From positions 1 to 64,000 of the forward strand of contig NZ_CAJGBN010000045.1 of the NCBI RefSeq assembly GCF_904426505.1: 64,000 nt of DNA, written 5' to 3'. Below are positions 1 to 64,000 of this stretch, piece by piece. The notes below the pieces were generated by a model. It saw only the letters and a list, made by a program, of their open reading frames with translations. It had not been told where the DNA came from and ran no database searches. This DNA comes from Rubrivivax sp. A210 (GTDB lineage Bacteria; Pseudomonadota; Gammaproteobacteria; Burkholderiales; Burkholderiaceae_C). The position numbers and the translations under genes were made by a program. How positions within the stretch are numbered: position 1 is the first letter of the stretch; each line of letters opens with the position of its first letter.

Positions 1-315
1 AAAGGGGCCGTGGCGAGGCGCAATTCGCGTCGCACACGCGCTGCAGCGTCGAAATCGGCCTCCTGGAAGGCTGTTCCTCAACCATCACTACTGGATGGCG
101 AAATTCGGAGCCTTGTTCAGCGTTGCCTTAAGGGCTTTCGGAAGTTGGCAATCAGCGGCCAGTGCGCGAAACCATGAGGCCACGGCAATGCACGCTTTCT
201 GCAGGGAGTGAGCTCATTCGGGCGTGTAGGAGTGAGGGCGCTCTCGATAACCCTGATCCCTGGATTACTATAGATAGGCCTCTGTGCAGAGGCAAGCCAA
301 AAGCAAGGGAGTCAA
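1..315. other. 5' edge region without a supported gene
   Basis: No frame here gives a product I recognise. Short open stretches running in from the window edge (for example plus frame 1, which stops at 175-177) have no start and no family resemblance. The last 70 bases are richer in A/T than the rest of the window and presumably hold the promoter of the lipoprotein gene that follows. A good ribosome binding site, AGGGAG, lies just before its ATG. Confidence 0.4.
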
Positions 316-921
316 ATGCTCGAATTCGTACGCGGTACGCATTTCAATGGCCGCCGCAATGGCCTGGCTGTCGCCACAATCCTGATATCGGCCCTGTTCG
401 CGGGTTGCACCACCGTCATGCCGCCGCCCATGGCCGGCGGCCAGAGCGCGAAGGCCTTGCGCGCGGCCCAGCTCGCGCCGGCCCAGGTGGGCAATTTCAA
501 GCTCGCGCCCGGCAAGCCTGCGGCGATGGACACCGAAATCGGCGGTGGCCTGCGCGGTGGCAACATCGCCGCGCCGAGTGGAAGTTTCTCGCGCCACCTC
601 AAGGAGACCTTGAGGGCCGAGCTGCAGTCGGCTGGCCTGCTCGACCCGCAATCGAAGCTCCTCATCGAGGGCCAGTTGACCGACAGCCAGGTCGACGCCG
701 CGATTGGCACGGGTACCGCCAGGTTGGCGGCGCGCTTCCAGGTTACGAGCGAGGGGAAGGTCTTGTTCGACAAGGAAGTGGCAGCGGAGGACTCCTGGGA
801 CTCCTCCTTCGTCGGTGCAATCGCGATTCCGCGCGCCATCGAACACTACGGCGGCATCTACCGCTTGCTGGTCGACAAGCTGCTGGGCGACGCCGACTTC
901 GTGAAGGCGCTGAAGCGCTGA
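316..921 (+). CDS. Hypothetical outer-membrane lipoprotein
   Basis: This is a 201-residue protein with a hydrophobic N-terminal segment (about residues 18-30) ending in a lipobox, LFAGC. It should be processed by signal peptidase II and lipidated on that cysteine. The body is a single small globular domain (about residues 55-201) with alternating strands and helices. In general shape it resembles the DUF4410-type lipoproteins, but I cannot assign it to a family with certainty. The ATG is preceded by AGGGAG at good spacing. The next gene is unrelated and 93 bases away, so it is probably transcribed alone. Its function is unknown. Confidence 0.7.
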   Translation: MLEFVRGTHFNGRRNGLAVATILISALFAGCTTVMPPPMAGGQSAKALRAAQLAPAQVGNFKLAPGKPAAMDTEIGGGLRGGNIAAPSGSFSRHLKETLRAELQSAGLLDPQSKLLIEGQLTDSQVDAAIGTGTARLAARFQVTSEGKVLFDKEVAAEDSWDSSFVGAIAIPRAIEHYGGIYRLLVDKLLGDADFVKALKR

Positions 922-1014
922 TTTCCGGGTCGCCCGGCCGCGCGGGCTGCGCGACCTAGAATCCGCCGGCCCTGGAGCCCCAGGGCCGTTCTCCACACTC
1001 ACCCCCAGGATCAC

Positions 1015-1464
1015 ATGGCAACTACGAAGAAGGTCGCGGCCAAGGCGCCGGCCAAGAAGGCGGCTGGCAAGACGGCTGTGAAGGCGGCCGTGAAGGCGGT
1101 CAAGGCCGCTGTGCCGGTCAAGGCCGCGGCCAAGGTTCCGGCCGCGCTGAAGCCGGTCAAGGAGGCCTTCAACAAGACGGGCCTGATCGCCCACCTGGCC
1201 GCCACGGCCGCGGTCGAGCCCAAGGCGGTCAAGGCCGTCGTTGCCGCGCTCGAAGCCACCATCCTGGCCTCGGTACACAAGAAGGGCCTCGGCGCCTTCA
1301 CGCTGCCGGGCCTGTTGAAGGTCAACGTCCTCAACGTGCCGGCCAAGAAGAAGCGTACCGGCATCGATCCCTTCACCAAGCAGGAACGCGTCTTCGCCGC
1401 CAAGCCCGCCACCGTGAAGATCAAGACCCGCGCGCTCAAGAAGCTCAAGGACGCGGCGCTCTGA
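1015..1464 (+). CDS. HU-family DNA-binding protein with Lys/Ala-rich N-terminal tail
   Basis: The C-terminal ~95 residues have the fold pattern of the HU/IHF family: an N-terminal helix pair (FNKTGLIAHLA), then GLGAFTLPGLLKVNV and the DNA-contacting arm region. The first ~50 residues are almost only Lys, Ala, Val and Pro in KKA/VKA repeats, like the tail of histone H1 or AlgP. HU itself is about 90 residues, so at 149 this is an extended nucleoid protein. The tail probably binds DNA nonspecifically and the HU part bends it. It appears to be a single-gene unit, 93 bases after the lipoprotein gene. Whether it acts in compaction or in specific regulation cannot be told from the sequence. Confidence 0.85.
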   Translation: MATTKKVAAKAPAKKAAGKTAVKAAVKAVKAAVPVKAAAKVPAALKPVKEAFNKTGLIAHLAATAAVEPKAVKAVVAALEATILASVHKKGLGAFTLPGLLKVNVLNVPAKKKRTGIDPFTKQERVFAAKPATVKIKTRALKKLKDAAL

Positions 1465-1490
1465 TCTGAGGCCGGCCCACGGTCGCCGGC

Positions 1491-1715
1491 GTGGCCGCTC
1501 TGCAGCCCGCCGGCCCGCGCAAGGCCCTGCCCGAGGTCAGCGCGCGCTGCACCGGCTGTGGCCGCTGCGTTGCGGTCTGCCCGCCGCGCGTGCTGTGGCT
1601 GGACCTCAAGGGCTGGAAGAAGACCGCCGTGCTCCACGACGCTGCCCACTGCACCGGCTGTGCGCAGTGCGTGCCGGCCTGCCCCTTCGACGCGATCACG
1701 ATGAAGCGCGCTTGA
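1491..1715 (+). CDS. 2[4Fe-4S] ferredoxin-like protein
   Basis: This 74-residue protein has two complete CxxCxxCxxxC clusters: Cys20, 23, 26, 30 and Cys54, 57, 60, 64, the last of each followed by Pro. This is the classic bacterial 2[4Fe-4S] ferredoxin arrangement for one-electron transfer in the cytoplasm. The start is a GTG at 1491, 27 bases after the HU gene stop. No enzyme partner lies next to it, so the electron donor and acceptor are unknown. It could be co-transcribed with the HU gene. Confidence 0.85.
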   Translation: MAALQPAGPRKALPEVSARCTGCGRCVAVCPPRVLWLDLKGWKKTAVLHDAAHCTGCAQCVPACPFDAITMKRA

Positions 1716-1761
1716 GGCGGGCCGCGCCGCCGCCCCTTGCCTTAGACTCCGCGGCTTTTTC

Positions 1762-2481
1762 GTGCGGAATCCGGTGATCGCAATGGGGCCAGGGGTGCGG
1801 GCTGCGGGCTTCAACAGTTCGGCCCTCGTGCGCCTGCTGGCGGCACTGGCGGCGCCCGAACTCGCGGGCGAAGCGAAGGGCGAGCCGTCGCTTGCCGAGA
1901 GCCTGGGCCGCTGGCTGGACTGGACCGGCGCCATCTCGCTGTCGGCCGCACTCAGCGTTGGTGCGGTGGCCGAGGCACCTGGCGCCACGGCCGCCGCAAA
2001 GGCCGCAGCAGCGGAATGCCTCCGGGCGCGGGCGCAGTTGGCCAAAGCCATTGCGGCCGAGCCGGTATTCGCGTCTGAGCCGGTGGCCGGCGCGGCCGAT
2101 TTCCTGCCCTACCGCCACGCTGTGATGGCGCAGCAGCGGGCGATGGAAACGCGCATCGCCGCGCTGCGCAGCCAGGTTCGCCGTGCCCTGGCCGGCCGCG
2201 GTGGCGCGCTGGCGCAGCTGGCGGCGCTGGACGGGGCGATGGACGAGGCCCTGGCTGCGCGCGAGCGCGCCCTGCTGGCCGGCGTGCCGGCGCTGCTGGA
2301 GAAGCGCTTTGCGCGCCTGCAGCGCGAGACGGACGATCCCGCGGGCACGGCCTGGCGGGCGGCCATCGGCCAGGAACTGAAGTCCGTGCTGCTGGCCGAG
2401 CTGGAGCTGCGCCTGCAGCCGGTGCTGGGCTTGCTGGAAGCCTTGGAACAAGAGGATATGAAGCAGCCCGCAAGGGCTTGA
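1762..2481 (+). CDS. DUF3348 family protein, first gene of a motor-like operon
   Basis: This is a 239-residue cytoplasmic protein, mainly alpha-helical and Ala/Arg/Glu-rich, with no signal peptide or membrane segment. Its N-terminal part (NSSALVRLLAALAAPEL and a GRWLDWTGAISLSAAL segment) matches what I know of DUF3348, a family found next to DUF802 genes in Burkholderiales. Residues 100-235 look like long amphipathic helices. It lies 10 bases upstream of the DUF802 gene and should be translated from the same mRNA. Its role is unknown. By context it is an accessory or regulatory subunit of the membrane complex encoded next. Confidence 0.75.
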   Translation: MRNPVIAMGPGVRAAGFNSSALVRLLAALAAPELAGEAKGEPSLAESLGRWLDWTGAISLSAALSVGAVAEAPGATAAAKAAAAECLRARAQLAKAIAAEPVFASEPVAGAADFLPYRHAVMAQQRAMETRIAALRSQVRRALAGRGGALAQLAALDGAMDEALAARERALLAGVPALLEKRFARLQRETDDPAGTAWRAAIGQELKSVLLAELELRLQPVLGLLEALEQEDMKQPARA

Positions 2482-2491
2482 TGACGTCGCC

Positions 2492-4312
2492 ATGAAAGCA
2501 AACCTTCCCCGACTGCTCTCGTGGGCTGCCTTCGCCGCCGGCCTGGCCGCCGTGGCCTGGGTGGGTGCGGGCTATCTCGACGGCCACCCGCTGGCCCTTT
2601 TGATGACGGCGCTGATCGCCGCCTTCTACCTTGCTGGCGCCGTCGAGCTGCACCGCTACCAGCGCGCCACCGCCACGCTGGCCGCGGCCCTGGCGGCCAT
2701 TCCCGGTGACCTGCAGCGGCTGGGTGACTGGCTGGCCTGCATCCACCCCACGCTGCAGAACCCGGTGCGCCTGCGCGTGGAAGGTGAGCGCGCTGCCCTG
2801 CCCGGCCCGGCGCTGACGCCTTATCTGGTGGGCCTGCTGGTGCTGCTGGGCATGCTGGGCACCTTCCTGGGCATGGTGGTCACGCTCAAGGGCACGGTGG
2901 CGGCGCTGGAAGGCAGCGCCGACGCCGGCGCCATTCGTGCCGCGCTGGCGGCGCCGGTGCGCGGCCTGGGTCTGGCCTTCGGCACCTCGGTGGCCGGGGT
3001 GGCCGCGTCGGCCATGCTGGGCCTGGTCTCGGCGCTGGTGCGGCGCGAACGGCAGCAGGCGGGGGCCGTGCTGGACAGCCGCATTGCGACCACGCTGCGC
3101 CGCTTTTCATCGGCCCACCAGCGCGAAGAGAGCTTCAAGACGCTGCAAGGCCAGGCCGGGCTGATGCCCGAGCTGGTGGACCGTCTGCAGGCCCTGATGG
3201 CGCAGATGGAGCGCCAGGGCCAGGTTGCGAATGAGCGCCTGCTGGCCAACCAGAAAGGCTTCCACCGCCACACCGAGGCCGTCTACGGCCGGCTGGCGGC
3301 TTCGGTCGAAGCTTCGCTGTCGGCCAGCCTGGCCGAGAGCGCGCGCCGCACCGGCGCGGCCGTGCAGCCGTTGGTCGAAGCCGCGCTGGCCGGCTTGGCG
3401 CGCGAGGCCGCCGCGGTGCAGGACCGCCTGCTCGCCGATGGCCGCGCCGCGCAGGAGGCCCAGGCCAGGGGCTTTGACGAGCGCGCCGCCGCGTTGCTGG
3501 CGGCGGTGGCACAGACCCAGGCCCAGGCCCAGGCCGATGCGGCGGCGCGCGAAGAGCAGCGGCTGGCGGCCTGGACGCGCTCGCTGGCTGACCTGGGCGC
3601 GGCCCTGCAGCGCGAATGGCAGCAGGCCGGTGAGCAAGGCCTGGCGCGCCAGCAGGCCATCTGCCAAGCGCTGGAAGTGAGCGCGCAACGGATTACCGAC
3701 CAGGCCGGCGCCCAGGCCCGCGCCACCGTGGCCGAGATCGAGCGCCTGGTGCAGGCCGCCGCCGAGGCGCCGCGCGCCGCCGCCGAGGTGATCGCCGCCC
3801 TGCGCGCGCAGCTCTCGGCCAGCCTGGTGCAGGACCAGGCCTTGCTGGAAGAGCGCGGTCGCGTGATGGCCTCGCTCGAAGGGTTGCTTGCGGCCGTCGA
3901 CCACGCGGCCACCGGCCAGCGCGCCGCGGTCGATGCGCTGCTGGCCAACTCGGCGGCGCTGCTGGAACGCCTGGGTGCGCGCTTCGGCGAGCAGGTCGAG
4001 GCCGGTTCGACACGCATCGTCGGCGTGGCCGCCCAGCTCACCGGCAGTGCCGCCGAGGTCGCCAGCCTGGGCGAGGCCTTCGGCCACGCGGTCCAACTGT
4101 TCAGCGCCTCCAACGACAAACTCACGGCCCACCTCGAGCGCATCGAGGTGGCGCTTGGAAAGTCGCTCTCGCGCAGCGACGAGCAGCTGGCCTATTACGT
4201 GGCGCAGGCGCGCGAGATCATCGATCTCAGCCTCACCTCGCAGAAGCAGATCGTCGAAGACCTGCAGCGCGTCGCCGGCCGCGCCGCCCTGGCCCCCGTC
4301 GAGCCCGCCTGA
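2492..4312 (+). CDS. DUF802 protein: MotA/TolQ/ExbB-like membrane subunit with long helical tail
   Basis: This 606-residue protein has four predicted membrane helices at about 8-28, 33-53, 109-131 and 157-183. Helices 3 and 4 carry the pattern of MotA/TolQ/ExbB proton-channel subunits: LLGMLGTFLGMV with Thr124, and GLAFGTSVAGVAASAMLG with Thr165, close to the conserved threonines of TolQ/ExbB. After residue 185 comes a ~420-residue Ala/Glu/Gln/Arg-rich region predicted to be almost wholly helical and coiled, projecting into the cytoplasm. ATG follows DUF3348 by 10 bases, and its stop overlaps the start of the OmpA-like gene (TGATG). The architecture resembles ZorA, but DUF802 is its own family and the function is not known to me. 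Confidence 0.85.
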   Translation: MKANLPRLLSWAAFAAGLAAVAWVGAGYLDGHPLALLMTALIAAFYLAGAVELHRYQRATATLAAALAAIPGDLQRLGDWLACIHPTLQNPVRLRVEGERAALPGPALTPYLVGLLVLLGMLGTFLGMVVTLKGTVAALEGSADAGAIRAALAAPVRGLGLAFGTSVAGVAASAMLGLVSALVRRERQQAGAVLDSRIATTLRRFSSAHQREESFKTLQGQAGLMPELVDRLQALMAQMERQGQVANERLLANQKGFHRHTEAVYGRLAASVEASLSASLAESARRTGAAVQPLVEAALAGLAREAAAVQDRLLADGRAAQEAQARGFDERAAALLAAVAQTQAQAQADAAAREEQRLAAWTRSLADLGAALQREWQQAGEQGLARQQAICQALEVSAQRITDQAGAQARATVAEIERLVQAAAEAPRAAAEVIAALRAQLSASLVQDQALLEERGRVMASLEGLLAAVDHAATGQRAAVDALLANSAALLERLGARFGEQVEAGSTRIVGVAAQLTGSAAEVASLGEAFGHAVQLFSASNDKLTAHLERIEVALGKSLSRSDEQLAYYVAQAREIIDLSLTSQKQIVEDLQRVAGRAALAPVEPA

Positions 4313-4956
4313 TGGACGAGCACGAGCACGCCATGGAACAGACGGCGCCGGTCTGGGCCGTCTTCGGCGACCTCATGGCCGGCCTGCTGGGCGCCTTCGT
4401 GCTGATGCTGGTGGCCGTGCTCGGCCTGCAGCTCGACCTGGCCACCCAGCTCGACACCGAGGTCAAGCGGCGCCAGGCCGAGGAACAGCGTCGCGTGGCG
4501 CTGGAGCAGGCGCTGGCCGGGCCGCTGGCCACGGGCCGGGTGACGCTGAACAACGGCCGCATCGGCATCAGCGGTAGCGTGCTGTTCGCGCAGAACTCCG
4601 ACCAGCTGCAGCCCGAGGGCCGCCAGCTGCTCAAGAGCCTGGCGGCGCCGCTGGCGGCCTATCTGCGCACGCGCGACGAACTGCTGATGGTGAGCGGCTT
4701 CACCGACGACCGCCAGCTGCGCGACCGCAACCGCGATTTCGCCGACAACTGGGAGTTGTCGGCCCAGCGCTCGCTGACGGTGATGCGGGCCCTGATCGCC
4801 GACGGCGTCCCCTCGTCCCTGGTCTTCGCCGCGGCCTTCGGGCCCGAGCAGCCAGTGGCCTCCAACGACGACGCCAGGGGCAGGGCGCTGAACCGCCGCG
4901 TCGAGATGGCGCCGGTGCCGCGCCCGGCCCGCGATGTCGACAAGCCCCGTGGCTGA
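4312..4956 (+). CDS. MotB/OmpA-like stator protein partnering the DUF802 subunit
   Basis: This 214-residue protein has a short cytoplasmic N-terminus, one membrane helix (about 14-37) and a periplasmic OmpA-type peptidoglycan-binding domain (about 85-205). The helix begins FGDLMAGLLGAF, placing Asp20 where MotB and ZorB have the ion-carrying aspartate. The OmpA domain shows SGFTDD, NWELSAQRS and GRALNRRVEM, the peptidoglycan-contact motifs of MotB-type proteins. The gene overlaps the DUF802 stop by one base and the DUF2894 start by 23 bases, so it is translationally coupled on both sides. The likely role is to anchor and gate the ion channel of the complex at the cell wall. Confidence 0.88.
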   Translation: MDEHEHAMEQTAPVWAVFGDLMAGLLGAFVLMLVAVLGLQLDLATQLDTEVKRRQAEEQRRVALEQALAGPLATGRVTLNNGRIGISGSVLFAQNSDQLQPEGRQLLKSLAAPLAAYLRTRDELLMVSGFTDDRQLRDRNRDFADNWELSAQRSLTVMRALIADGVPSSLVFAAAFGPEQPVASNDDARGRALNRRVEMAPVPRPARDVDKPRG

Positions 4957-5569
4957 AGTCGATGGGGACATGCGGCCGGGCGACGACGGGATCGCCGGCC
5001 TGATCGCGGCGCGGCGTGCCGACGGCGCCGCGCGCCGCGACCCGGTGCGCTTCCACTTCATCGAGGCCCTGGCGCGCCGCGCCGCGGCCCACGAGGGCGA
5101 GGCGCGGCGGGTCATCGACGCCAAGCTGCGCCAGGCGTTGCAGGCCCTGGGCGAGGCGCGGGCGCCTGAGCCGCCCGCGGCTGGACATCGGTGCCCCCCC
5201 AGCCCGCTGGCCGAACTGCTGCGCGATCACGCCGGCGCGGCGGCCCAGCCTGCGCCTGGCCCTGCTGCTTTCTCTGCCCCCGCCGCCCCGGTCGAGCTGA
5301 AGACGCTGCGCCTCTTCAGAAGCAGCTGGGCCCGGCTGGCTGTCGACCAGCGCCTGCACCAGGCCCGCGCCAAGGCGCCCGAGAACGCCGGCCCCCTGCA
5401 TTCGCAGGCCGTGGCACTGCGCGGCCTGGATGCGATGCGCGAGATTTCGCCGCAGTACCTGGGCCGCTTCGTGGCCCATCTCGATGCCCTGGCCTGGCTG
5501 GAGCGGGTCGGTGCCGGCAGCGTGGCGGTGCCGGCGACGCGCGGCGAAAAGCAGCCGCCACGCCGATAA
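4934..5569 (+). CDS. DUF2894 family protein, last gene of the motor-like operon
   Basis: This is a 211-residue soluble protein, Ala/Arg-rich and mostly helical. Its ATG lies 23 bases inside the preceding OmpA-like gene. The C-terminal half contains LFRSSWARLAVDQRLHQA and GRFVAHLDALAWLE, as I recall for DUF2894, a family described only from this gene neighbourhood. The middle (about residues 65-115) is Pro/Ala-rich and probably flexible. No catalytic motif is visible. Tight overlap with a membrane motor pair suggests a cytoplasmic partner of that complex. Its biochemical role is unknown. Confidence 0.75.
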   Translation: MSTSPVAEVDGDMRPGDDGIAGLIAARRADGAARRDPVRFHFIEALARRAAAHEGEARRVIDAKLRQALQALGEARAPEPPAAGHRCPPSPLAELLRDHAGAAAQPAPGPAAFSAPAAPVELKTLRLFRSSWARLAVDQRLHQARAKAPENAGPLHSQAVALRGLDAMREISPQYLGRFVAHLDALAWLERVGAGSVAVPATRGEKQPPRR

Positions 5570-5604
5570 TCGCGCCCCCATCCACCGCCCCAGGAGAGCC
5601 CGCC

Positions 5605-6291
5605 ATGCTGAAGTTCTACTACTCGCTCGCGCCCAACCCGATGAAGGTGGCCCTCTTCCTCGAAGAGGCCGGCCTGCCCTACGAGGCGATACCGGTGGAC
5701 ACGCGCAAGGGCGAGCAGCATGCGGCGCCCTTCCTGGCGCTGAACCCGAATGCCAAGGTGCCGGTGATCGTCGACGGCGAGGCCACGGTCTTCGACAGCA
5801 GCGCCATCCTGCTCTACCTGGCCGAGAAGACCGGCCAGTTCCTGCCCGAGAACACGCCCAAGGCGCGTGGCGAGCTGCTGTCGTGGCTGATGTTCACCGC
5901 CTCGGGCATCGGGCCCTTCACCGGCCAGTGCGTGCACTTCAGGCACTACGCGCCCGAGACCGTGCCCTATGCGCAGAACCGCTACGACTTCGAGGCCTGG
6001 CGCCATTGGCGGCTGCTGGATGCCCACCTGGCCACGCGCAGCCACATGCTGGGCGAGCGCTACACCCTGGTCGACATGGCGGTCTGGGGCTGGGCGCGGG
6101 CCCTGCCTTTTGCGCTGGGCGAGGCGGCCTGGGGCGAGCTGCCGCACCTGAAGCGTTTGTTCGACGCCATCAACGCGCGCCCGGCCGCCCAGCGCGTGGC
6201 CGCGCTGCGGGAGCGCCACGCCTTCAAGGCCGAGATGGACGACGAGGCGCGGCGCGCGATGTTCCCCCATCTCGATCACAGCAAGGGCTGA
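5605..6291 (+). CDS. Glutathione S-transferase family protein
   Basis: This is a 228-residue cytoplasmic protein with an N-terminal thioredoxin-fold domain (about 1-82) and a helical C-terminal domain. The N-terminus shows SLAPNPMKVALFLEEAGLPYE, the cis-Pro region KVPVIVD, and the glutathione-binding Ser pair in VFDSSAILLYL. Length and layout fit the bacterial GST families related to YfcG/YghU. ATG 5605 was chosen over upstream in-frame codons because AGGAGAG lies 8 bases before it and homology starts there. The substrate cannot be predicted. It stands alone between the motor-like operon and the hydroxyacyl-CoA dehydrogenase gene. Confidence 0.88.
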   Translation: MLKFYYSLAPNPMKVALFLEEAGLPYEAIPVDTRKGEQHAAPFLALNPNAKVPVIVDGEATVFDSSAILLYLAEKTGQFLPENTPKARGELLSWLMFTASGIGPFTGQCVHFRHYAPETVPYAQNRYDFEAWRHWRLLDAHLATRSHMLGERYTLVDMAVWGWARALPFALGEAAWGELPHLKRLFDAINARPAAQRVAALRERHAFKAEMDDEARRAMFPHLDHSKG

Positions 6292-6364
6292 GCCGGGCGC
6301 GCCGGAGAGGGGCCGCGGGCAGGGGCAAAATCAGCCCCTGATTCAACGAACGGTTCCCCTCCAC

Positions 6365-7216
6365 ATGGCAAACACCACACTCGGCGTCGTCGGCGCCGGC
6401 ACCATGGGCAACGGCATCGCGCAGGTCTGCGCCCTGGCCGGCCTGAACATCGCGATGATCGATGTCAACGAGGCCGCCGTGCAGCGCGGCCTGGCCACCA
6501 TCTCCAAGAGCCTGGACCGGCTGGTCTCGAAAGAGAAGATCAGCGCCGCCGACAAGGCCGCGGCCCTGGCCCGCATCAGCGGCGGCACTGACTACGAGGC
6601 GCTGCGCGGGCGCGATCTCATCATCGAGGCCGCGACCGAGAACCTCGAGTTGAAGCTGCGCATCCTGCGCCAGATCGACGGCCTGGCCGGCGAGAACACC
6701 GTGGTGGCTTCCAACACCTCGTCGATCTCCATCACCCAGCTGGCCGCGGTGATGAGCCGCCCGGCGCGCTTCATCGGCATGCACTTCTTCAACCCGGTGC
6801 CGATGATGGCGCTGGTGGAACTGATCCGCGGCCTGCAGACCTCGGACGAGACGCACGCCGCCGCGCTGGCCTTCGTGCAGGCCATCGGCAAGTCGCCCAT
6901 CACCGCGAAGAACAGCCCGGGCTTCGTCGTCAACCGCATCCTCTGCCCGATGATCAACGAGGCCATCTTCGCGCTGCAGGACGGCCTGGCCAGCGCCGAG
7001 GACATCGACACCGGCATGCGCCTGGGCTGCAACCAGCCCATAGGCCCGCTGGCCCTGGCCGACATGATCGGCCTGGACACCATGCTGGCCGTGATGCAGG
7101 TCTTCTACGAGGGTTTCAACGACACCAAGTACCGGCCCGCGCCCCTGCTCAAGGAGATGGTGGCCGCCGGCCGCCTGGGTCGCAAGAGCGGCCAGGGCTT
7201 CTACTCTTACGCCTGA
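6365..7216 (+). CDS. hbd: 3-hydroxybutyryl-CoA dehydrogenase
   Basis: This 283-residue NAD(P)-dependent enzyme oxidises (S)-3-hydroxybutyryl-CoA to acetoacetyl-CoA, or runs in reverse, in fatty-acid or polyhydroxyalkanoate metabolism. The Rossmann motif GAGTMGNGIAQ is at residues 8-20. The family signature around the catalytic His is GMHFFNPVPMMALVE, and the C-terminal domain has the usual NRILCPMINEA and GPLALADMIGLD. The length is normal for the short Hbd/PaaH family. There is no operon partner on the same strand. Its neighbour on the minus strand converges directly, with no gap between the two stop codons. Confidence 0.93.
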   Translation: MANTTLGVVGAGTMGNGIAQVCALAGLNIAMIDVNEAAVQRGLATISKSLDRLVSKEKISAADKAAALARISGGTDYEALRGRDLIIEAATENLELKLRILRQIDGLAGENTVVASNTSSISITQLAAVMSRPARFIGMHFFNPVPMMALVELIRGLQTSDETHAAALAFVQAIGKSPITAKNSPGFVVNRILCPMINEAIFALQDGLASAEDIDTGMRLGCNQPIGPLALADMIGLDTMLAVMQVFYEGFNDTKYRPAPLLKEMVAAGRLGRKSGQGFYSYA

Positions 7217-7918
7217 TCAGGCCACCGCGCCGCCCGCAAACAGGCGGGCGGCGAGTTCGGATTCGCGCTGCGAGACGGTGAGCAGGAAATCATCAGCGCC
7301 GCCCATGGCGCGGAAGGTCTCGAAGCCGGCGACGATGAACTCGTGCAGCGTGCCCAGGCCGGCCAGCTGGGCCGCACCACGCATCATGCGCAGGCTCTGG
7401 CGCAGCAGCGGCTTGCGCGTGAAGCCGTCGAGGGCGCGGCCCACGCCCAGCATCAGCGCGATCTGCTGCTGGCGCTCGGCCGGCTGGCCCACGGCGCGCC
7501 AGGCCGCGGCATAGGCCACGTGGTCGGGCGGGTTGGCCGTGAAGGCGCCTGAGGCCAGCGTGGCCTGGGCCATCAAGCTGTCCAGTTGTTCCGACAGTGC
7601 GTGCAGGCTGGCCACCGAGGCCACCGTGGCCACCACGTCGGCGCTGAACAAGCGCACCAGGGCCGGCACGATGCGTGCGAACTGGTCGTCGCGGCGCGTG
7701 AAATCGGCCGGTCCGTAGAGATCGTTGAGGAAGAAGCGCGCCGCCGCGGCATAGCGCGGGCTGGCCAGCAGGTCGGCATAGCTGCGCTCGAAGCGCGCGT
7801 GCTGGTAGGCCTTGATGGCGGCCACGCGCTCGCCCAGTGCCGGCTGCGCCGCGCGCCGTGTGCGTTCGGCCGTTACCTCGCACAGGCTTTGCAGGATGGC
7901 CGCGCCGCGAGGGTTCAT
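7217..7918 (-). CDS. Conserved hypothetical protein (FFLNDLYG family)
   Basis: This is a helical protein of about 233 residues with a strongly patterned segment, ASPRYAAAARFFLNDLYG followed by RRDDQFARIVPALVRLF, which I recognise as a widespread uncharacterised proteobacterial family. No catalytic motif, signal peptide or membrane helix is visible. ATG 7918 is preferred. An in-frame TTG at 7963 would add a Pro/Ala stretch without family resemblance. The gene ends base-to-base against hbd and is divergent from the oxidoreductase module at 8037. The function is unknown. Confidence 0.75.
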   Translation of the reverse strand: MNPRGAAILQSLCEVTAERTRRAAQPALGERVAAIKAYQHARFERSYADLLASPRYAAAARFFLNDLYGPADFTRRDDQFARIVPALVRLFSADVVATVASVASLHALSEQLDSLMAQATLASGAFTANPPDHVAYAAAWRAVGQPAERQQQIALMLGVGRALDGFTRKPLLRQSLRMMRGAAQLAGLGTLHEFIVAGFETFRAMGGADDFLLTVSQRESELAARLFAGGAVA

Positions 7919-8036
7919 CGCGGGTGCCGCGGCAGCCGGCGGCAGGGCGGGGAGGGAAAGCAAGGCAGGGGAGGCATGGTGCGGCTAGGTCTGCTTCCCT
8001 AAGGAAGCCGGCCCCAATGATGCAACACTGCCGGCC

Positions 8037-8546
8037 ATGAAACGACGCACCCTGCTCACTGTCGGCGTGGCGGGCGCGGCCTTGCTCACGCTGGTGGGTG
8101 GATCGCTGGCGCTGCTGCGGCCGGCGCGCCGCGAGGGCCGCCTGACCGAGACCGGCCGCACCGTCTTCACCGCGCTGGCGCCGGCCGTGCTCGATGCCAT
8201 GCTGCCGCCGCCCGGCGCAGCGCGCGAGGCGGCGGTGGCGGCGCTGCTCATGCGCATCGAGGCCTCGCTGGCCGGCATGCCGCCGGCGCTGCAGGCCGAG
8301 GTCGACGAGCTGATCATGATCATTGCCAGCGCACCCGGACGTCTTGCCCTGGTCGGCCTGCGCCCGGCCTGGAGCGAGGCCACGGCGGCCGAGGTCGGCG
8401 CCGCGCTGCAGGGCCTGCGTGAATCGGGCCTGGCCGTGCGCCAGCAGGTCTTTCATGCGCTGCGAGATCTCACCAATGCCGCGTACTTCGCCGACGCCGC
8501 CACCTGGTCGGCCATCGGCTACCCGGGCCAGCGCGCCGTGGCCTGA
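8037..8546 (+). CDS. Twin-arginine-type small subunit of a GMC oxidoreductase (gluconate dehydrogenase subunit 3-like)
   Basis: This 169-residue protein begins with MKRRTLLTVG and a hydrophobic stretch, consistent with a Tat-type or membrane-anchored signal. Residues 38-165 are helical (FTALAPAVLDAML, and a pattern of paired helices), as in the small subunit that accompanies membrane gluconate-type dehydrogenases. It is 8 bases upstream of the GMC flavoprotein and clearly belongs with it. Known relatives help to export and assemble the flavoprotein, since the large subunit itself lacks a signal. Homology is inferred from layout more than from strong motifs. Confidence 0.7.
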   Translation: MKRRTLLTVGVAGAALLTLVGGSLALLRPARREGRLTETGRTVFTALAPAVLDAMLPPPGAAREAAVAALLMRIEASLAGMPPALQAEVDELIMIIASAPGRLALVGLRPAWSEATAAEVGAALQGLRESGLAVRQQVFHALRDLTNAAYFADAATWSAIGYPGQRAVA

Positions 8547-8554
8547 ATGAAGCG

Positions 8555-10168
8555 ATGAGTACCTTGCCCGACCCCATCCAGCAAGGCCTGGCGCGCGGCT
8601 GGAAGGTATTCGGCGGCGGCCACGCCCCGGCCGCCGACACGCTGGACTGCGATGTCGCCATCGTCGGCAGCGGTGCCGGCGCCGGCATCACGGCCGAGTT
8701 GCTGGCGCGCGCCGGCCTCAAGGTCGTGCTGGTCGAGGAAGGGCCCTTGCGCAGCAGCAGCCATTTCCGCCAGCTCGAATCCGACGCCTACCCCCAGCTC
8801 TACCAGGAAAGCGCCAGCCGCAAGACCGCCGACAAGGCCATCGCCATCCTGCAGGGCCGCTGCGTCGGCGGCTCGACCACGGTCAACTGGACCAGTTCCT
8901 TCCGCACGCCCTCGGACACGCTGCAGTTCTGGCGCGAGCGCTTCGCCCTGCCCGAACTGACCGACGACTTCCTGTCGCCCTGGTTCCTGCAAGCCGAGCG
9001 GCGCCTGTCCATCGGCCCCTGGCTGGTGGCGCCCAATGTCAACAACGACCTGCTGCGCCTGGGCGCGGCGCGCCTGGGCATACCGGCCAGCGCGATACCG
9101 CGCAACGTCAAGGGCTGCTGGAACCTGGGTTCCTGCGGCCTGGGCTGCCCGACCAATGCCAAGCAGTCGATGCTGCTCACCACCATCCCGGCGGCGCTGG
9201 ACCTGGGTGCCACGCTGCTGGTGCAGACGCGCGCCGAGCGGCTGGAATTTGATGGCGACAAGGCCGCGGCCCTGGTCTGCCGCCCGGTGACGATCAACAG
9301 CGCGCCGGCAGCGGGCGCGGCCACGAAGCTGCGCGCCCGCCACTACGTGATCGCCGGCGGCGCCATCAACACGCCGGGGTTGCTGCTGCGCTCCAAGGCG
9401 CCCGACCCGCACGGGCGCCTGGGCCAGCGCAGCTTCCTGCACCCGGTGGTGGTGTCGACGGCGCTGTTCGACCAGGCCATCGAAGCCTGGGACGGCGCGC
9501 CCCAGACCATGTACACCGACCACTTCCTGGGCGTGGCGCCGATAGACGGGCCCATGGGCTACAAGCTCGAGGCGCCGCCGCTCTACCCCATGATCTCGGC
9601 CATCGCCTTGCCAGGTTTCGGCGCCGAGCAGGCGGCGGCCTTGCGCGCCTTTCCCCACACCCAGGCGGTGCTGGCGCTGCTGCGCGACGGCTTCCACCCC
9701 GAATCGCCCGGTGGCCGCGTGCTGCTGGGCGGCGACGGCACGCCGGTGCTGGACTACAAGCTCAACGCCTTCACGATGGAGGGCGCGCGGCGGGCGCTGC
9801 TGAGCATGGCCGAGATCCAGTTTGCCGCCGGCGCGCGCAGCGTGACACCGGTGCACCAGGCGGCGCGGCCCAGCACCAGCTGGGCCCAGGCGAAGCAGGC
9901 CATTTCGGAGCTGGCGATGGAGCCCTATCTGACGCGCGTGCTGAGCGCCCACCAGATGGGCGGCTGCGGTATGGCCGGCAAGCCCGAGCTGGGCGTGGTG
10001 CGGCCCGACGGCCGCCACTGGCAACTGGCCAATGTCTCGGTACACGACGGCTCGTTCTTCCCCACCAGCATCGGCGCCAATCCGCAGTTGTCGATCTACG
10101 GCCTCGTCAACATGCTGGCGACGCGGCTGGCGCGCACGCTGAGCGGGCGCGAAGTGCGGCTGGTCTGA
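8555..10168 (+). CDS. GMC-family FAD oxidoreductase
   Basis: This 537-residue flavoprotein carries the N-terminal ADP-binding motif VAIVGSGAGAGITAELLARAG (about 35-55) with the acidic end VLVEEG. A Cys-containing loop CGLGCPTNAK lies near residue 195, and the C-terminal GMC signature shows HQMGGCGM and VHDGSFFPTSIGANPQ. These fit choline/glucose/alcohol-type oxidoreductases that oxidise an alcohol group. The exact substrate is not visible. No signal peptide is present, so export would have to depend on the Tat-type partner encoded just upstream. An alpha/beta hydrolase gene follows by 4 bases, suggesting that an ester or lipid is hydrolysed and the product oxidised. Confidence 0.88.
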   Translation: MSTLPDPIQQGLARGWKVFGGGHAPAADTLDCDVAIVGSGAGAGITAELLARAGLKVVLVEEGPLRSSSHFRQLESDAYPQLYQESASRKTADKAIAILQGRCVGGSTTVNWTSSFRTPSDTLQFWRERFALPELTDDFLSPWFLQAERRLSIGPWLVAPNVNNDLLRLGAARLGIPASAIPRNVKGCWNLGSCGLGCPTNAKQSMLLTTIPAALDLGATLLVQTRAERLEFDGDKAAALVCRPVTINSAPAAGAATKLRARHYVIAGGAINTPGLLLRSKAPDPHGRLGQRSFLHPVVVSTALFDQAIEAWDGAPQTMYTDHFLGVAPIDGPMGYKLEAPPLYPMISAIALPGFGAEQAAALRAFPHTQAVLALLRDGFHPESPGGRVLLGGDGTPVLDYKLNAFTMEGARRALLSMAEIQFAAGARSVTPVHQAARPSTSWAQAKQAISELAMEPYLTRVLSAHQMGGCGMAGKPELGVVRPDGRHWQLANVSVHDGSFFPTSIGANPQLSIYGLVNMLATRLARTLSGREVRLV

Positions 10169-10172
10169 ACCC

Positions 10173-11069
10173 ATGCTGGCGCGCCTGCAGCAGTTCACTA
10201 CCCTGGGCATCCTGGCCTTGGCGGCGCTGTGGGGCGGCTGGGCCTGGCGGGCTGGCCATCCGGCCTGGGCCGTGGCCGGCGTGCTGGCGCTGCTGTGCGG
10301 CCATGCCTTGGTGCTGGGCCTGGAATTCGTGTTGTTGCGCTGGGTCCACGGCGACGACCCCGCGCCGCGCGCCGGCCTCAAGCTGCTGCTGCGCGCCTGG
10401 TGGGGCGAGGTGCTGGCGGCGCCGCGCGTCTTCTGCTGGCGTCAGCCCTTTCGCAGCCGGCGCTGGCCCGATGTGTTGCCGGCCCTTGCGCGCGGACAGC
10501 GCGGCGTGTTGCTGGTGCATGGCTTCGTCTGCAACCGCGGGCTCTGGAACCCCTGGCTTGAGAAGCTGCATGCCGCGGGCACGCCAGTGGTGGCTGTCAA
10601 CCTCGAGCCGGTGTTCGGCGCCATCGACGATTACGTCGCGCGCATCGAAGACGGCGTGCGGGCGCTGGAGCAGGCCACGGGCCTGGCACCGGTGGTCGTC
10701 GGCCACAGCATGGGCGGGCTGGCCCTGCGCCGCTGGTGGGCCGAGCTGGGCGGCGATGGCCGCGTGTACCACGCCATCACGATTGGCACGCCCCACCACG
10801 GCACCTGGCTGGCGCGCTGGGCGCTCTCGGCCAATGCGCGCCAGATGCGCATCGGCTCGCCCTGGCTGCAGGCGTTGGAGGCGCGCGAGCCGCACGGCCG
10901 CGCCGCCAAGCTCAGCTGCTTCTACAGCCACTGTGACAACATCGTCTTCCCGCCCAGCACGGCCACTCTGGCCGGCGCCGACAACCGCCACCTCGTCGGC
11001 GTGGCCCATGTCCACATGGCCGACCGGCCCGAGCCCTGGCAGGAACTGCAGCGCTGGTTGCGGCGCTGA
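10173..11069 (+). CDS. Membrane-anchored alpha/beta hydrolase (lipase/esterase-like)
   Basis: This is a 298-residue protein. Residues 8-55 form two hydrophobic helices and should anchor it in the inner membrane. The hydrolase core starts at GVLLVHGFVCNRGLWNPWL (oxyanion-hole HG). The nucleophile elbow is GHSMGG, then IGTPHHGTWLA, an acidic residue in FYSHCDNIVFPP and a late His in GVAHVHM complete the likely triad. This resembles triacylglycerol lipases and PGAP1-like esterases. It is 4 bases after the GMC oxidoreductase and forms the last gene of that three-gene unit. The natural substrate is unknown. Confidence 0.82.
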   Translation: MLARLQQFTTLGILALAALWGGWAWRAGHPAWAVAGVLALLCGHALVLGLEFVLLRWVHGDDPAPRAGLKLLLRAWWGEVLAAPRVFCWRQPFRSRRWPDVLPALARGQRGVLLVHGFVCNRGLWNPWLEKLHAAGTPVVAVNLEPVFGAIDDYVARIEDGVRALEQATGLAPVVVGHSMGGLALRRWWAELGGDGRVYHAITIGTPHHGTWLARWALSANARQMRIGSPWLQALEAREPHGRAAKLSCFYSHCDNIVFPPSTATLAGADNRHLVGVAHVHMADRPEPWQELQRWLRR

Positions 11070-11077
11070 GCGCCCGC

Positions 11078-11890
11078 TCAGGCTGCCGTGGTGCGGACGA
11101 TCTGCGACGGCGTCGGCGCCGGCCAGCCGGCCTCGCGAGCGGTGCGGACGATGGCCTCGTTGGTGTCGAAGTAGACCTGCCAGTAGTGCTCGTTGCCGCA
11201 GTAGGGGCGCACCGCGATCACCGGGCCGACCAGGTTCATGTCGAGCAGCGAAACCTCGGGCGCCGGGCTCGTGGCAACGTGGGGGATGGCAGCCACGGCG
11301 GTCTTGAGCCGCGCGATGGCGTCCAGCGGGTCGACGCTGCCGGCGAGTTGTGCCGTGCGCTCGACGCGCCGCACCGGCCGTGCCGAGTAATTGGAGATGG
11401 TTTCGCCGAAGACCCGGGTATTGCCCACCAGGGTGAGCACGTTGTCGGGCGTGATGATGGTGGTGCCGAACAGACCCAGTTCGTGTACGGTGCCGACGAG
11501 GCCGCCCACCTGCACGAAATCGCCCACCTTGAACGGACGCAGCACCAGCATGAAGGCGCCGGCGGCGAAATTGCCCAGCATGCCGCTCCAGGCCGCGCCG
11601 ATGGCCACACCGGCACCCGCCAGCATGGCGGCAAACGAGGTCGTCTGGATGCCGAAATAGCCCAGGATGCCCAGGACCAGCGCGATGTTCAGCGCGATGG
11701 CAACGATGGAGCCGAGGTACTTGGTCAGCGTCGGGTCGACGTGGTTGCGGCTCATGGCCGCCTGCATCAGGGCCACCACCTTGCCGCTGAGCCAGCGGCC
11801 GATGATCCAGAAGGCGATGGCGGCCAGCACCTTGAAGGCCAGTTCGATGACCGTGGTGCTGAGAAAGGTCTGGAGCGTCTGCATATCCAT
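11078..11890 (-). CDS. mscS: Small-conductance mechanosensitive channel
   Basis: This 270-residue channel releases solutes under hypo-osmotic shock. Three N-terminal membrane helices (about 13-35, 60-82, 88-112) precede the cytoplasmic cage. The pore helix shows the Gly/Ala-rich pattern GAGVAIGAAWSGMLGNFAAG, followed by LRPFKVGDFV, the start of the beta domain, as in E. coli MscS (286 residues). It converges on the alpha/beta hydrolase gene with an 8-base gap. It is separated by 160 bases from the divergent small gene at 12051. Confidence 0.93.
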   Translation of the reverse strand: MDMQTLQTFLSTTVIELAFKVLAAIAFWIIGRWLSGKVVALMQAAMSRNHVDPTLTKYLGSIVAIALNIALVLGILGYFGIQTTSFAAMLAGAGVAIGAAWSGMLGNFAAGAFMLVLRPFKVGDFVQVGGLVGTVHELGLFGTTIITPDNVLTLVGNTRVFGETISNYSARPVRRVERTAQLAGSVDPLDAIARLKTAVAAIPHVATSPAPEVSLLDMNLVGPVIAVRPYCGNEHYWQVYFDTNEAIVRTAREAGWPAPTPSQIVRTTAA

Positions 11891-12050
11891 GTTGAGCGGA
11901 GTCCCGTGGCCGGGTGAAGTCCGGCCTGCGGCGCGGATTCTGTACCAGCAGGTGTGAATCCGTCACATCCCCGGCGCGGCCTGCGTCGCAGCGCCCGCGG
12001 GCCTGGCTTCCTAAAGTGCGTCCATACCCCGCCGCCCCAAGGAGCCCGCC

Positions 12051-12353
12051 ATGACCGCCGATTTCCTCTCCACCCTTGCCACCGCCCAACCCCTGGCCTG
12101 GTTGCAGCAGGCGCTGATGCCAGCGCCGCGCCCCACGGTGCGCGCGCCCAGCCAGAAGGTGCTGCACCTGCGCAAGGGTGACACCCTGGTCATCGAGACC
12201 GCCACCGGCCATGGGGTGGTCTGCCTCGAAGGCGCGTTGTGCATCGTCCACGACGAAGAGCCCTCGCAGGTCGGCGTGGCCGCCGGCATGTCGCGCATGA
12301 CGGTGCGCGCGCTGGCCAATTCGCGCCTGTGCCTGCCGGCGCAGGCCGCCTGA
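12051..12353 (+). CDS. Small DUF2917-like protein
   Basis: This is a 100-residue protein with a strong AAGGAG ribosome binding site before the ATG. Residues 35-98 form a small all-beta pattern (VLHLRKGDTLVIETATGHGVVCLEGALCIVHDEE), which resembles the cupin-like DUF2917 proteins common in Burkholderiales. No metal-binding histidine set is evident. It is probably a single-gene unit ending at the hairpin at 12439-12464. The function is unknown. Confidence 0.65.
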   Translation: MTADFLSTLATAQPLAWLQQALMPAPRPTVRAPSQKVLHLRKGDTLVIETATGHGVVCLEGALCIVHDEEPSQVGVAAGMSRMTVRALANSRLCLPAQAA

Positions 12354-12438
12354 GGCGCGTTCGGTCCTCGCATGCGCAACATGGCCGATCCTTCGCCGCG
12401 CGCATGCCCGGTGGCCGGGACTGTCGCAGGTCCGGGCT

Positions 12439-12464
12439 CAGGACAGTTCGCAGGGACTGTCCTG
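12439..12464. terminator. Bidirectional hairpin between convergent genes
   Basis: A perfect 9-base inverted repeat, CAGGACAGT / ACTGTCCTG with an 8-base loop, lies in the 120-base gap between the stop codons of the convergent genes ending at 12353 and 12474. No long T tract follows on either side. It is a hairpin of terminator type rather than a textbook intrinsic terminator. The half-sequence GGGACTGTC occurs twice nearby. Confidence 0.5.
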
Positions 12465-12473
12465 CGCCCGGGC

Positions 12474-13337
12474 TCAGTCTTCCGCGTCGATTTCCTGCAG
12501 CAGCCGCGCCGTCGGTTCGGGCGACAACTGCAGCAGATCGGCGATCTCGCGCAGGTCGTCCGGCAGGGCCGGGTTGTCCCAGCCCTCGCTGCTGTGGCGG
12601 GCCACGCGGATGGCCAGCATCACATTGCGCACCTGGGGTGTCATCGTGCGCGCGTGGCCGTGGGTGATGCTGACCAGCAAGCCGGGCAGGCGCCAGGCGC
12701 TCATCAGCGCGTGCTGCACCTCGACCAGTTCGACGTTGAGCACCTCGCGCTGCACCACGGCCGAGCGCAGCGCTGGCTCGGCGCGCTGGCGGCGATCGAT
12801 TTCGAGCGCCAGCGCCGGCGCGTGCAGCCACAGCAGCAACTCGGTGAAATCGCGCAGCAGTGCGGCTTCGTGAATGACCCCGGCGTCGTGGTCCATGCGG
12901 TGAACGGCGAACCCGATGGCGAAGCGGGCCGAGCGGTGCGAGCGGCGCAAGACGCGCCGGAAGCCTTCCAGCGCCTCGGGAATGCTGGCCAGGCGGTCCT
13001 CGGCGACCAGTGGCGCCTCGAAGGCGCGGAAGAAGGGCGGCACGCCCATCATCACCAGCGCCTCGGTCACCGTCTCGGCACCGCCGCCGTCGCGTCCGCG
13101 CCGCATCTCTGCCACATGGGCCAGCACCTTGAGCGTCATCAGCGGGTCGTTGACGATGGCGTCGGCCAGCATGTGGGCGTCGACCGCGTCCTCGTTCTCG
13201 CGCAGTTCCGCCAACGCGCCGGCGGTGTCGGCCAACACCGGCAGGCGGCGGTGGTCGAACAGTGAGGCCCAGCCTTCGACGCTGCGCGGAGGATCGGTGA
13301 TGAAGAGTTCTTGCACGGACATGGCAGGGTCGATCAC
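12474..13337 (-). CDS. HDOD-domain protein
   Basis: This 287-residue protein is wholly helical and lies in the HDOD superfamily, a degenerate HD phosphohydrolase fold used in signalling. Visible patterns are LADAIVNDPLMTLKVLAHV near residue 60 (the typical HDOD opening), EALVMMGVPPFF, AVHRMDHDAGVIHEAALLRDF and WRLPGLLVSITHGH. The conserved HD metal pair of true phosphohydrolases is not clearly present. The start is either GTG 13337 or ATG 13322, and neither is decided by its ribosome binding site. No partner domain (GGDEF, EAL or receiver) is fused, so the signal it handles is unknown. Confidence 0.78.
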   Translation of the reverse strand: MIDPAMSVQELFITDPPRSVEGWASLFDHRRLPVLADTAGALAELRENEDAVDAHMLADAIVNDPLMTLKVLAHVAEMRRGRDGGGAETVTEALVMMGVPPFFRAFEAPLVAEDRLASIPEALEGFRRVLRRSHRSARFAIGFAVHRMDHDAGVIHEAALLRDFTELLLWLHAPALALEIDRRQRAEPALRSAVVQREVLNVELVEVQHALMSAWRLPGLLVSITHGHARTMTPQVRNVMLAIRVARHSSEGWDNPALPDDLREIADLLQLSPEPTARLLQEIDAED

Positions 13338-13502
13338 GGGCTCGTTTCCGGGGTATCGACAGCGCCGGCGCGGGCTTGAGCGGGCGCGGCCCGCGCTGGC
13401 TGCGGCGGCGTGCTCCCCATGGTAGCGGCCCGCTGCCTTCCCAGGCAGCCGAATTGACCCCTGGGGCCCTGCGCGGCTGGGGCGCGCGCAGGGCGGGGTC
13501 GT

Positions 13503-13754
13503 TCACAGCCGGTTCACGCCGGCCAGGTGGCCGACGAGTTGGCCGTCGACATAGAGCGCGCCTTCGGGGGCGCCGGCTTCGGCGTGGAATTCCAGCACCG
13601 GATCGGCGACGGGCGCCACGGGGGCCAGTGCCAGGCGCTCGGCCAGGGTTTCGAGGGCGCGGCTGGCGGTGCGCAGCAGCAGGGCCAGCAGGGCGCGGCG
13701 GCTGCGGCGTGCAGGTGCGGGCGCGGCTTCCAGGGGCAGTTCACGCAGGATCAT
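13503..13754 (-). CDS. Small conserved protein of unknown function
   Basis: This is an 83-residue protein with a clear GGAGA ribosome binding site 8 bases before its ATG. The N-terminal half is Arg/Leu/Ala-rich and helical. The C-terminal ~33 residues have a regular beta pattern (VLEFHAEAGAPEGALYVDG, then LVGHLAGVNRL). It is 57 bases downstream of another small gene on the same strand and probably shares its mRNA. I cannot name a family. Confidence 0.6.
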   Translation of the reverse strand: MILRELPLEAAPAPARRSRRALLALLLRTASRALETLAERLALAPVAPVADPVLEFHAEAGAPEGALYVDGQLVGHLAGVNRL

Positions 13755-13811
13755 GGTCGGTCTCCATCGGGGTAGCAGGCCGGCAGCGGGGGCTGCGCCG
13801 GCAGGCTCAAT

Positions 13812-13964
13812 TCAGGGGCTGGGCTCGAGGCGGGCGAGTTCGCGGCGCAGTTCGCGTTGCGCCGTCTGGCGCGGACAAGTGCCGCGGTGGGCACCGGCGG
13901 CGCGCCGGCGACTGGCGGCGACGAAGGGATTGCGCGGCTTGGTGGTCTTGAGAATCAGCTTCAT
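13812..13964 (-). CDS. Very small basic protein
   Basis: This 50-residue protein starts MKLILKTTKPRNPFV and is rich in Arg and Lys throughout, with a calculated strongly positive charge. AAGGAGA lies 8 bases before the ATG and decides the start. Upstream in-frame codons would run through the terminator hairpin at 14003-14034. Size and charge suggest nucleic-acid or ribosome contact, but this is only inference. It is likely to be in one unit with the 83-residue protein downstream. Confidence 0.6.
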   Translation of the reverse strand: MKLILKTTKPRNPFVAASRRRAAGAHRGTCPRQTAQRELRRELARLEPSP

Positions 13965-14002
13965 GGGTGTCTCCTTCACGGTGGCGGGCTGCAGAAAAGC
14001 AA

Positions 14003-14034
14003 ACGGCCCGGGCTGCTGGTGCAACCCGGGCCGT
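14003..14034 (-). terminator. Intrinsic terminator (minus strand)
   Basis: A perfect 10-base stem, ACGGCCCGGG / CCCGGGCCGT with a 12-base loop, is followed on the minus strand by TTTGCTTTT. The stem strength and T-rich tail make this a convincing Rho-independent terminator. It ends transcription that comes from the promoter at 14279-14307, or attenuates it before the two small genes at 13964 and 13754. Confidence 0.8.
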
Positions 14035-14072
14035 GGCGGCTGGAGTACCGCTGGCGTACTAGGCCTGCGGCA

Positions 14073-14213
14073 TCAGCTCACCGGCGCCCCGGGCGGAGCA
14101 CCATGGTTCAGGGCGCGGTTCGACATGGCGACCCCCAACGCAGCACGCATCGCGGCTGCGGCCGCCGCACGGCGGGATGCAGACGCATTGCTGAGGGTTG
14201 GCAGGAAGAACAT
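14073..14213 (-). CDS. Candidate 46-residue small protein
   Basis: The ATG at 14213 has GGAG 6 bases upstream and opens a 46-codon frame starting MFFLPTLSN, with a central Ala-rich helix (RRAAAAAAMRAALGVAMS). It sits between a recognisable promoter (14279-14307) and an intrinsic terminator 39 bases after its stop, so it has the parts of a complete transcription unit. I know of no relative. The alternative is that the RNA itself is functional and the frame is accidental. Confidence 0.35.
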   Translation of the reverse strand: MFFLPTLSNASASRRAAAAAAMRAALGVAMSNRALNHGAPPGAPVS

Positions 14214-14240
14214 GGCGCTCCGGGCTGGGGTTGATCGGTT

Positions 14241-14266
14241 GCAGGGTGCCGCTTTGGCCACCCTGC
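14241..14266 (-). promoter_or_regulatory. Hairpin at the predicted 5' end of the short transcript
   Basis: An 8-base perfect inverted repeat, GCAGGGTG / CACCCTGC with a 10-base loop, would begin within about six bases of the predicted RNA start. Such 5' hairpins stabilise transcripts or regulate them. It ends 27 bases before the candidate small ORF. Confidence 0.45.
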
Positions 14267-14278
14267 AGGCTTGCGCAA

Positions 14279-14307
14279 ATGATAAACATATCGTTATCAA
14301 TGCACAA
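14279..14307 (-). promoter_or_regulatory. Promoter overlapped by a Fur-box-like palindrome
   Basis: Reading the minus strand, TTGTGC (14307-14302) and TATCAT (14284-14279) are separated by 17 bases, a sigma-70 spacing with a 5/6 match at -10 but only 3/6 at -35. Between and across them lies the palindrome TGATAA-N8-TTATCA (14280-14299), which resembles the GATAAT repeats of Fur sites. The stretch is strikingly A/T-rich in a GC-rich genome. Regulator binding here would block the promoter. Confidence 0.5.
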
Positions 14308-14357
14308 GCCTCGATATCCATCCACCACCCCCTGCGATCTAGGGGGGCTCCTGAGGC

Positions 14358-14924
14358 TCACTTGCGGCGCTTGAGCGGCGCGACGCCACTTTGCGTCTGC
14401 AGCCACAGCGCATGGGCGTCCTCGGCCTGCGGCGAGAGCGGCTTCGCCGGCGTGCCCGGTCGGCCGGGAGGCGATGCCGGCGCGGCTGCGGCCGGCGTCA
14501 GCACCTCGCCCAGCAGGTCCAGCAGGCGCGTGCGTGCGCGCTGCGGGTGGCGGCGGTAGTAGGTGAGCACGAGGCCGACGATGAAGCGCTCGTCGTCGTC
14601 GCGCGGGCCGGACTCGTCTTGCGGCTCGACCGCGGCGGCCGGCGCGGCGGCCTCGCTGCCGTCGTGCGGCACATCCATCCAGCCGCGCGGCTTGTGGCAG
14701 AGGTGTTCGAACTGTCGCGCCAGGCGTTCGCCGATCTGGCGTGAACGGCTCTTGATCTGGCTCCAGTAGCTGGGCTGGATCTGCACGCGCTCGGCAAAGC
14801 GGCGTTCCAGGCCGCGCAGCGTGGCGGCGTCGGCGTGGCGGGCGGTGGCGCGAACGAATTCCTCGAACAGCGCCAGCGCATTGTCGAGGCGCCGCTCGGC
14901 GAGATCCTTGGGGCTGTCGGGCAT
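14358..14924 (-). CDS. Hypothetical protein with N-terminal helical, possibly DNA-binding domain
   Basis: This is a 188-residue protein. Residues 10-85 are helical with a pattern that could form a helix-turn-helix (LERRFAERVQIQPSYWSQIKS, then RLARQFEHLCHKPRGWMD). The KPRGWMD ending resembles small Burkholderiales regulators. The middle (90-110) is acidic and disordered. Residues 113-140 hold another helical segment (ERFIVGLVLTYYRRHPQRAR), and the C-terminus is Pro/Ala-rich. It is divergent from the SRPBCC gene at 14998, with 73 bases between them. A regulatory role is only inferred. Confidence 0.6.
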   Translation of the reverse strand: MPDSPKDLAERRLDNALALFEEFVRATARHADAATLRGLERRFAERVQIQPSYWSQIKSRSRQIGERLARQFEHLCHKPRGWMDVPHDGSEAAAPAAAVEPQDESGPRDDDERFIVGLVLTYYRRHPQRARTRLLDLLGEVLTPAAAAPASPPGRPGTPAKPLSPQAEDAHALWLQTQSGVAPLKRRK

Positions 14925-14997
14925 GGCCCTCGATGATAAATCCGCCTTGCCCTGCTTCGCGCCGCGCTAGCATGGGCCTTCGAGCGGAGGACGGGCC

Positions 14998-15570
14998 ATG
15001 AACTTCCATCTCGCGGGCGCCGTGCTCGCCATCTCACTGGGCGCAGCGCTGGCGCCGGCTCAGGGTGCCGAGCGGGCCATAGCCAAGAGCGTGGCGGTGA
15101 ACGCCACGCTGGACCAGGTCTGGCAGGCCTGGACCACGCGCGAAGGCATCGTCAGCTTCTTTGCGCCCGATGCCAAGGTCGACGCCCGCGTCGGCGGCGA
15201 CTTCCAGATCTACATGGACCCGGGCGCAGCGCCGGGCATGAAGGGCGCCGACGAGATGCGATTCATGGCGGTGCAGCCCAAATCGATGATCTCCTTCGAC
15301 TGGAACGCGCCGCCTTCGCTGCCCGAGGCGCGCGCCCAGCGCACCCTGGTCATCGTGCGCTTCGCGGCACTGGACGAGCGCCGCACCCAGGTGAGCCTGC
15401 ACCACGTCGGCTGGGGCGACGGCGGTGAATGGGACAAGGCCTACGCCTATTTCGACCGCGCCTGGGGTGGCGTGCTGGGCAATCTGCAGAAGCGTTTCGA
15501 CAAGGGCCCCTACGACTGGGGCCCCTGGCTCAAGCAGCTTGATGACATGCGCAAGGCGGCACCGCGCTGA
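14998..15570 (+). CDS. Exported SRPBCC/AHSA1-like protein
   Basis: This is a 190-residue protein with a signal peptide (residues 1-24, cleaved near AQGAE). The rest is a START/SRPBCC fold of the AHSA1 type: AIAKSVAVNATLDQVWQAWTT, FFAPDAKVDARVGGDFQIYMDP, MISFDWNAPPSLPE and the C-terminal helix AWGGVLGNLQKRFDKG. AHSA1 relatives bind hydrophobic ligands or activate chaperones. A periplasmic location makes ligand binding more likely than a chaperone role. GCGGAGGACGGGCC precedes the ATG. No operon partner is visible. Confidence 0.8.
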   Translation: MNFHLAGAVLAISLGAALAPAQGAERAIAKSVAVNATLDQVWQAWTTREGIVSFFAPDAKVDARVGGDFQIYMDPGAAPGMKGADEMRFMAVQPKSMISFDWNAPPSLPEARAQRTLVIVRFAALDERRTQVSLHHVGWGDGGEWDKAYAYFDRAWGGVLGNLQKRFDKGPYDWGPWLKQLDDMRKAAPR

Positions 15571-15609
15571 GGCGGCGGCGCGAGGATCCGGAAGAATCTT
15601 CGCGGTGCG

Positions 15610-17670
15610 TCAATCGTCGTCGCGCACCTGGAACTGGCCGACCAGCTGCTGCTGCACATTGGGCGGCACCGGGTCGTAGTGCGACAGCTCGATGCTGTAG
15701 CGGCCCTGGCCGGCGGTCAGCGAGTTCAGGCGTGACTGGTAGCCCGCCAGTTCGGACATCGGCGCCTGGCCGCGCACGATCATCACGCCCGGGGCTCCAT
15801 TGGCGGTGCCGGTGACGAGGCCGCGCCGGCTGGAAAGATCGCCGGTGATGTCGCCCAGCGCGTGGTCGGGCGTCGTGATCTCGATGTGGACGATGGGTTC
15901 GAGCACGATGGCCCGAGCCTCGCGCATCGCCGCCAGAAATGCCTTGCGGCCGGCGGTGACGAAGGCGATTTCCTTGCTGTCCACGCTGTGGTGCTTGCCG
16001 TCGTAGACGATGACGCGCACGTCGACCACCGGGTAGCCGGCGATGCCGCCCCCAGCCAGCACCTCGCGCACGCCCTTCTCGACCGCGGGGATGAACTGGT
16101 AGGGAATGGTGCCGCCCTTGACCTGGTCGAGGAACTCGAAGCCACCGCCGCGCGGCAGCGGCTCGACGCGCAGGAAGACCTCGCCGAACTGCCCGGCGCC
16201 GCCGGTCTGCTTCTTGTGGCGGTGGTGGCCTTCGGCATTGGCGGTGATGGTCTCGCGGTAGGCGATGCGCGGCGGGCGGGTATTGACCTCGAACTTGTAG
16301 GTCTCGCGCAGGCGCTCTAGCAGCACGCGCAGGTGCAGCTCGCCCAGGCCGTAGAGGATGGTCTCATTGGTGCTGGCCACATGCTCGACCTTGAGGCAGG
16401 GGTCTTCGTCGATGAGCTTGGTCAGGATTTCCCACATGCGCTGCTCGTCGCCATGGCGCTTGGGCTCGATGGCCAGGCCATGCACCGGCTTGGGAAAGTC
16501 CAGCGCCTTGAGGTGGATGTGGTCATCCTCGGCGGCGTCGTGCAGCACGGCGTCGAAGTGGATCTCGTCGACCTTGGCCACCGCGACGATGTCGCCCGGC
16601 AGGGCGCGCGCCACCTCGACCGTGTTCTTGCCCTGCAGCATGAACAGATGGCCGACCTTGAATGGCTTGCGGCCATCGCCGATGTAAAGCAGGCTGTCCT
16701 TGGTGACCGTGCCCTGGTAGACCCGGAACAGCCCCATGCGGCCGACGAAGGGGTCGACCGTGACCTTGAATACATGGGCCAGCACATGCTTGGCCGGGTC
16801 GGGCTCGGCCTGGGTGGGCTGGGCTGCGTCGCCTTCGCCGAGCAGGAAATCGGGCGGGTTGGCCTCGGTCGGGTTGGGCAGCAGCTTGACGATGATGTCC
16901 AGCAACTCGGCCACGCCGGCGCCGCTCTTGGCCGAGACAAAGCACACCGGGATCAGGTGGCCCTCGCGCAAGGCCTGCTCCAGCGGCGCGTGCAGTTCGC
17001 TGGCGTCGATGTCGCCGTCGTTCAAGTAGCGGTCGACGAACTCGGCGTCGACCTCGACCACCTGCTCCACCAGGGCGCGGTGAGCGGCGTCAACGCTGCC
17101 GAAATCGCTGTGGCCCTCGCGGTTGAAGAAGCAGTCGACGACCTTGGTGCCCTGGGCGTCGGGCAGGTTCAGCGGCAGGCACTCCTTGCCGAAGACCTCG
17201 CGGATCTGTTCCATCAGCGCCGCCAGGTTGACCCCGGGGCTGTCGATCTTGTTGACGATGATCAGCCGGTCGAGGTGGCGCGAGGCGGCGTAGTCCATCA
17301 TGCGCAGCGCCAGCGGCTCGATGCCGACGGCGGCGTTGATCACCACCGCGGCGGTTTCCACGGCCTCCAGCGCCGGCAGGCTCTGGCCGAGGAAATCGCT
17401 GCCGCCGGGGGTGTCGATGAAATGCACGCGGGTGTCGGCGTGTACCAGGTGCATCACGCTCGAATTGAGCGAGTGCTGCATCTTGCGTTCGAGTGGATCG
17501 TGGTCGCTCACCGTGCTGCCGCGCTCGAGCGAACCGGCGCTGGCAATGGCGCCGGTTCGCGCCAGCAGGGCTTCGGCCAGGGTGGTCTTGCCCGCCGCCG
17601 AGGGCCCGACCAGGGCCAGGGTTCGGATGGCGGCGGGGCTCGCCGGGCTGCCGGGGGTTGGGCTGGGCAT
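15610..17670 (-). CDS. Elongation factor G-like GTPase (EF-G2 type)
   Basis: This 686-residue protein has the EF-G domain order but diverges from canonical FusA. The P-loop is GPSAAGKT (residues 22-29), the switch region is GSTVSDHDPLERKMQHSLNS, G3 is DTPGGSDFLG and G4 is NKIDSPG. These are hallmarks of the second EF-G-like family found as a paralogue in many proteobacteria. ATG 17670 is chosen because GGAG lies 9 bases upstream. An in-frame start at 17733 gives a tail without similarity. It stands apart from ribosomal genes, downstream of the amn/hslUV group on the same strand. Its role may be in ribosome rescue or stress translation, which is not established here. Confidence 0.88.
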   Translation of the reverse strand: MPSPTPGSPASPAAIRTLALVGPSAAGKTTLAEALLARTGAIASAGSLERGSTVSDHDPLERKMQHSLNSSVMHLVHADTRVHFIDTPGGSDFLGQSLPALEAVETAAVVINAAVGIEPLALRMMDYAASRHLDRLIIVNKIDSPGVNLAALMEQIREVFGKECLPLNLPDAQGTKVVDCFFNREGHSDFGSVDAAHRALVEQVVEVDAEFVDRYLNDGDIDASELHAPLEQALREGHLIPVCFVSAKSGAGVAELLDIIVKLLPNPTEANPPDFLLGEGDAAQPTQAEPDPAKHVLAHVFKVTVDPFVGRMGLFRVYQGTVTKDSLLYIGDGRKPFKVGHLFMLQGKNTVEVARALPGDIVAVAKVDEIHFDAVLHDAAEDDHIHLKALDFPKPVHGLAIEPKRHGDEQRMWEILTKLIDEDPCLKVEHVASTNETILYGLGELHLRVLLERLRETYKFEVNTRPPRIAYRETITANAEGHHRHKKQTGGAGQFGEVFLRVEPLPRGGGFEFLDQVKGGTIPYQFIPAVEKGVREVLAGGGIAGYPVVDVRVIVYDGKHHSVDSKEIAFVTAGRKAFLAAMREARAIVLEPIVHIEITTPDHALGDITGDLSSRRGLVTGTANGAPGVMIVRGQAPMSELAGYQSRLNSLTAGQGRYSIELSHYDPVPPNVQQQLVGQFQVRDDD

Positions 17671-17818
17671 GGGGTCTGGCTCCTTCAGCGCCTGGCGCTG
17701 TGTTCTGGCTGCGGTCAGGCCAGCGTATGACAAGCCGCCGCGGGCGACAAGAGCGCGTGCCCTGCCGGCTTGAGGCAGGTCAGCACTGCCCCGAAAGCCG
17801 CCTGCCGCCCGTTGCCAC

Positions 17819-19324
17819 CTATTGGAAGGCGACCTCCGCGAAGCTGCGCAGCTTGCGGCTGTGCAGGCTGCCCGGGCGCTGCTGGCGCAGCAGCTCGACG
17901 GCGCGCATGCCGATGCGCAGGTGCTGGTCGACGCGCTCGCGGTAGAAGTGGTTGGCCATGCCGGGCAGCTTGATCTCGCCGTGCAGCGGCTTGTCGCTCA
18001 CGCACAGCAGGGTGCCGTAGGGCACGCGGAAGCGGAAGCCGTTGGCCGCGATGGTGGCGCTTTCCATGTCCAGCGCCACCGCCCGGCTCTGGCTGAAGCG
18101 GCGCTCGGGGCCGGAAGGCGGCAGCAGCTCCCAGTTGCGGTTGTCGGTGGAGACCACGGTGCCGGTGCGCAGGATGTTCTTCAGCTCGTAGCCGCTGAGC
18201 CGGGTGACCTCGGCCACCGCCTGCTCCAGCGCCAGCTGCACCTCGGACAGCGCCGGTATCGGCACCCACAGCGGCAACTCCTCGTCGAGCACATGGTCCT
18301 CGCGCATGTAGGCGTGGGCCAGCACGTAGTCGCCCAGCTGCTGGCTGTTGCGCAGGCCGGCGCAGTGGCCCAGCATCAGCCAGGCGTGCGGGCGCAGCAC
18401 CGCCACATGGTCGGTGATGGTCTTGGCGTTGGCGGGGCCGACGCCGATATTGATCATCGTGATGCCGCCGTGGCCGGCGCGCTTCAGGTGGTAGGCCGGC
18501 ATCTGCGGCAGGCGCGGCGGCGCGGCTCCGCTGTCGTCGCCCGGCTCGGCCGCGCTGCCGGCGCGGCGCGTCAGCACATTGCCGGGTTCGACGAAGGCGG
18601 TGTAGTCGCCCGCCGGGTCGGCCATCAGCGCATGGCCGAGGCGGATGAACTCGTCGATGTAGAACTGGTAGTTGGTGAAGAGCACGAAGTTCTGGAAATG
18701 CTCGGGCGCGGTGCCGGTGTAGTGGCGCAGCCGGTGCAGCGAGTAGTCGACGCGCGGCGCCGTGAACAGCGCCAGCGGCTGGGCCACGCCGGGCGCCGGC
18801 TCGTGGGTGCCGTTGGCGATGCCGTCGTCCATCGCCGCCAGGTCGGGCAGGTCGAACAGGTCGCGCATCAGCAGGCGCCGTTCGGGGCTGAGGCTGCCTT
18901 CGAGGTGGTCGTTCTCGGCCAGCGAGAAGTGCACCGGGATGGGCTGGCCGCTGGTGCCGACCTCGAGGGCCACCCCGTGGTTGCGCAGCAGCAGGCGGAA
19001 CTGCTCGGCCAGGTAGTCGGCAAAGAGATCGGGCCGCGTCAGCGTGGTCTCGAACTGGCCCGGCCCGGCGACGAAGCCATAGCTCAGGCGCGAATCGGCG
19101 CGCGCCACGGTGTCGGTGCGCACCCGCACATAGGGGTAGCAGGCGCGCACGCGGCGGCCCACGTCGTCGCCGGCAACGAAGCGCTGCAGCGCTCCGCGCA
19201 GATGCTCGGTGCTGTTGCGGTAGATGGCCTGCACGCGCGCCAGCGCGGCATCGGCATCGTCGAAGGGGGCCGGGGCGATGTAGAGCGGCTGGGCGGGCAT
19301 GGCGGCGGCCGGTCGTTTGCGCAC
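17819..19324 (-). CDS. amn: AMP nucleosidase
   Basis: This 501-residue enzyme hydrolyses AMP to adenine and ribose 5-phosphate in purine salvage and adenylate control. E. coli Amn is 484 residues. Signature stretches are the N-terminal AMP-regulatory domain with YSLHRLRHYTGTAPEHFQNF and FTNYQFYIDEFI, and the C-terminal phosphorylase-like domain with INIGVGPANAKTITDHVA, LRPHAWLMLGHCAGLRNSQ and VALDMESATIAANGFRF. The start is a GTG at 19324 with GAGGG 9 bases upstream. The ATG at 19300 lacks a binding site. It begins 11 bases after hslU and is likely to be in the same operon. Confidence 0.93.
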   Translation of the reverse strand: MRKRPAAAMPAQPLYIAPAPFDDADAALARVQAIYRNSTEHLRGALQRFVAGDDVGRRVRACYPYVRVRTDTVARADSRLSYGFVAGPGQFETTLTRPDLFADYLAEQFRLLLRNHGVALEVGTSGQPIPVHFSLAENDHLEGSLSPERRLLMRDLFDLPDLAAMDDGIANGTHEPAPGVAQPLALFTAPRVDYSLHRLRHYTGTAPEHFQNFVLFTNYQFYIDEFIRLGHALMADPAGDYTAFVEPGNVLTRRAGSAAEPGDDSGAAPPRLPQMPAYHLKRAGHGGITMINIGVGPANAKTITDHVAVLRPHAWLMLGHCAGLRNSQQLGDYVLAHAYMREDHVLDEELPLWVPIPALSEVQLALEQAVAEVTRLSGYELKNILRTGTVVSTDNRNWELLPPSGPERRFSQSRAVALDMESATIAANGFRFRVPYGTLLCVSDKPLHGEIKLPGMANHFYRERVDQHLRIGMRAVELLRQQRPGSLHSRKLRSFAEVAFQ

Positions 19325-19335
19325 GGGCCCGACCC

Positions 19336-20676
19336 TCAGAGGATGTAGCGCGAGAGGTCTTCGTTGCGCGACAGCTCGGCCAGGCGGGCATCGACCTCGG
19401 CGGCGTCGATGACGACGGTCTGGCCGTCGCGCTCGGGGGCGTCGAAGCTCACTTCGTCGAGCAGCCGCTCCATCACCGTGGCCAGGCGGCGCGCGCCGAT
19501 ATTCTCGGTGCGCTCGTTCACGTCAAAGGCGATTTGCGCCAGCCGGCGCACGCCGGCCGGCGTGATCGAGAGCGTCACGCCCTCGGTGGCGAGCAGGGCC
19601 TGGTACTGCTTGATGAGGCTGGCGTGGGTGCTGGTGAGGATGGCTTCGAAGTCGTCGACCGAGAGCGAGCCCAGTTCGACGCGGATCGGGAATCGGCCCT
19701 GCAACTCGGGAATCAGGTCGCTCGGCTTGGCCAGGTGGAAGGCGCCGCTGGCGATGAAGAGCATGTGGTCGGTGCGCACCTGGCCGTATTTGGTGCTGAC
19801 GGTGGTGCCCTCAACCAAGGGCAGCAGGTCGCGCTGCACGCCCTGGCGCGAGACCTCGGCGCCGCCGTGCTCCTGGCGCGAGGCGACTTTGTCGATCTCG
19901 TCGATGAAGACGATGCCGTTGGCCTCGGCCTGGGCCACGGCGGCGGCGCGGATCTCGTCCTCGTTGACGAGGCGGGCCGCTTCTTCCTCGACCAGGCGCA
20001 GCCGCGCCTCGCCGATGCGGATCTTGCGCGCCTTGCGCTTGCCGGTGTTCATCTGCGAGAACAGGCCCTTCAACTGCTCGGCCATCTCGTCCATGCCGGG
20101 CACGCCCTGGGGGCCCAGGATCTCGAGCGCGGGCCGCGCCTCGGCGAGGTCGATCTCGATCTCCTTGTCGTCGAGCGTGCCCTCGCGCAGGCGCTTGCGC
20201 ATGACCTGGCGCGCGGTGCTGTCGGCCGGCGCGGCCTCGGTGGCGGCAAAGCCCACGCTGCGCGGCAGTGGCACCAGGGCGTCGAGGATGCGGTCCTCGG
20301 CGGCGTCCTCCGCGAGCGCTCGGCGCGCCGTCATCTGACGCTCGCGCTCCTGCTTGACGGCGATCTCGACGAGGTCGCGCACGATGGTGTCGACGTCCTT
20401 GCCGACATAGCCGACCTCGGTGAACTTGGTCGCCTCGACCTTGATGAAGGGCGCGTCGGCCAGCCGCGCCAGGCGGCGCGCGATCTCGGTCTTGCCCACG
20501 CCGGTGGGGCCGATCATCAGGATGTTCTTGGGCGTGATCTCGGCACGCAGCGGCTCGCCCACCTGCTGGCGGCGCCAACGGTTGCGCAGCGCGATGGCCA
20601 CGGCGCGCTTGGCAGCGTTCTGGCCGACGATGTGGCGGTCGAGCTCGCTGACGATCTCTTTGGGCGTCATGCTCAT
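19336..20676 (-). CDS. hslU: ATP-dependent protease ATPase subunit HslU
   Basis: This 446-residue AAA+ unfoldase feeds substrates to the HslV peptidase. The Walker A is GPTGVGKTE near residue 60, the pore motif GYVGKD follows, an intermediate I-domain spans about 110-240, and the Walker B is [12 protein letters not shown]. The C-terminus ends RYIL, the tail that docks into HslV pockets. The length matches E. coli (443). Its ATG overlaps the hslV stop by 4 bases, the usual translational coupling of this pair. Confidence 0.97.
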
Positions 20677-21209
20677 CCGAGGGTCTCGACGATGTGGTTC
20701 TGGTTGGTGTAGATGCAGATGTCGCCGGCGATCTCGAGCGAGCGCTTGACGATCTCGGCCGGCGCCATCTCGGTGTGGGCCAGCAGCGCCCGCGCCGCCG
20801 CCTGGGCGTAGGCACCGCCCGAGCCGATGGCGACGATGCCGAACTCGGGCTCGAGCACGTCGCCATTGCCGGTGATGATGAGCGAGCAGCTGCTGTCGGC
20901 CACCGCCAGCATGGCTTCGAGCCGGCGCAGCACGCGGTCGGTGCGCCAGTCCTTGGTCAGCTCGATGGCGGCGCGCTGCAGATGGCCCTGGTGCTTTTCG
21001 AGCTTGGCCTCGAAGCGCTCGAACAGCGTGAAGGCGTCGGCGGTGGCGCCGGCAAAGCCGGCCAGCACCTGCTCGCGGTAGAGCTTGCGCACCTTGCGCG
21101 CGCTGGACTTGACGACGATGTGGCCCAGTGTGACCTGGCCGTCACCGCCGAGCGCGACGCTGGCGCCGCGGCGCGCGCTGACGATGGTGGTGCCGTGGTA
21201 GCTTTCCAT
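20673..21209 (-). CDS. hslV: ATP-dependent protease peptidase subunit HslV
   Basis: This 178-residue proteasome-beta-like subunit forms a dodecamer capped by HslU. The sequence begins [14 protein letters not shown]. Removal of the short propeptide exposes Thr7 of the TT pair as the N-terminal nucleophile. Further marks are [19 protein letters not shown] and [17 protein letters not shown]. It is upstream of hslU with a 4-base overlap. No clear sigma-32 promoter is visible in the 62 bases before it, so transcription may come through from the STAS gene. Confidence 0.96.
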
Positions 21210-21271
21210 GCGGTGCCTGTGTGGAGGCCTGGGGTCGCGGGCGGGTGGCCGCCGCGGCGGCTAGAGAAAGG

Positions 21272-23050
21272 CTAGACCTTCCTCACCGCAACCTTGGCAT
21301 GTTCGTTGATGCCCATGGCGCTGAAGAACAGCGCCACCAGGCGGTGGGTGTCCGTGAACTGCACGGCGCGATTTTCCTGGCGCCGCGCCAGCACCCAGTT
21401 GAGCAGGTCGCCGGCGGCGATGAAGTCGACCCGGATCAGGCGCGCACACGACACATTGACCACCGTGGCACTGCCGAGCTGGCCCTGCAGGCGGGCCAGG
21501 GTGGCGCCGATGTCGCCCACCAGCTGGCCGGAGAGCTCGACATTGGCCACCGCGATGTTGTTGCCCTGGTCTTCGGTGAGGCCCGATTCGAGGAAGCCGG
21601 TGGAGACATCGCTGACCACCGACATCGACGGCGTGCGCGTGTTCAGGTTGGCGCCACTGACCTGCACCTTGCAGCGCGCCGGCTCCCAGGAGGGCGGGCT
21701 CACCTCGTAGGTGACGCAGTAGTCGATGGCGGTCTCGTCGAACTGGTCGGCGCGGTTGGCCAGGCGCAGCGCATCCAGGCGCGTGAGCCAGAACACCGGG
21801 TCGGCGTCGCGCACGCCAGTGGGCGCGGCCTCGCCCAGCACGCCAAAGAGGCGTTCGCCGGCAATCCAGCGCATTTCGATGGCCTGGCCGGCCCAGAGGC
21901 GGAACAGCGTCGACAACTGCATCGCCGCCTCGGCGTCGACGCTGCGCAGATGGCCCCAGTCGAAGACCCAGGGCAGGGGCATCTGCAGCGTCTGCGAGCG
22001 CAGGCGGGCCACTTCCTCGATGTCGAGCAGGTCGGGGCAGATCCAGCCGACCTCGCCGCCGCCGCGCTGCGCCGACGAATTGGCGAGATCGCCGTCCTCG
22101 TTGACGGCGTCGGCCACCAGCTTGGGCAACGAGTACCACTGCGGCGCCGACCAGCCGAACTGCTGCGCGTAATCGAGCGCCAGGCTCTCGAACTGCGGCT
22201 GCTGGCCTGTGGCGCGGTAGGGGTCGAACAGCACCAGCCAGGTCTCGGCGTGCTGCGCGCGGCCGCTGCCGGGGCCGGTGATGCGCTGCAGCGCTTCCTC
22301 GCACTGCGAGAAATCGGCGTTGGCAAAGGCGATCACGGCCTCGTCGAGCTCGGGGTCGTGCATGACCTCGCTCACTTCGACGGCGAAGGGGCTGTCGAAG
22401 TCGGCGCCGGCGGCTGCGACCGGCGCGGGCACTGGGGGCAGGCTGCTGGCAAAGGACACCGCCTGCAGCGGCGCCAGCGGCGGCAGCGCCGAGGCCATCT
22501 GCATGGGCGCCGGTGCTGACGGCGGCGGCAGCGGGATGTCCATCACCGGCGGCGGCGCCGGCTGCCGCGGCTCATCGGCGCGAGCGCGGGCCATGGGCGG
22601 CGGTGTCGGCAAGGGCGGGCGCAACGGGCGCTGCAGCACGGCCGGTTCTGTGGGCGAGAGGGTGGCGCCGGGAGGCCGGCGCGTGGAATTGCTGAAGGAG
22701 GGCTCGCCCACCATCTGCTGCTCGATCTCGTCGATCTTGGCCTTCACGCCCTCGGGCCGCGACGTGCCCTCGGGCATGCGCACCTCGGAGTCATCGATGC
22801 GCGACGACGTGCCCAGGGTGGCCAGTTGCTCGGGCGACAGGCCTTCGCGGCGCACGCGGCGCAGCATGTCGAACTCGCGCTTGCGCACGAAGTCGTTGCG
22901 CCGCTTGCGCTCGATCATCGCCTTCAGCTCGGACTTCTCAAGGTCGAGCTCGCGCGTGTCTTCCTGGCGTGAATTGAGATCGGTCCAATCCGTGGCCGGG
23001 TTCGCGACGAACCGCACCACTTTGCGGAAGAAGCTCTCGTTTTCGGCCAT
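21272..23050 (-). CDS. Large STAS-domain protein of unknown function
   Basis: This 592-residue protein has an N-terminal basic helical region (FFRKVVRFVANPATDW, then charged coiled helices to about residue 110), a long Pro/Ala-rich disordered region (about 115-215), a central helical domain (about 220-480), and a C-terminal STAS-like domain (about 500-590, with VELSGQLVGDIGATLARLQ and VNVSCARLIRVDFIAAGDLLNW). STAS domains act as switches in anti-sigma-factor antagonism. The usual phosphorylatable Ser of SpoIIAA-type proteins is not obvious. It sits just upstream of hslVU on the same strand, a pairing I recall from other Burkholderiales. ATG 23050 is preferred over the TTG at 23059. Confidence 0.7.
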   Translation of the reverse strand: MAENESFFRKVVRFVANPATDWTDLNSRQEDTRELDLEKSELKAMIERKRRNDFVRKREFDMLRRVRREGLSPEQLATLGTSSRIDDSEVRMPEGTSRPEGVKAKIDEIEQQMVGEPSFSNSTRRPPGATLSPTEPAVLQRPLRPPLPTPPPMARARADEPRQPAPPPVMDIPLPPPSAPAPMQMASALPPLAPLQAVSFASSLPPVPAPVAAAGADFDSPFAVEVSEVMHDPELDEAVIAFANADFSQCEEALQRITGPGSGRAQHAETWLVLFDPYRATGQQPQFESLALDYAQQFGWSAPQWYSLPKLVADAVNEDGDLANSSAQRGGGEVGWICPDLLDIEEVARLRSQTLQMPLPWVFDWGHLRSVDAEAAMQLSTLFRLWAGQAIEMRWIAGERLFGVLGEAAPTGVRDADPVFWLTRLDALRLANRADQFDETAIDYCVTYEVSPPSWEPARCKVQVSGANLNTRTPSMSVVSDVSTGFLESGLTEDQGNNIAVANVELSGQLVGDIGATLARLQGQLGSATVVNVSCARLIRVDFIAAGDLLNWVLARRQENRAVQFTDTHRLVALFFSAMGINEHAKVAVRKV

Positions 23051-23165
23051 GGGGGACAAATGTTACCTCGGCAGGCACCCTGTGTCGGGATTGCGCTGCA
23101 ACCGGCGGTGACCGACACCGCCTCGTGCGGGCGGCGGCCGCAGGCCGCGCCCGAGGGTGCGCCGG

Positions 23166-23831
23166 TCAGTCGCCGAACATCTTCTGCTTGAGCTCGCGGC
23201 GTTGCTGGGCCTCAAGCGACAGCGTTGCGGTGGGGCGGGCGAGCAGACGCGCCAAGCCGATCGGCTCGCCGGTTTCGTCGCAATAGCCGTACTCGCCGCT
23301 TTCCAGGCGCGCCAGCGACTGCGAGATCTTCTTGAGCAGCTTGCGCTCGCGGTCGCGCGTGCGCAACTCAAGTGCGTGCTCTTCCTCGATGGTGGCGCGG
23401 TCGGCCGGGTCGGGGACGATGGAGGTGTCTTCGCGCAGGTGCTCGGTGGTTTCGCCGGCGTTGGACAGCAGGTCGTCCTTCTGCTTCTGCAGCCGGGCGC
23501 GGAAGAAGTCGATCTGCTTCTCGCCCATGTACTCCGCTTCGGGCATGGCGAGCAGTTCGTCCTCGGCCAGGTCGCGGCCGGCCTTGGTCTTCCAGGCGTT
23601 GGCGGTCTTGGGGTCGACCTTCTGGGCGGGCTTGGAATGGGCAAGCGTTTCGGACATCTCGGGCGTGGCGGCGCGAACCGCCGGAGCAAATCGATCGGTG
23701 AAGCGGTTGGGTACCGGCGTCGGCGCCGGGGTCGGCGTCGGTGCGACGGTGGCGGCGGCCTTCGCTGGGGTCTTGGCGGGCGTCGCCGGCGTCTTGCTGG
23801 CGGTGGCCGCCTTGGCCGGTGGCTTGATCAC
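23166..23831 (-). CDS. dksA: DksA-type RNA polymerase secondary-channel factor, zinc-finger degenerate
   Basis: This is a 221-residue protein. Residues 1-60 are a Lys/Ala/Pro-rich extension, and the DksA core fills the rest. The coiled-coil tip DPADR keeps the two aspartates that work with ppGpp at the polymerase active site, followed by LELRTRDRERKLLKKI. The zinc finger is degenerate. Where E. coli has four cysteines, this protein has Cys184, Thr187, Ser205 and Ala208, so it should fold without zinc. The start is GTG 23831, fixed by a strong GGAGGAGG 7 bases upstream. It follows the CobW-type gene by 118 bases on the same strand. Confidence 0.9.
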   Translation of the reverse strand: MIKPPAKAATASKTPATPAKTPAKAAATVAPTPTPAPTPVPNRFTDRFAPAVRAATPEMSETLAHSKPAQKVDPKTANAWKTKAGRDLAEDELLAMPEAEYMGEKQIDFFRARLQKQKDDLLSNAGETTEHLREDTSIVPDPADRATIEEEHALELRTRDRERKLLKKISQSLARLESGEYGYCDETGEPIGLARLLARPTATLSLEAQQRRELKQKMFGD

Positions 23832-23949
23832 GGGGACCTCCTCCCCTTGCGGGAACTCGAATGCGAGCCTGTTGGTGCTTCAGGGCGCGCGGATTGTAGC
23901 CACGCGTGCAGGATGCCCGCCGCGACCTGTGGAACCCCGGTGCATTCCT

Positions 23950-24990
23950 CTAGACGAGGCATTGCTCGAGCCCCTGCATCAGCACGTCCTTGGGCAGGTC
24001 GATGCCGATGAAGACCATCTTGCTGCCCTTTTCCTCGCCCGGCGCCCACTTGGGGCCGAGATCGCTGCCCATCATCTGGTGTACGCCCTGGAACACCACC
24101 TTGCGGTCGCTGCCCTTCATGAACAGCACGCCCTTGTAGCGCAGCATCTTGGGGCCGTAGACCTGGACGATGGAGCCGAGAAAGTCTTCCAGCTTGGCCG
24201 GGTTGAAGGCCTTCTTGCTGCGAAAGACGAAGCTCTTCACGTCGTCATCTTGGGCGTGGTGGTGTGGGTGGTCGCAGTGCTCGCCATGGTCATGGTCGTG
24301 ATCATGGCCATGGTGGTGGTCGTGGCCGCTGTCGGCGTTCAGGAACTCGGGGTCGATCTCGAGCTTGGCGTTGAGGTTGAAGCCCTTGAGGTCGAAGACC
24401 TGGCTGATGGGCACCTCGCCAAAATGCACCTTGCTCTGCGGCGCACGCGGGTTCATGTGCTTGATGCGGTGGGTGAGGGCCGCCACCTCGGCCTCGCCCA
24501 CGAGGTCGGACTTGCTGATGAAGATCTGGTCGGCGAAGCCGATCTGGCGCCGCGCCTCCTGGCGCGTGTCGAGCTGGCCGTCGGCGTGCTTGGCGTCGAC
24601 GAGCGTCAGCACGCTGTCGAGCAGGTAGCTCTCGGCGATCTCGTCGTCCATGAAGAAGGTCTGCGCCACCGGGCCCGGGTCGGCCAGGCCCGTGGTCTCG
24701 ATCACCACCCGGTCGAAGCTGATCTCGCCCTTGCGCCGCTTCTCGGCCAGCTCGGCCAGCGTGGTGCGCAGGTCTTCGCGGATGGTGCAGCAGACGCAGC
24801 CATTGCTCATCTGGATGATCTGCTCCTGGCTTTCGAAGACCAGCAGCTCGTTGTCGATGTTCTCCTCGCCGAACTCGTTCTCGATGACGGCGATCTTCTG
24901 GCCGTGCGACTCGGACAGCACGCGCTTGAGCAGCGTGGTCTTGCCGGAGCCCAGGAAGCCGGTGAGGATGGTGGCGGGGATCAATGACAT
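23950..24990 (-). CDS. CobW/COG0523 GTP-dependent metallochaperone (probable zinc)
   Basis: This 346-residue GTPase is of the G3E family. The P-loop is GFLGSGKTT (residues 11-19), the metal site is CVCC (Cys65, 67, 68), and a TKSD-like guanine motif appears as SKSD. A His/Asp-rich run (DHHHGHDHDHDHGEH and more, about residues 245-275) precedes the CobW C-terminal domain. Such proteins insert or deliver zinc, or less often cobalt, using GTP. ATG 24990 begins at the family N-terminus, and in-frame codons up to 25035 are rejected. It is divergent from corC and lies upstream of the zinc-free DksA, which supports a role in zinc economy. No clear Zur site was seen. Confidence 0.9.
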   Translation of the reverse strand: MSLIPATILTGFLGSGKTTLLKRVLSESHGQKIAVIENEFGEENIDNELLVFESQEQIIQMSNGCVCCTIREDLRTTLAELAEKRRKGEISFDRVVIETTGLADPGPVAQTFFMDDEIAESYLLDSVLTLVDAKHADGQLDTRQEARRQIGFADQIFISKSDLVGEAEVAALTHRIKHMNPRAPQSKVHFGEVPISQVFDLKGFNLNAKLEIDPEFLNADSGHDHHHGHDHDHDHGEHCDHPHHHAQDDDVKSFVFRSKKAFNPAKLEDFLGSIVQVYGPKMLRYKGVLFMKGSDRKVVFQGVHQMMGSDLGPKWAPGEEKGSKMVFIGIDLPKDVLMQGLEQCLV

Positions 24991-25154
24991 GGCGTTGGGG
25001 GCTCGGCGGCGGGCCGTGCGGCAGGCGATGGGCACTCAGATGGGGGTCGACGAATGTGATTCAAGCCCCCCGCGCTGTCAAGGCGCATGAGGAAGGGCCG
25101 CCACGGGGGCACCCTCGGTTATTCTTGGCGCCCCCTCACTGCCGGCACCGCTTC

Positions 25155-26057
25155 GTGTCCGAACCCGCGTCTCACAGGACCGCCCGCGCCCATTCCGGCG
25201 GCGGCGCGGTCAAGGGCGACAAGCGCTCTTTCTTCGAACGCCTGGTCGAATTCATCTCGCCCGGCCCCGACAGCAAGGAAGAATTGCTGCGCACCCTGGC
25301 CGACGCCGAGAGCCGCGAACTGATCGAGCCCGAGTCGCGCCTGATGCTCGAAGGCGTGCTGCGCATGGCCGACATGAGCGCTGGCGACGTGATGGTGCCG
25401 GCCACGCGCATGGACCTGCTGGCCATAGGCGCCGACTACGACGAACTGCTGCATGCGGTGATCGCCACCGGGCATTCGCGCTTTCCGGTCTACGACGGCG
25501 CCCGCGACAACGTCATCGGCATCCTGATGGCCAAGGACCTGCTCAAGCTGCAGCGCGCGCCCGAGCTCAACCTGCGCACCCTGCTGCGGCCGGCGGTCTT
25601 CGTGCCCGAGAGCAAGCGGCTGAACGAGTTGCTGCGTGATTTCCGCTCCAACCGCAACCACCTGGCCATCGTCATCGACGAATTCGGCAATACAGCCGGC
25701 CTGATCACCATCGAGGACGTGCTGGAAGAGATCGTCGGCGAGATCGAGGACGAGTTCGACGACCACGAGCAGGAAAGCGGCATCTACACCCTGGCCGACG
25801 GCAGCCACCGGGTCGCCGGCGACGTCGCCATTGCCGCCGTCAACGAGGCCTTTGGCACCACGCTGCCCGAGGAAGACTTCGAGACCATAGGCGGCCTCGT
25901 CGCGCACGACGCCGGGCGCGTGCCGCGGCGCGGCGAGACGCGCGCCGTCGGCGGCCTGCGCTTTGCCGTGATGCTCACGCGCGGCGGCGCGGTGCGCTGG
26001 TTCCGCGTCGAGCGCGAACCGGCCGACGGCGCCCAGCCCGACAGCGACAGCGCTTGA
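25155..26057 (+). CDS. corC: CorC/HlyC-family CBS-domain transporter protein
   Basis: This ~300-residue protein has two CBS domains (about 75-200: VMVPATRMDLLAIG, HSRFPVYDGARDNVIGILMAKDLLK, NHLAIVIDEFGNTAGLITIEDVLEEIVGEIEDE) and the C-terminal CorC/HlyC domain (about 215-290). It has no membrane helix, as in the short CorC class linked to magnesium/cobalt efflux. The GTG at 25155 is the best start. Upstream codons give a tail without similarity. The lnt gene follows by 5 bases, the standard corC(ybeX)-lnt pairing in proteobacteria. Confidence 0.9.
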   Translation: MSEPASHRTARAHSGGGAVKGDKRSFFERLVEFISPGPDSKEELLRTLADAESRELIEPESRLMLEGVLRMADMSAGDVMVPATRMDLLAIGADYDELLHAVIATGHSRFPVYDGARDNVIGILMAKDLLKLQRAPELNLRTLLRPAVFVPESKRLNELLRDFRSNRNHLAIVIDEFGNTAGLITIEDVLEEIVGEIEDEFDDHEQESGIYTLADGSHRVAGDVAIAAVNEAFGTTLPEEDFETIGGLVAHDAGRVPRRGETRAVGGLRFAVMLTRGGAVRWFRVEREPADGAQPDSDSA

Positions 26058-26062
26058 CGGCC

Positions 26063-27559
26063 ATGCCCGTCACCTGGCGCGGCGGCGTGCTGGCGGCGCT
26101 GCTGGGGGCGGCACAGACGCTGGCGCTGGTCCACACCACGCTGTGGCCGCTGCCGCTGCTGACGGCGGCCTGGCTGGCAGGCCGGCTGGACCGGGCCACG
26201 CCGCGCGGCGGCTTCGTCCTCGGCCTGGCCTATGGCACGGCCTGGATCGCCGCCGCCGTCTGGTGGCTTTTCATCAGCATGCATCGCTACGGCGGCCTGG
26301 CGGCGCCGCTGGCTGCGGCGGCGGTGCTGGCGCTGGCGCTGGCGCTGGGCCTCTTTCTGGCGCTGGCCGGCGCTGCCTATGCGCGCTGGCGCCACGGTCG
26401 CGCGGCCGACGCGGTGCTCTTCGCGGCGCTGTGGCTGCTGGCCGAGCTGGGCCGCGGCATGCTCTTCACGGGCTTTCCCTGGGGCGCCAGCGGCTACACC
26501 CAGGTTGACGCGCCGCTGGCCGTGCTGGCGCCCTGGCTGGGCGTTTACGGCATGGGCGCGGCGCTGGCGTTGGCTGCGGCGGCGCTGGCGCGGCTCGTCG
26601 CCAGCCGCTGGCGCGCCTGGCCGCTGGCCACGGGCGTCGCTCTGGCACTGGGCGCGGCGGCCGCTGTCGGTCCCGCCGCTTTCACGCGGCCGGCCGGCGA
26701 GATCAGCGTGGCCCTGCTGCAGACCAATATCAGCCAGGACGAGAAATTCGCTGCCGAGCGCATGCCGGCCACCCTGGCCTGGCTGGCCACGGCGCTCGCC
26801 CAGGCCGAGGCCGAACTGGTGGTGGCGCCCGAGACCGCCGTGCCGCTGCTGCCCGACCAACTGGAAGATGCCGCGCCCGGCTACTGGCAGGCGCTGGAGG
26901 CGCAGTTCGCCCAGCCCGGCCGTGCCGCCCTGGTGGGCCTGCCGCTGGGTGACTACGAACGCGGCTACCGCAATGCCGTGGCCGGGCTCTCGGCTGGCCC
27001 TCCCTACCGCTACGCCAAGGCCCACCTCGTGCCCTTTGGCGAGTTCATCCCCACCGGCTTTCGCTGGTTCACCGAGCTGATGAACATTCCGCTCGGTGAT
27101 TTCGACCGCGGCGAGGCCCGCCCGCCCTCGTTCGCGGTGGGCGCCCAGCGCGTGGCGCCCAACATCTGCTACGAAGACTTGTTCGGCGAGGATCTGGCGC
27201 GGCGCTTTGCCGACGCGGCCACGGCGCCGACGCTGCTTGCCAACCTCAGCAACATCGGCTGGTTCGGCGACAGCATCGCCATCCCCCAGCACCTGAACAT
27301 CTCGCGCCTGCGCGCGCTGGAGTTCGAGCGCAGCATGCTGCGCGCCACCAACACTGGCGCCACCGCCATCATCGGCCCCGACGGCCGCGTCCAGGCCTTG
27401 CTGACGCCGCACACGCGCGGCGTACTCACGGGCCGCGCCCAGGGCCGCGAGGGCCTGACGCCCTATGCCGCCTGGGCGGCGCGCTTCGGTCTGTGGCCGC
27501 TGGTGCTGGGTGCGCTGGCGCTGGCGTTTGCCACGTCCAGGCCTTGGCGGCGCCCGTAA
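26063..27559 (+). CDS. lnt: Apolipoprotein N-acyltransferase
   Basis: This 498-residue inner-membrane enzyme adds the third acyl chain to lipoproteins. About eight N-terminal membrane helices (1-215) precede a periplasmic nitrilase domain with an intact triad: Glu257 (APETAVPL), Lys319 ([10 protein letters not shown]) and Cys369 (NICYEDLF). A last helix lies near 470-490. ATG 26063 is preferred to TTG 26054, which lies across the corC stop. The position behind corC and before glyQ is conserved in betaproteobacteria. Confidence 0.95.
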
Positions 27560-27621
27560 ACTCGGGCCTCCCGCCGGAGCCTCCGGCCCGATCCCGCACC
27601 GCACCCGCACCGCATCACCCC

Positions 27622-28539
27622 ATGCTGACCTTCCAGCAGATCATTCTCGAATTGCAGTCCTACTGGGACGCCCAGGGCTGCGCGCTGCTGCAGCCCTACG
27701 ACATGGAAGTGGGCGCCGGCACCAGCCACACCGCCACCTTCCTGCGCGCCCTCGGCCCCGAGCCCTGGAAGGCGGCCTATGTCCAGCCCAGCCGCCGCCC
27801 CAAGGATGGTCGCTACGGCAACAACCCGAACCGGCTGCAGCACTACTACCAGTACCAGGTGGTGCTGAAGCCGGCGCCGGCCAACATCCTGGAGCTCTAC
27901 CTGGGCAGCCTCGAGGCCCTGGGTTTCGACCTGAAAGCCAACGACGTCCGCTTCGTCGAGGACGACTGGGAGAACCCCACGCTGGGCTGCTGGGGCCTGG
28001 GCTGGGAGGTCTGGCTCAACGGCATGGAGGTGACGCAATTCACTTATTTCCAGCAGGTGGGCGGCATCGACTGCAAGCCCATCACCGGCGAGATCACCTA
28101 CGGCCTGGAGCGGCTGGCGATGTACCTGCAGGGTGTGGACAACGTCTACGACCTGCAGTGGACGGCAGGCCTGAAGTACGGTGACGTCTACCACCAGAAC
28201 GAGGTCGAGCAGAGCACCTACAACTTCGAGCACAGCGATGTCGATTTCCTGCTGCAGGCCTTTGGCGCGCATGAGAAGCAGAGCAAGTACCTGATGGAGC
28301 AGCAACTGGCCCTGCCCGCCTATGAGCAACTGCTCAAGGCCGGCCACAGCTTCAACTTGCTCGACGCCCGCGGCGCCATCAGCGTGACCGAGCGCGCCGC
28401 CTACATCGGCCGCATCCGCAACCTGGCGCGCGCCGTGGCGCAGAGCTACCTGGACAGCCGCGCCCGCCTGGGCTTCCCGATGGCGCCCAAGGCCTGGGCC
28501 GACGAAGTGGTCGCCCAACTGGCGAAGAAGGCGGCCTGA
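27622..28539 (+). CDS. glyQ: Glycyl-tRNA synthetase alpha subunit
   Basis: This is the 305-residue catalytic subunit of the alpha2beta2 bacterial glycyl-tRNA synthetase. Signatures are [13 protein letters not shown] at the start, [46 protein letters not shown] and the class II motif 3 region [15 protein letters not shown]. The length equals that of E. coli GlyQ (303). The in-frame start at 27493 is rejected because it lies inside lnt and adds nothing. glyS follows by 2 bases. Confidence 0.97.
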
Positions 28540-28541
28540 CC

Positions 28542-30650
28542 ATGACCACGCTGCTGCTCGAACTCTTCGTCGAAGAACTGCCGCCCAAGGCGCTGAAGAA
28601 GCTGGGCGAGGCCTTTGCCGCCAGCCTGGCCGACAGCCTCAAGGCTCAGGGCTTGGCGCCGGCCGACGCCGCCGTCACTGCCTACGCCAGCCCGCGGCGG
28701 CTGGCGGTGCAGGTCGCCGGCGTCGCCGCCAAGGCCGCCGACAAGGCCCAGCAGGCCAAGCTGATGCCGGTGGCCGTGGCCCTGGGTGCCGATGGCCAAC
28801 CGACGCCGGCGCTGCTGAAGAAGCTGGCCGCCCTGGGCGCCGACGCCAGCGCCGTGCCGCGGCTCAAGCGCCTGCCCGACGGCAAGGCCGAGGCGCTGTT
28901 CCTGGACAGCGTCGTGCCCGGCGCCACCCTGGCCGAGGGCCTGCAGAAGGCGCTGGCCGAGGCGCTGGCCCGCCTGCCCATCCCCAAGGTCATGCAGTAC
29001 CAGCTGGCCGACGGCTGGACCAGCGTCAACTTCGTGCGCCCGGCCCACGGCCTGGTGGCGCTGCACGGCGATCAGGTGGTGCCGGTCACAGCGCTGGGCT
29101 TGGAGTCCGGCCGCGTCACCAGGGGCCACCGCTTCGAGGCCGCCGTGCCGCGCATCAGCCTGGCCTCGGCCGACAGCTATGCCCAGCAACTGCGCGACGA
29201 AGGCGCCGTCATCGCCAGCTTTGCTGACCGTCGCGCCGAGCTGCAGCGCCAGTTGCAGGCCGCCGCGGCCGCCCAGGGCCTGACGCCCATCGACGACGAG
29301 GCCCTGCTCGACGAGGTGACGGCCCTGGTCGAGCGCCCGAACGTGCTGCTGTGCCGCTTCGAGCCGGAATTCCTGGCCGTGCCGCAGGAATGTCTCATCC
29401 TGACGATGAAGGCCAACCAGAAGTACTTTCCGCTGCTCGATGCCGCCGGCCGGCTGACCAGCCAGTTCCTCGTTGTCAGCAATATCCGCCCGGCCGACGC
29501 CAGCCGCGTGGTCGAGGGCAATGAGCGCGTCGTGCGCCCGCGCCTGGCCGATGCCAAGTTCTTCTTCGACCAGGACCGCAAGAAGACGCTGGAGGCGCGC
29601 GTGCCGGCGCTGGCCAAGGTGGTCTACCACGGCAAGCTCGGCACCCAGGGCGAGCGCGTCGAGCGCGTGCGCGCCATCGCATCGTCCATCGGCCAGCAGC
29701 TCGGCGGTGCCGCGCTCGCCGCCCAGGCCGACCGCGCCGCCCTGCTGGCCAAGGCCGACCTGCTGACCGACATGGTGGGCGAGTTCCCCGAGCTGCAAGG
29801 CATCATGGGCGGCTACTACGCCCGCCACGACGGCGAGACCGAGGCCGTGGCCTTCGCGGTGGAAGACCACTACAAGCCGCGTTTTGCCGGCGATGCCCTG
29901 CCCAGATCCGATCATGGCGATGCCGGCCTGGTGCTGGCCCTGGCCGACAAGCTCGAGACCCTGGCCGGCCTGTTCAGCATCGGCCAGCTGCCCACCGGCG
30001 ACAAGGATCCGTTTGCGCTGCGCCGCCATGCGCTGGGGGTGATACGGATGCTGGTGGAGCGCGAGCTGGCGCTGGACATCGATGCGCTGGTGAATATCGC
30101 CTACGACGCCTTTCCGCCAGAGCGGATCAAGCGCAACGGCGCCGAGCTGCTGGGCTTCGTCTACGAGCGCCTGTCGGGCTCGCTGCGCGAGCAGGGCTAC
30201 AGCGCGGCCGAGGTCGACGCCGTGCTCTCGCTGCGGCCGGCGCGCCTGCACCTGGTGCCGCGCCAGCTGGCGGCGGTGCGCGCCTTCGCCGCCCTGGCCG
30301 AGGCGCCGGCGCTGGCCTCGGCCAACAAGCGCGTGGCCAACATCCTGAAGAAGGCGGCCGACGAGCCCCAGGGCGAGGTCGACGCGGCCCTGCTGCGCGA
30401 GCCGGCCGAGCAGGCCTTGGCCGCCGCGCTGGCCGCGGTGGCACCGCGGGCCGACGCTGATTTCGAGCGCGGCGACTACACCGCCAGCCTGCAGGCCCTG
30501 GCCGCGCTGAAGGCGCCGGTCGACGGCTTCTTCGACGGCGTGATGGTGAACGCCGAAGACGCCGCGCTGCGCCGCAACCGGCTGGCACTGCTGGCCGGCC
30601 TGCACCGGGCGATGAACCGCGTTGCCGACCTCTCGCGGCTGGCTGCCTAG
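28542..30650 (+). CDS. glyS: Glycyl-tRNA synthetase beta subunit
   Basis: This is the 702-residue tRNA-binding subunit of the heterotetrameric synthetase. It opens LLLELFVEELPPKALK, has LTMKANQKYFPLLD and NERVVRPRLADAKFFFDQD in the middle, and LGTQGERVERV followed by the HD-like and anticodon-binding C-terminal domains (KDPFALRRHALGVIR; DGFFDGVMVNAED). The length is close to E. coli (689). It is encoded directly after glyQ, with gmhB following by 14 bases. Confidence 0.97.
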   Translation: MTTLLLELFVEELPPKALKKLGEAFAASLADSLKAQGLAPADAAVTAYASPRRLAVQVAGVAAKAADKAQQAKLMPVAVALGADGQPTPALLKKLAALGADASAVPRLKRLPDGKAEALFLDSVVPGATLAEGLQKALAEALARLPIPKVMQYQLADGWTSVNFVRPAHGLVALHGDQVVPVTALGLESGRVTRGHRFEAAVPRISLASADSYAQQLRDEGAVIASFADRRAELQRQLQAAAAAQGLTPIDDEALLDEVTALVERPNVLLCRFEPEFLAVPQECLILTMKANQKYFPLLDAAGRLTSQFLVVSNIRPADASRVVEGNERVVRPRLADAKFFFDQDRKKTLEARVPALAKVVYHGKLGTQGERVERVRAIASSIGQQLGGAALAAQADRAALLAKADLLTDMVGEFPELQGIMGGYYARHDGETEAVAFAVEDHYKPRFAGDALPRSDHGDAGLVLALADKLETLAGLFSIGQLPTGDKDPFALRRHALGVIRMLVERELALDIDALVNIAYDAFPPERIKRNGAELLGFVYERLSGSLREQGYSAAEVDAVLSLRPARLHLVPRQLAAVRAFAALAEAPALASANKRVANILKKAADEPQGEVDAALLREPAEQALAAALAAVAPRADADFERGDYTASLQALAALKAPVDGFFDGVMVNAEDAALRRNRLALLAGLHRAMNRVADLSRLAA

Positions 30651-30664
30651 ACCGGCCGCAATCC

Positions 30665-31261
30665 ATGTTCTCGACCAAGCTCGTCATCCTCGGCCGCGAC
30701 GGCATCCTCAACGAATTCCGCGAGGGCCATGTCACCGATCCTGAGGAATGGCGTCCCATCCCGGGCGCGCTGGAGGCGGTGGCCCGCCTCAACCATGCCG
30801 GCTGGCACGCGGCGGTGGCCACCAACCAGGCCGGCATCGGCCGCGGCATGATCGACATGGCCGCCGTCAACGCCGTCCACGCGCGCATGAACCAGCTGCT
30901 GCTGGCCCAGGGCGGGCGCATCGACGCGGTCTTCTTCTGCCCGCACACGCCCGAGGACGACTGCGACTGCCGCAAGCCCAAGCCGGGCATGATGATCGAC
31001 ATCGGCCACCGCTACGGCGTCGACCTGGCCCAGGTGCCCATGGTCTGCGACACCCTGCGCGACCTGCAGGCGGCCCAGGCCGCCGGCTGCGAACCCCACT
31101 TGGTGCTGTCGGGCCGCGCCGCCGCTGCCGGCGACGAGCAGGTGCGGCAGATGCTGGCCCAGGTGCCGGTGGCGCGCTCGCACGCCGACCTGGGTGCCTT
31201 CGTGGATTTCCTGCTCGCGCGTGATGACACGGCCGATTCCGGCCCTGGGAGCCTGTCCTGA
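30665..31261 (+). CDS. gmhB: GmhB-like HAD phosphatase lacking the usual nucleophile Asp
   Basis: This 198-residue member of the histidinol-phosphatase/GmhB group would remove the 7-phosphate from D-glycero-beta-D-manno-heptose 1,7-bisphosphate in LPS-core synthesis. Visible HAD elements are ATNQAGIGRG (motif II), the zinc loop CPHTPEDDCDC, KPKPGMM (motif III Lys) and VCDTLRDLQAA (motif IV). Motif I, however, reads LGRDGILN. Residue 10 is Gly (GGC) where DxD enzymes have the nucleophilic Asp, and only Asp12, the acid/base, remains. Either activity is lost or the chemistry is altered. It is co-transcribed with glyS and plsC (1-base stop/start overlap). Confidence 0.82.
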   Translation: MFSTKLVILGRDGILNEFREGHVTDPEEWRPIPGALEAVARLNHAGWHAAVATNQAGIGRGMIDMAAVNAVHARMNQLLLAQGGRIDAVFFCPHTPEDDCDCRKPKPGMMIDIGHRYGVDLAQVPMVCDTLRDLQAAQAAGCEPHLVLSGRAAAAGDEQVRQMLAQVPVARSHADLGAFVDFLLARDDTADSGPGSLS

Positions 31262-32064
31262 TGGCGCTGCTGCAAAGGTTCGGCTGGGCGCTGCGCTCGG
31301 CGCTCTTCGTGCTGTGGCTGGCGGCCACCGTCGTGCCCTGGGCCACGGGGGCATTGCTGCTGTCCATCTTCGTGCGCGGCAAGCGCCTGTACTGGCCCAC
31401 CATGTACTGGCTGGTGGTGGCGATTGCCGGTGCGCGCGTGATCTGCGGCGTGCGCTACCGTGTCCACGGCATGGACAACCTGCCCACGGCGGCGCAGGAG
31501 AACTCGGCCGTGGTGTTGGCCGCCAAGCACCAGAGCACCTGGGAGACCTTTGCCCTGCCCGGGCTCATGCCGCACCCGCTGGCCTATGTCTTCAAGCGCG
31601 AGCTGCTCTACATCCCCTTCTTCGGCTGGGCGATGGGGCGGCTGGACATGATCCACATCGACCGCAGCAAGCGCACCGAGGCCTGGAACAAGGTCGCGGC
31701 CCAGGGCCGCAAGCTCTTCGACCAGGGCATCTGGGTCATCATGTTTCCCGAGGGCACGCGCACGCCACGCGGCAGCAAGGGCGCCTACAAGAGCGGCGCC
31801 TCGCGCCTGGCCATCTCGGCCGGCGTGCCCATCGTGCCAGTGGCTGCCAGCTCGGCCAAGTGCTGGCCGCGCAAGAGCTTCCTGCTGCGGCCGGGGGTGA
31901 TCGACGTTTCCATCGGCACGCCCATCGCCAGCGAGGGGCGCCAGCCCGACGAGCTGATGCGCGAGGTCGAGGCCTGGATCGAGGCCGAGATGCGCCGCCT
32001 CGATCCTGAGGCCTACGCGCATGAGAAGCACGAAAAGGCCGGCGGCGCGGCGCCGCAATCCTAG
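31261..32064 (+). CDS. plsC: 1-acyl-sn-glycerol-3-phosphate acyltransferase
   Basis: This 267-residue inner-membrane enzyme makes phosphatidate from lysophosphatidate. Two N-terminal hydrophobic segments lie at about 8-35 and 50-70. The acyltransferase motifs are KHQSTWE (the H-x4-E variant of H-x4-D), then RELLYIPFFGWAMG, FPEGTRTPRGSKG and GVPIVPVA. The Glu in place of Asp is common in betaproteobacterial relatives as I recall. Its ATG shares a base with the gmhB stop, so it is coupled to it. Confidence 0.93.
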   Translation: MALLQRFGWALRSALFVLWLAATVVPWATGALLLSIFVRGKRLYWPTMYWLVVAIAGARVICGVRYRVHGMDNLPTAAQENSAVVLAAKHQSTWETFALPGLMPHPLAYVFKRELLYIPFFGWAMGRLDMIHIDRSKRTEAWNKVAAQGRKLFDQGIWVIMFPEGTRTPRGSKGAYKSGASRLAISAGVPIVPVAASSAKCWPRKSFLLRPGVIDVSIGTPIASEGRQPDELMREVEAWIEAEMRRLDPEAYAHEKHEKAGGAAPQS

Positions 32065-32073
32065 AATCTGCCG

Positions 32074-32958
32074 ATGCCGCCGCCCGACCCAGCCTTGCCG
32101 ACCCAGCTTTCGCTGTTCGACGAAGGCCAGCCGGCGCCTGCGGGCAGGGCCGCTTCGCCCGAAGTCCGGGTGCCGCCTGCGCTTGTCGAGCCGGCCGCGC
32201 CCGATCCGCGCCAGCCACGGCCGCAGCGTGAGTTGGTCGTCGACGGCCACCGCATCGCCTATGCGCTGCGCCGCTCGCGCCGCCGCAGCATCGGTTTCGT
32301 CGTCGGCCCCGAGGGCCTGGCGGTGAGCGCGCCGCGCTGGGTGGGCGTGGCCGAGATCGAGGCGGCGCTGCGAGAGAAGTCGGCCTGGATACTGCGCAAG
32401 CTGCAAGAGCAACGCGAGCGCGCTGCACGCCTGGCGGCGGCGCGCGTCGAATGGCGCGAAGGCGCCACCATCCCCTTCCTGGGCGAGGCGGTGATCCTGG
32501 TGCTGGACCCGCGCGCCACCGGCGCCGTGCTGCACACCGACGCCACCGCGCTGCCCGGCGTGCCGCGCCTGACGCTGCACCTGGGCCTGCCGCAGACGGC
32601 CGCGGCCGAGCAGATCCGCGACACCGTGCAGAGCTGGCTGCAGCGCCAGGCCCGCCACGTCTTCGAGGAACGCTGCACTCTCTTCACCGCGCGCCTGGGC
32701 GTGCGCATGAAGCGGCTCTCGCTCAGTTCGGCCGCCACGCGCTGGGGCAGCGCCAGCGCCGACGGCTCGATACGCCTGAACTGGCGCCTGGTGCATTTCG
32801 CGCTGCCGGTGATCGACTACGTCGTCACCCACGAGCTGGCCCATCTGCGCGAGATGAACCACAGCGCCGCCTTCTGGGAGGTGGTGCGCTCGGCCCTGCC
32901 CGACTACGAGCAGGCGCGCGGCGCCCTGCGCCACCAGTTGCTGCCTGTCCTCGATTGA
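32074..32958 (+). CDS. YgjP/DUF45-type metallopeptidase
   Basis: This 294-residue protein has a Pro-rich start (1-50), a domain of strands and helices (55-190), and the zinc peptidase motif THELAHLREMNHSAAFWEVV near residue 250. That is HExxH plus a downstream conserved His and Trp, as in the YgjP-like family. The sequence LSSAATRWGSASADGSIRLNWRL is also typical of DUF45. These proteins are thought to be zinc peptidases, but their substrates are not well defined. It is 9 bases after plsC and ends the housekeeping operon. Confidence 0.88.
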   Translation: MPPPDPALPTQLSLFDEGQPAPAGRAASPEVRVPPALVEPAAPDPRQPRPQRELVVDGHRIAYALRRSRRRSIGFVVGPEGLAVSAPRWVGVAEIEAALREKSAWILRKLQEQRERAARLAAARVEWREGATIPFLGEAVILVLDPRATGAVLHTDATALPGVPRLTLHLGLPQTAAAEQIRDTVQSWLQRQARHVFEERCTLFTARLGVRMKRLSLSSAATRWGSASADGSIRLNWRLVHFALPVIDYVVTHELAHLREMNHSAAFWEVVRSALPDYEQARGALRHQLLPVLD

Positions 32959-33240
32959 CGGCGGGGCCACCCCCCTAGTTCGACGGGGTGCATATGCCCT
33001 GCAATCCACCATCTGGGGTATGCGCCGTATGACCCACCCCGGCCATACTGGTCCGGTACGCTGTCTTCACCAGGCAAAAGAATGGGCCCGCATCGGCCCC
33101 GGCAGGCAAGGAAGGCCTTCATGCGGCGGCAGTCAGGTTCAAACTGGCTGCCGCCGCTGCCGTTTGTGGCAAGCCAATGGCACATTGTCGGCGGCGCCCG
33201 GCCGGCGCCCGGGCCGTGGTTCTATAGTCGCGGTTTACGT
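32959..33240. other. Intergenic region upstream of liuR
   Basis: These 280 bases hold no convincing gene. The region has several short GC-rich inverted repeats and a TATAGT (33223-33228) that could be a -10 element for liuR, with no good -35. The operator at 33241-33254 lies at its right end. Nothing else was recognised. Confidence 0.4.
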
Positions 33241-33254
33241 TGACGTTAACGTCA
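33241..33254. promoter_or_regulatory. LiuR operator upstream of liuR
   Basis: The perfect 14-base palindrome TGACGTTAACGTCA lies 9 bases before the liuR ATG, with TTTACG directly upstream of it. It shares its core with the sites at 33723 and 47466. The location indicates autoregulation by the MerR-type protein. Confidence 0.75.
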
Positions 33255-33262
33255 GTCCAACG

Positions 33263-33691
33263 ATGCCCGCCGCCGCCCGCGCCTCGCAGCGCACCTACAC
33301 CATCACCGAACTCGCCGCCGAGTTCGACATCACGGCGCGTGCGATCCGCTTCTACGAGGACATGGGCCTGCTCACGCCCGAGCGCGCCGGCCGCAACCGC
33401 GTCTACGGCCAGCGCGACCGCACGCGGCTCAAGCTCACGCTGCGTGGCAAGCGCCTGGGCCTGAGCCTGCAGGAGATCAAGCAGCTGGTCGACATGTACG
33501 ACTCGCCCTCAGACACCTCGCAGCAGCTGCAGGCCTTCATGGGCGTGCTGGCTGAGCATCGGCGCCTGCTCGAGCAGCAACGCGAGGACATCGAGGTCAC
33601 GCTGGCCGAGATCAGCCAGCATGAGGCGCGCTGCCGCAGCCTGTTGGCCGGCGGCGCGCGCCCGGCGCGGCCGGTCAAGGCCTCTGACTGA
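33263..33691 (+). CDS. liuR: MerR-family regulator of leucine/isovalerate degradation
   Basis: This is a 142-residue protein. Residues 8-75 form the MerR winged-helix domain (YTITELAAEFDITARAIRFYEDMGLLTPERAG, then QRDRTRLKLTLRGKRLG). Residues 85-130 form the dimer coiled coil (LLEQQREDIEVTLAEISQHEARC). The sequence closely fits LiuR, which controls the liu operon. ATG 33263 is chosen because upstream in-frame codons run through the operator. Palindromic operators lie before it and before two liu genes in this window. The effector is presumably an acyl-CoA intermediate, although no ligand site can be read. Confidence 0.9.
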   Translation: MPAAARASQRTYTITELAAEFDITARAIRFYEDMGLLTPERAGRNRVYGQRDRTRLKLTLRGKRLGLSLQEIKQLVDMYDSPSDTSQQLQAFMGVLAEHRRLLEQQREDIEVTLAEISQHEARCRSLLAGGARPARPVKASD

Positions 33692-33722
33692 GGCAGTCGA
33701 TCCGGCGCCGGGGCCGTTATCA

Positions 33723-33744
33723 TTGACGTTTACGTAAACGTCAA
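33723..33744. promoter_or_regulatory. LiuR operator upstream of isovaleryl-CoA dehydrogenase
   Basis: A perfect 22-base palindrome, TTGACGTTTAC / GTAAACGTCAA, lies 45 bases before the liuA ATG. It is the longest and most symmetrical of the three sites and differs from the one at 47466 at a single base. Confidence 0.85.
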
Positions 33745-33788
33745 CCAAAGCGACCGGGCCCACCGGTCCCCACCAGGAGACAAACGCC

Positions 33789-34967
33789 ATGAACCTGCCC
33801 GGCCTGAACTTCCAGCTCGGTGAAGACATCGACGCGCTGCGCGACGCCGTGCATGCCTTTGCCCAGGCCGAGATCGCGCCGCTGGCTGCCGAGGCCGACC
33901 GCAGCGACCAGTTCCCCATGCACCTGTGGCGCAAGATGGGCGAGCTGGGCGTGCTGGGCATCACCGTGCCCGAGGAATACGGCGGCGCCAACATGGGCTA
34001 CCTGGCGCACATGATCGCGATGGAAGAGATCAGCCGCGCCAGCGCCGCCATCGGCCTGAGCTATGGCGCGCACAGCAACCTCTGCGTCAACCAGCTCAAG
34101 CGCAATGGCTCCGAGGCGCAGAAGCGCAAATACCTGCCCGGGCTGATCAGCGGCGAGCATGTGGGCGCGCTGGCGATGAGCGAGCCCGGCGCCGGCTCCG
34201 ACGTCATCAGCATGAAGCTCAAGGCCGAAGACAAGGGCGGCTATTACCTGCTCAACGGCAGCAAGATGTGGATCACCAACGGCCCCGACGCGGACACCAT
34301 GGTGGTCTACGCCAAGACCGAGCCCGAGCTGGGTGCTCGCGGCGTCACCGCCTTCATCGTCGAGAAGGGCATGAAGGGTTTCTCCACGGCGCAGAAGCTC
34401 GACAAGCTGGGCATGCGCGGCAGCCACACCGGCGAGATGGTGTTCGACAACGTCGAGGTACCGGCGGCCAACATCCTGGGCAACCTGAACGGCGGCGCCA
34501 AGGTGCTGATGAGCGGCCTGGACTACGAGCGTGCGGTGCTCGCCGCCGGGCCCATCGGCATCATGCAGGCGGTGATGGACAACGTCGTGCCCTACATCCA
34601 CGACCGCCGGCAGTTCGGCCAGAGCATCGGCGAATTCCAGCTCATCCAGGGCAAGGTGGCCGACATGTACACCGTGCTGCAGGCCGGCCGCGCCTTCTGC
34701 TACACGGTGGGCAAGAACCTCGACCTGCTGGGCGCCGAGCATGTGCGCCAGGTGCGGAAGGATTGCGCCAGCGTGATCCTGTGGTGCGCCGAGAAGGCCA
34801 CCTGGATGGCCGGCGAGGGCATCCAGATCTTCGGCGGCAACGGCTACATCAACGACTACCCGCTGGGCCGCCTGTGGCGCGACGCCAAGCTCTACGAGAT
34901 CGGTGCCGGCACGAGCGAGATCCGCCGCATGCTGATAGGGCGCGAGCTGTTCGCGGAAACCCTCTGA
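33789..34967 (+). CDS. liuA: Isovaleryl-CoA dehydrogenase
   Basis: This 392-residue FAD enzyme converts isovaleryl-CoA to 3-methylcrotonyl-CoA, the third step of leucine breakdown. The catalytic Glu is Glu247 in [14 protein letters not shown], the position characteristic of isovaleryl-CoA dehydrogenases rather than other acyl-CoA dehydrogenases. [32 protein letters not shown] and [31 protein letters not shown] complete the family marks. It is preceded by the LiuR site and by AGGAGA before the ATG. The liuBCDE genes lie 12.5 kb downstream. Confidence 0.95.
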
Positions 34968-35036
34968 GGCACGGCCCGCAGACACCCGACCGTAAACTCG
35001 TCTTCACCGCAACATCCGGCTTCGCCGCTCCGCCGA

Positions 35037-35705
35037 ATGCACCCCGAACTGCCCGATCTCCTTGCCCGCAACGAGGCCTGGGCCGACGCCACCGAGAAGC
35101 GCGAGCCCGGCTTCTTCACCCGCCTGGCCAAGCAGCAGAGCCCGCGCTACATGTGGATAGGCTGCGCCGACAGCCGCGTGCCGGCCAATGAGCTGGTCGG
35201 GCTGATGCCCGGCGAGCTCTTCGTCCACCGCAACGTCGCCAATGTGGTGGTGCATTCAGACCTCAACGCGCTGTCGACGATCCAGTTCGCGGTCGAGCAC
35301 CTCAAGGTCGAGCACATCATCGTCGTCGGCCACTACGGCTGCGCCGGCGTGCGCGCGGCGCTGCACGGCATCCGCGTCGGCCTGGCCGACAACTGGCTGC
35401 GCCATGTGCAGGACGTGCGGCTGCGCCACCGCAAGCGCATCGACCACCTGCCGCCGGCCGAGCAGGAAGACATCCTGTGCGAGATGAATGTCATCGAGCA
35501 GGTCGGCAACGTGGCCCTGTCCACCGTGCTGCAGGACGCCTGGGCGCGCGGCCAGAAGGTGGCGGTACACGGCTGGGTCTATGGCGTCGGCGACGGCCGC
35601 CTGAAGGATCTGGATGTGACGATGGAGTCGCCCGACGCCGTGGTGCGCGTCTTCGGCGATGCCATCAAGCGCTACCCGCGGCGGGCCGCGAGCGAAGACG
35701 ACTGA
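35037..35705 (+). CDS. can: Beta-class carbonic anhydrase
   Basis: This 222-residue zinc enzyme interconverts CO2 and bicarbonate. The ligands are visible in [12 protein letters not shown] (Cys and Asp) and [12 protein letters not shown] (His and Cys), with [14 protein letters not shown] between them. The length matches E. coli Can (220). In this setting it can supply bicarbonate for the biotin-dependent methylcrotonyl-CoA carboxylase encoded by liuB/liuD, an inference from context. It lies 69 bases after liuA and 10 before aceK, probably in one transcript. Confidence 0.93.
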
Positions 35706-35715
35706 AGCGGGCCGG

Positions 35716-37500
35716 ATGTTTCCGCACCGCCTGAACGACACGCGCGCCTTCGACATCGCGCGCGCGCTGCTCGACGGCTTCAACCGCCATTACCGCCTGT
35801 TCCGCGAGACCAGCGCCGCCGCCCAGCAGCGCTTCGAGGCCGCCGACTGGCACGGCCAGCAGCATGCCCAGGCGCAGCGCATCGAGTTCTACGACCAGCG
35901 CGTCGACGAGGCGGTGGCGCGGCTGCGCGCCGACTACCGCATTGCCGAACTCTCGATGGACAGCTGGCAGCAGGCCAAGCTGCACTACATCGGCCTGCTC
36001 ACCGACCACCACCAGCCCGAGCTGGCCGAAACCTTCTTCAACTCGGTCACGGCCAAGCTGCTGCACCGCGCCTATTTCCACAACGATTTCATCTTCGTGC
36101 GGCCGGCGGTGAGCACCGAATACCTCGAGAACGACGAGCCCGGCACCCGCCCCACCTACCGCGCCTACTACCCCACGCGCGACAGCCTGCACGAGACCTG
36201 GACGCGCATCATCGGCGACTTCGGCCTCGCGCGTGCCTTCGAAGACCTGCCGCGCGATGTCGACCATGTGGTGCAGGCCATGCTGTCGGAACTGGGCGGC
36301 TTCAGGCCGCGCGCCAACTTCCAGATCCAGGTGCTGGCCAGCCTGTTCTACCGCAACAAGGGCGCCTACCTGGTGGGCAGGATCATCAACGGCTTCACCG
36401 AGACGCCGCTGGCCCTGCCCATCCTCTACACGCCCTCCGACACCGCGGCGCCGCAGGCCGACGCCGGCCGCCTGGTGATCGACGCGGCGCTCTTCGGTGA
36501 AGACGAACTGCTGATGATCTTCAGCTATGCGCGCGCCTATTTCATGGTCGACATGGAGATTCCGTCGGCCTACGTGCAGTTCCTGCGCGGGCTGATGCCG
36601 CGCAAGCCGCGCGCCGAGCTCTACAACAGCCTGGGCCTGCAGAAGCACGGCAAGAACCTCTTCTACCGCGACTTCCTGGCCCACCAGCGCCACAGCAGCG
36701 ACCGCTTCCGCATCGCGCCCGGCATCAAGGGTATGGTGATGCTGGTGTTCGACCTGCCGTCGTTTCCCTATGTCTTCAAGGTCATCAAGGACTTCTACCC
36801 GTCGCAGAAGGAAACCACGCGCGAGCAGATCAAGGGCAAGTACCTGCTGGTCAAGCAGCACGACCGCGTCGGCCGCATGGCCGACACGCTGGAGTACAGC
36901 AACGTCGCCTTCCCGCGCCAGCGCTTCGAGGACGAGTTGATGGCCGAGCTCGAGCGCTTCTGCGGCAGCCTGGTCGAGGTCGACGGTGACACCCTGGTCA
37001 TCAAGCACCTCTACATCGAGCGCCGCATGATCCCGCTCAACATCTACCTGCAGGAGGCCAGCCCCGAGCAGGTGGCGCACGCGGTGGTCGAGTACGGCAA
37101 TGCCATCAAGGATCTGGTCGCGGCCAATATCTTCCCGGGCGACATGCTGTGGAAGAACTTCGGCGTCACGCGCCACGGCAAGGTGGTGTTCTACGACTAC
37201 GACGAGATCGAATACCTCACCGACTGCAACTTCCGCCGCGTGCCGGCCCCGCGCAACGAGGAAGAAGAGATGAGCGGCGAGGTCTGGTACTCGGTCGGCC
37301 CGCGCGACGTGTTCCCCGAGACCTTCGGCCCCTTTCTGCTCGGCAATCCGCGCGTGCGCGAGGTCTTCATGGCCCACCACGCCGACCTGCTCGACGCCGC
37401 CTTCTGGCAGGGCCACAAGGAACGCATCAAGGCCGGCCACGTCCACGACGTTTTCCCCTACGAGCCGGGCAAGCGTTTCACCAGCACGGCGCGCGCCTGA
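35716..37500 (+). CDS. aceK: Isocitrate dehydrogenase kinase/phosphatase
   Basis: This 594-residue bifunctional enzyme phosphorylates and dephosphorylates isocitrate dehydrogenase to route carbon into the glyoxylate shunt. The sequence is collinear with AceK: a regulatory N-terminal domain ([20 protein letters not shown]), [19 protein letters not shown], the ATP-binding region with [16 protein letters not shown] and [15 protein letters not shown], and the catalytic loop region [30 protein letters not shown] 35716 is 10 bases after can. Location here, away from aceA/aceB, fits a cell that makes acetyl-CoA from leucine and acetate. Confidence 0.95.
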
Positions 37501-37526
37501 CTTCCCAACCTGCAAGGAACCCCACC

Positions 37527-38705
37527 ATGGTCGAATCCATCGTCATCGTCTCTGCCGCTCGCACGCCCATCGGCGGCCTGCTCGGAGACTTCGCCGCGCT
37601 GCCGGCCTGGGAACTGGGCGCCGTGGCGGTGAAGGCCGCGGTCGAGCGCGCCGGCGTGGCACCTGACGCCGTCGACGAGGTGCTGCTGGGCAACTGCCTG
37701 ATGGCCGGCCAGGGCCAGGCGCCTGCGCGCCAGGCCGTGCTCAAGGCCGGCCTGCCGCAGAGCGCGGGTGCCGTGACGCTGTCCAAGATGTGCGGCAGCG
37801 GCATGCGCGCGGCGATGTTCGCCCACGACATGCTGCTGGCCGGCTCGGCCCGCGTGGTGGTGGCCGGCGGCATGGAAAGCATGACCAACGCGCCTCACCT
37901 GGTGTTCGCGCGCAAAGGCGTCAAGTACGGCGCCGCCCAGCTCTTCGACCACATGGCGATGGACGGCCTGGAAGACGCCTACGAGCGCGGCAAGGCCATG
38001 GGCGCCTTCGCCGAGCAGTGCGTCGAGAAGTACGGCTTCACGCGCCAGGCGCAAGATGCCTATGCCATCGCAAGCACCACGCGCGCCAAGCTCGCCAATG
38101 AAGACGGCAGCTTCGACTGGGAAATGGCTCCGGTCACGCTCCCCGGCAAGGCCGGGCCCACGGTGGTGAAGTGGGACGAACAGCCCTTCAAGGCCAAGCT
38201 CGACAAGATCGCCGGCCTCAAGCCCGCCTTCAAGAAGGACGGCACCATCACCGCGGCCAATGCCAGCAGCATCAGCGACGGCGCCGCGGCCCTGGTGCTG
38301 GTGCGCGAGAGGACGGCGGCGCAGCTGGGCCTGAAGCCGATTGCCCGCATCGCCGCCCACGCGGTGCATGCGCAGGAGCCGCAGTGGTTTGCCACCGCGC
38401 CGGCCGGCGCCATCACGAAGGCGCTGGCCAAGGCCGGCTGGCAGGCCGGCCAGGTGGACCTGTGGGAGGTCAACGAGGCCTTCGCGGCGGTGACGATGGC
38501 GGCGATGGATGAGTTCAGCCTGCCGCACGAGATCGTCAATGTCCACGGCGGCGCCTGCGCCCTCGGCCACCCCATCGGCGCCAGCGGCGCGCGCATCGTC
38601 GTCACGCTGCTGGGCGCGCTGCGCAAGCGCGGCCTCAAGCGCGGCGTGGCGGCGCTGTGCATAGGCGGCGGCGAGGCGACGGCGCTGGCGGTGGAGATGC
38701 TGTGA
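37527..38705 (+). CDS. Acetyl-CoA C-acyltransferase (thiolase)
   Basis: This is a 392-residue thiolase. The nucleophile is Cys89 in LSKMCGSGMRA, VNVHGGACALGHPIGASGAR carries the active-site His, and the second Cys is in ALCIGGGEATAL. The length and the short loop pattern fit the degradative acetoacetyl-CoA thiolase group, which would split the acetoacetyl-CoA made from leucine. AAGGAAC precedes ATG 37527. The product could also be used for polyhydroxybutyrate, so the exact role is not settled. The exporter gene overlaps its stop. Confidence 0.92.
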   Translation: MVESIVIVSAARTPIGGLLGDFAALPAWELGAVAVKAAVERAGVAPDAVDEVLLGNCLMAGQGQAPARQAVLKAGLPQSAGAVTLSKMCGSGMRAAMFAHDMLLAGSARVVVAGGMESMTNAPHLVFARKGVKYGAAQLFDHMAMDGLEDAYERGKAMGAFAEQCVEKYGFTRQAQDAYAIASTTRAKLANEDGSFDWEMAPVTLPGKAGPTVVKWDEQPFKAKLDKIAGLKPAFKKDGTITAANASSISDGAAALVLVRERTAAQLGLKPIARIAAHAVHAQEPQWFATAPAGAITKALAKAGWQAGQVDLWEVNEAFAAVTMAAMDEFSLPHEIVNVHGGACALGHPIGASGARIVVTLLGALRKRGLKRGVAALCIGGGEATALAVEML

Positions 38706-39379
38706 CGGCGCTGGCTTCGTTGCTGCCCGGACCGGCCGAGGCAACGGTCTTTGCCACCGCCGTCTTCGTGCTCAACGCCACGCCCGGGGTCGACTTCGTG
38801 CTCACCGTCTCGCGCACGCTGCAGGGCGGCCCGCGCGCCGGCGCGGCGGCGGCGGCCGGCATCGCGGCCGGCTGCGTCGTTCATGCGCTGGCGGCGGCCT
38901 TCGGGCTCGCGGCACTTCTGGCCATGCATCCTCAGGCCTTTGTCGCCATCCAGTGGGCCGGTGCGGCCTACCTGGCCTGGCTGGGGCTGGTGATGCTGCG
39001 CCAGGCCTGGACGGCAGGGCGCGAGGGGTTGGCAGACCCCGCCGCGGCCACCGCGCCGCCACTGCGCACGGCCTGGGCCGATTTCCGCATCGGCCTGCTC
39101 ACCAATGTGCTCAATCCCAAGGTGGCCTTCTTCTTCCTCGCCTTCCTGCCGCAGTTCGTGCCGGCGGACTCGCCGCAGAAGACCGCGTCCTTCCTGCTGC
39201 TGGGCGCCTGGTTCGTGGTCCAGGGCCTGGTCTTCCTGCTCGCGCTGGTGGCGCTGGCGGCGCGCCTTTCGCGGCTGCAGGCCTCGGGCACGGCGCGGCG
39301 GTTGCTCGGGGCCTTCGGTGGCGTGCTCTTCCTGGGCCTGGCGCTGCGCCTTCTGGGCGCGCGACCGGCGGCGGCATGA
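38702..39379 (+). CDS. LysE/RhtB-family amino-acid exporter
   Basis: This 225-residue inner-membrane protein has about six hydrophobic helices. The family signature is ATPGVDFVLTVSRTLQGGPRAG near the N-terminus, with GIAAGCVVHALAAAFGLAALL, YLAWLGLVMLRQAW and FRIGLLTNVLNPKVAFFFLAFLPQF. The GTG at 38702 overlaps the thiolase stop by 4 bases. LysE relatives export amino acids or their derivatives. In this cluster it may relieve leucine or a keto-acid excess, which is inference only. Confidence 0.9.
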   Translation: MTALASLLPGPAEATVFATAVFVLNATPGVDFVLTVSRTLQGGPRAGAAAAAGIAAGCVVHALAAAFGLAALLAMHPQAFVAIQWAGAAYLAWLGLVMLRQAWTAGREGLADPAAATAPPLRTAWADFRIGLLTNVLNPKVAFFFLAFLPQFVPADSPQKTASFLLLGAWFVVQGLVFLLALVALAARLSRLQASGTARRLLGAFGGVLFLGLALRLLGARPAAA

Positions 39380-40044
39380 AGCGCGTACTGGTCGTCGGTG
39401 CCTCGCGGGGCATCGGCCTGGAATTCGTGCGCCAGTGGCGGGCCGAAGGCTGGGCCGTCACCGCCACGGCGCGCAGCGACGAGGGCTTGGCGGAGATCTC
39501 GACGCTGGGTGCGCGCGCCCTGCGCCTGGATGTCGCCGGTGCCGACGGCGCCGCCGCGCTGGCCTGGCCCATCGACGGCGAGGCCTTCGACGCGGTGGTG
39601 CTCAACGCCGGCGTCTACGGGCCTCGCACCCAGGGCCTGCAGGCGCCCACGCAGACCGAGTTCGATGAGGTGATGCACACCAATGTGCTGGGTGCGATGC
39701 GCGTGCTGCCCCAGGTGGTGGAGGTGTTGGCGCCGGGCGCACGTCTGGCGGTGATTTCCTCGCGCATGGGCTCGGTGGGCTTGCGCAGCGGCACGGCCGG
39801 CTGGCTCTACCGCGCTTCCAAGGCGGCGCTGAACTCGGTGCTCAAGGATGCCTCGCTGGTGCTGCAGGGCCGCGCCGTCTGCGTCGCCTTCCACCCCGGC
39901 TGGGTGCGCACCGACATGGGCGGCGCCGGTGCCGATCTCGACGTGGCCACCAGCGTGGCCGACATGCGGCGCACGCTGGCCGGCCTGTCTGCGGCCGACA
40001 ACGGCGGCTTCTTCAACCACGATGGCAAGCCCCTGGCCTGGTAG
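39376..40044 (+). CDS. Short-chain dehydrogenase/reductase
   Basis: This 222-residue protein has the NAD(P) motif VVGASRGIGLEF (residues 6-17), LNAGVYGP, the Ser of AVISSRMGSVG and the catalytic YRASKAALN (YxxxK). It falls within the classical SDR family. The substrate is unknown. The ATG overlaps the exporter stop by 4 bases, so the thiolase, exporter and SDR genes are translationally linked. Similar SDRs of unclear function occur in C-factor-like groups. Confidence 0.9.
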   Translation: MKRVLVVGASRGIGLEFVRQWRAEGWAVTATARSDEGLAEISTLGARALRLDVAGADGAAALAWPIDGEAFDAVVLNAGVYGPRTQGLQAPTQTEFDEVMHTNVLGAMRVLPQVVEVLAPGARLAVISSRMGSVGLRSGTAGWLYRASKAALNSVLKDASLVLQGRAVCVAFHPGWVRTDMGGAGADLDVATSVADMRRTLAGLSAADNGGFFNHDGKPLAW

Positions 40045-40071
40045 GCCGGGCGCAATGGAAAGACCCTCCCG

Positions 40072-41202
40072 ATGCTGCTCTCCGAAGACCACCTGGCAGT
40101 TCAGGATGCCGTGCGAACCTTTGTGCAGGCCGAGATCGCTCCGCATGCCGCGGCCTGGGACAAGAGCCACCAGTTCCCGGCCGCGCAGCTGGCCGGCCTG
40201 GCGGCGCTGGGCTGCTATGGCGTGGCGGTGCCGGCCGAGCTCGACGGCGCGGGCCTCGACTACCTGGCGCTGGCGCTGATCCTGGAAGAAATCGCCGCCG
40301 GCGACGGCGCCACCAGCACCGTGGTCAGCGTCAACAACTGCCCGGTGTGCTCCATCCTGATGGCCTTCGGCAATGCCGATCAGCAGCAGCGCTTCCTGCG
40401 CCCGCTGGCGCGCGGCGACATGCTGGGCGCCTTCTGCCTGACCGAGCCTCATGTGGGCTCCGAGGCCGGCGGGCTGCGCACCACGGCCACGCGGGATGGC
40501 GAAGAGTACGTGCTCAATGGCGTCAAGCAGTTCATCACCAGTGGCAAGAATGGTGATGTCGCCATCGTGATGGCGGTCACCGACAAGGCTGCCGGCAAGA
40601 AGGGCATCAGCGCCTTCATCGTGCCCACGGCCACGCCCGGCTACACGGTGGCGCGCATCGAGGACAAGCTGGGCCAGCACGCCAGCGACACGGCCCAGAT
40701 CAACTTCGACAACTGCCGCGTGCCGGCCGCCAACCGCCTGGCCGACGAGGGCATGGGCCTGAAGATCGCGCTCTCGGGCCTGGAAGGAGGCCGCATTGGC
40801 ATCGCCAGCCAGAGCGTGGGCATGGCGCGCGCTGCGTTTGACGCGGCGCTGGCCTACAGCAAGGAGCGCACGAGCTTCGGTCAAGCCATCTTCCAGCACC
40901 AGGCGGTGCAGTTCAAGCTGGCCGAGATGGCGACGCAGATCGAGGTGGCGCGCCAGATGATCTGGCATGCCGCCAGCCTGAAGGACGCCGGCCGGCCCTG
41001 CCTGAAGGAGGCTGCGATGGCCAAGCTCTTCGCCAGCGAAATGGCCGAGCGGGTCTGCTCGGGGGCGATCCAGGTCTTCGGCGGCTATGGCTATGTGAGC
41101 GACTTCCCCGTCGAGCGCATCTACCGCGACGTGCGCGTGTGCCAGATCTACGAGGGCACGAGCGAGGTGCAGAAGATCCTAATCGGCCGGGCGCTGGCGT
41201 AG
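40072..41202 (+). CDS. Acyl-CoA dehydrogenase (short-chain type)
   Basis: This is a 376-residue FAD acyl-CoA dehydrogenase. Unlike liuA, its catalytic base is the C-terminal Glu361 in IYEGTSEVQ, as in butyryl/short-chain and branched acyl-CoA dehydrogenases. CLTEPHVGSEAGGL, KQFITSGKNGDVAIVM and QVFGGYGYVSDFPVERIYRDVRV are typical. The protein ends IGRALA, and its last codons form the start of a 44-base unit repeated three times downstream. The likely substrate is a branched or short acyl-CoA from amino-acid breakdown, but this cannot be fixed from sequence. Confidence 0.92.
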   Translation: MLLSEDHLAVQDAVRTFVQAEIAPHAAAWDKSHQFPAAQLAGLAALGCYGVAVPAELDGAGLDYLALALILEEIAAGDGATSTVVSVNNCPVCSILMAFGNADQQQRFLRPLARGDMLGAFCLTEPHVGSEAGGLRTTATRDGEEYVLNGVKQFITSGKNGDVAIVMAVTDKAAGKKGISAFIVPTATPGYTVARIEDKLGQHASDTAQINFDNCRVPAANRLADEGMGLKIALSGLEGGRIGIASQSVGMARAAFDAALAYSKERTSFGQAIFQHQAVQFKLAEMATQIEVARQMIWHAASLKDAGRPCLKEAAMAKLFASEMAERVCSGAIQVFGGYGYVSDFPVERIYRDVRVCQIYEGTSEVQKILIGRALA

Positions 41203-41315
41203 CCAGCGAGCCGGCTGGCTACTGGTTCGGCCGGGCGCTGGCGTAGCCAGCGAGCCGGCTGGCTACTGGTTCGGCCGGGCGCTGGCGTAGCCAGCGAGCC
41301 GGCTGGCTACTGGAT
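41184..41315 (+). repeat. Three tandem copies of a 44-bp hairpin-containing unit
   Basis: Copies lie at 41184-41227, 41228-41271 and 41272-41315 and are identical apart from the last two bases of copy 3. Each contains the perfect inverted repeat GTAGCCAGC / GCTGGCTAC with a 6-base loop, plus the shorter GCTGGC-gta-GCCAGC. Copy 1 covers the last codons and stop of the acyl-CoA dehydrogenase. A diverged fourth start after copy 3 again encodes IGRALA and a stop (TGA ending at 41334). The unit has thus been duplicated at a gene end and probably now acts as stacked hairpins behind the gene. Confidence 0.9.
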
Positions 41316-41448
41316 CGGGCGCGCGCTCGCCTGAGGCCCTGAATTCCCCTGCCCAGGGGATACCTTGGTGTCATTCGCGTTTCGCCCCTCCCGGGGCCCA
41401 ATGTGTCCATCGAACGCAGCCGTTCGACCACAGTCCGGGAGAAACGCC

Positions 41449-42048
41449 ATGCACACCAACAGCCAAGTCCAAAGCATCCAATCCACCCGCTCGCAACGCC
41501 TGGCCGCCATCGGCCACTGCCTGCTCGAGCGCCTTGAGACGCCGCTCTTCGTTACCGACGCCGACGGCGCCGTGCTCGAGGCCAACCCGGCCGCCACCCG
41601 CCGCATCGAGCGCCGCGACGGCCTGTGGCTGGACGCCGGTGGCCGCATCGCGCTGCGCCAGGGCGGGCGTTGGGTTCCGATCTCGCGCTGGCACGCGGCG
41701 CTGTCCGCCGGCCAGGAGCTGGCGCTGCCGCTGGAGATGGAAGGTGGCGGGCCGATGCAGATCAAGCTGCGCGCGATGAGCGCCGGCGAGGGTGGCACGG
41801 CCTGCTGGGTGCTGGCCACCATCGAGCGCGTGGTGCAGGCGCGCGGCGACGCCATGCGGCGGCGCTTCCGCTTCACGCGCACCCAGGCGCGCCTGGCAGA
41901 GATGCTGTGCGAGGGCATGCGCCCCATGCACGCGGCCGAGGCGCTGGGCGTCAAGATCTCCACCGTGCGCACCCACGTCGGCCAGATGTACGAAAAGACC
42001 GGCACCCACTCGCAGGCCCAATTGGTCGCGCTTCTGCACGCGGTGTGA
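41449..42048 (+). CDS. LuxR-type transcriptional regulator with N-terminal PAS-like domain
   Basis: This is a 199-residue protein. Residues 15-125 have a PAS-like pattern (CLLERLETPLFVTDADGAVLEANPAA). Residues 135-198 form the LuxR helix-turn-helix (FTRTQARLAEMLCEGMRPMHAAEALGVKISTVRTHVGQMYEKTGTHSQAQLVALL). No receiver domain or conserved phosphorylation site is present, so it would sense a ligand directly. ATG 41449 has GGGAGA 6 bases upstream. It stands alone between the repeat region and trkA, and no target is evident. Confidence 0.85.
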   Translation: MHTNSQVQSIQSTRSQRLAAIGHCLLERLETPLFVTDADGAVLEANPAATRRIERRDGLWLDAGGRIALRQGGRWVPISRWHAALSAGQELALPLEMEGGGPMQIKLRAMSAGEGGTACWVLATIERVVQARGDAMRRRFRFTRTQARLAEMLCEGMRPMHAAEALGVKISTVRTHVGQMYEKTGTHSQAQLVALLHAV

Positions 42049-42076
42049 GTGGCGTGGCGCCGGATAATCCGGCGCC

Positions 42077-43510
42077 ATGAGGATCATGATCCTGGGAGCC
42101 GGCCGCGTCGGCGAGAGCGTGTCCGAAAGCCTGGTGTCGGAGCGCAACGACATCACCGTGATCGATACCGACCCGGCACGCCTGCGCGCGTTGCAGGATC
42201 GGCTCGACCTGCGCGGCGTGGTCGGCAACGGCATTCAGCCCAGCGTGTTGCAGGAAGCCGGCATCGTCGACTGCGACCTGCTCATCGCCTGCGCACCGCA
42301 GGATGAGACCAACCTGGTGGCCTGCAAAGTGGCCAAGCAGCTGTTCAACGTGCCCACGGCCATTGCCCGCGTGCGCAGCCCCGAATTCCAGGACGACAGC
42401 CCGCTGCTCGGCGCCGAGGGCTTTGCCGTCGACAAGGTGATCTGCCCCGAGCAGAGCGTCACCAGCTATATCCGCAAGCTGATCGAATACCCCGAGGCGC
42501 TGCAGGTGCTCGAGTTCGCGCAGGGCCTGGTCAGCCTGATCGCGGTGCGCGCGGTGGGCGGCGGACCGCTGGTGCGCCACAGTCTGGCCGAAATTCCCAG
42601 CCTGGTGCCCGGCGTGCAGATGCGCATCGTGGCCATCTACCGCCAGGACAAGGCGCTGACGGATCTGGTCGGCGGCACCCGCATCGAGCCGGGCGACGAG
42701 GTCTTCGTGCTTGCCGCCACGGCGCATATCCGTGCCGTGCTGGAAGCGCTGCGCGAGCGCGCCCAGGCCGTGCGCCGGGTGATGCTGGCCGGCGGCGGCA
42801 AGGTCGGCCTGCGCCTGGCGCGCGAGATCCACCCCGACTACCAGGTCAAGATCATCGAGCCCGGACGCGGGCGTTGCGAGTACCTGGCCACCCAGTTGCC
42901 GCACGCGGTGCTGGTGCTGGAGGGCGACGCCACCGATGCCGACCTGCTGGAGGACGAGAACATCGGCGAGATGGATCTCTTCCTGGGCCTGACCAACGAC
43001 GACGAGGACAACATCATGGCCTGTCTGCTGGCCAAGCGTCTGGGGGCGCGGCGCGTGCTGGCGCTGATCAACCGCCGAGCCTACGCCGACCTGGTGCAGG
43101 GCACGCAGATCGACATCGCGATTTCGCCGTCCCACGCCGTGCTGGGTGAACTGCTGGCCTATGTGCGGCGCGGCGATGTCGAGGCGGTGCACAGCCTGCG
43201 CCGCGGCGCCGCCGAGGCGATGGAGGCCATCGTGCGCGGCGACCGCAAGACCTGCCGCATGGCCGGCCGCCGCATTGCCGATGTCGGGCTGCCGGCCGGC
43301 GCCCAGGTGGGCGCCATCGTGCGCGGCCTGCACCGGGGCGACGGCAGCCGCATAGACCTGAATGGCGGCGCCGACGCCCGCCCCGAGGTCATCATCGCCC
43401 ACCACGACACCGTGATCGAGGCCAACGACCACGTCATCGTGTTCGTGCCGAGGAAGCGCATGGTGCGCGAGGTCGAGAGGTTGTTCCAGGTCAGCGCCAC
43501 CTTCTTCTGA
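42077..43510 (+). CDS. trkA: Trk potassium uptake regulatory protein TrkA
   Basis: This 477-residue peripheral membrane protein gates the TrkH channel. It contains two RCK units, each with a nucleotide-binding Rossmann motif: GAGRVGESVSESL at residue 7 and LAGGGKVGLRLAR near residue 240. TrkA_C regions follow each. The second unit includes EGDATDADLLEDENI. The length is that of E. coli TrkA (458) within normal variation. Its stop overlaps the trkH start (TGATG). Confidence 0.95.
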   Translation: MRIMILGAGRVGESVSESLVSERNDITVIDTDPARLRALQDRLDLRGVVGNGIQPSVLQEAGIVDCDLLIACAPQDETNLVACKVAKQLFNVPTAIARVRSPEFQDDSPLLGAEGFAVDKVICPEQSVTSYIRKLIEYPEALQVLEFAQGLVSLIAVRAVGGGPLVRHSLAEIPSLVPGVQMRIVAIYRQDKALTDLVGGTRIEPGDEVFVLAATAHIRAVLEALRERAQAVRRVMLAGGGKVGLRLAREIHPDYQVKIIEPGRGRCEYLATQLPHAVLVLEGDATDADLLEDENIGEMDLFLGLTNDDEDNIMACLLAKRLGARRVLALINRRAYADLVQGTQIDIAISPSHAVLGELLAYVRRGDVEAVHSLRRGAAEAMEAIVRGDRKTCRMAGRRIADVGLPAGAQVGAIVRGLHRGDGSRIDLNGGADARPEVIIAHHDTVIEANDHVIVFVPRKRMVREVERLFQVSATFF

Positions 43511-44964
43511 TGGGCCTGCTGCCTGTCATCGCGCTGATCGGGCGCATCGTCACATTGTTCGGCCTGCTGATGGGCGTGCCGCTGGCCTTTGCGCTGGTGC
43601 CGCACGACCCGGCCGAGAGCGCCTTCATCACCTCGATGGGGCTCACGCTGGCCCTGGGCCTGGGCATGAGCCTGGCGGCGCGGCGCTTCCGCCGCGAATT
43701 GCAGCCGCGCGACGGCTTCCTGCTGGTGACGCTGACCTGGCTGCTGCTGCCGGCCTGCGGCGCGCTGCCGCTGCTGCTGGCCATCCCCGGCCTCAGTTTC
43801 ACCGATGCCTATTTCGAGGCCATGAGCGGCCTGACGACCACCGGCGCCACCGTGCTCACCGGGCTGGAGCACTTGCCGCTGTCCATCAATGTGTGGCGCT
43901 GCTTCATGGTGCTGCTGGGGGGGCTGGGCATCATCGTGCTGGTGGTCGCCATCCTGCCGCTGCTGGGCGTGGGCGCGGCACAGCTGTTCAAGAGCGAATC
44001 GGCGGGTCCGATGAAGGACCAGAAGCTCACGCCGCGCATCGCCGAGACGGCGCGCGGTCTGTGGGCGGTGTACTTCGTGCTCGCCATTGCCTGCATGCTG
44101 GCCTTTCGCGCCGCCGGCATGGGCTGGGCCGATGCCTTCATGCACATGTGCAGCACCATGGGCCTGGGCGGGCTGGCGGCCTACGACGCCAGCTTCGGCG
44201 CCTTCGACTCGCCTGCCATCGAGGCGGTGGCCGTGTTCTTCATGCTGCTGGCTGGCGTCAACTTCGCGCTCTACTTCATGGTCTGGCGCACGCGCAGCCT
44301 GGGCGTGCTGCTGCGCGATGCCGAGGCGCGGGTCTACCTGGTGCTGATGCTGGCGTCGGTGCTGCTGGTGGCGGTCTTCCTGTGGCTGCAGGGCGTGTAT
44401 CCCAGCTTTGCCGTGGCGCTGCGGCATGCCGCCTTCAACGTGGTTTCCATTGCCACCACCACCGGCTTCGCCACCGTCGACTACGCGCAGTGGCCGATGT
44501 TCGCGCCCGTGTTCATGCTGCTGCTTTGCGGCTTTGCCACCTGTGCCGGCAGCACGGGTGGCGGCATCAAGCTGGTTCGCGCGCTGCTGATCAACAAGCA
44601 AGCGCTGCGCGAGCTGACGCGCATCGTGCATCCGCGCGCCGTGGTGCCGGTGACCTTCGGCGGCGCCGCCGTGCCGCCGCAGGTGATGCAGTCGGTGCTG
44701 GCCTTCATGCTCATCTACGGCCTCGTCACCATCGCGGTGAGCATGTTGCTGCTGTTGTCGGGGCTTGATGTGGTCACGGCGGTGACTGCCGCCATCGCCT
44801 GCATCAACAACACCGGGCCCGGGTTGGGCCAGGTGGGCCCGGCTGGCAACTTCCAGGGTCTCAGTGATTTTCAGACCTGGGTCTGCAGCTACGCGATGCT
44901 CCTCGGGCGCCTGGAACTGCTCTCGGTGCTGGTGCTGTTCACGCCGCAGTTCTGGCGCCGCTAG
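43510..44964 (+). CDS. trkH: Trk potassium uptake channel subunit TrkH
   Basis: This 484-residue inner-membrane K+ transporter subunit has about ten membrane helices and four pore loops of the KtrB/TrkH type. Filter-like glycines are visible in MSGLTTTGATV, CSTMGLGGLAAYDASFG, VVSIATTTGFATVDYAQW and AIACINNTGPGLGQVG. It is translated in overlap with trkA, forming the complete system. Nothing unusual is seen. Confidence 0.94.
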   Translation: MGLLPVIALIGRIVTLFGLLMGVPLAFALVPHDPAESAFITSMGLTLALGLGMSLAARRFRRELQPRDGFLLVTLTWLLLPACGALPLLLAIPGLSFTDAYFEAMSGLTTTGATVLTGLEHLPLSINVWRCFMVLLGGLGIIVLVVAILPLLGVGAAQLFKSESAGPMKDQKLTPRIAETARGLWAVYFVLAIACMLAFRAAGMGWADAFMHMCSTMGLGGLAAYDASFGAFDSPAIEAVAVFFMLLAGVNFALYFMVWRTRSLGVLLRDAEARVYLVLMLASVLLVAVFLWLQGVYPSFAVALRHAAFNVVSIATTTGFATVDYAQWPMFAPVFMLLLCGFATCAGSTGGGIKLVRALLINKQALRELTRIVHPRAVVPVTFGGAAVPPQVMQSVLAFMLIYGLVTIAVSMLLLLSGLDVVTAVTAAIACINNTGPGLGQVGPAGNFQGLSDFQTWVCSYAMLLGRLELLSVLVLFTPQFWRR

Positions 44965-45034
44965 GCCCCGCCGGCCGGCCCGGTGCCTGCGATACTGCAC
45001 CTCGTAGCCTGCACCGATACCGCTGGATGCCGCC

Positions 45035-46027
45035 ATGATGAACCACGATGCGCGCTCGCGCCGCCGCCTGCTGGCCGCGCTGATGCTGGGCCTGGGGCCG
45101 GGAACTGGCCGCAATGCGCGGGCCCAAGGCGCCGCCGCCTGGCCGACACGGCCGCTCAGGATCCTGGTCGGCTTTCCTGGGGGCTCTACCCCCGACATGG
45201 CGGCCCGCGCGCTGGCCGAGGCCCTGGCCCCGCTGCTGGGCCAGCCGGTGGTGGTGGAAAATCGGCCCGGCGCCGCCGGCAACCTGGCCGCCGACGCCGT
45301 GGCCAAGGCCGGCGACGACCACACGCTGGGCGTCGTCATCAACGGCAACCTGACCTCGGCGCCCCTGCTCAACCCGCGCCTGCCCTATGACCCGGCGCGC
45401 GATTTCAGCTTGATCTCGCTGCTGGCCACCGCGCCGCTGGTGCTGGTGGCCTCGGTCGATCTGCCCCCGGGCGCTGCCTTCCTGGCCGCGGCACGCGCCG
45501 CCGGCGAGCGCTGGAGCTATGGCTCGGTGGGCCTAGGTTCGGTCGGCCACCTGGGCATGGAGCTTTTCAAGGCCGCCGTCGGCAATACCCAGCCGGTGCA
45601 TGTGCCTTACAACGGCAACCCGGCCGTGGTGACGGCGCTGCTCGGCGGCCAGATCCAGATGGCCCTGGTGCCGCCGGGCGTGGCCTTGCCCCATGTGCGT
45701 GCCGGCAAGCTGCACGCCATCGGCCTGGCCGGCCCGCGCAGCACGCTGGCGCCCGAGCTTGCGCCGCTGGCCGAACTGGGCCTGCGCATGGCGCCGCTGG
45801 AGGTGTGGGTGGCGCTCGTTGCGCCGGCCGGGTTGAGCCAGCCGGCGCGCGCCCGCCTGGCGCGCGAGGTGCCGGCCCTGGTGCGCGGCGAGCCGACCCG
45901 CCAGCGCCTTTTCGTCGCCGGCTGGGGCGCCCAGGGCAGTTCCCCCGAGGGCCTGGCGACGCGGGTGCGCGACGAGGCGCGGCTGCTCGGCGAGATCATT
46001 CGTGCGCGCGGCATCCGGCTCGAATGA
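45035..46027 (+). CDS. Bug-type solute-binding receptor (TctC family)
   Basis: This is a 330-residue periplasmic protein. The N-terminus RSRRRLLAALMLGLG followed by cleavage near ARAQG is a signal peptide, possibly Tat. The mature part opens WPTRPLRILVGFPGGSTPDMAARALAE, the Bug signature, with PVVVENRPGAAGNLAADAVAKA and VPYNGNPAVVTALLGGQIQMAL. Bug receptors deliver carboxylates to TctAB permeases. No tctAB genes follow. Instead the gene overlaps an FAD oxidoreductase gene by 4 bases, so the ligand may be linked to that enzyme. Confidence 0.92.
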   Translation: MMNHDARSRRRLLAALMLGLGPGTGRNARAQGAAAWPTRPLRILVGFPGGSTPDMAARALAEALAPLLGQPVVVENRPGAAGNLAADAVAKAGDDHTLGVVINGNLTSAPLLNPRLPYDPARDFSLISLLATAPLVLVASVDLPPGAAFLAAARAAGERWSYGSVGLGSVGHLGMELFKAAVGNTQPVHVPYNGNPAVVTALLGGQIQMALVPPGVALPHVRAGKLHAIGLAGPRSTLAPELAPLAELGLRMAPLEVWVALVAPAGLSQPARARLAREVPALVRGEPTRQRLFVAGWGAQGSSPEGLATRVRDEARLLGEIIRARGIRLE

Positions 46028-47403
46028 AGAAGCGCGCAAGCGTCGTCGAGCCGGCGCGACGCACGCCGCTCTGGGCCGAGGTCGACGTGCTCGTGGTCGG
46101 TGGCGGCCCCGCCGGCCTGGCGGCGGCGGTGAGCGCGGCGCGCGGCGGCGCGCGCACCCTGCTGCTCGAACGGTACGGCTTCCTGGGCGGCATGGGCACG
46201 GCCGGTGGCGTGACCAATTTCGCCGGCCTCTACGGCCGCCGCGGCGGCCAGATGCAGCCGCTGGTGCGCGGCGTTGTCGACGAGCTGCTGGAGCGCATAG
46301 CCGCGCTCGGCGGCCTCAACGCGCCGCAGGACGGCCTGCAGGGCCGCATTCGCGTGCGCAGCTACGACGTCGCGGCCTACAAGTGCGCGGCCGACCAGTG
46401 GCTGCTGGCCGCGGGCGTCGAACTGCTCTTCCATGCCGTCGCGGTGGGCGTGGTGATGGAGGAGGGGGAGGGTGGCAAGCCCGGAAATGAGGGACCGCTG
46501 CGCATCGCCGCCGTGCTGGTGGAGACCCGCTCGGGCCGGCGCGCCATCCGTGCGCGCCAGGTCATCGATGCCAGCGGCGACGCCGATATCGCCCACCATG
46601 CGGGCGTGCCCTATGCACTGGGCGACGGCAAGGGCGACGCGCTCTACCCGAGCACGATGTTCCGCATCGGGGGCGTCGACGCGGCGCGCGCCCAGGCGGC
46701 GGTGGGTGGCTTCGGCGCCATCGACGCGCTGATGGAGGCGGCGGCCTCGCGCTACGACTTCCCGCGCCGCGGCGCCATCCTGCGCCCGCAGCGCAACGCG
46801 AGCGAATGGCGCGCCAACGTCACCCAGCTGCGCAATGCCCAGGGCCGCGCCGTCGACGCCACCGACGCGGCGCAGTTGAGCGCGGCTGAGGTCGAGGGCC
46901 GGCGCCAAATCGTCGAGTACATGCGCTTCCTGCGCGCCGAGGTGCCCGGCTTCGAGCACGCCGAGATCGCCGAGATCGCGGCCCAGGTCGGCGTGCGCGA
47001 GACCCGCCGCATCGCCGGCGCCTACCGCCTGAGCGGCGACGACGTGCTGGGCGGTGCGCGTTTTGCCGATGCCATCGGCCTCAATGCCTGGCCGGTGGAA
47101 ACGCACGTCGCCGGGCGCATCGATTGGGCCTTTGCGCGCGACCCCGACAACGCCTACTGCCAGCTGCCCTGGCGCATGCTGGTGCCGCAGGGCGTGGACA
47201 ACCTGCTCGTCGCCGGCCGGTGCGCGAGCATGGAGCACCTGGGCCAGAGCGCGGCGCGCGCCAGCGGCGCCTGCTTCGTGATGGGGCAGGCAGCCGGTAC
47301 GGCGGCGGCATTGCGCGTGGCCGGGGCTTTCAGCGTCGAGCGGCTGCAGCAGCGACTGCTGGCCGACGGCGCCGATCTCGATACCGAGCCCGCAGGCGGC
47401 TGA
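46024..47403 (+). CDS. FAD-dependent oxidoreductase
   Basis: This 459-residue flavoprotein has the dinucleotide motif VLVVGGGPAGLAAAVSAARGG near residue 25, then LLERYGFLGGMGTAGGVTNF, typical of the FAD-dependent oxidoreductases that include tricarballylate-type enzymes. A second motif is QVIDASGDADIAHHAGV, and the C-terminal region GVDNLLVAGRCASMEHLGQSAARASG fits the family. The substrate is unknown. It starts in overlap with the Bug receptor gene, and its ATG 46024 matches the family start. The LiuR site at 47466 separates it from liuB. Confidence 0.88.
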   Translation: MKKRASVVEPARRTPLWAEVDVLVVGGGPAGLAAAVSAARGGARTLLLERYGFLGGMGTAGGVTNFAGLYGRRGGQMQPLVRGVVDELLERIAALGGLNAPQDGLQGRIRVRSYDVAAYKCAADQWLLAAGVELLFHAVAVGVVMEEGEGGKPGNEGPLRIAAVLVETRSGRRAIRARQVIDASGDADIAHHAGVPYALGDGKGDALYPSTMFRIGGVDAARAQAAVGGFGAIDALMEAAASRYDFPRRGAILRPQRNASEWRANVTQLRNAQGRAVDATDAAQLSAAEVEGRRQIVEYMRFLRAEVPGFEHAEIAEIAAQVGVRETRRIAGAYRLSGDDVLGGARFADAIGLNAWPVETHVAGRIDWAFARDPDNAYCQLPWRMLVPQGVDNLLVAGRCASMEHLGQSAARASGACFVMGQAAGTAAALRVAGAFSVERLQQRLLADGADLDTEPAGG

Positions 47404-47465
47404 ACATGGGAGCGCAGGGCGCAAGCTGCCCAAGCCTTGGCCGCCGCGGCCTGCTGACCCTACAA

Positions 47466-47487
47466 TTGACGTTAACGTAAACGTCAA
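47466..47487. promoter_or_regulatory. LiuR operator upstream of liuB
   Basis: A 22-base near-palindrome, TTGACGTTAAC / GTAAACGTCAA, has one mismatch relative to the site at 33723. It lies 39 bases before the liuB ATG and just after the end of the FAD oxidoreductase gene, so it should control the liuBCDE transcript. Confidence 0.85.
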
Positions 47488-47526
47488 GTGCGCCGGACGC
47501 AGAGCCGGCCGCTCCAGGAGACCCCC

Positions 47527-49137
47527 ATGCCGACGCTCGAGTCCCAGCTCAATCCGCGCTCCGAGGCCTTCAAGGCCAGTGCGCAGGCGATGCGGCTGCT
47601 GGTGGATGACCTCAACGCGCGTCTGGCCGGCATCGCCCAGGGCGGCGGCGCGGCGGCGCGGGCCAAGCACACGGCGCGCGGCAAGCTGCTGCCGCGCGAC
47701 CGCGTCGAGATGCTGCTCGATCCCGATACGCCTTTTCTCGAGATCGGCGCGCTCGCCGCGCTCGACCTCTACGACAACGCCGCGCCCGGCGCCGGCCTCA
47801 TCACCGGCATCGGCCGCGTCAGCGGCATCGAATGCCTGATCGTCTGCAACGACGCCACCGTCAAGGGCGGCACCTACTACCCGCTGACGGTGAAGAAGCA
47901 CCTGCGCGCGCAAGAGGTGGCGCAACAGAACCGCCTGCCCTGCATCTACCTGGTCGACAGCGGCGGCGCCAACCTGCCCAACCAGGACGAGGTCTTCCCC
48001 GACCGCGACCACTTCGGCCGCATCTTCTACAACCAGGCCCAGATGTCGGCCCTGGGCATTCCGCAGATCGCGGTGGTGATGGGCTCATGCACCGCCGGCG
48101 GCGCCTATGTGCCGGCGATGAGCGACGAGGCCATCATCGTGCGCAACCAGGGCACCATCTTCCTCGGCGGCCCGCCGCTGGTGAAGGCCGCCACCGGCGA
48201 GGTGGTGAGCGCCGAAGACCTGGGCGGCGGCGACGTCCACACGCGGCTGTCGGGCGTGGCCGACCACCTGGCCGAGAACGACATGCACGCGCTGGCCATC
48301 GCGCGGGCCAGCGTCGCCAACCTCAACTGGCGCAAGCCCGATCAGCAGCGCCTGGTGCCGCCGCGGCCGCCGCTGTTCGACCCCGCCGAGCTGCATGGCG
48401 TGATCCCGACCGACCCGCGCAAGCCCTTCGACGTGCGCGAGATCATCGCCCGGCTCGTCGACGGCAGCGAGTTCGACGAGTTCAAGGCGCGCTACGGTGC
48501 CACCCTGGTGACCGGCTTTGGCCACATCGAGGGCATGCCGGTGGGCATCGTCGCCAACAACGGCATCCTCTTCGGCGAGAGCGCGCAGAAGGGCGCCCAC
48601 TTCATCGAGCTGTGCTGCCAGCGCCGCGTGCCCCTGGTCTTCTTGCAGAACATCACCGGCTTCATGGTCGGGCGCAAGTACGAGAACGAGGGCATCGCCA
48701 AGCACGGCGCGAAGATGGTGACAGCGGTGGCCACGGCCACGGTGCCCAAGTTCACGGTCATCATCGGCGGCAGCTTCGGCGCCGGCAATTACGGCATGTG
48801 CGGCCGGGCGTACAGCCCGCGCCTGCTGTGGATGTGGCCCAACGCGCGCATCAGCGTGATGGGCGGCGAGCAGGCCGCCGGCGTGCTGGCCACGGTGCGG
48901 CGCGACGGCATCGAATCCAAGGGCGGCCAGTGGTCGGCCGCCGACGAGGCCGCCTTCAAGCAGCCCATCCTCGAGCAGTTCGCCCACCAGGCCCACCCCT
49001 ATTACGCCAGCGCCCGGCTCTGGGACGACGGCGTCATCGACCCCGCCGACACCCGCCGCGTGCTGGCCCTGGGCCTGAGCGCCAGCCTCAACGCGGCCAT
49101 ACCCGAGAGCCCGCGCTTCGGCGTCTTCCGCATGTAG
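47527..49137 (+). CDS. liuB: Methylcrotonyl-CoA carboxylase carboxyltransferase (beta) subunit
   Basis: This 536-residue subunit transfers CO2 from biotin to 3-methylcrotonyl-CoA, giving 3-methylglutaconyl-CoA. It has the two crotonase-like halves of acyl-CoA carboxylase beta subunits: [71 protein letters not shown], and in the second half [23 protein letters not shown] and [15 protein letters not shown]. These match methylcrotonyl- rather than propionyl-CoA carboxylase. AGGAGA precedes ATG 47527. Its partner LiuD lies 2.1 kb downstream, after vapBC and liuC. Confidence 0.95.
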
Positions 49138-49142
49138 TGTAC

Positions 49143-49174
49143 GATGTGTTTGCAGTTTCAAATATGTACACATC
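49143..49174. promoter_or_regulatory. Operator-like inverted repeat before vapB
   Basis: The arms GATGTGT (49143-49149) and ACACATC (49168-49174) are perfect complements separated by 18 bases, ending at the vapB ATG. The sequence between them is A/T-rich, unlike the surroundings. VapB-VapC complexes commonly bind such repeats to repress their own operon. Confidence 0.6.
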
Positions 49175-49480
49175 ATGCGCACTAACATCGACATCGACGA
49201 CGCGTTGATGGCCCAGGCCCTGAAGGCCGGCCCCTACACGACCAAGAAAGACGCGGTCGAGGCCGGCCTCAAGCTGCTGGCGCGCCAGGCGGCCTACCGC
49301 GAAATCCTCAAGTGGGAGGGCAAGCTGGCCTGGCAGGGCGACGAGTCGCAGGACTGGACCGTGCCGGAGGAAGAAGCGAGCAAGGCCATCGTCATCAGCG
49401 AAGGCGGGCCGGCCGCGCTGCCATCCTCCCAGGCTGCCCAGCCCGCCCCCTCCAAGGGCAAGCGCCGTGCTGGTCGTTGA
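49175..49480 (+). CDS. vapB: VapB-family antitoxin
   Basis: This is a 101-residue protein. Residues 1-50 form the ribbon-helix-helix DNA-binding domain of the VapB antitoxin family: MRTNIDIDDALMAQALKAG, TTKKDAVEAGLKLLARQAAY. Residues 50-65 (WEGKLAWQGDE) would wrap around the toxin. The C-terminal 30 residues are Pro/Ala/Lys-rich and longer than usual for the family. Its stop lies inside the vapC start region (14-base overlap). The pair sits within the liu operon between liuB and liuC. Confidence 0.88.
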   Translation: MRTNIDIDDALMAQALKAGPYTTKKDAVEAGLKLLARQAAYREILKWEGKLAWQGDESQDWTVPEEEASKAIVISEGGPAALPSSQAAQPAPSKGKRRAGR

Positions 49481-49868
49481 CTCCAGCGTCTGGATCGACT
49501 TCTTCGCCGGCCATCCCAGCCCGGCGCGCCAGACGCTGCGCCGGCTGCTGTATGAGGGCGAGTTGCGCATCGTCGTGCCCGACCTGGTGCTGTTCGAGGT
49601 GTTGCGCGGCTTTCGCCACGAGCGCGAGTACCGCCAGGCGCGCACGCTGATGGAAACGCTGAGCATCGAGCCGGTGGCCGGCACCGAGATCGCCATCGAG
49701 GCTGCCCAGCACTACCGCAGCCTGCGCGCCGGCGGCGTGACGGTGCGCAGCGCGCTCGACGTGCTGATCGCCACCTTCTGCATCGAGCGCGGCTATGCGC
49801 TGCTGCACCGCGACCGCGATTTCGATGTCTTCGAGCGCCTGCGCGGCCTGCGCGCCTGGCGCCACTGA
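49467..49868 (+). CDS. vapC: VapC-family PIN-domain ribonuclease toxin
   Basis: This 133-residue PIN ribonuclease cleaves RNA, in known cases tRNA or rRNA, when freed from VapB. Acidic metal ligands are visible: Asp5 (VVDSSVWIDFF), Glu at LVLFEVLRGFR near residue 43, and the Asp cluster SALDVLIATF and HRDRDFDVFERL in the C-terminal half. It starts at GTG 49467 inside vapB. liuC follows by 22 bases. An intact active site suggests a working toxin. Confidence 0.9.
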   Translation: MLVVDSSVWIDFFAGHPSPARQTLRRLLYEGELRIVVPDLVLFEVLRGFRHEREYRQARTLMETLSIEPVAGTEIAIEAAQHYRSLRAGGVTVRSALDVLIATFCIERGYALLHRDRDFDVFERLRGLRAWRH

Positions 49869-49890
49869 TGCCCTGGAAGGTGCGACCCGC

Positions 49891-50673
49891 ATGACGACGA
49901 CGCTGGACATTCGCCGCCCCTCGCCCCATGTGGCCGAGGTCTGGCTTAACCGCCCGGAGGTGCGCAACGCCTTCAACGACGGCGTCATCGCCGAGCTGAC
50001 GGCGGCCTTCGCCGAGCTGGGCGCCGACCCCACGCTGCGCGCCATCGTGCTGGGCGGCCACGGCAAGGCCTTCTGCGCCGGCGCCGACCTGTCGTGGATG
50101 CGCGCCATGGCTGGCTACGGCTGGGAAGAGAACCGCGCCGACGCCGCCCGCCTGGCCGAGATGCTGTGGACGATCTGGAGCTGCCCGCTGCCAGTGGTGG
50201 GCCGCATCCATGGCGATTGCTATGCCGGCGGCGTGGGCCTGGCCGCCGTCTGCGACGTGCTGGTGGCGGCCGAGGGTGTGCACTTCTGCCTCAGCGAGGC
50301 CCGCCTTGGCCTGCTGCCGGCCACCATAGGCCCGTATGTCGTGCGCGCCCTGGGCGAGCAGGCGTCGCGGCGCTATTTCCTCAGCGCCGAACGCTTCGGC
50401 GCGGCACGGGCGGCGGCGCTGGGCTTCGCCCACGAGGTCGCGCCGGCCGAACTGCTGGACGCGCGTGTGGCCGAGATCGTGGCCGCATTGGTGGCCAACG
50501 GGCCGGCGGCCGTCAAGGCCTGCAAGCAGCTCGTCAAAGATGTCGCCGGCCGCCCCATCGACGCCGCGCTGCGCGATGACAGCGCGCGCCGCATCGCCGA
50601 CATCCGCGCCAGCAGCGAAGGGCGCGAGGGCGTGCAGTCCTTTCTCGACAAGCGCGAGCCGGGCTGGCGGTGA
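49891..50673 (+). CDS. liuC: Enoyl-CoA hydratase/isomerase family; methylglutaconyl-CoA hydratase
   Basis: This 260-residue crotonase-fold protein is expected to hydrate 3-methylglutaconyl-CoA to HMG-CoA. Motifs are VWLNRPEVRNAFND, FCAGADLSWMRAMAGYGWEEN (oxyanion hole) and HGDCYAGGVGLAAVCDVLVA, with catalytic acids in SEARLGLLPATIGPYV. The ADLSWMR pattern is typical of methylglutaconyl-CoA hydratases. ATG 49891 has AAGGT upstream, and the next gene overlaps its stop by 4 bases. Position between the two carboxylase subunits supports the assignment. Confidence 0.9.
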   Translation: MTTTLDIRRPSPHVAEVWLNRPEVRNAFNDGVIAELTAAFAELGADPTLRAIVLGGHGKAFCAGADLSWMRAMAGYGWEENRADAARLAEMLWTIWSCPLPVVGRIHGDCYAGGVGLAAVCDVLVAAEGVHFCLSEARLGLLPATIGPYVVRALGEQASRRYFLSAERFGAARAAALGFAHEVAPAELLDARVAEIVAALVANGPAAVKACKQLVKDVAGRPIDAALRDDSARRIADIRASSEGREGVQSFLDKREPGWR

Positions 50674-51275
50674 ACCTCGACCTGCCCCAGCTCGTCGCGC
50701 TCGCCGCCGCGCTCGGCTGGGCCAGCGGCCTGCGCCTGTACGCGGTGGTCTTTATCACCGGGCTGGCGGGCGCCCTGGGCTGGGTGCAACTGCCCGCGGG
50801 CCTGCAGCTGCTGCAGAACCCGCTGGTGCTGGGCGCGGCCGGGCTCATGGTGGTGACCGAGTTTGTGGCCGACAAGGTGCCGGGCCTGGATAGCCTGTGG
50901 GACGCGGTCCACACCTTTATCCGCATCCCCGCCGGCGCGGCACTGGCGGCGGGCGTATTCGGCGGCGATGCCGGCGCCTGGCAGTTGCTGGCGGCGCTGG
51001 CCGGCGGCACGCTGGCGGCCACGGCCCACACCGCCAAGGCCACCACGCGGGCGGCCGTCAACACCTCGCCCGAGCCCTTCTCCAACATCGGCCTGTCGCT
51101 GCTGGGCGACGCCGCCGTGCCCGCCATGCTGTGGCTGGCCTGGGCCTACCCTTTGGTCTTTCTGCCGGTGCTGGTGCTGGCGGTGCTGCTGGCAGTGGCG
51201 CTGACCGTGCGGCTGTTCAAGTTCCTGCGCGGCCTGTGGCAGCGCTTTTTCCCCTCTGTGCGGGCTCCGGCCTGA
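50670..51275 (+). CDS. DUF4126-family membrane protein
   Basis: This is a 201-residue inner-membrane protein with about five hydrophobic helices. The conserved family parts are LGWASGLRLYAVVFITGLAG, GLMVVTEFVADKVPGLDSLWD, HTFIRIPAGAALAAG and NTSPEPFSNIGLSLLGD. The start is a GTG whose TGA overlap with liuC couples the two. No function is known for DUF4126. Its place inside the leucine pathway operon may be coincidental. Confidence 0.82.
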   Translation: MNLDLPQLVALAAALGWASGLRLYAVVFITGLAGALGWVQLPAGLQLLQNPLVLGAAGLMVVTEFVADKVPGLDSLWDAVHTFIRIPAGAALAAGVFGGDAGAWQLLAALAGGTLAATAHTAKATTRAAVNTSPEPFSNIGLSLLGDAAVPAMLWLAWAYPLVFLPVLVLAVLLAVALTVRLFKFLRGLWQRFFPSVRAPA

Positions 51276-51288
51276 GTCGAGCGTGAGC

Positions 51289-53313
51289 ATGTTCAACAAG
51301 ATCCTGATAGCGAACCGGGGCGAAATCGCGTGCCGCGTCGCCGCCACCGCGCGCCGCCTGGGCGTGCTTACCGTGGCTGTGTATTCCGACGCCGACGCCG
51401 ACGCCCGCCATGTGCGCGCCTGCGACGAGGCCGTGCATGTGGGCGGCAACGCGCCGCGCGACAGCTATCTGCAGTGGCAGCGCATCATCGACGCCGCACG
51501 CGCCACTGGCGCCCAGGCGGTCCACCCGGGCTACGGCTTCCTGAGCGAGAACGAGGACTTCGCACGCGCCTGTGCCGACGCCGGCCTGGTCTTCATCGGC
51601 CCGCCGGCCTCGGCAATCGCTGCCATGGGCAGCAAGAGCGCGGCCAAGGCGCTGATGGAAAAGGCCGGCGTGCCCCTGGTGCCGGGCTACCACGGCAGCA
51701 ACAACGAGCCGGCCTTCCTGGCCGCCGAGGCGGCGCGCATCGGCTACCCGGTTCTGATCAAGGCCAGCGCAGGTGGCGGCGGCAAGGGCATGCGCCGCGT
51801 CGACTCAGCCCCCGACTTCGAGGCCGCGCTCGCCTCCTGCCAGCGCGAGGCCAAGGCCAGCTTCGGCAACGACCATGTGCTGGTCGAGCGCTACGTCACG
51901 CGGCCGCGCCACATCGAGATCCAGGTCTTCGGCGACGGCCACGGAAACTGCGTCTACCTCTTCGAGCGCGACTGCTCGGTGCAGCGCCGCCACCAGAAGG
52001 TGCTGGAGGAAGCGCCGGCGCCGGGCATGAGCGCCGCGCGCCGCGCCGAAATGGGGGCGGCGGCGGTGGCGGCGGCCCAGGCCGTGGGCTATGTCGGCGC
52101 CGGCACGGTGGAATTCATCGCCGAACCGGCCGAGGGCGGCGACCTGCGCTTCTATTTCATGGAGATGAACACGCGGCTGCAGGTGGAGCACCCGGTCACG
52201 GAGGCCATTACCGGCCTCGACCTGGTGGAGTGGCAGCTGCGCGTGGCCTCGGGCGAGCCGCTGCCGCTGCGCCAGGAGCAACTCGTCATGCGCGGCCACG
52301 CCATCGAGGCACGGATTTGCGCCGAGAACCCCGACGCCAACTTCCTGCCCGCCACCGGCACGCTGCAGGTGGCGCGCTGGCCGGCGCATGTGGCCTTCGA
52401 GCGCAGCCCGGGCGATGGACGGCTGGCCCGCGTGGACAGCGGCGTGCGCGAGGGCGATGCCATCAGCCCCTGGTACGACTCGATGATCGCCAAGCTCATC
52501 GTCTGGGGCGAGACCCGTGAGCAGGCGCTGGCGCGGCTGGCTGCGGCGCTGCGCGACACCCACATCATGGGCCTCAACACCAATGTCGCCTTCCTGCGCC
52601 GCGTGGTCGCCAGCCGGGCCTTTGCAAGCGCCGATCTCGATACCGCGCTGATCGAGCGCGAGCACGCCGCGCTCTTCGAGGCGCCGCCGCTGCCCGACGC
52701 CTGGGCCGTGGCCGCTGTCGCCGCCCACCGCCTGGCGGCCGAGGCGGCGCTGGAAGATGCCGACCCCTGGTCGCGCCGCGACGGCTGGCGCCTGCACGGC
52801 GGCGCGCAGCGCCAGCTCAGCCTGCAGCGCGGCGGCCAGGCGCTGCAGCCGAGTTTCGAGCGCCTGCACGACGGCGGCACGGTGCTGGCCCTGGGCGGCC
52901 AGCGCTGGGCCTTTGCCGCACGCGCCCTCGGTGACGGGCGCCACGACGTGAGTCTGGGCACGGAGCGTCTGACGATCAGTGTCTACAACCGCGGCGAGCG
53001 CTTCGCCGTCTTTGCCGAGGCCGGCAGTGCTCTCGTCGACGAACTAGACCCGCTGGCCCATGCCGCCGACCACGCCGGCGCCGAAGGTCGGCTGACGGCG
53101 CCCATGCCGGGCAAGATGGTGTCCTTCCTGGCGCGCGTGGGCGACGCGGTCAAGCGCGGCCAGCCGCTGGCGGTGATGGAGGCGATGAAGATGGAGCACA
53201 CCGTCAGCGCACCGCACGACGGCGTGGTGGAAGAACTGCTCTATGCGGTGGGCGACCAGGTGGCCGAGGGCGGCGAGTTGCTGCGCCTGGGGCCGGCCCG
53301 GCCGGCGGCATGA
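51289..53313 (+). CDS. liuD: Methylcrotonyl-CoA carboxylase biotin carboxylase/carrier (alpha) subunit
   Basis: This is a 674-residue protein. The biotin carboxylase part (about 1-450) has FNKILIANRGEIACRV, HPGYGFLSENEDFA and the ATP-grasp loop KASAGGGGKGM, with EMNTRLQVEHPVTE. A linker domain (about 480-590) follows. The biotinyl domain ends the protein, with Lys634 in AMKMEHT as the biotinylation site. The start is either ATG 51289 or GTG 51283, which differ by two residues. With liuB it forms the complete carboxylase. It ends 3 bases before a convergent small gene. Confidence 0.95.
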   Translation: MFNKILIANRGEIACRVAATARRLGVLTVAVYSDADADARHVRACDEAVHVGGNAPRDSYLQWQRIIDAARATGAQAVHPGYGFLSENEDFARACADAGLVFIGPPASAIAAMGSKSAAKALMEKAGVPLVPGYHGSNNEPAFLAAEAARIGYPVLIKASAGGGGKGMRRVDSAPDFEAALASCQREAKASFGNDHVLVERYVTRPRHIEIQVFGDGHGNCVYLFERDCSVQRRHQKVLEEAPAPGMSAARRAEMGAAAVAAAQAVGYVGAGTVEFIAEPAEGGDLRFYFMEMNTRLQVEHPVTEAITGLDLVEWQLRVASGEPLPLRQEQLVMRGHAIEARICAENPDANFLPATGTLQVARWPAHVAFERSPGDGRLARVDSGVREGDAISPWYDSMIAKLIVWGETREQALARLAAALRDTHIMGLNTNVAFLRRVVASRAFASADLDTALIEREHAALFEAPPLPDAWAVAAVAAHRLAAEAALEDADPWSRRDGWRLHGGAQRQLSLQRGGQALQPSFERLHDGGTVLALGGQRWAFAARALGDGRHDVSLGTERLTISVYNRGERFAVFAEAGSALVDELDPLAHAADHAGAEGRLTAPMPGKMVSFLARVGDAVKRGQPLAVMEAMKMEHTVSAPHDGVVEELLYAVGDQVAEGGELLRLGPARPAA

Positions 53314-53315
53314 AG

Positions 53316-53723
53316 CTAGGGCTTGCCGCTGCCGGCGCTGTTGCCGGCGCTGTCGCCGGCACCGATGCCGAGGCGGCCGAACCAGCCGCTGCGCCTGGCG
53401 GCCGGTGGCGGCGCATCGCTGGCCGGGCGGCTGTCCAGCGTGGAGGGGGTGCCGAACAGCGAGCTGATGAAGCGCGAGGCGCTGAAACCGCTGGCCGCGG
53501 CCGCCGGCACCGCCAGTACCGGCTCGGGCGCCGACACCGCGCGGCGGAAGGCGCGTGCCAGATCAGGCATGTCGCTGGCCCGCAGGGCCTCGCACACCAG
53601 GAGCACGTCGCGCGCATAGAGCGCGTGATGCACCATGCGCTCGCGGTCTATGCCCTCGCCGAGTTCGCGTTGCAGGCCCGCGTGGATGCGGTCGGCGATC
53701 TTGTAGCAGCGGCGGGTGTTCAT
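53316..53723 (-). CDS. Hypothetical protein convergent with liuD
   Basis: This is a 135-residue protein whose first ~70 residues (YKIADRIHAGLQRELGEGIDRERMVHHALYARDVLLVCEALR) form a helical domain. The rest is low-complexity Ala/Ser/Gly/Pro. The start is uncertain, with ATG 53723 favoured because the helical region begins there. It lies on the opposite strand from the liu genes, with a 2-base gap to the liuD stop. I do not recognise a family. Confidence 0.55.
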   Translation of the reverse strand: MNTRRCYKIADRIHAGLQRELGEGIDRERMVHHALYARDVLLVCEALRASDMPDLARAFRRAVSAPEPVLAVPAAAASGFSASRFISSLFGTPSTLDSRPASDAPPPAARRSGWFGRLGIGAGDSAGNSAGSGKP

Positions 53724-53851
53724 CGAGCGCGCAGTGTGCGCGCCGGTGGCGGCCAGGGGCATCCCCAATTGGGGCGAATGGCCCCCCTGATCCAATGGTT
53801 GGGCCGCGCCTGGGCGCCCAACCCCCTAAATTGAAAGTCGAAAGGCCGACG

Positions 53852-54781
53852 ATGATTCCTTCAGCAGTCACCCTGGTCGAGGTCGGGGCGCGCGACGGCC
53901 TGCAGAACGAGGCCCAGCCGGTGCCGGCGGCGACCAAGATAGCCCTGGTGCAGCGGCTGCAGGCCGCGGGCAGCCGCGAGATCGAGGTCACCAGCTTCGT
54001 CAGCCCCAAATGGGTGCCGCAGATGGCCGACAACGCCGAGGTGCTGGCCGGCATCGCGCGCAGCGAGGGCGTGCGCTTTTCGGTGCTCACGCCCAATCTC
54101 AAGGGCCTGGAGGCCGCGCTGGCGGCGCCGCGTGCGCTCTGGCCCGACGAGGTGGTGGTGTTCGGTGCCGCCAGCGAGGCCTTCAGCCAGCGCAACATCA
54201 ACTGCAGCATTGCCGAGAGCGTGGAGCGCTTCCGCCCCGTGGTGGCGGCGGCGCACACGGCCGGGCTCAAGGTGCGCGCGGCCATTTCCTGCGCCCTGGG
54301 CTGCCCCTACCAGGGCGAGGTCACGCCCGATGCGGTGGAACAGGTGGTGCGGCTGATGAAGGACATCGGCGTCGACCACTGCGGCATCGCCGACACCATC
54401 GGCGTGGGCACACCGCGCCGCGTGCAGGCGGCGCTGGAGCGGGCGCTGAAGCACTACCCGCTGGCCGAGGTTAGCGGTCACTTCCACGATACCTATGGCC
54501 AGGCGCTGGCCAACATCCTGGCCGCCTTGGAGCTGGGTGTTCATACCTTCGACACCAGCATCGCCGGCTTGGGCGGCTGCCCCTACGCCAAGGGCGCCAC
54601 CGGCAATGTCGCCACCGAAGACGTGGTCTTCATGCTCGACGGCATGGGCATCGCCACCGGGCTGGACCTGGCGGCCCTGGTCGACACCGGCGGCTGGATC
54701 AGCGGCTTGCTGGGCCGCGCCCCGGTCTCGCGCGCCGGCAAGGCGTTGCTGGCCAAGCGTGGCTTGGCGGTGGCGGCATGA
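53852..54781 (+). CDS. liuE: Hydroxymethylglutaryl-CoA lyase
   Basis: This 309-residue TIM-barrel enzyme splits HMG-CoA into acetyl-CoA and acetoacetate, the last step of leucine breakdown. The marks are VEVGARDGLQNE (metal and substrate site), VTSFVSPKWVPQMADN, SGHFHDTYGQALANI and the catalytic-Cys loop AGLGGCPYAKGATGNVATED. ATG 53852 is preferred over upstream frames. No LiuR site was found directly before it, although readthrough from liuD is possible across the convergent gene. Its stop overlaps the YbaK gene. Confidence 0.95.
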   Translation: MIPSAVTLVEVGARDGLQNEAQPVPAATKIALVQRLQAAGSREIEVTSFVSPKWVPQMADNAEVLAGIARSEGVRFSVLTPNLKGLEAALAAPRALWPDEVVVFGAASEAFSQRNINCSIAESVERFRPVVAAAHTAGLKVRAAISCALGCPYQGEVTPDAVEQVVRLMKDIGVDHCGIADTIGVGTPRRVQAALERALKHYPLAEVSGHFHDTYGQALANILAALELGVHTFDTSIAGLGGCPYAKGATGNVATEDVVFMLDGMGIATGLDLAALVDTGGWISGLLGRAPVSRAGKALLAKRGLAVAA

Positions 54782-55266
54782 AGCTCGAGGACCGCCCCGA
54801 GGGCTTCCGGCGCGTGGCACGGGCCCTCGCCGCCCAGGGCCATCCGCATGTACCGCTGTGGCTGGAAGTGCCGGCGCGCACCTCGCAGGAGGCGGCCGAC
54901 GCGCTGGGCCTGGTGGTCGGCCAGATCGCCAAGAGCGTGATCTTCCGGCGCAAGGGCGCCGAAGGCGCGGTGCTGGTGGTGGCATCGGGCGACCGCCGCG
55001 TCGACGAGAAGCGCGTCGCCGCCATCGCCGGGCCGCTGGGCCGTGCCGACGCCGATTTCGTCAAGGCCGCCACCGGCTTCTCCATCGGCGGCGTCGCGCC
55101 GCTGGCCCACAGCGGTCCGGTGCTGACGCTGATCGACCGCGAACTCTTCCGCTTCGACGAGATCTGGGCCGCGGCCGGCCATCCCAACGGCGTTTTCCGC
55201 CTCGCACCGGCCGATCTGCCGCGGCTGACCGGCGGTGCGCCAGTGGCCGACGTGGTGCAGACGTGA
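54778..55266 (+). CDS. YbaK/EbsC-type aminoacyl-tRNA deacylase
   Basis: This 162-residue editing-domain protein has the conserved Lys in VGQIAKSVIFRR, and TGFSIGGVAPLAH near residue 105, as in the free-standing prolyl-tRNA editing family. It would clear mischarged tRNA in trans. It overlaps liuE by 4 bases and runs into the DUF1289 gene, so it is carried on the liu transcript without an obvious functional tie to it. Confidence 0.88.
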   Translation: MKLEDRPEGFRRVARALAAQGHPHVPLWLEVPARTSQEAADALGLVVGQIAKSVIFRRKGAEGAVLVVASGDRRVDEKRVAAIAGPLGRADADFVKAATGFSIGGVAPLAHSGPVLTLIDRELFRFDEIWAAAGHPNGVFRLAPADLPRLTGGAPVADVVQT

Positions 55267-55487
55267 GTGAGATGACGGAGATGACGGAGATGACCGGGAC
55301 GCCCGTGGCCAGCCCCTGCACCGGCGTCTGCACGATGGATGCCACCAGCGGCCTGTGCCTGGGCTGCCGGCGCACGCTGGGGGAGATCGCCGCCTGGTCG
55401 GGGCTGGACGACCAGGCCAAGCGCGCCATCCGTAGCCAGCTCGCGCAGCGCCGCATCGACGCGCCGCGGCCGCAGGAGCCCGCATGA
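55263..55487 (+). CDS. DUF1289-family small Cys-motif protein
   Basis: This is a protein of about 70-74 residues with four cysteines in SPCTGVCTMDATSGLCLGC, the DUF1289 pattern, which probably binds an iron or zinc ion. It is followed by RRTLGEIAAWSGL. The start is ambiguous. GTG 55263 overlaps the YbaK stop, and three later ATGs (55272, 55281, 55290) lie in a GAGATGACG-like 9-base repeat that makes the N-terminus repeat itself. The function is unknown. Confidence 0.78.
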   Translation: MSEMTEMTEMTGTPVASPCTGVCTMDATSGLCLGCRRTLGEIAAWSGLDDQAKRAIRSQLAQRRIDAPRPQEPA

Positions 55488-56110
55488 AGCAGATCACCTT
55501 TCACTTCGACCCCATCTCGCCCTTTGCCTGGCTGGCCTTCGAGCGCCTGCCCCAGGTGCTCGAGGGCTGCAGCTACGCGGTCGAGTACCGGCCGCTGCTG
55601 TTTGCCGGCCTGCTGCAGCACTGGGGGCAGAAGGGCCCGGCCGAGCTGGAGCCCAAGCGCGCCTGGACCTTCCGGCAGGTGGCCTGGCTGGCCCAGCGTC
55701 ACGGCATAGCCTTGCAGACCCCCGCCCAGCACCCCTTCAACCCCTTGCCGCTGCTGCGCCTGGCCCTGGCCTGCGGGCCCAACCGGCGCGTCGTCGAGAC
55801 GTTGTTTCGCCATGTCTGGACGGGCGGCGGCGATGCCAGCGATCCGGTCCGCCTGGCCGAGCTGACGGCGCGGCTGGCGCCGGCGCGCGACCCTGGTGGC
55901 GAAGACGTGAAGCGCGAGCTGCGCGAGGCCACCGACGCCGCCATCGCCGCCGGCATCTTCGGCGTGCCGACCTTCGCACTCGATGGCCGCCTGTTCTGGG
56001 GCCTGGATGCGCTGGAAATGCTGCGCGATGCGCTGCTGGGCGGGGCCTGGTTCGACGGCCCGGCCTGGGAGGCCGAAGGCCGGCCGCGTGCCGGCGTGAA
56101 GCGCCGTTGA
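55484..56110 (+). CDS. DsbA-fold 2-hydroxychromene-2-carboxylate isomerase-like protein
   Basis: This 208-residue thioredoxin-fold protein opens ITFHFDPISPFAWLAFERLP, with an S/P pair in place of the CxxC of DsbA. This is typical of the glutathione-dependent 2-hydroxychromene-2-carboxylate isomerases (kappa-GST-like). IFGVPTFALDGRLFWGLDALEML gives the cis-Pro loop. It overlaps DUF1289 by 4 bases and is the last gene before the acetate operon. The substrate cannot be told. Confidence 0.85.
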   Translation: MKQITFHFDPISPFAWLAFERLPQVLEGCSYAVEYRPLLFAGLLQHWGQKGPAELEPKRAWTFRQVAWLAQRHGIALQTPAQHPFNPLPLLRLALACGPNRRVVETLFRHVWTGGGDASDPVRLAELTARLAPARDPGGEDVKRELREATDAAIAAGIFGVPTFALDGRLFWGLDALEMLRDALLGGAWFDGPAWEAEGRPRAGVKRR

Positions 56111-56434
56111 AGGGTTTGCCGGGGCCTACCTAGGGAAAGTCCCAGGCCCCCGTACCGGGGTGCCTGTCTGGGGTCGCTGCGGGGTCGCCGGGGGCGCTGA
56201 CCGAGGTCTCCGCCAGCCTTGTTGCAGCGTGCAATCAAGCCCTGTTCACCTATGACACAGGCCGTGAAGCCCGGCGCACCAGCCTGCCGGTCAGGGCCGG
56301 GCGCGGCTGCCATGCCGGCGCCGGGTGACGCGGCCGTGACCGCGCCTGCGTCAGTTGTTGTTGGCTGTTTGTCAGAACGCGGTCAGAACCCCCCCACAAG
56401 ATCGCGCCCTCATTTCCCACCCTACGGAGACAGC
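56111..56434. promoter_or_regulatory. Upstream region of the acetate permease operon with nested palindromes
   Basis: No gene is visible. At 56121-56150 lies GGGGCCT / AGGCCCC enclosing CCTAGGGAAAGTCCC, a hairpin without a T tail. Next to it, CCCCG-TAC-CGGGG makes a second palindrome. These may end the liu transcript or be a regulator's site for the permease genes. TTGTTGTTGGCTGTTTGTC (near 56355) is the only A/T-richer part. A good CGGAGA ribosome binding site ends the region. Confidence 0.45.
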
Positions 56435-56743
56435 ATGGAAGACGACCTTGCGAAACGGATCGCATCGCACCCAAAGTACATCGAGCTGAAGACCAAGCGC
56501 ACCGCCTTCGGCTGGTGGCTGTCGCTGGCCGGCATGGTCGCCTACTACGGCTTCATCCTGCTGGTGGCCTTCAACAAGCCGCTGCTGGCGCAGAAGATCG
56601 GCACCGGCGTCACGACCCTCGGCATGCCCATCGGCGTGTCGGTGATCGTGTTCACCATCATCATCACCTGGATCTATGTGCGGCGGGCGAACAGCGAGTT
56701 CGATGCACTGACCGAGCAGATCGTCAAGGGAGTCGTGAAATGA
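56435..56743 (+). CDS. DUF485 membrane protein, partner of ActP
   Basis: This 102-residue inner-membrane protein has two helices (about 27-50 and 62-85) and the conserved opening [16 protein letters not shown] that marks DUF485. These proteins are almost always encoded just before ActP-type acetate permeases and are thought to assist them. The stop overlaps the actP ATG by 3 bases. ACGGAGA precedes the ATG at 56435. Confidence 0.92.
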
Positions 56744-58443
56744 GTTTCGACAAGCAAATCCTCAGCACGCTGGGCAAGGTTCTCGCCGTCTCCGCGGTGA
56801 CCGCCCTGGGCGTGGGCGCCTACGCAGCCGGCGCCGACCTCGGCCAGGCCGAGAAGCAGGCCACCAACTGGACGGCCATCGGCATGTTCGTGGCCTTCGT
56901 GCTGTTCACGCTGTACATCACCAAGGTGGCGGCGGCCAAGACCAAGAGCGCGGCCGACTTCTACACCGGCGGCGGCGGCATCACCGGCTTCCAGAACGGC
57001 CTGGCCATCGCGGGTGACTACATGTCGGCCGCGTCCTTCCTGGGCATTTCCGGCCTCGTGTTCGCCAACGGTTTCGACGGCCTGATCTTTTCGATCGGCT
57101 GGCTGGTCGGCTGGCCCGTCATCACCTTCCTGATGGCCGAGCGCCTGCGCAACCTGGGCAAGTTCACCTTTGCCGACGTGGCCGGCTACCGCTTCAGCCA
57201 GACCCCGATCCGCGTCTTCGCCGCCAGCGGCTCGCTGGTCGTCGTGGCCTTCTACATGATCGCCCAGATGGTCGGCGCCGGTCAGCTCATCAAGCTGCTG
57301 TTCGGCATGGAGTACCTCTACGCCGAAATCCTGGTCGGCTCGATCATGATGGTCTACGTGCTCTTCGGCGGCATGACCGCCACCACCTGGGTGCAGATCA
57401 TCAAGGCCTGCATGCTGCTGGGCGGTGCCACCTTCATGGCGCTGATGGTGCTGATCCAGTTCGGCTTCTCGCCCGAGGCGATGTTCGTCAAGGCCGTCGA
57501 AGTGCACTCCAAGAAGGACGCCATCATGGGCCCCGGAGCGCTCATCAAGGATCCGATCTCGGCCATCTCGGTCGGCATGGCGCTGATGTTCGGCACCGCC
57601 GGTCTGCCCCACATCTTGATGCGCTTCTTCACCGTGCCCAACGCCAAGGAAGCGCGCAAGTCGGTGGGCTGGGCCACCACCTGGATCGGCTACTTCTACA
57701 TCCTGACCTTCATCATCGGCTTCGGCGCCATCACCAACCTGATCCCCAACCCGGCCAACTACTTCGTCGGCGGCGACATCAGCAAGGGTCTGGTCGGCGG
57801 CGGCAATATGGCGGCGGTGCACCTGTCCGGCGCGCTGGGCGGCAACTGGTTCCTGGGCTTCATCTCGGCGGTGGCCTTCGCGACCATCCTGGCCGTCGTG
57901 GCCGGTCTGACGCTGTCGGGCGCCTCTGCCGTGTCGCATGACCTCTACGCCAGCGTCTGGCGCAAGGGCCGTGTCGACCAGGCCGACGAACTGCGCGTTT
58001 CCAAGATCACCACCGTCTGCCTGGGCATCATCGCCGTCGTTCTGGGCATCGCCTTCGAGAAGGAAAACGTCGCCTACATGGTGATGCTGGCCTTCGTGAT
58101 CGCCGCCTCGGCCAACTTCCCGGTGCTGTTCATGTCGGTGCTGTGGAAGGGTTGCACGACCAAGGGCGCCGTCACCGGCGGCTTCGTCGGCCTGGTGGCC
58201 GCGGTGTCGCTGACCATCGGTTCGGCCAGCGTCTGGGAAGCCGTGATGCACTACCCGAAGGGCTCGGCCTGGTTCCCGTACAACTCGGCCGCGATCTTCT
58301 CGATCCCGCTCGCCTTCATCACGATCTGGATCGTCTCGTTGCTCGACCGCAGCGCCCAGGGCGACCGTGACCGTGCCGGCTACCCGGCCCAGGAAGTGCG
58401 CTCGGAGACCGGCATCGGCGCCTCGGGGGCCAGCGGCCACTGA
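56740..58443 (+). CDS. actP: ActP-type sodium/solute symporter (acetate permease)
   Basis: This 567-residue symporter has about 13 membrane helices and a probable N-terminal signal-like helix. Family marks are [47 protein letters not shown]-like segments, [30 protein letters not shown] and [20 protein letters not shown]. It is expected to take up acetate and other short monocarboxylates. It starts in overlap with DUF485 and ends at an intrinsic terminator, so the pair is an operon. Confidence 0.94.
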
Positions 58444-58471
58444 TGCACCTGCCTGAACGATAGGCACCCCG

Positions 58472-58504
58472 GGGGCCGCTGGCGCATCGTCAGCGGCCCC
58501 TTTT
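58472..58504 (+). terminator. Intrinsic terminator after actP
   Basis: A perfect 10-base stem, GGGGCCGCTG / CAGCGGCCCC with a 9-base loop, is followed at once by TTTTC. It begins 29 bases after the actP stop and ends 26 bases before the next gene. Confidence 0.92.
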
Positions 58505-58529
58505 CATTGCAAGCCCCCGCGACCCCTTT

Positions 58530-59987
58530 ATGACCCCATCCGCCGCCGAACCGCAGCGCGAGATGCTCACGCTGGTGACCGCGCGCATCCGCGACGCCTA
58601 TCTGCGCAAGCCCTATTACGTCGACGGCGCGACCGACCTCGTCAGCGTCTGCCGCGAACTCTCGGCCCATGGCCTGACCCACGCGCTGGTGCGCGACGGC
58701 AGCCGGCTCGGCATCTTCACCACCACCGACCTGCGCGACGCCCTGCTGCGCGAGCAACCGCCGCAGCAACTGGCGGTGCGCGAGGTGGCGCGCTTCGACC
58801 TCGTTGCGGTGCAGGCCGACGCCGATCTCTTCGAGGCCCTGTGGCTGATGGTCAGCCACCGTGTCCACCGCCTGGTGGTGCGCGACGGCGAGGCGATGGA
58901 CGCGCCGGTGATCGGCGTGCTGGGCCAGCTCGACCTGGTCAGCTTTGTCGCCAACCACTCGCACATCGTGGCGCTGCAGATCGACGACGCGGCCTCGGTG
59001 GACGACCTGGGTGACGCCGCCCGCCGCGTCGACGAAATGGTCAAGCTGCTGCACGGCAGCGGCATCCGCATCGAGCGCATCACGCGCCTGGTGAGCGAGC
59101 TCAACACGCGCCTCTTTGCGCGCCTGTGGACCCTGCTGGCGCCGTCCGAGCTGAGGGCCAACAGCTGCCTGCTGGTGATGGGCAGCGAAGGCCGCGGCGA
59201 GCAGATCCTCAAGACCGACCAGGACAACGCGCTGCTGCTGCGCGACGGCTTCGAATGGCCGGGCCTGCAAGAGCTTTGCGCTCGCTTCAGCGCCGCGCTG
59301 CAGGCGCTGGGCTATCCGCCCTGCCCGGGCGACATCATGATCACCAACCCGCTGTGGTGCCAGCCGCTGGCGCGCTTCCAGGAAACCCAGCGCAGCTGGA
59401 TCTACGGCGGCGGCGCTGGCGGCGGCGGCTCGGCCGACGGCCCCATGCACCTGGCCATCTTCTTCGACGCCGCCTGCGTGGCCGGCGACCCCGACTTGCT
59501 GCTCGAGGCGCGTGCCCACCTCGACCGAATACTCGCCGGCAACGATCTCTTCTTCGCCCGCTTTGCGCGTGCGGCCGACCAGTTCCAGGAGCCGGGCAAC
59601 TGGTTCACCCGCCTCACGCGCAGCCGCGACGAGCAGCCGCTGGACTTGAAGAAACTGGGCACCTTTCCCATCGTCCACGGCGTGCGCGCGCTGGCGCTGC
59701 AATACGGCGTGCGCGAGCAGGGCACGGCGGCGCGCCTGGCGCGGCTGCAGGAAGCTCAGCACATCGATGCCCCGCTGGCCGGTGACCTGCTGCAGGCGTT
59801 GCGCCTCCTGATGGGCATACGCCTGACCCACCAGCTGGCACAGCGCGAGCAGGGCCTGGCGCCCGGCAATGAGGTGCGGGCCTCGGACCTGTCGACGCTG
59901 GAGCGCGAGCCGCTGCACGACGCGCTGGCCATCGTGAAGCGCTTCCGCCAGTTCCTGCGCCAGCACTTCCGCTTCGACGCGCTGTGA
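58530..59987 (+). CDS. CBS-domain/DUF294 putative nucleotidyltransferase
   Basis: This is a 485-residue cytoplasmic protein. A CBS pair fills about 20-150 (THALVRDGSRLGIFTTTDLRDALL; VHRLVVRDGEAMDAPVIGVLGQLDLVSF). DUF294 (about 165-320) has the nucleotidyltransferase motif LVMGSEGRGEQILKTDQDNALLL, and a helical C-terminal domain follows (about 330-485). It resembles GlnD-like proteins of unknown substrate. Such genes are regularly found near actP and a PAS/exonuclease gene. Here it stands just behind the terminator, so it probably starts its own transcript with the sensor genes. Confidence 0.88.
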   Translation: MTPSAAEPQREMLTLVTARIRDAYLRKPYYVDGATDLVSVCRELSAHGLTHALVRDGSRLGIFTTTDLRDALLREQPPQQLAVREVARFDLVAVQADADLFEALWLMVSHRVHRLVVRDGEAMDAPVIGVLGQLDLVSFVANHSHIVALQIDDAASVDDLGDAARRVDEMVKLLHGSGIRIERITRLVSELNTRLFARLWTLLAPSELRANSCLLVMGSEGRGEQILKTDQDNALLLRDGFEWPGLQELCARFSAALQALGYPPCPGDIMITNPLWCQPLARFQETQRSWIYGGGAGGGGSADGPMHLAIFFDAACVAGDPDLLLEARAHLDRILAGNDLFFARFARAADQFQEPGNWFTRLTRSRDEQPLDLKKLGTFPIVHGVRALALQYGVREQGTAARLARLQEAQHIDAPLAGDLLQALRLLMGIRLTHQLAQREQGLAPGNEVRASDLSTLEREPLHDALAIVKRFRQFLRQHFRFDAL

Positions 59988-60018
59988 GGCGCAGCCCCAA
60001 GGACGACCGGAGACGCGC

Positions 60019-60231
60019 ATGAAGACCCTGCACGGTCGCCTGCTGCCCCAGCGCCTGCTGGCCTTGTTCGGCCTGGGCTGGCTGCTGTTCGACTTTCCGC
60101 TGCTGCGCCTGTGGCTGGCCGAAGGCACGGTGTTCGGCCTGCCGCTGCTGCCGGTGGCGCTGTTCGGCGCCTGGGCGCTGCTGATCGTGCTGCTGGCCCA
60201 ACTGATGGAAAGCGCTGGCGCCAGGCATTGA
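60019..60231 (+). CDS. Small two-helix membrane protein
   Basis: This is a 70-residue protein with GGAG before the ATG. Two hydrophobic helices (about 11-30 and 38-62) fill nearly the whole length. It lies one base before the start of the symporter-kinase gene and 31 bases after the DUF294 gene. Its position suggests it assembles with the sensor, much as DUF485 does with ActP. This is inference, and no family was recognised. Confidence 0.7.
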   Translation: MKTLHGRLLPQRLLALFGLGWLLFDFPLLRLWLAEGTVFGLPLLPVALFGAWALLIVLLAQLMESAGARH

Positions 60232-60232
60232 G

Positions 60233-62902
60233 ATGAGCGCGCTGTCCGCCCCGCTGGTCCTGGCCGTCTCGCTGCTCTACCTGCTGGCGCTGTTCGGCGT
60301 CGCCTGGTGGGCCGACCGGCGCGCGCTTGCCGGCCGCAGCGTGATCGGCAATGCCTGGGTCTACGCGCTGAGCATGTGCGTCTACTGCACCGCCTGGACC
60401 TACTTCGGCAGCGTCGGCCGTGCTGCCAGCGGCGGCGTCTGGTTCCTGCCCATCTACCTGGGGCCGACGCTGGCCATGGTGCTGGGCTGGCTGGTGCTGC
60501 GAAAGATGGTGCGCATTGCGCGCACCTGGCGCATCACGTCCATCGCCGACTTCGTGGCCAGCCGCTACGGCAAGAGCCGTCTGCTGGCCGGGCTGGTGAC
60601 GCTGATCGCGCTGGTGGGCGTCGTGCCCTATGTGGCGCTGCAGCTCAAGGCGGTGGCCAGCGGCATCGAACTGCTCACCGGCGGCGTGCCTGCAGCCGGC
60701 CGTGGCGGGGTGGACACCACGCTCATCATCGCGCTGGTGCTGGCCGGCTTCACCATCGCCTTCGGCACCCGCCACCTCGACAACACCGAGCGTCACGAGG
60801 GCCTGGTGGCGGCCATCGCGGCTGAATCGGTGGTCAAGCTGCTGGCCTTCCTGGCGGTGGGCGGCTTCGTGACCTGGGGCCTGTTCGACGGCCCTGGCGA
60901 TTTGTTCGCGCAGGCGATGGCGCGGCCCGAGATCGCGCGTGTGCTGCAGCCTGACCCGGCGCGTCCCTTCGCCTACGACCAGTGGTTCGCGCTCATGCTG
61001 CTGGCGATGTTCAGCATCATCCTGCTGCCGCGGCAGTTCCAGGTGATGGTGGTCGAGAACGTGGATGAGCAGCACATCCGCCGCGCCGCCTGGTCCTTTC
61101 CGGCCTACCTGCTGCTGATCAACCTCTTCGTGCTGCCCATCGCCTTCGGTGGCCTGCTGTACTTCGGCGGCAGCGCCAGCCCAGCGGCCAATCCCGAGAC
61201 CTTCGTGCTTGCGCTGCCGCTGGCCGCCGGCCACCCGGGCCTGGCGCTGGTGGCCTTCGTCGGCGGGCTTTCGGCGGCCACCGGCATGGTCATCGTCGAG
61301 GCCATCGCGGTCAGCACCATGGTCTGCAACGACCTCGTGCTGCCCGGTCTGCTGCGGCTGAAGTCCTTCGCCGAGCGTGACCTCACCGGCACCCTGCTGG
61401 CGATACGCCGCACCGTCATCCTGGGCCTGCTGCTGCTGGGCTGGCTCTACTTCCGCATCGCCGGCGAGGCCTATGCGCTGGTCAGCATCGGCCTCATCAG
61501 CTTTGCCGCGGTGGCGCAGTTCGCGCCCGCGCTGCTGGGCGGCATGTACTGGAAGGGCGGCACGCGCAACGGCGCCCTGGCCGGCCTGCTGGCGGGTGCC
61601 CTGCTGTGGACCTATACCCTGATGCTGCCTTCCATCGCCAAGAGCGGCTGGATGGACGCCGGCTTCCTGCAGCAAGGCCTGTTCGGCTGGGCACTGCTCA
61701 AGCCCGAGGCCCTGTTCGGTCTGGTGGGCATGGACAACCTCACGCACGCGCTGTTCTGGAGCCTGCTGGCCAATGCCGGCCTCTACGTGGGTGTCTCGCT
61801 GGCGCGCCCGCCGCAGGCGGCCGAGGCCAGCCAGGCGCTGCGCTTCGTTGATGTCTACGAGCAGAGCGCGCAGGAGCGCGTGTTCTGGCGCGGCCGCGCC
61901 CATGTCGACGAGCTCATCGAGCTGGTCGGCCGCTTTCTCGGCCCGGTGCGCACGCGCACGCTCTTCGACGAGCAGGCACGCGCCCTCGGCGGCGGTCCGC
62001 TGCAGCCGCTGGCCCAGGCGGACCCACGCCTGGTGCAGTACGCCGAGACCTTGCTGGCCGGCGCCATCGGCAGCGCCAGCGCGCGTGTGATGATCTCCAG
62101 CGTGGTCGAGGAAGAGACGCTCGAGCTGGCCGACGTGATGCGCATCGTCGAGGAGGCCTCGGAGCTGCGCCACCTCAACGAGCAGCTCAAGAGCCTGGAC
62201 CGTCTGAAGGACGATTTCATGAGCAGCGTCACGCACGAGTTGCGCACGCCGCTGACCAGCATCCGCGCACTCAGCGAGCTGATGCGCGACGAGCCCGAGA
62301 TGGAGGTTGAACAGCGCCAGCAGTTCCTGACCCTGGTGGTGGCCGAGGCCGAACGCCTGAGCCGGCTCGTCAACCAGGTGCTGGACATGGCCAAGATCGA
62401 ATCCGGCCACGCCGACTGGCTGAGTGCCGATGTCGACCTTGCGCTCTTGTTGCGCCAGGCGGTGCAGACCACCTCGGAGCTGTTTCGCGAGCGCGGCGCC
62501 CGCGTCGAGCTGCTGTGCGAGCCGGGCCTGCCGACGCTGCGTGCCGACCCCGACCGGCTGCTGCAGGTGGTGATCAACCTGCTGTCCAATGCGGCCAAGT
62601 TCGTGCCCCAGGGTGAGGGCCGGGTGGAAGTGAAACTGGCGCGGCAGAACGGTGGCGTCACCGTCACCGTACACGACAACGGCCCTGGCGTGCCGGCGGC
62701 CCAGCAGGCCCTGGTGTTCGAGAAATTCAGGCAGGGCGGCGACGCCAGCAACCGGCCCCAGGGCACGGGCCTGGGTTTGCCCATCAGCCGCCGCATCGTC
62801 GAGCATTTCGGCGGCCGGCTGTGGCTGCGTTCGGAGCCGGGGCAGGGCTCGTGCTTCGGTTTCGACCTGCCGCTGCCGCAAGAAGAGGAGACAAAGACAT
62901 GA
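60233..62902 (+). CDS. Sodium/solute symporter-fused sensor histidine kinase
   Basis: This is an 889-residue inner-membrane protein. Residues 1-535 form an SSS-family symporter with about 13 helices (VYALSMCVYCTAWTYFGSVG; FTIAFGTRHLDNTERHEGL; AIAVSTMVCNDLVLPGLLR). A linker (about 540-650) joins HisKA, with His668 in SSVTHELRTPLTSIR, and a HATPase domain (NLLSNAAKFV, VHDNGPGVPA, GTGLGLPISRRIVEHFGG). The layout is that of CrbS-type kinases, which control acetate genes in other bacteria. The response-regulator gene overlaps its stop by 4 bases. Proximity to actP supports acetate or a related acid as signal. Confidence 0.93.
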   Translation: MSALSAPLVLAVSLLYLLALFGVAWWADRRALAGRSVIGNAWVYALSMCVYCTAWTYFGSVGRAASGGVWFLPIYLGPTLAMVLGWLVLRKMVRIARTWRITSIADFVASRYGKSRLLAGLVTLIALVGVVPYVALQLKAVASGIELLTGGVPAAGRGGVDTTLIIALVLAGFTIAFGTRHLDNTERHEGLVAAIAAESVVKLLAFLAVGGFVTWGLFDGPGDLFAQAMARPEIARVLQPDPARPFAYDQWFALMLLAMFSIILLPRQFQVMVVENVDEQHIRRAAWSFPAYLLLINLFVLPIAFGGLLYFGGSASPAANPETFVLALPLAAGHPGLALVAFVGGLSAATGMVIVEAIAVSTMVCNDLVLPGLLRLKSFAERDLTGTLLAIRRTVILGLLLLGWLYFRIAGEAYALVSIGLISFAAVAQFAPALLGGMYWKGGTRNGALAGLLAGALLWTYTLMLPSIAKSGWMDAGFLQQGLFGWALLKPEALFGLVGMDNLTHALFWSLLANAGLYVGVSLARPPQAAEASQALRFVDVYEQSAQERVFWRGRAHVDELIELVGRFLGPVRTRTLFDEQARALGGGPLQPLAQADPRLVQYAETLLAGAIGSASARVMISSVVEEETLELADVMRIVEEASELRHLNEQLKSLDRLKDDFMSSVTHELRTPLTSIRALSELMRDEPEMEVEQRQQFLTLVVAEAERLSRLVNQVLDMAKIESGHADWLSADVDLALLLRQAVQTTSELFRERGARVELLCEPGLPTLRADPDRLLQVVINLLSNAAKFVPQGEGRVEVKLARQNGGVTVTVHDNGPGVPAAQQALVFEKFRQGGDASNRPQGTGLGLPISRRIVEHFGGRLWLRSEPGQGSCFGFDLPLPQEEETKT

Positions 62903-63267
62903 AGCACCGCATCCTGATCGCCGACGACGAGCCCAACATCCTGATCTCGCTCGAGTTCCTGATGAAGCGCGAGGGCCACGAGGTGCTGCTGGCGCGCAAC
63001 GGCATCGAGGCGCTGGATGCCATACGCCGCGAGCGCCCGGCCCTGGTGCTGCTGGACGTGATGATGCCGGGCAAGAGCGGCTTCGAGGTCTGCCAGGCGG
63101 TGCGCGCCGACGAGTCCCTGGCCGGCATCAAGATCCTCATGCTCACCGCCAAGGGCCGCGACACCGATGTCGCCCAGGGCCTGGGCGTGGGCGCCGATGG
63201 CTACATGACCAAGCCCTTTTCGACCAAGGATCTGGCCACCCGCGTGCGCGAGATGCTGGCGGCATGA
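62899..63267 (+). CDS. Single-domain response regulator
   Basis: This is a 122-residue CheY-like protein consisting of the receiver domain only. Phosphoacceptor Asp53 (LVLLDVMMPG), acidic pair Asp9/Asp10, Thr of MLTAK and Lys105 (MTKPF) are all present. No DNA-binding output domain follows, unlike CrbR, so it must act by contact with another protein. The membrane PAS protein encoded in overlap directly after it is the obvious candidate. ATG 62899 overlaps the kinase stop. Confidence 0.94.
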   Translation: MKHRILIADDEPNILISLEFLMKREGHEVLLARNGIEALDAIRRERPALVLLDVMMPGKSGFEVCQAVRADESLAGIKILMLTAKGRDTDVAQGLGVGADGYMTKPFSTKDLATRVREMLAA

Positions 63268-64000
63268 TGGCGGCAATGAAGCTCGACCTGCACCGCATCG
63301 CCGCGTCCGTCCTGCCGGGCCTGCTGCTGGCCTTGGTGCTGGGCGGCCTGGGCGGCCTGGTGGCAGCGACGCTGGAGCCGGCCGAGCGTGCCGCGCTGTG
63401 GGCGCTGGTCGAGCCGCGCATAGGCCTGGTCGTGATGCTGTGGTTCGTCGTCGCGCTGGCCTGCGGCATCGGCCTCGGCTGGGCCTGGGAGCATTTCGGC
63501 CGCGCCCCCGGCCGCCTGGCCGAGCGCCTGCAGGTGCTGCTGGCCAGCGACACCCCGCGCGAGTTGGAGGCAGCGGGCAGCGCCGGCAGCCGCGCGCTCA
63601 CCGCCGCTGTCAACAACCTGCTGGGCCAGCGCGATGCGTTGCGCGCCGACACCCAGGCGCGCATCGCCGAGGCCAGCCGCGAGGTCGCCGAGGAGCGCAA
63701 TCGCCTTGCCGCGCTGATGGCCGAGCTGACGCAGAGCGTGGTCGTCTGCAACCTCGACGGCCGCATCCTGCTCTTCAATGCGCGTGCGCGGCTGCAGTTT
63801 CGCGCCCTTACCGAGGGGCCGGCCATCGGCGGGGCCGAGGTCATAGGCCTGGGCCGGTCGATCTACGGTGTGCTCGACCGCCGCCTCGTCGCCCATGCGC
63901 TCGAGGCCGTGCAGCAACGCCTGCAGCGCGGCGCCGCCCACCCGACGGCGCAGTTCGTCACCGGCACGCGCGGCGGCCAGTTGCTGCGCATACAGATGAC
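63264..64000 (+). CDS. Membrane protein with PAS-like domain, truncated by the window end (probable start of an exonuclease/sensor gene)
   Basis: An ATG overlapping the response-regulator stop opens a frame that stays open to the last base (about 245 codons). It has two membrane helices (about 14-36 and 56-76), a HAMP-like/coiled helix (about 85-150: NNLLGQRDALRADTQ, AEASREVAEERNRLAALM) and a PAS-like part (TQSVVVCNLDGRILLFNARARLQF). As I recall, in Pseudomonas and relatives the actP neighbourhood holds a DnaQ-type 3'-5' exonuclease with this kind of N-terminal sensor. Whether an exonuclease or kinase domain follows cannot be seen here. Confidence 0.75.
   Translation, partial: MMAAMKLDLHRIAASVLPGLLLALVLGGLGGLVAATLEPAERAALWALVEPRIGLVVMLWFVVALACGIGLGWAWEHFGRAPGRLAERLQVLLASDTPRELEAAGSAGSRALTAAVNNLLGQRDALRADTQARIAEASREVAEERNRLAALMAELTQSVVVCNLDGRILLFNARARLQFRALTEGPAIGGAEVIGLGRSIYGVLDRRLVAHALEAVQQRLQRGAAHPTAQFVTGTRGGQLLRIQM

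What the first reader, a model, noticed from the sequence alone, without database searches (positions are those of the whole stretch)
1762..5569. Four-gene operon for an uncharacterised ion-driven membrane motor (DUF3348-DUF802-MotB/OmpA-DUF2894)
Seen: a DUF802 protein with four helices, the last two carrying MotA/TolQ/ExbB-type GT-containing patterns (Thr124, Thr165), and a ~420-residue cytoplasmic coiled tail. Directly coupled is a MotB-like protein with an Asp20 in its only helix and a full OmpA peptidoglycan-binding domain. Two soluble helical partners flank the pair, with overlaps of 1 and 23 bases. Known: a MotA-like subunit with a long tail plus a MotB-like anchor is the layout of ZorAB, the motor of the Zorya defence system. 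Inference: this is a ZorAB-like machine with different effectors, possibly serving defence, envelope sensing or transport. I know of no experimental role for DUF802, DUF3348 or DUF2894.
Basis: partly seen in the sequence, partly recalled or inferred. Interest (0 to 1): 0.82.

Follow-up and report, generated by a model that had tools for sequence, protein, structure and literature searches.

The report
A known phage-defence motor: Zorya III
These four genes are a copy of Zorya type III, a phage-defence system reported in 2021 in which an ion-driven membrane motor works with two small helper proteins of unknown mechanism; the find is real, but the system is already named and tested.

Summary
The four genes at 1762-5569 are real and in the order described. 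They are not an uncharacterised motor: all four match PADLOC's Zorya type III models (ZorA3 E=1.6e-257, ZorB3 7.8e-111, DUF3348 6.3e-68, DUF2894 2.1e-56). That system was defined in 2021, and a Stenotrophomonas copy protected E. coli from phage (PMC8565338, passages). DUF802 is a 53-position repeat not found in this ZorA, though 12 of 15 ZorA proteins scanned have it. Key residues hold: ZorB Asp20 in 94 of 94 rows, ZorA Thr124 in 91 of 91 and Thr165 in 92 of 92 rows with a residue there. DUF3348 is patchy in the genus (23 of 60); DUF3348, ZorB and DUF2894 go together (67 of 69 genomes). The output step stays open: I saw no nuclease-like domain in the partners and no constant fifth gene. ZorA is a rod of variable length (399-1027 residues) with a near-invariant tip; this copy is the shortest of 90 measured.

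The parts
1762..2481 (+). DUF3348 protein, 239 aa (called ZorG in PADLOC-DB, ZorF in the text of the 2021 paper): soluble, all-helical partner
   Evidence: Pfam PF11828 E=9.2e-57; PADLOC ZorG3 E=6.3e-68; AlphaFold model of 8 helices, mean pLDDT 84.7, pTM 0.79
2492..4312 (+). ZorA type III, 606 aa: MotA/ExbB/TolQ-like motor subunit with a cytoplasmic rod
   Evidence: PADLOC ZorA3 E=1.6e-257; four hydrophobic stretches; Thr124 and Thr165 invariant wherever a residue is present
4175..4231 (+). Near-invariant tip near the ZorA C-terminus (residues 562-580, SDEQLAYYVAQAREIIDLS)
   Evidence: In 90 of 95 ZorA rows the motif ends 20-39 residues from the C-terminus while the spacer before it varies from 399 to 1027 residues. 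Of the other 5 rows, L064, L076 and L080 lack the membrane part, L112 is masked with N, and the best-scoring frame of L097 ends without the tip (another frame or a broken gene, not followed up)
4312..4956 (+). ZorB type III, 214 aa: one membrane helix with Asp20, then an OmpA peptidoglycan-binding domain
   Evidence: PADLOC ZorB3 E=7.8e-111; OmpA E=2.3e-16; Asp20, Asp132, Arg153, Arg196 in 94 of 94 rows; Asp20 column aligned with an Asp of chains 8vvn_B and 8qyd_F
4934..5569 (+). DUF2894 protein, 211 aa (called ZorF in PADLOC-DB, ZorG in the text of the 2021 paper): soluble helical partner
   Evidence: Pfam PF11445 E=2.2e-45; PADLOC ZorF3 E=2.1e-56; AlphaFold model helical, mean pLDDT 78.3 but pTM only 0.44

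Best explanation
This is a Zorya type III anti-phage system. Inferred mechanism: five ZorA and two ZorB form an ion-driven rotary motor in the inner membrane. When a phage disturbs the envelope, the ZorB OmpA domains grip peptidoglycan, ions flow past Asp20 and the ring of ZorA threonines, and ZorA with its cytoplasmic rod turns. The conserved tip of the rod is the docking site through which that motion is passed to the two helical partners (DUF3348 and DUF2894), which switch on the response. Shown by others: a relative protects E. coli from phage; type I and II complexes are 5:2 motors that need ion flow, peptidoglycan binding and the tail. Shown here: membership by profile, conservation of the key residues, a module that is nearly always found whole, a variable rod with a fixed tip. 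Inferred: activation, and everything about the step after rotation. The confidence given is for 'Zorya type III defence system', not for the tip-docking step.
For: PADLOC type III models match all four proteins. Payne et al. 2021 define the system and report phage protection for the S. nitritireducens copy (PMC8565338, passages). Asp20 in 94 of 94 rows, Thr124 in 91 of 91 and Thr165 in 92 of 92 rows with a residue. The ZorB N-terminal profile finds 8vvn_B best (E=6.3e-7; 8VVN is type I ZorAB), then 8qyd_F (E=0.0011; ZorAB by my recall, the tool names it only 'Membrane protein'), then flagellar PomB at 0.046 or weaker; the ZorA core profile finds 8vvn_C (E=0.00083). DUF3348, ZorB and DUF2894 occur together in 67 of 69 genomes that have any of them, out of 250 searched; the two exceptions are 65% and 78% complete assemblies. 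DUF3348 is patchy within the genus, 23 of 60 genomes, 16 of 36 among good ones. Copies of Rhodanobacteraceae (Dyella, Rudaea) lie among betaproteobacterial ones in a quick tree, two changes forced by starred branches.
Against: No direct test of this copy. The tested relative's sequence was not fetched, so its distance to this copy is unknown. No other defence gene among 50 further called genes of the window (PADLOC, E up to 1e-10), and among 130 of 149 nearest neighbours of the named relatives each of eight PADLOC models matched only 1 or 2, so the setting is not a defence island. G+C of the operon (0.72-0.75) is only a little above the 0.69-0.72 downstream, so composition does not mark it as newly acquired. 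In B. [quoted passage not shown] The tree tool itself warns that more than one change is no proof of transfer, and Rudaea L064 is from a metagenome bin.
Confidence: 0.93

Rival explanations
1. A housekeeping or envelope-maintenance motor (Tol/Exb-like) that only happens to protect when overexpressed in E. coli.
For: No defence-island setting; G+C close to the surroundings; the published test used plasmid expression in E. coli (PMC8565338); NCBIfam still carries a 'hypothetical protein' model for ZorB, PRK09040 (365 bits).
Against: DUF3348 is patchy within the genus, 23 of 60 genomes, and rare in the order: 18 of 300 genomes have a match, of which 16, this genome included, have it beside ZorA and the 2 weak ones lack the operon. 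The four genes sit in different neighbourhoods. The best flagellar model for ZorB is MotD with 83 bits against 367 bits for ZorB3, and the only NCBIfam hit of ZorA is an anti-phage ZorA model, weak at 2.2e-4.
Confidence: 0.06
2. The output of type III is DNA cleavage after all: DUF3348 or DUF2894 is an unrecognised nuclease, or they recruit a host nuclease. (A sub-question of the best explanation, not an alternative to it.)
For: Types I and II both act on DNA, through ZorC/ZorD or ZorE (PMC12904381 and PMC11890865, passages).
Against: Both partners are predicted all-helical, no PDB match at E 0.001 or better, only DUF models in Pfam, no catalytic-looking invariant set in my reading. This does not exclude recruitment of a host nuclease, and the DUF2894 model is of low reliability.
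Confidence: 0.35
3. The output is membrane leakage: the unplugged motor itself depolarises the cell and aborts infection, with the two partners as regulators. (Also a sub-question of the best explanation.)
For: A system with a motor and no evident enzyme would need no other effector; Payne et al. propose that the two partners regulate ZorAB and cite the earlier proton-channel idea (PMC8565338, passage).
Against: In types I and II tail, ion flow and peptidoglycan binding are all needed and ZorE is the type II effector (PMC11890865, abstract and passages); a conserved tip on the rod suggests a docking task rather than a mere pore.
Confidence: 0.3

Closest known systems
Zorya type III (ZorA, ZorB, ZorF, ZorG; Payne et al. 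2021)
   Same: All four genes, their order and families; PADLOC models match each.
   Different: This ZorA has the shortest rod of the 90 measured (399 residues from Thr165 to the tip, range 399-1027) and no detectable DUF802 repeat; 3 of 15 ZorA proteins scanned, this one included, lack it.
Zorya types I and II
   Same: ZorAB motor core; PADLOC ZorA1, ZorA2, ZorB1 and ZorB2 models also hit, far more weakly; a solved type I ZorAB (8VVN) is the best match of the membrane parts.
   Different: No ZorC, ZorD or ZorE hit in the window; DUF3348 and DUF2894 instead; the ZorA tip profile finds no solved chain at E up to 1.
Flagellar MotAB/PomAB stators
   Same: OmpA peptidoglycan-binding domain and an Asp in the single helix.
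   Different: Long cytoplasmic rod and operon partners; in the flagellar chains the best matched stretch is the OmpA part only (for example 53-203 in 8bri_F), whereas 8vvn_B and 8qyd_F are matched from 8-9 to 200-204.

Membership tests
Zorya type III | ZorA: MotA/ExbB/TolQ-like membrane core with long cytoplasmic tail | tested here: met
   Four ZorA3 models, E=1.6e-257 to 2.2e-235; four hydrophobic stretches
Zorya type III | ZorB: one membrane helix with a conserved Asp, OmpA domain | tested here: met
   ZorB3 E=7.8e-111; Asp20 in 94 of 94 rows
Zorya type III | DUF3348 protein in the operon | tested here: met
   E=9.2e-57 in Pfam, 6.3e-68 in PADLOC
Zorya type III | DUF2894 protein in the operon | tested here: met
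   E=2.2e-45 in Pfam, 2.1e-56 in PADLOC
Zorya type III | The two partners flank the ZorAB pair | tested here: met
   DUF3348-ZorA-ZorB-DUF2894; 75 of 80 named loci hold all four in this order (in L107 only a 123-aa DUF3348 frame), the other 5 are cut by contig ends
Zorya type III | Protects against phage | not testable with these tools
   Shown for a relative in E. coli (PMC8565338, passages), not for this copy
Zorya type III | ZorA5ZorB2 ion-driven motor | not testable with these tools
   No multimer prediction available; inferred from types I and II (PMC11890865)
DUF802 (PF05650) | At least one 53-position DUF802 repeat above cut-off | tested here: not met
   No hit at E 0.1 in this protein, none in the genome at E 0.001 (no control rang); 12 of 15 scanned ZorA proteins have it
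Zorya type I | ZorC and ZorD in the operon | tested here: not met
   No PADLOC hit at E 1e-10 among 50 further called genes of the window; the genome outside the window was not searched for them, and the contig starts at window base 1
Zorya type II | ZorE in the operon | tested here: not met
   As for type I

The most novel reading that the evidence does not exclude
Zorya type III works without a nuclease of its own: the motor turns a rod whose length is free to vary but whose tip is fixed, and the tip drives two purely helical adaptors whose output is something other than cutting DNA (membrane leakage, clamping of incoming DNA, or recruitment of a host factor). That would make it a mechanical defence relay unlike types I and II.
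Probability: 0.45. Interest if true: 0.6.

Novelty: already known. Interest (0 to 1): 0.3.

Why it matters
As a find it adds one more copy of a described defence system. What has value is a sharper question: types I and II end in a DNA-acting enzyme, while in type III I could see none in its four genes and no constant gene beside them. The fixed tip on a rod of variable length is a specific place to test how motor rotation is read out, and this copy, with the shortest rod measured, is a convenient minimal version.

Tried and rejected
Rejected: 'uncharacterised'. Rejected: DUF802 as the name of this ZorA. Rejected: a constant fifth gene. In 95 loci, looking at up to four called genes on each side, the most recurrent neighbour cluster is a protein that I read as a LysR-type regulator (from its sequence, no family search), in 21 of 95 loci at changing positions. 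Rejected: kinship of the two partners with each other (hhalign probability 0.3%).

Led nowhere: fold searches of the DUF3348 model (Foldseek best E=0.18; VIA best Z 8.9 to an MxB stalk, under the level of about 13 that the tool itself gives for helical bundles) and of the low-confidence DUF2894 model (best E=2.0). No solved chain matches the DUF3348 profile at E up to 1; the DUF2894 profile has a weak match to PscE (E=0.0042) that I do not trust. PHROGs gave nothing for three of the proteins and four unnamed families for ZorB, all over its OmpA part. Empty-site search: close relatives of both the HU-like gene and the GST gene that flank the operon here were found together in 6 other genomes of the genus (G487, G546, G570, G577, G584, G593); in 5 they are on different contigs and in 1 about 120 kb apart, so no empty site could be shown. 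No relative of the ZorA core in 50,697 phage records; in viral contigs 34 pattern matches, none confirmed as ZorB; 27 of 72,556 plasmid records have a ZorA core relative (15 listed).

Of 149 nearest-neighbour proteins of the 80 named loci, 130 were scanned (19, mostly the longest, left out to fit the 50,000-residue limit); mad2 matched 2 members, and mad3, mad8 and five PDC-M05A models 1 member each. No random-gene control was run for that rate. Genes there and in the window were called with a simple codon-usage script, not a standard gene finder. In one search some frames picked for ZorA or ZorB start too far upstream or are overlapping wrong frames; lengths in that table are not used. L035 and L036 (weak DUF3348 hits) hold no Zor genes within their 18 kb and were dropped. 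The pattern counts were replaced by the alignment counts, made on 94 rows (this copy and 93 loci; L024 and L055, cut by contig ends, drop out; L029 and L047 are identical), all gathered with profiles of this family.

Full report
What is there. Four genes on the + strand, 1762-2481, 2492-4312, 4312-4956 and 4934-5569, with overlaps of 1 and 23 bases between the last three. Pfam names the first DUF3348, the third OmpA and the fourth DUF2894; the second gets only a below-cut-off match. Hydropathy gives four membrane stretches in the second protein, one strong stretch in the third and none above the threshold in the others.

What it is. PADLOC's Zorya type III models match all four: ZorA3 1.6e-257, ZorB3 7.8e-111, the DUF3348 protein 6.3e-68, the DUF2894 protein 2.1e-56. 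Zorya type III was named in 2021 from 6,401 loci, and the copy of Stenotrophomonas nitritireducens DSM 12575, expressed in E. coli BL21-AI, lowered plaquing of at least one phage and protected liquid cultures against PVP-SE1 at MOI under 0.1 (PMC8565338, passages read). The names of the two partners conflict: the text of that paper and PMC11890865 call DUF3348 ZorF and DUF2894 ZorG, while PADLOC-DB labels them the other way round. I therefore use the DUF names. NCBIfam has no model for either partner, a 'hypothetical protein' model for ZorB (PRK09040, 365 bits) and only a weak anti-phage ZorA hit for ZorA (2.2e-4).

The DUF802 label. PF05650 is a model of 53 positions. It is not found in this ZorA (E up to 0.1) nor in its genome (E up to 0.001; that call notes that no control genome rang either). 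It is found in 12 of the 15 ZorA proteins scanned, this one among the 3 without.

Residues of the motor. In an alignment of 94 rows (this copy and 93 loci, two of them identical) ZorB Asp20 is present in 94, ZorA Thr124 in 91 of 91 and Thr165 in 92 of 92 rows with a residue at that place; the gaps are L064, L076 and, for Thr124, L080, which lack that part of ZorA. OmpA-domain residues Asp132, Arg153 and Arg196 are in 94 of 94. The rows were gathered with profiles of this family, so this shows constancy within type III and does not test kinship. Kinship with other Zorya types comes from profile searches: the first 80 residues of ZorB find 8vvn_B at 6.3e-7 and 8qyd_F at 0.0011 before flagellar PomB chains at 0.046 or weaker, with the Asp columns aligned; the ZorA core finds 8vvn_C at 0.00083 and three chance hits above 0.7. 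8VVN is type I ZorAB of Shewanella (PMC11890865); that 8QYD is a ZorAB complex is my recall. Full-length ZorB, dominated by its OmpA domain, scores higher against MotB and OmpA chains. For types I and II, published work reports a 5:2 complex with the Asp against a ring of Ser/Thr, and need for ion flow, peptidoglycan binding and the tail (PMC11890865, abstract and passages).

Rod and tip. In 90 of 95 ZorA rows the distance from Thr165 to the motif around SDEQLAYYVAQARE runs from 399 to 1027 residues (median 533.5), while the motif ends 20-39 residues from the C-terminus. The window's copy has the smallest distance of the 90. Of the 5 rows not measured, three lack the membrane part, one is masked with N, and in one (L097) the best-scoring frame ends without the tip, either another frame or a broken gene. 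A profile of the last 100 residues finds no solved chain at E up to 1. I take the tip as a docking site; that is inference.

A module that is nearly always whole, patchily held. Of 250 genomes of the same family, 67 have DUF3348 over the cut-off, 69 DUF2894 over the cut-off and 68 a strong ZorB (E 2.2e-27 or better); 67 of the 69 genomes with any of them have all three, in 65 on one contig within about 4 kb (start to start) and in 2 on two contigs; the two partial ones are assemblies of 65% and 78% completeness. ZorA was not searched separately there. Left out of that count: G489 (weak DUF3348), G440 (weak DUF2894) and 8 genomes whose only ZorB match is 3.1e-7 or weaker, which may be other motors or Zorya types. 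In the genus 23 of 60 genomes have DUF3348, or 16 of 36 good ones; their full operons were not checked. In the order 18 of 300 had a DUF3348 match; in 16 of them, this genome included, it lies beside ZorA (one, G237, cut by its contig end before ZorB) and in 2 weak ones no operon was found. Of 80 named loci 75 hold all four genes and 5 are cut by contig ends; in L107 the DUF3348 frame is only 123 aa. In a quick tree copies from Dyella and Rudaea (Rhodanobacteraceae, Gammaproteobacteria) lie among betaproteobacterial copies, which points to transfer but does not prove it; the window's own place is unsure because of its long branch.

Setting. The window's other 50 called genes gave no PADLOC hit at E up to 1e-10; the 25 of 66 Pfam families that one search shows are metabolic enzymes, a glycyl-tRNA synthetase, transporters and two domains of unknown function. 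There is no tRNA in the window. G+C is 0.72-0.75 across the operon, against 0.69-0.72 downstream and 0.64-0.71 upstream (bases 1-12000). The window starts at base 1 of its contig, so only 1.8 kb upstream could be seen. Among 130 of 149 nearest neighbours of named relatives, each of eight PADLOC models matched 1 or 2. So this is a lone module, not part of a defence island.

The partners. The DUF3348 model is a confident set of eight helices (pLDDT 84.7, pTM 0.79) with no significant PDB match. The DUF2894 model is helical but its overall shape is not reliable (pTM 0.44), again without a match. Neither is a known enzyme family, and their invariant residues do not look to me like a catalytic set. 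This is weak evidence that type III lacks a nuclease of its own.

Literature. Searches for Zorya type III by several spellings found five papers in the held library, and for the three DUF names three. By the passages I read none shows a mechanism for type III; Payne et al. only propose that the partners regulate ZorAB. PMC13064858 was seen in the listing only. The Nature 2025 Zorya paper is not held.

Verdict. A real and correctly described operon, rightly guessed to be ZorAB-like, that is already known as Zorya type III. What remains open is how it acts after the motor turns.

Noticed in passing
window 1480-1714 (+): A short stretch just upstream of the operon reads, by eye, as a 4Fe-4S ferredoxin-like protein with two CxxCxxC patterns, beside an HU-like DNA-binding gene at 1015-1461 with a Lys/Ala-rich N-terminal part (Pfam Bac_DNA_binding E=2.4e-8).
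   Followed up: partly
PADLOC-DB versus PMC8565338: The names ZorF and ZorG are swapped between the database models and the text of the paper that coined them.
   Followed up: yes
G500:C10:22370-22873 (family survey): The DUF2894 match of this relative has one TGA stop inside, so this copy of the operon may be decaying.
   Followed up: no
L097, ZorA region 5509-8952: In this Achromobacter locus the best-scoring ZorA frame ends about 1 kb before ZorB and without the conserved tip: another frame or a broken gene.
   Followed up: no
Plasmid collection: 27 of 72,556 plasmid records carry a ZorA type III relative; the 15 listed are replicons of 0.7-3.5 Mb from Variovorax, Paraburkholderia, Caballeronia, Burkholderia and Azoarcus.
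   Followed up: partly
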